From positions 1 through 21,000 of the IMG/VR virus record IMGVR_UViG_3300027861_000230: a stretch of DNA of 21,000 nt. One strand, given 5' to 3'. The notes beneath the pieces were generated by a model. That model saw only the letters and a program-made list of their open reading frames with translations. It was not told the DNA's origin and ran no database searches. Position 1 is the stretch's first letter. Each line of letters starts with the position of its first letter. Positions 1 through 21,000 of the stretch are shown here, one piece after another. This DNA comes from a virus. Both the position numbers and the translations under genes were made by a program.

Positions 1-1113
1 ATCGTAAATCATAACACCAGGAGCAGTGACCTTAACAACCGTGTTGGGTTCCCAGAGGTTCCCTTTAGGATCTCTCCAAGTCGGAACTGTGATTGTATAA
101 GTTGCTGCATTGGCAAACATCCGGCCTAATTTAGCAGCAACAGCCTCCTTGAGGTCTCCGCCCTGTACATCCGGAACATCAAATACATGAGGGCGCTGGA
201 CGTTATCAAGGTATGGATTCTTTACCGTGTATTGTTCACCAGGCAAAAATAAGATCTGGGGCTCAACACCTGTAACGCTGCTGTAATATTCTTGTTCATT
301 GAAATCAGCCTCAATCTTAAACATGGGGGATTGCCCTTGTTCAAATACTGCAATCGGCTGGCCAGTGCCGTCAACGGACTTTCTGAATAAAAGCGCGCCT
401 CGGGGAGTCGAGGAGATAACAAGCCCTCTTTGCTTTGCCAACTTTGCCAAAAAGGGCATCACCTTCTCTTTTGCATTCAATGCCACCCTTTCAAAGGCTG
501 GTCCGGGTTCATCATCAAACTGGACACCAACTCCATATGGTTTGGCCAGTGAGGTTGCAATGTCCTGCAAATTCATCTCATCAAACTCAAGCGGGGCCTT
601 GCTTCCCGGGGCTGTAGTGTCAGACAAAAGACCAGCATCAGAATATGCAGAGATAGCAACTGAATTGCCAGCATTGCTGAGAGATGGCCGGACCGGTACA
701 ATTCGACCGGTAAATAATGGCTGACCGTTCACATTCACCTCTATTGGATCAAAACGGAATGGACGGAATGCCTCTCTATAATCAGGATTATCTGATTCAA
801 AAGGAGCAACCAGCCCAATCTGATCAACGCTGTCTATACTGCGTTGAATAGTAATCTTTTCCCAATACCTGAATCTACGGCCTCTAATTAAAACGGATGT
901 CTCATTGTTTGAGTCAGTGATTGTGGCTTGCTGTAGGTTTACAGGCGCATTAGGATCAGAAGGGATTAACAACCCAGAGCCAGGTTGAATAGGCTCCTGT
1001 ATGTTGGGGTTGGCCTGCTGGAGGAGAGCAGCGTTTTGCTCTGTTCCATAGGTCTTTCGTGAAATGGAGGAAAAGGTATCTCCTGGTAGGGCTGTATAAG
1101 TGCTATTAAACAT
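1..1113 (-). CDS. Mu gpP-like baseplate hub protein with N-terminal LysM domain (partial)
   Basis: Reading from ATG at 1113 the frame stays open for 371 codons to the window edge, so the C-terminus is missing. Residues about 7-52 look like a LysM domain (LPGDTFSSISRKTYGT, then a GLLIP end). The rest resembles the Mu gpP/gp44 hub family: VLIRGRRFRYWEKITIQRS, then a region rich in beta strands with FTGRIVPVRPS. Hub proteins sit at the centre of the baseplate and connect tail tube and spike. The start overlaps the stop of the N-like gene by 8 bases, which implies translational coupling. Gene order N then P matches Mu. The family call is by recognition of sequence style and context; the LysM call is good but unaligned. 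Confidence 0.8.
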   Translation of the reverse strand, partial: MFNSTYTALPGDTFSSISRKTYGTEQNAALLQQANPNIQEPIQPGSGLLIPSDPNAPVNLQQATITDSNNETSVLIRGRRFRYWEKITIQRSIDSVDQIGLVAPFESDNPDYREAFRPFRFDPIEVNVNGQPLFTGRIVPVRPSLSNAGNSVAISAYSDAGLLSDTTAPGSKAPLEFDEMNLQDIATSLAKPYGVGVQFDDEPGPAFERVALNAKEKVMPFLAKLAKQRGLVISSTPRGALLFRKSVDGTGQPIAVFEQGQSPMFKIEADFNEQEYYSSVTGVEPQILFLPGEQYTVKNPYLDNVQRPHVFDVPDVQGGDLKEAVAAKLGRMFANAATYTITVPTWRDPKGNLWEPNTVVKVTAPGVMIYD

Positions 1114-2344
1114 AATAAAGAATCTCCCTACCTTCTGGGAGTTCCAAAATCTCAGAGCCGCTCAGGTTGTTGCTGTTTATAAAGAAATCCAGCTCAGAAT
1201 CAACAACTCCATAAAGTTCTGCAATTAGATCAATAACCGTCCGGCTGCGGTCTAAAGTAATAATCCTTTCCTGTTTCAGTGTAAAGGAGATCTCTACCAA
1301 GAAACCAGCGGCCAGCCCAACGGCTTCCAATAACTGTTGATATGCCTCTCCGGTGTCAACCTCTCCAAGAGATGCATAGTTTGCATCTCTCCAGACAATA
1401 AGGTTGTCCATCTGAGAGAGGATTGCATCAGCTGCTCCAAGAGCTTCTGACTTGGTTTGAAATTGATTATTGACTGCAGACAAAACAGATCCGGAAATAT
1501 AAGTGGATCCAAACAAATCATCAGAATGAAATTTGTTGGAGCTTTCTGAGTCAAGTCCCGGTGAGGCATCAGCTTGAGCTGTAATGATATTCAATAAGTT
1601 GCCGTATGCATCAAGCCTTGCTGTAATAGAAGTTTGGGCCCTGGATGGAGCCTGCATAAGTATATTACTCTGAAAGGCCAGAGTCAGCGGCTGAGAGATT
1701 AAAATATCAATACTGTTGTTTATTGAATCTTTCACAGCATTAAATTGAGACTCAACATCCTCCTGAGTCGCCGCGATATCTTTTAGGCCGGCATCAACTG
1801 AGTCCAGCAACAATTGATAGCTTCCCTGTAGGCTTGCTTTCTCAACAGTGCTGTCAAGGCTGGTCTGATTCTCAAAGGCGGCGGCTGCAGAGGCATTGTA
1901 TTCATCAACTGCGGTTATCACCTGACTGGATGGATCAGCCTGAGAGGACGGATAAACGACTCCTGTAGTTTCCCAGAACAGAACAGAGATAACAGCTTGA
2001 TTGCCTCCGGACTTTAACCGGTCTGATCTGCTAACTGGACCAAATGGGATAACATCCCTAATACCATAAATAGGATGCTCCAACCGGCCAGTCCCACGCT
2101 CTGCAAGAATATCAAGGAAAGCATTTGCCTCCAGGTCATAATCATCACCATGGAAAATACATTGCAAAGGGAGTTTTCGTCCGGATGCCCCTTGGTCCTG
2201 GATATATGTTCCATCAGCATCTGGAAACTCAAAAGCAGTTGTCTTTTTATCAAAGCTCTGAGCAACATCCTCATAAGTGAATGTTGTCCTGGTTCCACTC
2301 GGGGAGGTGTAGGCTGCTTCAATTAATCTGTCAATCCATGACAT
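1106..2344 (-). CDS. Mu gpN-like DNA circularisation/tail baseplate protein
   Basis: 412 residues. The N-terminus (MSWIDRLIEAAYTSPSGT, then FPDADGTYIQDQG and FHGDDYDLEANAFLDILAE) fits the 'DNA circularisation N-terminal' family found in Mu gpN. Despite the name, this protein is a tail/baseplate component in Mu-type phages. The middle and C-terminal parts are alpha-helical and Ala/Ser/Asp rich, with no recognised catalytic motif. It lies immediately after the tape measure gene: the gap is only 2 bases, and an AGGAG site within the end of that gene supports the ATG at 2344. Order tape measure-N-P is the Mu order. The length is a little below Mu gpN. Confidence 0.85.
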   Translation of the reverse strand: MSWIDRLIEAAYTSPSGTRTTFTYEDVAQSFDKKTTAFEFPDADGTYIQDQGASGRKLPLQCIFHGDDYDLEANAFLDILAERGTGRLEHPIYGIRDVIPFGPVSRSDRLKSGGNQAVISVLFWETTGVVYPSSQADPSSQVITAVDEYNASAAAAFENQTSLDSTVEKASLQGSYQLLLDSVDAGLKDIAATQEDVESQFNAVKDSINNSIDILISQPLTLAFQSNILMQAPSRAQTSITARLDAYGNLLNIITAQADASPGLDSESSNKFHSDDLFGSTYISGSVLSAVNNQFQTKSEALGAADAILSQMDNLIVWRDANYASLGEVDTGEAYQQLLEAVGLAAGFLVEISFTLKQERIITLDRSRTVIDLIAELYGVVDSELDFFINSNNLSGSEILELPEGREILYYV

Positions 2345-2346
2345 TT

Positions 2347-4032
2347 TTAAAATGCTCCTGTTGGCGAAGTGTTAAGCTTGAGGTTCTTGTCCTCTTTCGT
2401 TACCGTTGCCTCGGCGCCGCCTTCAGTCCGGATTATTATCTCACCCTGGCCAAGTTTAAAGTCTGGGGACATGATGGCCGCCTTTTCAGCAGCAGTGTAT
2501 GAGTTTGTTATTGCTCTATTTTCTGCTTCTTTTTTAGCAAGCTTCTCACGCGCTGTCTGCATTGATGCAGGAGAGTCCCACCGGCTTGGGTCCCACCCGG
2601 CAGAGTTCCAGCCTCCTATGTCAGGAAGGTCAAGAGCAGCGTTTCCAAATCTTTCTCTTGGAGACTTATTTTTATTCTTTAATGCTATAAGATCAGCAGC
2701 AACCTTAAATGCCTTAACACCATTCATAATTGCTGTTGCAACCGACCCAAATGCTTTAGCCACTGCCAACAGGTCATCTTTGCTGTCAACTATGCTTTTG
2801 ATAACATCACCAACATCAGCGGCAATCAGGTCCTCATTTGCTCTTATCCATTTAGTCATGTTCTCAATCATATCTTTCAAGGGGCCTTTATTGGCATTAA
2901 ATATAGAGAGCTTCACACTTTCAATAGAAGAGAAAAGGGCCTTTAAGCTTCCGGAAACAGTATTTCTTGTGATGTTGGCCATCTTGGTTGACTCACCAGA
3001 TACGTTTTTAAGCTCCTCGCGATAGCTCCGGAGATCCTTGACACCTTTTTCAAGGATAACCGATACACCGGCTATTGCACGCTTTCCAAAAATGGTTTCA
3101 ATAACAGCAGCGCGCTGGCCGGTTCCAAGGTTGTTAAGCTGTCCCTCAAGATCCCCAAGGACATCAACAACATCACGCATATTACCATCAGCATCCATTG
3201 TGCTTATATTCCAGCGTTTCATTATGCGTTGAGCATCAGCAGCCGGCTTGGCAAGTCTGAGGAACATGTTTTTGATTGTTGTTCCAGCTTTAGTGGCTCT
3301 GATGTTTCCGTCTGCCATCTTTCCGGCCAGAGCTGCAAAGGTTTCAATCTCTGCACCCGCCAGCTTTGCAGATGGTCCACCATCCTTTAGGGCTTCCGAT
3401 AAATCAAACATTGTATTCTTACTGGTGATAGCCGTCTTTGCCAGTACATCATTTACTCTGGCCAGGTTCTTTGATAGTTGGACGCTATCATCAGCCTTAA
3501 GATTAAATGATCCCAGAGCCCCGGTTGCTATGTCGGCGGCCTCTGCCATGTCAATCTGGGCAATTGTTGCCAAATCAAGGACACCTGTCAGAGCAGCAAC
3601 TGATTGATCAGCACTAAAGCCAGCCATTACCAGAGTATTTAATCCCTCTGCAGCTTGGCCGGCTGTAAATTCTGTGGATTTCCCTAATCGCCTTGCTTCA
3701 TCTGTAAGGAGCTTCTGAGTCCTGATAAACTTCTGGCTCTGTTGATCAAGGCCCCCAACCTTTACCGTTGCATTAACAATGCTTTGCTCAAAGGCCGCGC
3801 CAGTCCTAACTACATCAGCCGCTGCATAACCAACAACTGCAAATGCAGCAACACCAGCAACAGCAAACTTTTTAAACCCTTTGGAAAAATTGGCAAAACG
3901 TTTCCGGAGAGCTGAAACCTTTTTACCAGCAACTCTGGTAAACCGGCCAATCCTCTGCTGCATTCTGGAGACAGGACGACTGATCTTATCAATGCCCTTA
4001 AAGATTGCCTCAACCGAAAAACGTTTTGACAT
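2347..4032 (-). CDS. Phage tail tape measure protein
   Basis: 561 residues. It begins with a basic helical region, followed by a hydrophobic Ala/Val segment (residues about 57-75). A typical PhageMin_Tail core follows, with SIVNATVKVGGLDQQSQKF, TEFTAGQAAEGLNTLVMAGFSADQ and GTTIKNMFLRLA-type motifs. The C-terminal 130 residues are low in recognisable motifs and may be the end bound by the tail tip. Tape measure proteins set tail length and are ejected with DNA. At roughly 0.15 nm per residue (a known rule of thumb) this predicts a short tail near 85 nm. The ATG at 4032 has an AGGA site 9 bases upstream. It lies directly after the chaperone frameshift frame, as in other tailed phages. Confidence 0.9.
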   Translation of the reverse strand: MSKRFSVEAIFKGIDKISRPVSRMQQRIGRFTRVAGKKVSALRKRFANFSKGFKKFAVAGVAAFAVVGYAAADVVRTGAAFEQSIVNATVKVGGLDQQSQKFIRTQKLLTDEARRLGKSTEFTAGQAAEGLNTLVMAGFSADQSVAALTGVLDLATIAQIDMAEAADIATGALGSFNLKADDSVQLSKNLARVNDVLAKTAITSKNTMFDLSEALKDGGPSAKLAGAEIETFAALAGKMADGNIRATKAGTTIKNMFLRLAKPAADAQRIMKRWNISTMDADGNMRDVVDVLGDLEGQLNNLGTGQRAAVIETIFGKRAIAGVSVILEKGVKDLRSYREELKNVSGESTKMANITRNTVSGSLKALFSSIESVKLSIFNANKGPLKDMIENMTKWIRANEDLIAADVGDVIKSIVDSKDDLLAVAKAFGSVATAIMNGVKAFKVAADLIALKNKNKSPRERFGNAALDLPDIGGWNSAGWDPSRWDSPASMQTAREKLAKKEAENRAITNSYTAAEKAAIMSPDFKLGQGEIIIRTEGGAEATVTKEDKNLKLNTSPTGAF

Positions 4033-4035
4033 AAT

Positions 4036-4290
4036 TTAATTCCTATTCTTTATCTCGAGTATTTGATACTTTTTGAGCTTTTCTCTTTGGCTCTCATAAA
4101 GAAACCTGATTTCATAATCCTTTAATGTCCTGATGTCCCCCAGGCCCTGAAAGTCAAGTATTACCTGGGTGAACATTTCCTTGTAAACAAATGGCGCAAC
4201 GTGAGCCCCATCAGGAGCCCTCCAGTCCTCACCATTCCTTACAAGGGGAGTGAGGACTATCCCATTAAAAGCTTCATGACCGACACACAA
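4036..4290 (-). CDS. Tail assembly chaperone C-terminal (frameshift) frame, Mu gp42-position
   Basis: This reading frame (84 residues if started at the TTG at 4290) overlaps the end of the upstream gp41-like gene in the -1 frame and continues to a stop just before the tape measure gene. The only local start is TTG, with no Shine-Dalgarno sequence. The frame is closed upstream by TGA at 4300-4302. Tail chaperone genes in this position are classically made as a fusion by programmed frameshift. The best slip site I see in the overlap (4299-4257) is GCTTTTA at 4266-4272, which is not a perfect X-XXY-YYZ heptamer. The product ends in a basic KYQILEIKNRN tail. Its function as the frameshifted chaperone extension is inference from position and overlap. 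Confidence 0.7.
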   Translation of the reverse strand: MCVGHEAFNGIVLTPLVRNGEDWRAPDGAHVAPFVYKEMFTQVILDFQGLGDIRTLKDYEIRFLYESQREKLKKYQILEIKNRN

Positions 4291-4688
4291 AGACCAAGGT
4301 CAGGATCAACCATTTTGCTGAAAGTAGGGACTGCAGTGCCGGTCAAGCATGCCATCATGCTGAACAACTTATGCATTGTCTGAGATTCTTTGTGTTTGTC
4401 CATGGCCAGGATACTTGCTCCATCCCTAACCTTAAACGTAACTGAGTTGATATGGGAACTCTTTCGCATTGTGATGGTAATTTGTCCATCATCATCAATG
4501 GAAATGACGTTGCTGGCAATTGCCTTGACAACTTTCTTTTTTAGCCGCTTAAGCTCTGAAAGCTCCTCAGCATCAAGATCATCTTCGTCAAGGTCGATGT
4601 CTCGGAGTTCTGCCATCCGTTCAAATTCTGCCGTTGCAAAGTCCATCGAGTGATGAGCTTTTAGCACTTGTTTTGTTTCTTCAGTCAT
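4257..4688 (-). CDS. Tail assembly chaperone, Mu gp41-like
   Basis: About 143 residues from the ATG at 4688, preceded by AGGTGA 5 bases upstream. A GTG three codons earlier (4697) is also in frame but sits inside that ribosome site. The protein is acidic with a charged helical middle (DLDEDDLDAEELSELKRLKKK). It resembles the FluMu gp41 family, which lies between tail tube and tape measure genes. Such chaperones coat the tape measure during tail assembly and are absent from the finished virion. Its stop at 4257 lies inside the -1 frame of the next entry, as expected for a chaperone pair. Confidence 0.75.
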   Translation of the reverse strand: MTEETKQVLKAHHSMDFATAEFERMAELRDIDLDEDDLDAEELSELKRLKKKVVKAIASNVISIDDDGQITITMRKSSHINSVTFKVRDGASILAMDKHKESQTMHKLFSMMACLTGTAVPTFSKMVDPDLGLCVSVMKLLMG

Positions 4689-4729
4689 GATGTTCACCTG
4701 TTATTAGACTGTTGAAGGTTAACGGAAGA

Positions 4730-4749
4730 CTCCAGAACAATGTCCGGAG
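4730..4749 (-). other. Short RNA hairpin between tail tube and chaperone genes
   Basis: On the minus strand CTCCGGA pairs with TCTGGAG across the loop CATTGT, giving 7 pairs including one G-U. There is no U-tract after it, so it is not a standard terminator. It could protect or partly attenuate the message between the highly expressed tube gene and the low-level chaperone gene. The role is inference. Confidence 0.4.
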
Positions 4750-4765
4750 CCTCCCAGGAGAGAAA

Positions 4766-5149
4766 CTATTGACGCGTCAACCGGCCAGGACCAGACATGT
4801 CCAAAGGTTTTGTCTGGCTCTGAGTGCTGGTCTCTGCATCTCCAGTTATTTGGCCTGTTCCCTGGTATGTTTCACCAGAGGCCAAAGAAACTGAAATAGG
4901 ATAGTTATCCGTACGGTCCATGAGATCCTGCAAAAAGGTATCGTCATCGTTTGAATCGTCAACCTCGACGGAAACACCGCCTATTTTCCAAGGTTGACGG
5001 GTTTTGACTTGACGGGTAGACCCATCGCCATTTGCTTCCTGCTCATTTGTAAAACCGCCCATAAAGCGGCTTGCATCAGCATCAGCGGCAACGGCAAAAT
5101 TACGACCGTCGAGAGTTACTGATTCAATTGATCCTGCAACTGCTGGCAT
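4766..5149 (-). CDS. Tail tube protein, Mu gpM-like
   Basis: 127 residues, typical for the Mu-type tube family. The start MPAVAGSIESVTLDGRNF, followed by GGFTNEQEANGDGSTRQVKTRQPWKIGGVSVEVDD and a closing GQITGDAETSTQ segment, is characteristic of phage tail tube proteins that polymerise inside the sheath. AGGAGG upstream of ATG at 5149 is a strong ribosome site. The gene is adjacent to and downstream of the sheath gene, the standard order for contractile tails. Confidence 0.88.
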   Translation of the reverse strand: MPAVAGSIESVTLDGRNFAVAADADASRFMGGFTNEQEANGDGSTRQVKTRQPWKIGGVSVEVDDSNDDDTFLQDLMDRTDNYPISVSLASGETYQGTGQITGDAETSTQSQTKPLDMSGPGRLTRQ

Positions 5150-5162
5150 AATTAACCTCCTG

Positions 5163-6656
5163 TTATGCTACGACTGCATCAGTTCCAAAGAAGAAACCGA
5201 AATTCAGAGTAACATCGATGATGTTTGTGTTTCCAGAAAGCTGAACTGTGAGAGCCACATCCAACCTTTTGGGGTTTGTGCTGCTGATTTGAGCAGTAAT
5301 GGATTTCTTTGCCGTGTCAGGATCGCTGATGATGGCATTCAGTGCCAAAGAGTCAATCATGCTGGCAATTGCAGCCTTGGCCATTTTAGGCTTTTTGGCT
5401 GTACGGTTAACCGTTGGCTGGTTGTCTGGAATAAGAGGAGCGCCGTCCCATTCGTCCTGACTGAAAATATTGTCAATGTTGAAAATGATATTCTGAAGCT
5501 TCACAATATCAACAACATAACGATAAGCCGGAGGATTTTCACCGTCTGGATGGTAATAGGTAACTGTGTCAGACAGATTGACAACACCATCCTTTACCTG
5601 AATAGTGGAACTTCCACCAACAACAGCGGCCTCTCTTTCGATATAGTCCCACTGCTGGAGGTCAGTTCCAGGAGCCAGTCCAGTTGCTTTCTGTGAGCCA
5701 TAATCCTGAGGAGGATTGTCATTGGCAACCTTAGCAATCCGCGCAACTTCCCGGGAACAGATAACAAACGGAAGGTCAGCACTGCCTGGAGCAACCAGTT
5801 GGCTGATGTTACGATAAGTTTTCTTGGCCGTAGGAACAACAATGGCAGTTGCTTGATCAGTCTCAACCGTTGCAGCAAAGGCAATGGCTGGCTTTTTAAC
5901 TGTAGCTCCCCAACGACCCTCAAGGAACGTGTCAAGCTGATCAATGATGGTTGTATCAGTTGCCTCAAAGCAATTGATAAACATGGTTTCCCAAATTTCA
6001 CCAACCTGATCAAGAGCAGCGGTAATTTCAGCAGTTGTTGGATTAACAAGGCCTCCAGAAGGCTGAACCAAGCCAAAGGTAATTCCAAGGGAAGTTGAGC
6101 CTTCAACAACATAGCTCAATGCGTTTGCTGAGGTTCCTTCCCACTTTGATGTAAGGGCAACATCAGTTGTGTTGTCAACTGCAATCATTGGCATCTCAAC
6201 AACTGCATTGATTGCAGCAGTCATCTTGGTGACAACAGTTGCAACTGTATCAGTAGTGTCAACAATAAAGAACTCAGAAGGAATGTCATTGATTACAACA
6301 CGATACTGAGCGGATTTAGTAACCGTAGTAATAGCCGGAGTGATATCGCCAGTAGAAGCAACAGCAGTGCCAGCATCAGCCAAAGGATAAACCGTCAGAG
6401 GGATGATCCCAATGCCGTCACCATTAGCAGGGAGAAGCTGCAAGGCTGAAAGATGGAGAGGAGATCCAAATCCATAGTCCTGGCCAACATCAACTGCACT
6501 GGTAAAGGTCTTTTTAGTTAGAGAAAATACTGAATTTGTCGAGCCTTGACCAAGCAAGGCAACACGTTGGGGCAGAAAATTAATGCCGCCCTGAAGGTTC
6601 ACAAATTCTGTGGTGATACCGACAACTCGGCCAACTGCATTTGCTTGGATTCCCAT
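5163..6656 (-). CDS. Contractile tail sheath protein, Mu gpL-like
   Basis: 497 residues, the normal size for Mu-type sheath. The N-terminus GRVVGITTEFVNLQGGINFLPQRVALLGQG is typical. The C-terminal domain has the shared sheath signature (NAIISDPDTAKKSITAQISS and the final beta strands VALTVQLSGNTNIIDVTLNFGFFFG). The middle is Ala/Thr/Val-rich and probably forms the outward-facing variable domain. Presence of a sheath shows that the virion has a contractile tail. AGGAG lies upstream of ATG at 6656. The gene is followed by the tube gene after 13 bases. Confidence 0.93.
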   Translation of the reverse strand: MGIQANAVGRVVGITTEFVNLQGGINFLPQRVALLGQGSTNSVFSLTKKTFTSAVDVGQDYGFGSPLHLSALQLLPANGDGIGIIPLTVYPLADAGTAVASTGDITPAITTVTKSAQYRVVINDIPSEFFIVDTTDTVATVVTKMTAAINAVVEMPMIAVDNTTDVALTSKWEGTSANALSYVVEGSTSLGITFGLVQPSGGLVNPTTAEITAALDQVGEIWETMFINCFEATDTTIIDQLDTFLEGRWGATVKKPAIAFAATVETDQATAIVVPTAKKTYRNISQLVAPGSADLPFVICSREVARIAKVANDNPPQDYGSQKATGLAPGTDLQQWDYIEREAAVVGGSSTIQVKDGVVNLSDTVTYYHPDGENPPAYRYVVDIVKLQNIIFNIDNIFSQDEWDGAPLIPDNQPTVNRTAKKPKMAKAAIASMIDSLALNAIISDPDTAKKSITAQISSTNPKRLDVALTVQLSGNTNIIDVTLNFGFFFGTDAVVA

Positions 6657-6665
6657 ATTAGTCTC

Positions 6666-7337
6666 CTATAATGGGTAGTTATATTCTAGGTCTATGACTT
6701 TTTGTTCATAATCAAGAGTTACGCCAACAGCCTCAAGTGTCTCAGGGACATATTGAGGAGAGAACTCATTAAACTGAGCTCCAAAAGATATCCTTGCACC
6801 GGCAACGTTTTGTACTGGATTGCCGTCTTGCTCGGGTTGGAAAAAATTAATTGAGTTAGGCCATCTACGGCCAACCATCCCCTGTAATTGTAAATAGGTA
6901 TTCTGTCCGGCCATGAGAATATTCCGCACTAAACGGACTGCAACATCTCTCTGGAAAGCAGCGGCCTTGTCTGCGGTTGTATGGCCTGTTGCTTCTGATT
7001 GAGCTTGTCCTAATCCATAACAATCAAGATTGATGACTGCAAGCTCTGTCTGCCTCTCAACAGTGTTGGACTTGGCGCCATCAAAATCAGAGTTATCAAT
7101 CCAAACATTTACAATTGGCTTGATGTCAGTCAGTGGATCAGCATCGCTGAAATTGAGCCACTTTTCCCAAGGGTTTGACCGTTCAAGATAAACATCAAAA
7201 TCATAGTCATCAGCAGAGGCGCCGGCCAGAGATTTCTGGTTGTCACGCTCCGCAACCAATATAGCTGCAATCTGATTTCTGACAATTTCCCAGTTGTCCT
7301 GCTTGTCAATAAGTTCTTGTAATACTTCTATTGCCAT
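6666..7337 (-). CDS. Tail completion/terminator-like protein
   Basis: 223 residues. The protein has an N-terminal helical part (IRNQIAAILVAERDNQKSLA is representative in style), an acidic middle with VWIDNSDFDGAKSN, and a C-terminal beta part ending VTLDYEQKVIDLEYNYPL. I recognise it only loosely as the protein that commonly precedes the sheath gene in Mu-like tails, where tail terminator proteins sit. Its start ATG overlaps the preceding stop by one base (TAATG), so translation is likely coupled; no strong Shine-Dalgarno is at normal distance. The function is inferred mainly from position between the FII-like connector and the sheath. Confidence 0.6.
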   Translation of the reverse strand: MAIEVLQELIDKQDNWEIVRNQIAAILVAERDNQKSLAGASADDYDFDVYLERSNPWEKWLNFSDADPLTDIKPIVNVWIDNSDFDGAKSNTVERQTELAVINLDCYGLGQAQSEATGHTTADKAAAFQRDVAVRLVRNILMAGQNTYLQLQGMVGRRWPNSINFFQPEQDGNPVQNVAGARISFGAQFNEFSPQYVPETLEAVGVTLDYEQKVIDLEYNYPL

Positions 7338-7723
7338 TATGCTTTATAGCTCCCCAATAAACAGGTAACGACTCCAAGAGCCCTGTCTGGATTGCTTTCT
7401 ATTACCTTAAAAGTATGGGCATTTCCATTGATATCATCAAATTCAATTACCCATGGTTTCTTTGTTTCATCAGCAATGCCCTCAGGGATCCCCAATCCAG
7501 CTGATGCCAGACTGGAGATCCTAAGTGCAACTGAAGCAAGGCGGCCAGAAACCAACTGCCCTGTATCTGGGTCAACAACAGCGCCAATATCATCACTCAA
7601 ACCCTTAAGAGTATCAACAGTTACTCCATTAGGATCAGTTACGATTATTGGCCAGCCAAACCCGCAAACATCATCTTCCATGATGGATGACAGGTCAGCC
7701 TCTGCTATTGTTCTTAAACCCAT
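7337..7723 (-). CDS. FII-like head-tail joining protein
   Basis: 128 residues beginning MGLRTIAEADLSSIMEDDVCGFGWPIIVTDPNG. This resembles small proteins found after the capsid gene in many Mu/lambda hybrid phages and likely corresponds to lambda FII, which joins head and tail. The body is beta-rich with the GRLASVALRISSL segment and a closing PWVIEFDDINGNAHTFKV stretch. Its start overlaps the stop of the upstream gene by one base and its own stop overlaps the next start, so three genes (8085 to 6666) are translationally chained. The joining role rests on size, position and fold style. Confidence 0.65.
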   Translation of the reverse strand: MGLRTIAEADLSSIMEDDVCGFGWPIIVTDPNGVTVDTLKGLSDDIGAVVDPDTGQLVSGRLASVALRISSLASAGLGIPEGIADETKKPWVIEFDDINGNAHTFKVIESNPDRALGVVTCLLGSYKA

Positions 7724-8085
7724 TATTTAGCCTTTACAATCAAGCCGTTTTTCTCATGAATGGCAAAGGCTTCCTTGCCGTTCGTGAAAAACTCGGGTTT
7801 AACTTCAGCACCAGGAGCAAGAACACCCTTAAGAGAGGTCACAGAACAACCGGCTTTAATGACATACTTGGATTCAGCAACTTCTGGAGTTTCCTTTGGA
7901 GTTTCCTCCTTTGGTCCATCAGCAACTGTGTCCTTGGCACTGTCACGTTTCTTGGCTTTTAGGTCAGATACAAGATCCGCCCAATCGGTTGAATTGAGAT
8001 CATCCTTTTTAGGGATAGCCATCTCAAGCCCAAGCTCTTTTACAAGCTCAATTACCGTTTCTCTATTCTCTTTTTTAGTAGGCAT
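7723..8085 (-). CDS. Two-part head protein, FI position, possible LEM-like helical N-terminus
   Basis: 120 residues in two parts. Residues 1-45 form a charged helical region (ENRETVIELVKELGLEM, then DWADLVSDLKAKK) reminiscent of HeH/LEM or SAP-like folds. After an acidic Pro/Glu linker (about 50-70), a small beta-rich C-terminal part follows (YVIKAGCSVTSLKGVLAPGAEV). Lambda FI, a packaging stimulator, has the same position between capsid and FII and a comparable helical N-terminus. Homology to FI is not shown. AGGAG about 10 bases upstream supports ATG at 8085. Confidence 0.55.
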   Translation of the reverse strand: MPTKKENRETVIELVKELGLEMAIPKKDDLNSTDWADLVSDLKAKKRDSAKDTVADGPKEETPKETPEVAESKYVIKAGCSVTSLKGVLAPGAEVKPEFFTNGKEAFAIHEKNGLIVKAK

Positions 8086-8104
8086 TCTATTTCTCTCCTA
8101 GTTC

Positions 8105-9196
8105 CTAGATACCGGTGTCAAGACAACCGTAGGTATCAATTGCAGTTGGGATGGCCAACGGACGGGCCGAAACTTCACCGAACATCTGTTTGCCGTTCTG
8201 GCTCAGATAAACGTTGGTAAACATATCCATGCCGCCCTGGGCATTGGTGAAACGCTCAGGCATCTCTGGGAGCATGACAGGCATCAGACCAAGAGCGCGG
8301 CCAATATTTGGAACAGCACCAAAAGTAAGATCCATACGACCGCCAGAAGCGCGCATAATGACCTTATCATCAGCAATGTACTTGCTCTTTGTGGAACCAT
8401 CAGCTTCCAAGTGACGACCGCCATAGGTCCAGATGTCCAGCTTGTAAGTGCCAAGCTCAACAGTACCGCGATACTGGCCACCGTCTCCACGCATCTGAAC
8501 AGGAGCGATTGTTCCCAGATCAATCCGGCGAGTGTCTAAACGAGACTTAACATCATCGTTAGAAACAAACTGCTCAAATGAGCCTTCACCCATGATGATC
8601 TGATCAGGATTGGACAGGCCGTCATTCCGGACAACATTGGCCAGAGCATTCAGGTCACTGATAGGAGCTGCACCAGCGGCATTCCAAGCTGTACCAGCTG
8701 TTGGGAAATGAGTAGCCTTTGGCTTGTAGTCGATGGTATAAAGAGTAGTACCAGCGGCGTTTTTCAAGTCAATTGTGCCAGTCTGCAACACTTGAGCTGA
8801 CTGGAGCTCAATAGTGCGGCGGATCTTGCGCTCAATGTCCTGCATGCCGTTCATCAGCATTGCAATGATGTCTGCACGCCAGTTTGGATCCTCAAAAGGA
8901 TTCTTGCCAGGCATACGCTTTAGGAGCTCAATGGAGTCCAAAGCAATTGCTTCATCAAAGACAGGGGGCTTGAAGTTTTTGTTGGTGTACAGGTTCTTGC
9001 TGTTATAGCGAGGACCAGTTGCAACATTGGTGATTACAACGGCAATCTCTTCATCCGTACGGACGATATCAATCTCAACCTCTTCAGACTGATGAAAGTT
9101 GCGTTGAGGAGAGCCAAACAGACCAGAAAGAAACATGGTTGGCGCTGCTTCCTGGTTGTATGCATCAAGTAAACGAATAGTGTTTGTTCCAGACAT
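8105..9196 (-). CDS. Major capsid protein, lambda gpE family
   Basis: 363 residues, close to lambda gpE. Family features include FHQSEEVEIDIVRTDEEIAVVI near the N-terminus, FKPPVFDEAIALDSIELLKRMPGKNPFEDPNW (a hallmark segment of the E-type HK97-fold capsid), and QDIERKIRRTIELQSAQVLQ, which would lie in the spine helix region. The C-terminal TYGCLDTGI end is short. An excellent GGAGG lies 9 bases before ATG at 9196. It follows the decoration protein gene after 18 bases, in lambda D-E order. Confidence 0.93.
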   Translation of the reverse strand: MSGTNTIRLLDAYNQEAAPTMFLSGLFGSPQRNFHQSEEVEIDIVRTDEEIAVVITNVATGPRYNSKNLYTNKNFKPPVFDEAIALDSIELLKRMPGKNPFEDPNWRADIIAMLMNGMQDIERKIRRTIELQSAQVLQTGTIDLKNAAGTTLYTIDYKPKATHFPTAGTAWNAAGAAPISDLNALANVVRNDGLSNPDQIIMGEGSFEQFVSNDDVKSRLDTRRIDLGTIAPVQMRGDGGQYRGTVELGTYKLDIWTYGGRHLEADGSTKSKYIADDKVIMRASGGRMDLTFGAVPNIGRALGLMPVMLPEMPERFTNAQGGMDMFTNVYLSQNGKQMFGEVSARPLAIPTAIDTYGCLDTGI

Positions 9197-9214
9197 GATT
9201 TTAATCCTCCGGGG

Positions 9215-9919
9215 TTATTGGTTGTCAAGACCGTTGAGCTCTTGAACATCAAGGGCAACGATACTGAAGTCTCTGAGTTGATCAACAATAGCATCAGTGA
9301 TACCAACACCAGCTGCACTGCCATTGATAACAAGGCGTTCCTTGATCACTTCACCAGAGACCAACGGACGGACGGCGATATCGCCAGCGCCGGAGGCAAC
9401 GGTTTCACCAACCAGAACCTGACTTGGAATTTGAGCTCCACCAGCACCGGCGGCATCATAAACAACCAAGTCACCATCGGCAACAACTGTAAGAGGAGCG
9501 GCATCACCAACAACAAAGTCAGCAGCGCCATCAGTTACAGTAAATTCCATACCGGCAACATTGAAGACAGTGGTTGCACCAGCGCCAACGGTCAATGTTA
9601 GACCAGTTGCAACAACAGCGCCATTGGGATCCAGGAGATTGAAAACTCCGCCATTGGCAACAGCTTCAACACATAGCAGGCTGTAAGCACCTACCAAAGG
9701 AACAATAGGACCAGGTTGTACAGTTGCCAGAGTGACTGTTCCGTCTCCAGTGCCAACAAAAGCACCTGCGGTAATAGCATCAGCTACTGCCTTACGAGCC
9801 AAGATAGTTCCATCAAGGAACGTTGCAGCGCCAGCGGCGGCAAGAGTCCCATCACGGAACTCAGCATTTTTGAGAACAACATCACCAATATCATTGTTTG
9901 TGATTGTGAGATTTGCCAT
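9215..9919 (-). CDS. Head decoration protein, lambda gpD-like with inserted beta domain
   Basis: 234 residues, about twice lambda gpD. The flanking parts match the decoration family: GTLAAAGAATFLDGTILARKAVADAIT in front, and VLVGETVASGAGDIAVRPLVSGEVIKERLVI behind. Between them, residues about 57-146 form an extra Gly/Val/Thr-rich beta domain (YSLLCVEAVANGGVFNLLDPNG, MEFTVTDGAADFVVGD). The insert probably projects from the capsid surface. Decoration proteins trimerise on the expanded capsid and stabilise it. GGAGG before ATG at 9919 is strong. Similar inserts are known to me from other phage decoration proteins, so this is a variation rather than a new family. Confidence 0.85.
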   Translation of the reverse strand: MANLTITNNDIGDVVLKNAEFRDGTLAAAGAATFLDGTILARKAVADAITAGAFVGTGDGTVTLATVQPGPIVPLVGAYSLLCVEAVANGGVFNLLDPNGAVVATGLTLTVGAGATTVFNVAGMEFTVTDGAADFVVGDAAPLTVVADGDLVVYDAAGAGGAQIPSQVLVGETVASGAGDIAVRPLVSGEVIKERLVINGSAAGVGITDAIVDQLRDFSIVALDVQELNGLDNQ

Positions 9920-9921
9920 GA

Positions 9922-10284
9922 TTATTTACCTCCAAATTTTGCGAGAGCGGCATCAACAACAGAAACTGCTTCAGCTTCTGAATCATCGGTTTGCTCTGCG
10001 GTGTCATCAACAGCAGCAGAGACGTTTTTATCGTCAGCTTGACGGCTGTCTTGGTCTGCAACGTTTGTTTTTGCAGTCAGGAAATCGGCCATGACTTCAT
10101 CATCATGAATCGACTTGCCAGATGCAATTGCTGTTTGTGCAATATCCATTGCATTGTGAGCCTTTCCCATTTTGAGAAGTGCGTTAACCCGGGACCGCTC
10201 TTTAGCAGCTCCGGTTTCCATGCCTTCATCCAGCACAGCCTGATAGGTGTCTGCATGTTGTCTTTTCAGTTCAACTTTGTCCAT
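9922..10284 (-). CDS. Nested scaffold protein from internal start (lambda Nu3-like)
   Basis: Inside the protease gene, codon 270 is ATG at 10282-10284, preceded by GAGGAG at 10291-10296 with 6-base spacing. This is a far better ribosome site than an internal Met would have by chance. It would give a 120-residue protein starting MDKVELKRQHADTYQAVLDE. It is helical at first and acidic near the end (DDTAEQTDDSEAEA), which is scaffold-like. Lambda makes its scaffold Nu3 the same way from within gene C. The product also forms the C-terminal tail of the long form, which would recruit the protease into the prohead. Confidence 0.75.
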   Translation of the reverse strand: MDKVELKRQHADTYQAVLDEGMETGAAKERSRVNALLKMGKAHNAMDIAQTAIASGKSIHDDEVMADFLTAKTNVADQDSRQADDKNVSAAVDDTAEQTDDSEAEAVSVVDAALAKFGGK

Positions 10285-11091
10285 CTTGGACTCCTCTTGG
10301 TTTTGCATGTCACCATTGTTGGCTGATGCTGTTTGTGAATTAGAATTATTACTTGAGTTAGAAATCGAATCAATCATGTTTTTTGCCAGTGCTTCATTGG
10401 CCAAAACAATATCACCTTTGCCGTAATTCTCACGGACGTTTTCAATAGTTGTCCCCCTGCCCTCTGCAATGGTCCTGACAAAGACCTCCTCTATTTTATC
10501 AATAGTCTTCTGGATAGCAGCGACACCCTCCTCAGTGGAGGCATCAGGCCGTTTTAATGGAGCGTCTGAGCTGGTAATGGTAACCTTGCTTTTATCAATC
10601 TTTCTGGTTGTTACCGTTCCAACTGAACCAACAAAGCTCATTTCATTTACTGCAATCAACTCATCAACCTGGGAGGCAAGTCCAAAAGCAGCAGAGGCCG
10701 CCATGTTCCCGACTATTCCCAGTGTTGGCTTTTTAGCGTTTCTGATTGCAAGGGCTGTATCAATCATTTCAGCGCCAGCCTCTCCTCCAGGAGAATCAAA
10801 CTCAAATACAATCTTGGAGATGCTTGGATCTGCGTCAGCGGCTTCTATCTGCTGCTTGATTCCAGAATAGGTAGAATTTCCACCGCCAAAGATCATAGCA
10901 AAAATACTTGGCTTGGATGTAAGTGTCCCGTTAACCTTAATAGTTGCATCTGATCCGGTTCTTATAACCTGCTGTTCTTCACCAAATGCAGCAAGAAATT
11001 TATCCTGTTGATCTGATGAGGGCATAAAGCCATTATTTGAAGCATTTTCTATTTGATCTAACACCGACTTTTCAAGTAACCACAAAATCAT
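9922..11091 (-). CDS. S49-type prohead protease with C-terminal scaffold region (lambda gpC-like)
   Basis: 389 residues from ATG at 11091 (GAGGG 10 bases upstream). An in-frame TTG at 11148 would add 19 residues but lies inside the promoter and has no ribosome site. Residues about 45-235 form the SppA/ClpP-like protease: FEFDSPGGEA (oxyanion Gly-Gly near 102-103), likely nucleophile Ser133 in NMAASAAFGLAS, and likely general-base Lys180 in APLKRPDAS. A Ser/Asn-rich linker (about 245-262) follows, then a charged helical C-terminus matching a scaffold. In lambda, gpC cleaves the scaffold and portal during prohead maturation. The promoter directly upstream starts the head/tail transcription unit. 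Confidence 0.88.
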   Translation of the reverse strand: MILWLLEKSVLDQIENASNNGFMPSSDQQDKFLAAFGEEQQVIRTGSDATIKVNGTLTSKPSIFAMIFGGGNSTYSGIKQQIEAADADPSISKIVFEFDSPGGEAGAEMIDTALAIRNAKKPTLGIVGNMAASAAFGLASQVDELIAVNEMSFVGSVGTVTTRKIDKSKVTITSSDAPLKRPDASTEEGVAAIQKTIDKIEEVFVRTIAEGRGTTIENVRENYGKGDIVLANEALAKNMIDSISNSSNNSNSQTASANNGDMQNQEESKMDKVELKRQHADTYQAVLDEGMETGAAKERSRVNALLKMGKAHNAMDIAQTAIASGKSIHDDEVMADFLTAKTNVADQDSRQADDKNVSAAVDDTAEQTDDSEAEAVSVVDAALAKFGGK

Positions 11092-11161
11092 ATTAGGTTT
11101 TCCCTCTTTGTTTGTTAATAAAATTAGGTATTTTTTAGCATTTTGCAAATATAATTAGGCA
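11086..11161 (-). promoter_or_regulatory. Operator array A: three AATNNNATTAGG repeats at exact 31-bp spacing
   Basis: On the plus strand TTAGG begins at 11093, 11124 and 11155, each 31 bases from the next. The 14-mers are AATCATATTAGGTT, AATAAAATTAGGTA and AATATAATTAGGCA. They match the two copies near 16269-16313. Three helical turns between copies would place bound proteins on one DNA face. Relative to the promoter, the first copy lies just upstream of -35, the second covers -10 and the third covers the protease start codon. The regulator is not identified. Confidence 0.7.
11121..11148 (-). promoter_or_regulatory. Promoter for protease-capsid-tail genes
   Basis: On the minus strand: TTGCAA (11148-11143), 16 bp, TAATTT (11126-11121), then TTAACAAAC from 11118. 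The layout copies the promoter at 16242-16269, including the same -35, the same spacing and the same downstream 9-mer. It starts just after the portal stop. A weak -10 box and overlapping operator copies suggest it depends on, or is blocked by, a regulator. Confidence 0.6.
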
Positions 11162-11168
11162 AATTATA

Positions 11169-12887
11169 TTAATTTGGTACTGCATCAGCTGCCAAAGTAT
11201 CAATTGTTTGCTCCACAATATCATCAATCTTGGCCTCAAGAGCACCCTCAACAAGGGCTGCAACATCCGCTGCATTGCCAGTATCCTTAAACTCCTCTTT
11301 CAGAGCTAACAGAGGGCGCAAACTATCCGCAAGTTGCTGATTTGCCTTGGTATTCTTTTTAGCAACTGTTGCAAGCTTCATGCCGGAAACCTCACGGCAT
11401 GCCCTTTCTCTGGAGATAAAGTTCTCATCAACCTGTATTTTATAGCCCTTGCCGGTCTTAACTATATCTGTTGCGGGTTTGATTGCTCCAGACCAGTCTG
11501 CAAGCTTCCAGGCCCCGTATACTTCATACTGGAGGGGATCTCTCCAAGCTTCCAAGAAACCAGGAGTGTCAATTTTCCGGTTTAATGTCTCAGAGAGCAG
11601 CCATTCAAAATAAATATGACTGCAGAACTCATTGCCAAAATCAAGGCGCTCCTTATTCAGGAACATTTTATACTCATTGTTTGCAGCCTGAGATGCCGCG
11701 TAATTACTCGAAAAAGCCAGCTTTAAGATCTCCGGAGGGGTTTCCATAGCCCAAGCAATAGCCTGGATGATGGCCTCCTCAAACTTTGGAAAGTCCAAAT
11801 CTATTCCAGAGGTATCAAATCCCTTGATCTCTTCACCTTGGCCCAATTCATCGATAACCAAACCAGGTATAAAGTCAGCCGTGTTGAATGTACGGGTTCC
11901 GCCAGTTGAGTCAGTGACAGTTGCTGAATCTTTCCGGACTGCTCCACCTCCAAGCGGTTTAGTTCCTGGCCGGTCCTCTTTCTTGGAGACAAACATTGCA
12001 AGCATGGAGTTGATGACTGCTTTCCGTTGAACAGCATCACGGTACCGATCAATCTCTTTCAGTGACTGGAGAACAATGGACAGGAGAGGCTCTCCCCTAA
12101 CATCATCCATTCTCTTGTCTGTTCCATAAAGTAAAAATGAGTTTAGCCGGCCAGAGTTCCCATATTTTGGGAGACGGTTAAATTTTAGCCGGTCATTACG
12201 GACCCAGTATGCAACATGCTTGCCATCTGAATCAAGCTCAACGCCATGGATGACCTTATTTCCTGCTTTAATATCTCCCTTTCCTGGAGACATAACCCTT
12301 GAGCCGCTTATCAGCTGCACCTGGGGCATTTTGGTCCTCTTATCTTGACGCATGACAACCAGAACATCACCAGTGACAAAAGCCTCCATTTTAGCAACTC
12401 TCTGAAGCTTGGAGAACTTACATTGACTCTTAAAATCACATACCCGCTCATTATCTCCCCAGAGGAAAAATCTATTTTCTACATCATCAGACCAATCATC
12501 AAGGGAATCCTCTGGAACGCCAATAACAGCCTCATTTGGTTGAGCCTCAGGCCAGAGGCCAGTATTGATGATGTTTGTGATGCCTCTCCGGACGATTCCC
12601 CTTGCATACAGGTTCTCTGTGAACAACTGGGCTGATTTAGCTCTGAGCCCCCAGTAATCAGTGATAAAATGAGTTGTTGGACCAAACCCGCCAAAGAACT
12701 TATTGCCGTCATTATATGCAACTGTACTGGTTGGCTGAACTAATCCAGCTGATGCCAATGTCCGGAGATCATGAAGGTCAAGAGAACCGGCAATGGTTGG
12801 AACTGCTTTGGCTCTGGCCTTTCTGGCCCTTGTTTTCTTATACCTCTTAGCAACACTCCGCGCAAGTTTTGAGCGTGTCTCGTTCAT
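11169..12887 (-). CDS. Portal protein, lambda gpB family
   Basis: 572 residues, a usual size for the lambda-type portal. A basic N-terminus (RSVAKRYKKTRARKARAKA) leads into YARGIVRRGITNIINTGLWPEAQPN and VMRQDKRTKMPQVQLISGSRVMSP-type portal core segments. The stretch AWAMETPPEILKLAFSSNYAASQAA is a strong signature of this family. The ring of 12 subunits forms the DNA entry vertex, binds terminase and later the tail connector. ATG at 12887 overlaps the W-like stop by four bases (ATGA). The stop lies inside the AT-rich upstream part of the next promoter. Confidence 0.93.
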   Translation of the reverse strand: MNETRSKLARSVAKRYKKTRARKARAKAVPTIAGSLDLHDLRTLASAGLVQPTSTVAYNDGNKFFGGFGPTTHFITDYWGLRAKSAQLFTENLYARGIVRRGITNIINTGLWPEAQPNEAVIGVPEDSLDDWSDDVENRFFLWGDNERVCDFKSQCKFSKLQRVAKMEAFVTGDVLVVMRQDKRTKMPQVQLISGSRVMSPGKGDIKAGNKVIHGVELDSDGKHVAYWVRNDRLKFNRLPKYGNSGRLNSFLLYGTDKRMDDVRGEPLLSIVLQSLKEIDRYRDAVQRKAVINSMLAMFVSKKEDRPGTKPLGGGAVRKDSATVTDSTGGTRTFNTADFIPGLVIDELGQGEEIKGFDTSGIDLDFPKFEEAIIQAIAWAMETPPEILKLAFSSNYAASQAANNEYKMFLNKERLDFGNEFCSHIYFEWLLSETLNRKIDTPGFLEAWRDPLQYEVYGAWKLADWSGAIKPATDIVKTGKGYKIQVDENFISRERACREVSGMKLATVAKKNTKANQQLADSLRPLLALKEEFKDTGNAADVAALVEGALEAKIDDIVEQTIDTLAADAVPN

Positions 12888-13141
12888 CCTGATTGCCTCG
12901 CATTAAATGAGTTTGAGCCAGTGCATCTGGCCTCTAGTTCTGCATACCTGTTCATGTAGGAGAGGAGGATATTTTCCAGCTTTTCCAAGTCCTGTTTTGT
13001 AACTCTGGTGATTGTCTGGCCGGTATCAATCATATAGGACTCAATGCCAGGAGTTGAAATTTGGGTGATTGCTGTCTCATACACAACAATTTGTGACTGA
13101 ATATATGTCAACCGGTCTTGCCAGAATTGCGCGCAACTCAT
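12884..13141 (-). CDS. Small head-tail connector, lambda gpW-like
   Basis: 85 residues. It starts MSCAQFWQDRLTYIQSQIVVYETAIT and continues with TGQTITRVTKQDLEKLENILLSYMNRYAELE, i.e. helix, short beta hairpin with T-R-V-T, helix, which is the gpW pattern. In lambda, W lies between large terminase and portal and closes the filled head. Here it still precedes the portal, but five genes separate it from terminase. AGGAG overlapping the upstream stop supports ATG at 13141; its own stop overlaps the portal start. Confidence 0.65.
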   Translation of the reverse strand: MSCAQFWQDRLTYIQSQIVVYETAITQISTPGIESYMIDTGQTITRVTKQDLEKLENILLSYMNRYAELEARCTGSNSFNARQSG

Positions 13142-13153
13142 TTGTATAATCTC

Positions 13154-14260
13154 CTAATCTACCACATGCCCTTCAGCAATCATTCTGAAACTGGCATCTG
13201 TTGTTTTAAGGTCGCTCAAATCGTCTTGAATTATTAATTGCAGGGCCTCATCTGCGCCAAGCCTAATGACTACGCCGCGCTTTTCCTGTCCACCGTATGA
13301 ATCCCTGAACAATGCTCCGTCAACCCCTTGTGAGGGGTTGCTTGCTGAATAAGGCGTATAGTCAAAACAAAGGTTTGCAAGCTCTCCGTTTGTTTTCACA
13401 TTCCAGACATTTTGATATATTCCGTTTTTACGCCTTAGAACAATACCTTTGGCGAGCTTAGGCAGGTCACCAAATTTGGATAGATCAACAGCGCTATCTG
13501 TTGTCATTGCTACCATAATACGGGTTAAATCAATCTCAAGCGCTCCTGATCCCGGCCCCTGAATCTCGAACACTTCCCGTGTAGTTGATCCGTCAACACC
13601 CATATCCCTGGTTAAAGGTATTACTTGGTCGCCTATTTCAAAGGCAAAATCAAGCGGCGTATCTAAAGATATAACATTGCCAACGGGCGCGCCAAGTTGC
13701 TCGCCGAAGTAAAACCGACCTGCGCCCGGGCAGAATATGCCAACGTATGTTCCGTCAACAAAATTAGTCGTCGATGTTATTGTAATACTTGTATCATCAA
13801 TTGCTGAATCTGCGGATACTGTTGTAGGAGCGCCGATCGCCTGTGTAAAGAACAGGTTAAGCGGCGCGGTAATCTGGTCCTGAATATTTACATCTAAACC
13901 ACCATTAGGGTTAATTGGAAGAAACTGCTTGATATCAACACTGGCAACTTTGTCAGCAAAGGCGTAAATCTTGTAGGATGTGTTTTCAATCCATGTAATG
14001 CGCGCCTTCTTGATTCCAACTTGGTTCCAAGTACCACCACCGCCTACTGCTACATGGATAGGCGTTCCATAGGTTGTTCCATCAAAGCTCAATTCAAGCT
14101 GAAATGCCCCATTACCAGTATTAATAATGGTTAGGCTGTTGGCGGTCTGAGGTGTACCTGATGTTGCCTCTGCTGTTAAATCAGTTGCAAAGTCTAATAC
14201 AACCGGACTGTCACCTGTTACAAATGAATCGTCTGAATAATATTTGTATAAATTAGCCAC
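13154..14260 (-). CDS. Beta-rich virion-type protein of the inserted cassette
   Basis: 368 residues from GTG at 14260, which overlaps the previous stop (TAGTG) and has GAGGT upstream. I do not recognise a named family. The N-terminal 110 residues read like a small beta-sandwich (SLTIINTGNGAFQLELSFDG, then ARITWIENTSYKIYAF). The C-terminal region contains long alternating strand patterns (GIVLRRKNGIYQNVWNVKTNGELANLCFDYT). There is no signal peptide, membrane segment or catalytic motif. As the last gene of a coupled cassette inside the head module, it is likely a capsid-surface or fibre component. This is inference. Confidence 0.55.
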   Translation of the reverse strand: MANLYKYYSDDSFVTGDSPVVLDFATDLTAEATSGTPQTANSLTIINTGNGAFQLELSFDGTTYGTPIHVAVGGGGTWNQVGIKKARITWIENTSYKIYAFADKVASVDIKQFLPINPNGGLDVNIQDQITAPLNLFFTQAIGAPTTVSADSAIDDTSITITSTTNFVDGTYVGIFCPGAGRFYFGEQLGAPVGNVISLDTPLDFAFEIGDQVIPLTRDMGVDGSTTREVFEIQGPGSGALEIDLTRIMVAMTTDSAVDLSKFGDLPKLAKGIVLRRKNGIYQNVWNVKTNGELANLCFDYTPYSASNPSQGVDGALFRDSYGGQEKRGVVIRLGADEALQLIIQDDLSDLKTTDASFRMIAEGHVVD

Positions 14261-14892
14261 TATGGCACCTCGTTAGATTCGACCAAGAATACCGATGAAT
14301 TCATGGCATTGCTTGCTGCTTTTGATGTTATACGTACTAGATAGGCGGTTGAGTTCCGCAACCCGTAAGGGTATGAACGACCAATGGCGCCGCCCATAGT
14401 GTTGTTCCCACTTCCGGGGAATCCGACACGGACTGACTGTAGTAAATCACCTACATCTGAAACTGTTGGACCAAACAAAACCTCATTGACTGATGCATTT
14501 AGAGACCGATCATTATTATTAATCAACGGAAATCCTGTTCCGCCTGTGAATACGGGGTCCCTGTACATGTCAAGCTGTACTTCTCCGGCGCTTTCTAATA
14601 TAAAAGTCATCCCCGTAAAAACACCAGCGGTTTGGATTATTACATCCACAACCTCATCATTATCCAAGTCAAGTGGCTGTGATGCTAAAAACGTATTTCC
14701 ACGGATGATTCCTAGTGATAATGAGTCAAGGCTATCTGTTTTTAGTCTGCCTTCTGGGACAACACTTGCACCATCGCCGGTTATTGGGTCATGAATTGAT
14801 GTTGAAAGGGGGTTGTCGTTTTTAATAGGATTACCACTGTCATCTGCCAGGCTGGTTGCTCCGCCTGCTGCTATTCCGCCAGGATTAGTCAT
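14260..14892 (-). CDS. Beta-rich virion-type protein of the inserted cassette
   Basis: 210 residues. A low-complexity, probably flexible N-terminus (GGIAAGGATSLADDSGNPIKNDNPLSTSIHD) is followed by a beta domain (VDVIIQTAGVFTGMTFILESAGEVQLDMYRD) and a C-terminal strand region ending SSVFLVESNEVP. The flexible head plus beta body looks like a structural protein anchored by its N-terminus. No named family is recognised. ATG at 14892 overlaps the preceding stop by one base (TAATG) and its stop overlaps the next GTG, so expression is coupled to both neighbours. Confidence 0.55.
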   Translation of the reverse strand: MTNPGGIAAGGATSLADDSGNPIKNDNPLSTSIHDPITGDGASVVPEGRLKTDSLDSLSLGIIRGNTFLASQPLDLDNDEVVDVIIQTAGVFTGMTFILESAGEVQLDMYRDPVFTGGTGFPLINNNDRSLNASVNEVLFGPTVSDVGDLLQSVRVGFPGSGNNTMGGAIGRSYPYGLRNSTAYLVRITSKAASNAMNSSVFLVESNEVP

Positions 14893-15071
14893 TATTTAAC
14901 CTCTTCAGCAGTTGTATTCCAGTCTGAAATCTCACTTATATTTTCGGTGTCTTCGGTGGCTTCGCAATATTTGGCAATGAAGGCCGGATTTAATGTGCCG
15001 TTAAAGCTGCGTTTATCTTCGATAACATCAATCTTGTTACCAGTTTCTCTATCCGCTATAAATGTCATCAT
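14892..15071 (-). CDS. Small acidic cassette protein, 59 residues
   Basis: Starts ATG-ATG at 15071, overlapping the stop of the upstream gene as ATGA, and ends with a TAATG overlap into the next gene. Both junctions make a real gene very likely despite its size. The protein begins MMTFIADRETGNKIDVIEDK, contains NPAFIAKYCEAT and ends in an acidic run. The N-terminus (FIADRETGNKIDV) resembles short strands seen in phage virion proteins. The function is unknown; a small chaperone or a linker for its two larger neighbours is possible. Confidence 0.6.
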   Translation of the reverse strand: MMTFIADRETGNKIDVIEDKRSFNGTLNPAFIAKYCEATEDTENISEISDWNTTAEEVK

Positions 15072-15850
15072 ATGATTCTGGCTCCTTGCGTTGTACCCTC
15101 ATTATCATTTGAAGTAGATCCAGTAGCCTGTGGTCCCATTTTAGATATTTTAGAGCCTTGATTTGCAGTCAATCCGTATACAGGTGGTGTGTCAGTATCA
15201 TCACAATTGCGGGACAAAACCATCGTCTCTTGTGCAAGCTGGCCATTTAAGGAATTTGAAACCTCAAGAGCATAGCTAGACCCACCAACTCCTGCATACT
15301 TAATGCCACTACCGTCAGCGGTAGAATTGCCTAAAGTAAAGCACCCATTTACCGCCATGTATCCAGATCCAGAAGCCTGTTCAATGCCATTTTCTCCGCT
15401 GGCAGAATCAAAAACTATCTTCAAATTACGAACAACGGTATTGTATGAATCTATAAGTATACCACCAGCCGCGAACGATAATACAGCAGCCTGATTTGTA
15501 TGGTTGACAAATTCATCTTCTGAATCATTGCCTTGTACATAGGTTTTATAAGCGAACCCACGAAAGTCCAAAGACGCCGTTTCCGCGTGAGTACCATCTT
15601 CAAACTGAAAGATTGCAATTACTCCAGGAAACCCAGACCGAGGAACTGCGTCTATCTTTGCTTGTTTCTGAATCGTTGTGTCTGTGAGCAATAAGTCATA
15701 GGTAGTATTTACCGCTAACCAGCCACTTTCAATGGCTCCGCGTGGATGCTGGTCAGCCAAATCTCTATTGGTTAATAAATCATGATCAGTGGTCCCACCT
15801 CCACCTCCACCTCCACCAACACCTGGGAGAGCTATTCCTGGTACAGTCAT
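15068..15850 (-). CDS. Fibre-like protein with poly-Gly hinge and beta-helix-like body
   Basis: 260 residues. After a short hydrophobic start comes an eight-glycine run (residues 12-19), then TTDHDLLTNRDLADQHPRGAIES, a motif style common at the base of phage fibres and appendages. Residues about 125-175 (AAGGILIDSYNTVVRNLKIVFDSASGENGIEQ, then GYMAVNGCFTLGNS) look like rungs of a right-handed beta-helix, as in receptor-binding or glycan-processing fibres. No catalytic residues can be assigned. AGGAGG lies 5 bases before ATG at 15850. The location in the head module makes it a candidate head fibre rather than a tail fibre. Confidence 0.6.
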   Translation of the reverse strand: MTVPGIALPGVGGGGGGGGTTDHDLLTNRDLADQHPRGAIESGWLAVNTTYDLLLTDTTIQKQAKIDAVPRSGFPGVIAIFQFEDGTHAETASLDFRGFAYKTYVQGNDSEDEFVNHTNQAAVLSFAAGGILIDSYNTVVRNLKIVFDSASGENGIEQASGSGYMAVNGCFTLGNSTADGSGIKYAGVGGSSYALEVSNSLNGQLAQETMVLSRNCDDTDTPPVYGLTANQGSKISKMGPQATGSTSNDNEGTTQGARII

Positions 15851-15859
15851 AGCAACCTC

Positions 15860-16207
15860 CTAATAATTAATTCTGGTTGTAATATCTGTACTGCCATTGC
15901 CGCCAATGGTTCTGGCTCGTATCCGGTAACCTTCAGCAAGGAAACTTAATGGAATATCAGAACGATTGACACCGACTTGGACAGTGTTTCCACTGGAGTC
16001 TTTCATTGGAGCAAAATTTACGGGATCGGTTTCCGGGTCTGTGGCTGGATCATCAGAGAGGTCATACTCAACAACAACACCAGATGCAAAATCATCAGCA
16101 TCATAGCAGGTTAAAAGGAGCTTATCAACGGTAATTTTGTGCCAGCCCCCTGTTGCATCTGCCCCTAATCCGGATCCACTCAATACTGTTTGTCGTCTGT
16201 TAGCCAT
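15860..16207 (-). CDS. First cassette gene: small beta-rich protein of unknown function
   Basis: 115 residues from ATG at 16207 (AGGAGG, 6-base spacing). A longer start at 16243 is ruled out because it would lie inside the -10 box. The N-terminus is basic and Gly-rich (MANRRQTVLSGSGLGADATGGWHK), followed by an acidic strand region (VVVEYDLSDDPATDPETDP) and IRARTIGGNGSTDITTRINY at the end. It resembles an immunoglobulin-like or decoration fold in composition only. It is the promoter-proximal gene of the inserted cassette, so it may be the most abundant product. Confidence 0.6.
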   Translation of the reverse strand: MANRRQTVLSGSGLGADATGGWHKITVDKLLLTCYDADDFASGVVVEYDLSDDPATDPETDPVNFAPMKDSSGNTVQVGVNRSDIPLSFLAEGYRIRARTIGGNGSTDITTRINY

Positions 16208-16241
16208 TACAAGCCTCCTAATAAATTTGTGGTTTGTTAAC

Positions 16242-16269
16242 ATTATATGCTTTTCCGCGGCTTTTGCAA
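16242..16269 (-). promoter_or_regulatory. Strong promoter of the inserted cassette
   Basis: On the minus strand: TTGCAA at 16269-16264, 16 bp, perfect TATAAT at 16247-16242. The predicted start of transcription is near 16235, giving a leader of about 30 bases to ATG at 16207. A TTAACAAAC 9-mer follows the -10 box at 16240, as in the related promoter at 11121-11148. It lies right after an intrinsic terminator, so the cassette is transcriptionally separate from terminase. Confidence 0.75.
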
Positions 16270-16313
16270 ATTAAATTAGGCTAAACTATTAATTTAGTTA
16301 ATTATATTAGGCT
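16269..16313 (-). promoter_or_regulatory. Operator array B: two AATNNNATTAGG repeats 31 bp apart
   Basis: On the plus strand AATTAAATTAGGCT (16269-16282) and AATTATATTAGGCT (16300-16313) differ at one base and start exactly 31 bases apart. The nearer copy abuts -35 with the same 7-base offset as in array A, and the farther one lies upstream. This position suits an activator. A shared TATTAATTT lies between the copies at 16287-16295. Confidence 0.7.
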
Positions 16314-16327
16314 GTAGAGGCAAAAAG

Positions 16328-16358
16328 AAAAAAGCCACCTAATTTTATTAAGCGGCTT
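16328..16358 (-). terminator. Intrinsic terminator after the large terminase gene
   Basis: The minus-strand arms AAGCCGCTTAAT and ATTAGGTGGCTT form 12 consecutive pairs (two G-U) around an AAA loop, followed by six U. No U-tract follows on the plus strand, so it acts on minus-strand transcription only. Confidence 0.85.
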
Positions 16359-16395
16359 AATAGTGGTATAATCAATAGAAATGTTTTGTTTGTCT

Positions 16396-16413
16396 TTAGC
16401 AAACGGATATCAT
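16396..16413 (-). CDS. Five-codon minigene with near-consensus ribosome site
   Basis: GGAGG (16423-16419) stands 5 bases before ATG at 16413, which is followed by four sense codons (Ile, Ser, Val, Cys) and TAA. The ribosome site is as good as those of the capsid and portal genes. It lies between the terminase stop and the terminator. It may be a regulatory minigene or the remnant start of a gene displaced by the inserted cassette. A GTTTG/CAAAC hairpin overlaps its end. Confidence 0.35.
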   Translation of the reverse strand: MISVC

Positions 16414-16474
16414 AAGAACCTCCAGAGAGTCAGCGTTGACAATTTAGGTCATTCAAAGTAGTTAATAACATAGG

Positions 16475-18475
16475 TCATTGCGCCGGTATTTCAAGTCTTG
16501 CAGCCATATACTCCCAGAACTCAGGCCAGACAACATCCTCTTTCTCATGCTGAACAACACACACATTGTAAGCTATGATATCAACCGCGCAGTGGCCATA
16601 GACAAGCAAATCCCAAAGCTCATTCTTGGCGCCGGACGGTCTATGCCAAGAGAATGACTCATTACCCTTGTTGTCCAGGCTCTTGACCTTTTTCTCAACT
16701 GTAAGCTCTTTAAGCTCTTTCTGAGTGATGTTTGATGGCGCATTAAAGTGAAAACGCCTTTGCTCTCCAGACTCTGGTTGCCAAGATCTCCGGAGAACAG
16801 GAGCCAACCGGTCCTTGTAATGATCAGCTGTGATATTATAACCAACGGTTCCAATCTTAGTCTTGAACTCTGAGAACTCAACAATCTTTGCAGCCTTTGT
16901 TGGCCGGTCTCTTCCGAGGATAGGAACAACACCAGAATCATAGTCAGAGCAGAACTGCAAAACAGTATCGTGGGCATATCCGGCATCAATCAAGGTGAGG
17001 TAAACATTATACTTGACACCATCATCAGCAACAAACTCAGTATCCTCTATAATTTCCCTAAGGTCTCCCCAGACAGGAGAATCAGGCTCAGTGCATGGAG
17101 TGTCTCCATTATCAAGATCAACCTCAAGCCTCTGGTAATCGATAACAAAGCAGCGGCCTCCAACAGTCCAGCCCATGACAGCAACAGCCAAGTTGTCTTT
17201 GTGAACATCAACCTGACATGTTAAAAACAATATTCTGCTAGTTGCAAACTCAATTGCAAACTTGTTGGGGATCTCTCCCTTTTTATAGCAGATCTGGCGA
17301 TGATATGAAACCACCTCAAGCCGGACACGTTCTCCGGACACTTCAAACGGCCAGGCAATGACATTGTTAAAGAAAACCTGAAACTCTGAGATAGACTTGG
17401 GCTTTCTGGCATCCATATCCCATGCCTCTAGGAAATCAGCAACCCTCTCACTCCATTTCTTGAAAGGACTGTAAAAAGCGGGAAGGTAATAAGACCTTAT
17501 CCCAGGCCGGACCGGCACTGATGTTGGCTTCCAGCATGCCCCATTGGCCTCTGATAGCATAATCTCTTTGTGGTAATCAAAATGCTCATGTCCACAATTC
17601 CGGCAAAGGTAACGGACCGACTCAGGAATAAGCAAGCCCTTTTCTGAATCCCAGACAAAGCCAAACTTCTTGCCGGTTTCTTTATTCTTGCCATACCATC
17701 TTGGCCCCTTCTCATGATCAAACTCAACTAGGGTCTGCTGAAAGCCACACTTGATACAGTTAAACATATAACAACGCTCATCACCGCGCCTAAACTGTTT
17801 GTAAATCTTGGAGGTCTGTTTGATGGTTGGAGTTGATCCCCTGAATATTTTCCTTACTTCCCAATACTGCTCACACCTGGCATCAGTCAGCTTGTCCGGA
17901 TCACCATCCTTACCAACACTGTCAGCCCATGCATCAATCTCATCCTTGAGAAAGACCATTATTGAATAGTTACGCATTTTGGCGGCGTTCTTTGCGCCAA
18001 AGGGTCTGATTGTAGTTCCTCCAACAAACTGGAGGAGAGAGTCTTTCTCTGCTGATTTATTATTACCTCCAGCAATATTGGCATATAAATGCCCTAATCC
18101 GGAGTCTCTGATCATTGGGATATAGTTATCAGCAACCCGGGACTCTGCCAATTCTTTATCAGCTGACATATACATCACCGGAGTTCCAGGAACTTGGAGA
18201 ACAAAATATAAAGCACCTCCCTCAAGTAAAGTAGAATACCCAACCTGGACACCCTTAAGCATGTTAATCTCTCTCACATTGCTGTTAACGTCAAAGCAAT
18301 TGAGGATCTCTTTCAGGAATGGAGTCACGTTGTAATCAATATGGCCTTTGTATCTCCCAATGGTTAAATATCTGTTTGCTTCATTCACCTGAACCGGTGT
18401 CAATATATCAAGATGATCTGTTAAGTCATCAACCTTGTCCAGTACCCAATCAGCGCCAACGTTTTCAAAGACCAT
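16475..18475 (-). CDS. terL: Terminase large subunit, lambda gpA family
   Basis: 666 residues, near lambda gpA (641). The N-terminal ATPase has the deviant Walker A-like MLKGVQVGYSTLL (residues 72-84) and a Walker B-like MVFLKDEID (173-181). A four-cysteine zinc ribbon follows (C239, C242, C290, C293), then the nuclease region with Asp422 in LTCQVDVHKDNLAV and further acidic residues. It cuts concatemeric DNA and drives packaging through the portal. GGAGGG 8 bases before ATG at 18475 is good, and the start overlaps the small-subunit stop by 11 bases. An intrinsic terminator lies downstream. Confidence 0.93.
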   Translation of the reverse strand: MVFENVGADWVLDKVDDLTDHLDILTPVQVNEANRYLTIGRYKGHIDYNVTPFLKEILNCFDVNSNVREINMLKGVQVGYSTLLEGGALYFVLQVPGTPVMYMSADKELAESRVADNYIPMIRDSGLGHLYANIAGGNNKSAEKDSLLQFVGGTTIRPFGAKNAAKMRNYSIMVFLKDEIDAWADSVGKDGDPDKLTDARCEQYWEVRKIFRGSTPTIKQTSKIYKQFRRGDERCYMFNCIKCGFQQTLVEFDHEKGPRWYGKNKETGKKFGFVWDSEKGLLIPESVRYLCRNCGHEHFDYHKEIMLSEANGACWKPTSVPVRPGIRSYYLPAFYSPFKKWSERVADFLEAWDMDARKPKSISEFQVFFNNVIAWPFEVSGERVRLEVVSYHRQICYKKGEIPNKFAIEFATSRILFLTCQVDVHKDNLAVAVMGWTVGGRCFVIDYQRLEVDLDNGDTPCTEPDSPVWGDLREIIEDTEFVADDGVKYNVYLTLIDAGYAHDTVLQFCSDYDSGVVPILGRDRPTKAAKIVEFSEFKTKIGTVGYNITADHYKDRLAPVLRRSWQPESGEQRRFHFNAPSNITQKELKELTVEKKVKSLDNKGNESFSWHRPSGAKNELWDLLVYGHCAVDIIAYNVCVVQHEKEDVVWPEFWEYMAARLEIPAQ

Positions 18476-19274
18476 CGTTGAGCCCCTCCAACTTTCGTTT
18501 TATCTCATCTTTCATTGGACGTATAAACTTAGAGATTGCATCCTGGAAGAAATTGGCCACCTCTTCCACATCACAGCCGGCCTTAAACTTTGGCTCTGCT
18601 CTGGATGCCATGTTCCTGGTACCATCGTTCAACAGTTTGACATGAGTTGAGTTGATGATGTCCAGAACCAATCCAAACAACGCCCGGTCAACCAGCTCCC
18701 CTGATCGCTTTTTGTTTTCAATCTGGATCTTGTAAATCTCTTCAAGCTTCTTTGTCCCGTCTGCAAATCCTTTGAACTGCATCTGGGATCCAAACATATT
18801 GAGAACCTCATTAAATGGGAGAAACTGAATCTTTCTGATGTCATCCCTCAGGTCATCCGGTAAACTCTGGACAAATGCCTCCAGATTAGAAAGAGGAGCC
18901 CCCTGCTTTTTCTCGGGCTTTGGTTTTGGTGGAACCTTCTTAACGGCTGGTTTCTTCCCGGGAACTTTCTTGGCTGGTTTCTTTTTTACTGGGGCCTTGG
19001 ATTTCTTAGGCGGTCTCCCCCTTTTGGCCGGCGCTTTCTTTGCAACTTTCTTGGCCGCCGGCTTTTTTACAACTGGGGCTTTCTTTGGAGCCTTTGCCGG
19101 TCCAACACCCTTCTCTTTCAAGTATGCCACAACGCAAGGATGAGAGGCATTAACAAACTTTCCCTGGACCGCTGCCTCCAGCCGCTTTCCGGAGGAGGTT
19201 GCCTTGGTGATTGCCATCCTCGAAACTCCGGCCAGCTCTGCCAACTTAGCTTTGCTTATTAAATATTGCATCAT
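18465..19274 (-). CDS. terS: Terminase small subunit-like protein with histone-H1-like linker
   Basis: 269 residues in three parts. Residues 5-55 form a helix-turn-helix like lambda Nu1-type small terminases (SKAKLAELAGVSRMAITKATSSG). Residues about 57-124 are a Lys/Ala/Pro-rich stretch, roughly 40% lysine, with an AT-hook-like KRGRPPK (84-90), similar in composition to histone H1 or AlgP. Residues 125-269 are helical and acidic/basic mixed. Position just before terL supports the terminase role: it would recognise the packaging site. The basic linker is unusual for Nu1-type proteins. ATG-ATG at 19274 has AGGA about 10 bases upstream. It overlaps the preceding small gene by 29 bases. Confidence 0.75.
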   Translation of the reverse strand: MMQYLISKAKLAELAGVSRMAITKATSSGKRLEAAVQGKFVNASHPCVVAYLKEKGVGPAKAPKKAPVVKKPAAKKVAKKAPAKRGRPPKKSKAPVKKKPAKKVPGKKPAVKKVPPKPKPEKKQGAPLSNLEAFVQSLPDDLRDDIRKIQFLPFNEVLNMFGSQMQFKGFADGTKKLEEIYKIQIENKKRSGELVDRALFGLVLDIINSTHVKLLNDGTRNMASRAEPKFKAGCDVEEVANFFQDAISKFIRPMKDEIKRKLEGLNDGL

Positions 19275-19419
19275 TTATTGTTGTCCTGGTTATCATTCCA
19301 TGGCCACGCTGTACAATAAACTGCTTGGCCTGTTCCAAGCTTGCTGTTGCCTGGGTGACTCTCTTACCATTAATCATTACATCACACACATATACTGTTG
19401 CGGGTTTACCTTCACTCAT
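19246..19419 (-). CDS. Small hypothetical protein, 57 residues
   Basis: Starts ATG at 19419 with GGAGG 6 bases upstream; that site lies within the end of the preceding gene, and the start is one base after its stop. It encodes MSEGKPATVYVCDVMINGKR, then a helical segment and a C-terminus running into the small-terminase start (29-base overlap, different frame). The beta-beta-alpha look and tight chaining argue for a real gene. The function is unknown. Confidence 0.65.
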   Translation of the reverse strand: MSEGKPATVYVCDVMINGKRVTQATASLEQAKQFIVQRGHGMITRTTINDAIFNKQS

Positions 19420-19420
19420 T

Positions 19421-19636
19421 CTATACCTCCAAGACCTTTGTAGTTATCCATTTATCCCTCTTTGCAATATCCTGCTCAAGGCGGCCAATAGCCATTCTAA
19501 GAGACTCTATCACTTCGGCTTGAGCATTCATATTGCCCTCCTGCAAACTAACCTTGTCCTTGAGGGTGTCAACCTTGACTTCATTGGCCTTCATCAACCG
19601 GAGGTGGTCAGCCTTTCTCATTGTGTGTTGGTTCAT
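19421..19636 (-). CDS. Small coiled-coil protein, 71 residues
   Basis: Predominantly helical with heptad-like hydrophobic spacing (VKVDTLKDKVSLQEGNM, then VIESLRMAIGRLEQDIAKRD), consistent with a coiled coil. ATG at 19636 overlaps the preceding stop as ATGA. No recognised family. The position before terminase genes is typical for small packaging or late accessory proteins, but nothing in the sequence proves this. Confidence 0.6.
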   Translation of the reverse strand: MNQHTMRKADHLRLMKANEVKVDTLKDKVSLQEGNMNAQAEVIESLRMAIGRLEQDIAKRDKWITTKVLEV

Positions 19637-19965
19637 ACTTTCTCTCTCTCCATGGTGTTTAGGTTAATAGCCGCAAAATTATCCCCTGACTCTCTGAGGG
19701 ATGCTTTTAATTTATAAGCCTTCTTTAGTCTCTCTGATGCTATGGCCAACGGTCCGGCCAATTTGAGATACTGCTTTTGGTTGATACAGTTACGAGCTCT
19801 TGAGACAATGTAATCATAATTAGATTTAGCTATGGCCATAATCATATTTGGCCCAAGTATAACCTCCCTGTGAGCAACTGGGATTGGCTCGTTTCTGATT
19901 ACATCAGCAAGCCTGGATATATCTCCAAGTATGTCATCACTGCTTTTGGTTTCCCAACTACTCAT
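19633..19965 (-). CDS. Small hypothetical helical protein, 110 residues
   Basis: Begins MSSWETKSSDDILGDISRLADVIRNE and ends ...REKV. It is mostly helical with many Lys/Arg, and there are no cysteine pairs, signal peptide or membrane span. AGGAG 5 bases upstream supports ATG at 19965. It is the first gene after the structured element at 19989-20113, which lies entirely in its leader, so it is the gene most likely affected if that element is cis-acting. The function is unknown. Confidence 0.6.
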   Translation of the reverse strand: MSSWETKSSDDILGDISRLADVIRNEPIPVAHREVILGPNMIMAIAKSNYDYIVSRARNCINQKQYLKLAGPLAIASERLKKAYKLKASLRESGDNFAAINLNTMEREKV

Positions 19966-19988
19966 ATTCTCTCTCCTGTTAAGTTAAA

Positions 19989-20113
19989 AGATCCGGCTGG
20001 TTGCCTAAAACGCGAATTTCTAAGGTCACGCTGCTTGGAGAATTTGCAGTCAAATGTCTCTAATACTTGCGTGAACTAACGGCATCGGAGCCTCTCCGAA
20101 ACCAGCCAGATCT
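19989..20113 (-). ncRNA. Structured RNA candidate of about 125 nt (leader element or small RNA)
   Basis: The gap between methyltransferase and the next gene folds almost completely on the minus strand. P1: AGATCTGGCTGGTT (20113-20100) pairs with AACCAGCCGGATCT (20002-19989), 14 pairs with one U-G that would be a C-A mismatch on the plus strand. P2: TCGGAG-AGG-CTCCGA (20099-20085), stacked on P1. P3: TCACGC (20074-20069) with GCGTGA (20031-20026), extended by broken pairs. P4: GAGA-c-ATTTG, loop ACTG, CAAAT-TCTC (20060-20038), one bulge. TTTT follows P1. I do not recognise a known RNA class or tRNA. A small mobile inverted-repeat element is an alternative. Confidence 0.65.
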
Positions 20114-20117
20114 AAAT

Positions 20118-20879
20118 TCAAAATAATTCCTGTTGAGCTGTCTCTCTTTCTATACGCTCCATCATGGCGGTGTAATAGTCTTTATCCAATTCTGAGCCGG
20201 TTAGATCAAAGCCCATGTAATAACAGGCTATGGCTATTGAACCGCTTCCAAGGTGTGTGTCAAGTATCTTTGCATGATAAGTGCCGGTACCATTGCAATC
20301 AGTGCAAAAAACAGGGTTAAAGTCATCGTCTGGCATTTCTCCGCCGCCCCTACACCTTTTGCATTTTGATTTACCGTAGTTTTCAAGTAGCCATTTATAA
20401 AGAGCAACAGGCTTTTGTGTTGGGTGAATACGATGTTCTTTGTTTTTCATGTCACCCTGGAGCATTCCTTGCCATTGAAAACGAAACTGTCTAACTGCTG
20501 TCTTGAACGATGTCCATGCAAGTTCACAATCTGCGAAGTCATTATTTCCATTAATCTTATCCCACACTATCCAGCATGAGCTTGATAGTGAAACGCCTAT
20601 ATTATCAATAAAATGGTTTGCTCCCCATATTATCTGACTTTTAGATACCCTTCGCAATTCATAAAAATAGTTTTCATCTGGAGCTTTTAAGTCATATCCT
20701 GCAAATGATTTATAATCCTTTGAAGTCGCTAATACTGATCTAGCCTTGTTGGTCGAACCGCTCTCGCCTATTCCATAAGGAGGATCAACAATAGCCAAAT
20801 CAAAATGGTTGTCTGGATATTCTTTCATCAGCTCCAGGCAGTCCATGTTGCACAAATCTAACTGGCCGTACTCTTTCAC
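20118..20879 (-). CDS. DNA methyltransferase (N6-adenine/N4-cytosine type) with zinc-finger insert
   Basis: 253 residues from GTG at 20879 (AAGGAGA 8 bases upstream). Catalytic motif DPPY is at residues 32-35, and the AdoMet-binding motif (DTHLGSG, 207-213) comes after it, the beta-class order. IHPTQKPVALYKWLLENY before it is typical of phage and prophage members. Between these two motifs is an insert with CKRCRGGG (C173, C176) and CTDCNGTG (C192, C195), matching the DnaJ CXXCXGXG zinc-finger style. The enzyme likely modifies phage DNA to evade restriction or regulates genes. The target site cannot be read from sequence. The stop lies 5 bases before the structured element. Confidence 0.88.
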   Translation of the reverse strand: MKEYGQLDLCNMDCLELMKEYPDNHFDLAIVDPPYGIGESGSTNKARSVLATSKDYKSFAGYDLKAPDENYFYELRRVSKSQIIWGANHFIDNIGVSLSSSCWIVWDKINGNNDFADCELAWTSFKTAVRQFRFQWQGMLQGDMKNKEHRIHPTQKPVALYKWLLENYGKSKCKRCRGGGEMPDDDFNPVFCTDCNGTGTYHAKILDTHLGSGSIAIACYYMGFDLTGSELDKDYYTAMMERIERETAQQELF

Positions 20880-21000
20880 TGTATTTCTCTCCTTGGTTTA
20901 CAAATAACTATGCATTAATAAAATAAATAATTCAAGTGGCTGGTTTACAAAAAAATAAAATTAGCCTCAAATCGCGAGGAATGGAGGGCTGAATCAAAAT
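20880..21000 (-). promoter_or_regulatory. AT-rich leader with possible promoter and flanking direct repeats
   Basis: On the minus strand a possible promoter reads TTGAAT (20935-20930), 17 bp, CATAGT (20912-20907), 4 of 6 matches in each box. The 11-mer TGGTTTACAAA (plus strand) occurs at 20894-20904 and 20941-20951, one on either side of it, like repressor sites. AATAAAATTAGCC at 20954-20966 is a near miss to the 31-bp operator motif. The region is cut by the window edge. Confidence 0.4.

Follow-up and report, generated by a model that had tools for sequence, protein, structure and literature searches.

A branched RNA fold between the methyltransferase and packaging genes of a contractile-tailed phage, with a possible role as a translational leader

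What is a 125-nt sequence that folds into a branched RNA doing between a DNA methyltransferase gene and the genes that lead into a phage packaging operon? The window considered here, the whole stretch of 21,000 nt that was analysed, represents the left part of the genome of a contractile-tailed phage, and its GpA-type terminase, portal, major capsid and tail sheath genes all lie on the minus strand. Read along that strand from the genome end, the order is methyltransferase, element, the orphan gene p110, a 71-aa gene (p71), a small gene starting at 19419, the small and large terminase genes and a terminator-like hairpin, and the element shares the strand of all the neighbouring genes. It occupies a 152-nt gap between the methyltransferase and p110, the sole long gap in this leading part, beginning 4 nt after the methyltransferase stop codon and ending 23 nt before the p110 start, an interval that contains the p110 ribosome site.

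20118 to 20879, minus strand: DNA methyltransferase, N6/N4-type, 253 aa (PF01555; PHROG DNA methyltransferases)
19989 to 20113, minus strand: the whole structured element, 125 nt, a three-way junction (fold z -4.0 and in-context pairing)
19633 to 19965, minus strand: p110, a 110-aa orphan gene downstream of the element (helical prediction by AlphaFold, modelled alone, of low confidence at pLDDT 64)
18465 to 19274, minus strand: terminase small subunit
16475 to 18475, minus strand: terminase large subunit, GpA family (PF05876, PF20454)
about 16333 to 16359, minus strand: terminator-like hairpin with a U-run at the end of the terminase unit, read from the gap fold

The first-pass annotation had placed the element in the leader of a gene of unknown function, and p110 is indeed an orphan, with no relatives in Pfam, PHROG or IMG/VR. 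The same annotation had described a 14-pair closing helix (P1) with a single mismatch-like pair that reads U-G on the minus strand only, a perfect 6-bp hairpin, a long arm with a 9-pair hairpin of its own, and a terminal TTTT, and each of these is recovered here.

20100 to 20113, minus strand: 5' strand of P1, AGAUCUGGCUGGUU
19989 to 20002, minus strand: 3' strand of P1, AACCAGCCGGAUCU
20085 to 20099, minus strand: P2 hairpin, UCGGAG-AGG-CUCCGA, -6.7 kcal/mol alone, which holds a GGAGAG ribosome-site motif
20023 to 20077, minus strand: P4 arm, UCACGC/GCGUGA, with the apical 9-pair hairpin at 20038-20060

P1 agrees to the base, its one irregular pair reading A-C on the plus strand; P2 closes a 3-nt loop over its six perfect pairs; the nine pairs of the apical hairpin (GAGA-c-AUUUG / CAAAUUCUC) are interrupted by one bulge; and the TTTT is made up of the final U of P1 followed by UUU. 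An intrinsic terminator at this end of the element was rejected, the U-tract being too short to convince and none being called by a terminator search. The last pair of P1, U14-A112, is formed only about half the time because a further helix, P3 (UGCC/GGCA), competes for A112. In longer transcripts P1 and P4 pair with a probability near 1, and across five longer contexts the pairing probabilities of P1, P2 and P4 are all high; the minimum-free-energy (MFE) structure lacks P1 in one of the five, by 0.4 kcal/mol.

The element has an MFE of -47.1 kcal/mol on the minus strand and -44.9 kcal/mol on the plus strand (z -4.0 on both), minus-strand shuffles of it give -31.6 +/- 3.9 kcal/mol, and none of 200 shuffles folds as well. 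Dinucleotide shuffling of the gap produced a helix as good as P1 once in 3000 trials, and the 152-nt gap as a whole has a z of -3.6, against -0.8 to +0.7 for two other long gaps and the gap between cos and the methyltransferase. The fold is genuine and above chance for its gap. Energy by itself would not single it out in the window, because a better z is seen for four other minus-strand windows, which lie within coding sequence or overlap it; position and clean boundaries do. Among 1045 sliding 125-nt windows of the minus strand the element ranks fifth by z, and it is the only one of the top 25 to be centred on a non-coding gap. The windows at 7576-7700 and 4716-4840 (minus strand; z about -5.7 and -5.6) lie in or overlap the coding sequence of structural genes.

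The reading that we favour, tentatively, over the alternatives considered below is that of a cis-acting intercistronic leader, carried on the methyltransferase-terminase transcript, that tunes translation of p110 ahead of the terminase genes. Two further features bear on it, both of them, like the fold and its position, computed directly from the DNA: a hairpin that competes with P1 and a ribosome-site motif with its short ORF.

19968 to 19991, minus strand: competing hairpin, UCUUUU...GAGAGA, over the p110 Shine-Dalgarno, -4.8 kcal/mol
20050 to 20085, minus strand: candidate leader ORF of 11 codons, MPLVHASIRDI, with its AUG directly after P2, 6 nt after GGAGAG, and its stop in the apical loop

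P1 and the Shine-Dalgarno-hiding hairpin compete because the last three nucleotides of P1 (19989-19991) belong to both. By prediction the p110 Shine-Dalgarno is about 0.6 open while P1 is in place; occupying or removing the 5' strand of P1 brings this down to 0.3 or less on average, and to near 0 at the core of the site in a longer context. When the element is shuffled, the p110 site is 0.42 open on average and reaches at least 0.60 in 17% of shuffles, so that the switch is a proposal open to test rather than a proven design. The earlier suggestion of a riboswitch-like or protein-bound leader stands as far as a structured minus-strand leader is concerned, by its fold and its pairing in context, while for an expression platform the -4.8 kcal/mol hairpin is a weak candidate.

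P2 and the bases that follow it read GGAGAG-GCUCCG-AUG. Four genes, those for the methyltransferase, p110 and p71 and the one at 8085, also use GGAGAG as their ribosome site, 5-9 nt ahead of the start codon; only one further GGAGAG-before-start motif is found on the minus strand, within a gene. In the folded state the GGAG of the 11-codon ORF is paired (unpaired probability 0.05 or less), and folding of the element and translation of the ORF would therefore be mutually exclusive. Judged by its sequence the ORF may be translated, or it could be a product of chance, at roughly 1% per gap by a post hoc estimate.

From these predicted structures we infer how the element would act in the cell, what would open P1 and how the terminase genes may be affected. 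When formed, P1 would hold AUCU, at the end of its 3' strand, away from the p110 Shine-Dalgarno, and the site would stay largely open. Were its 5' strand occupied, the freed UCUUUU would pair with AGGAGAGAGA and hide the p110 ribosome site. Candidates for the occupier are a ligand, a protein and a ribosome, the last either translating the 11-codon ORF or terminating on the methyltransferase; since the methyltransferase stop codon lies 4 nt before P1, a terminating ribosome would cover the 5' strand. P1 would in this way keep translation of p110 on, in a manner responsive to upstream translation or binding, and the element may additionally shield this long untranslated interval against Rho and RNases.

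Two kinds of known leader invite comparison. Riboswitch leaders with a translational expression platform share with the predicted fold of the element a multi-helix junction closed by P1 and, before the gene, an alternative anti-Shine-Dalgarno hairpin that overlaps the 3' strand of P1; unlike them, the element has no Rfam riboswitch match, known ligand or conserved core, and its platform is weak (-4.8 kcal/mol, with a 3-nt overlap). Leader-peptide attenuators of the erm type likewise hold a short ORF with a good ribosome-site motif inside mutually exclusive structures before a gene, and such an ORF and site are present here (GGAGAG-N6-AUG, 11 codons), but the site is buried in P2, and opening is predicted to switch the downstream gene off, not on. 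To our knowledge the peptide MPLVHASIRDI is not like known arrest peptides. The leader reading is supported by an element that fills its gap exactly, from just past one stop codon to just before the next ribosome site; by a P1 that is far above chance in the gap, with its U-G pair only on the strand of the neighbouring genes; by the predicted drop in openness when the 5' strand of P1 is removed; and by a GGAGAG and AUG arranged like the phage's own ribosome sites. Against it stand the weakness of the competition relative to shuffles, the ease with which purine-rich ribosome sites pair with any U-run, the burial of the short ORF's ribosome site, the stronger folds in or overlapping coding sequence, and the lack of a homologue and hence of covariation.

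The last point comes from searches of collections in which records very close to the window may be missing. The covariance search for homologues that the first-pass annotation had proposed gave no match to any of the 4227 Rfam families, either at gathering thresholds or at E up to 5, and with 0 genes called by ARAGORN for tRNA or tmRNA in the element its failure to fit the element to a tRNA or to a riboswitch class that it knew is borne out. With blastn the element had no match among 50,697 phage records or 72,556 plasmid records. Around relatives of the methyltransferase and terminase, about 165 loci gave no match by blastn, nhmmer or a custom single-sequence covariance model, and 47 whole records of related phages gave none by the covariance model, which detects fairly close relatives only, making absence weak evidence. 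Pattern scans of IMG/VR for the ends of P1 and for P1 with P2 came back empty, and a scan for the P4 arm returned chance matches only, apparently in coding sequence (L169-L171). Identity to the closest IMG/VR methyltransferases does not exceed 62%, and for the closest terminases it is about 55%, with a single genome match at 54%; the small terminase as a single query found no relatives. The gaps that follow the methyltransferase in 80 relatives hold a few long hairpins (L006, L021, L027), of sequence unrelated to the element. L027 (4251-4352) and L021 (4395-4491) contain domains of ~100 nt closed by 16-22-bp helices that end at, or a few bases from, the ATG of the next gene; these are possibly start-site sequestering structures, and they had no match in phage records.

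The element is an orphan structure, and one sequence without relatives cannot establish a new class. Its P1/P2/P4 architecture, as predicted from a single sequence, matches no RNA family catalogued in Rfam, but a new RNA class is not claimable because no relative was found and there is hence no covariation. It would be a long shot to see in it a new class of phage RNA switch, in which a three-way-junction leader would sense a ligand, a protein or leader-peptide translation and set expression of the packaging operon.

Of the rival explanations the one that survives best, although we think it rather unlikely, is an element for mRNA processing or stability, either an RNase III-type site or a protective structure that would separate the methyltransferase and terminase messages. 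A 13-14-bp helix that follows directly on a stop codon and precedes a free ribosome site, in a transcription unit of single direction, would suit such a role, as would the terminator-like hairpin with a U-run that closes the terminase unit downstream. Phage T7 has intercistronic RNase III sites, which resemble the element as stable RNA structures between co-transcribed phage genes. RNase III, however, prefers a double helix of roughly 20 bp, which is longer than P1, and the T7 sites are each one long irregular hairpin, unlike the branched three-way junction found here.

It strikes us as unlikely that the element is processed into a small RNA, or that it is a new class of aptamer for a ligand or protein that goes beyond a simple switch. 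In favour are its well-defined three-way junction and structured loops, which persist in longer contexts and match nothing in Rfam; but no relatives were found, no promoter was found directly upstream of the element, and the 17-nt unpaired stretch at its nt 92-108 argues against a very compact aptamer. The anti-CRISPR RNAs (Racr) that mimic type I-F CRISPR repeats were also considered, as the P4 region holds the motifs found at the ends of the I-F repeat, GTTCAC...CTTAGAAA. This candidate was rejected: the ends alone match and the middle hairpin does not, and 3 of 300 shuffles align as well, which over 18 comparisons is not significant.

The proximity of the genome end raises the question of packaging and of how the element came to be where it is.

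20965 to 21000, minus strand: almost certainly the packaged genome end, cos-type, ATTTTGATTCAGCCCTCCATTCCTCGCG, aligning with GTTTTGATTCnnCCGCGCGnCCCTCGCACA at the contig ends of dozens of relatives

The sequence GTTTTGATTCnnCCGCGCGnCCCTCGCACA opens dozens of contigs from uncultivated phages (loci L085-L164, position 1) and, as judged by sequence, is a cos-type terminus common to this GpA-terminase group. Because the minus strand of the window begins with the matching ATTTTGATTCAGCCCTCCATTCCTCGCG, its right edge is almost certainly a packaged genome end of the lambda-type cos kind. From GTTTTGATTCnnCCGCGCGnCCCTCGCACA to the small terminase gene the relatives have mostly 60-190 bases; here the methyltransferase, the element, p110 and p71 look like extra cargo between genome end and terminase genes. 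One relative (L110, 883-1500) has a homologous methyltransferase, 39% identical, with the small terminase gene on one side and the large one on the other, a further point of insertion for this cargo. Between genome end and methyltransferase the direct repeat TTTGTAAACCA occurs twice (20894-20904 and 20941-20951, minus strand), and relatives have paired TTAAC-like repeats at the corresponding place; these are perhaps candidate binding sites for the small terminase.

The element itself lies ~0.9 kb inside the genome end. It is not the cos site, as the terminus motif at 20965-21000 falls outside it, and the packaging-related structure once suggested is disfavoured both by that distance and by the lack of any match to the element in relatives that keep the end and the terminase. 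The pRNA of phi29 is a parallel, being about 120 nt long, a three-way junction and near one phage genome end. Its partners are a packaging ATPase of the phi29 type and genome ends capped by protein, whereas this phage has a GpA/lambda-type terminase and a cos-type end, and the Rfam pRNA model gave no match.

The cargo arrangement also bears on a relic or selfish insertion without RNA function, be it a miniature mobile element, a recombination site or a decayed cassette boundary acquired with the methyltransferase gene, which we consider improbable. Most relatives run straight from genome end to small terminase, so that the methyltransferase, element, p110 and p71 look inserted, and P1 amounts to 14-bp terminal inverted repeats. 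The mobile-element alternative allowed for at the outset, with copies at unrelated loci, is not supported, however: there is one copy in the window, the exact end pair is absent from IMG/VR, and blastn found none in phages or plasmids. Nor is there a clear target duplication, only TTT on both sides, and a simple inverted-repeat element would not need the internal arms P2 and P4. Integron attC sites, of 57-141 nt, resemble the element in that they directly follow a stop codon and are bounded by imperfect inverted repeats. They were rejected because the R''/R' boxes are absent, with neither RYYYAAC (5') nor GTTRRRY (3') in the arms, the ends are GGTT...AACC and there are no extrahelical bases. 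In Tenacibaculum phage JQ (L168) the gaps between small genes (704-866, 1482-1527, 1669-1693, 1800-1925, 3919-4095 and 4330-4520) contain dispersed imperfect inverted repeats, CAACGTACTTGTATATGGTTAGTAGC ... TAGCTATTAACTATATACGGTGTTG, of a family found in Polaribacter and Cellulophaga phages too, and these look like cassette boundaries or recombination sites.

Coincidental folding of an unconstrained gap, for which one might cite the other equally stable folds in the window and a feature picked by eye from 21 kb, is very unlikely given the rarity of a P1-like helix in shuffles of the gap (1 in 3000) and the contrast with the ordinary z of the other gaps.

We return to the intercistronic leader as the favoured reading. 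If the proposed switch is not real, what is left is one further orphan fold in a phage gap. Regulation of the packaging stage in phages has mostly been described at the level of transcription, through antitermination. Should the switch be real, a phage packaging operon would have at its head a control point that works at the RNA level, and a ready test construct of about 190 nt comes with it.
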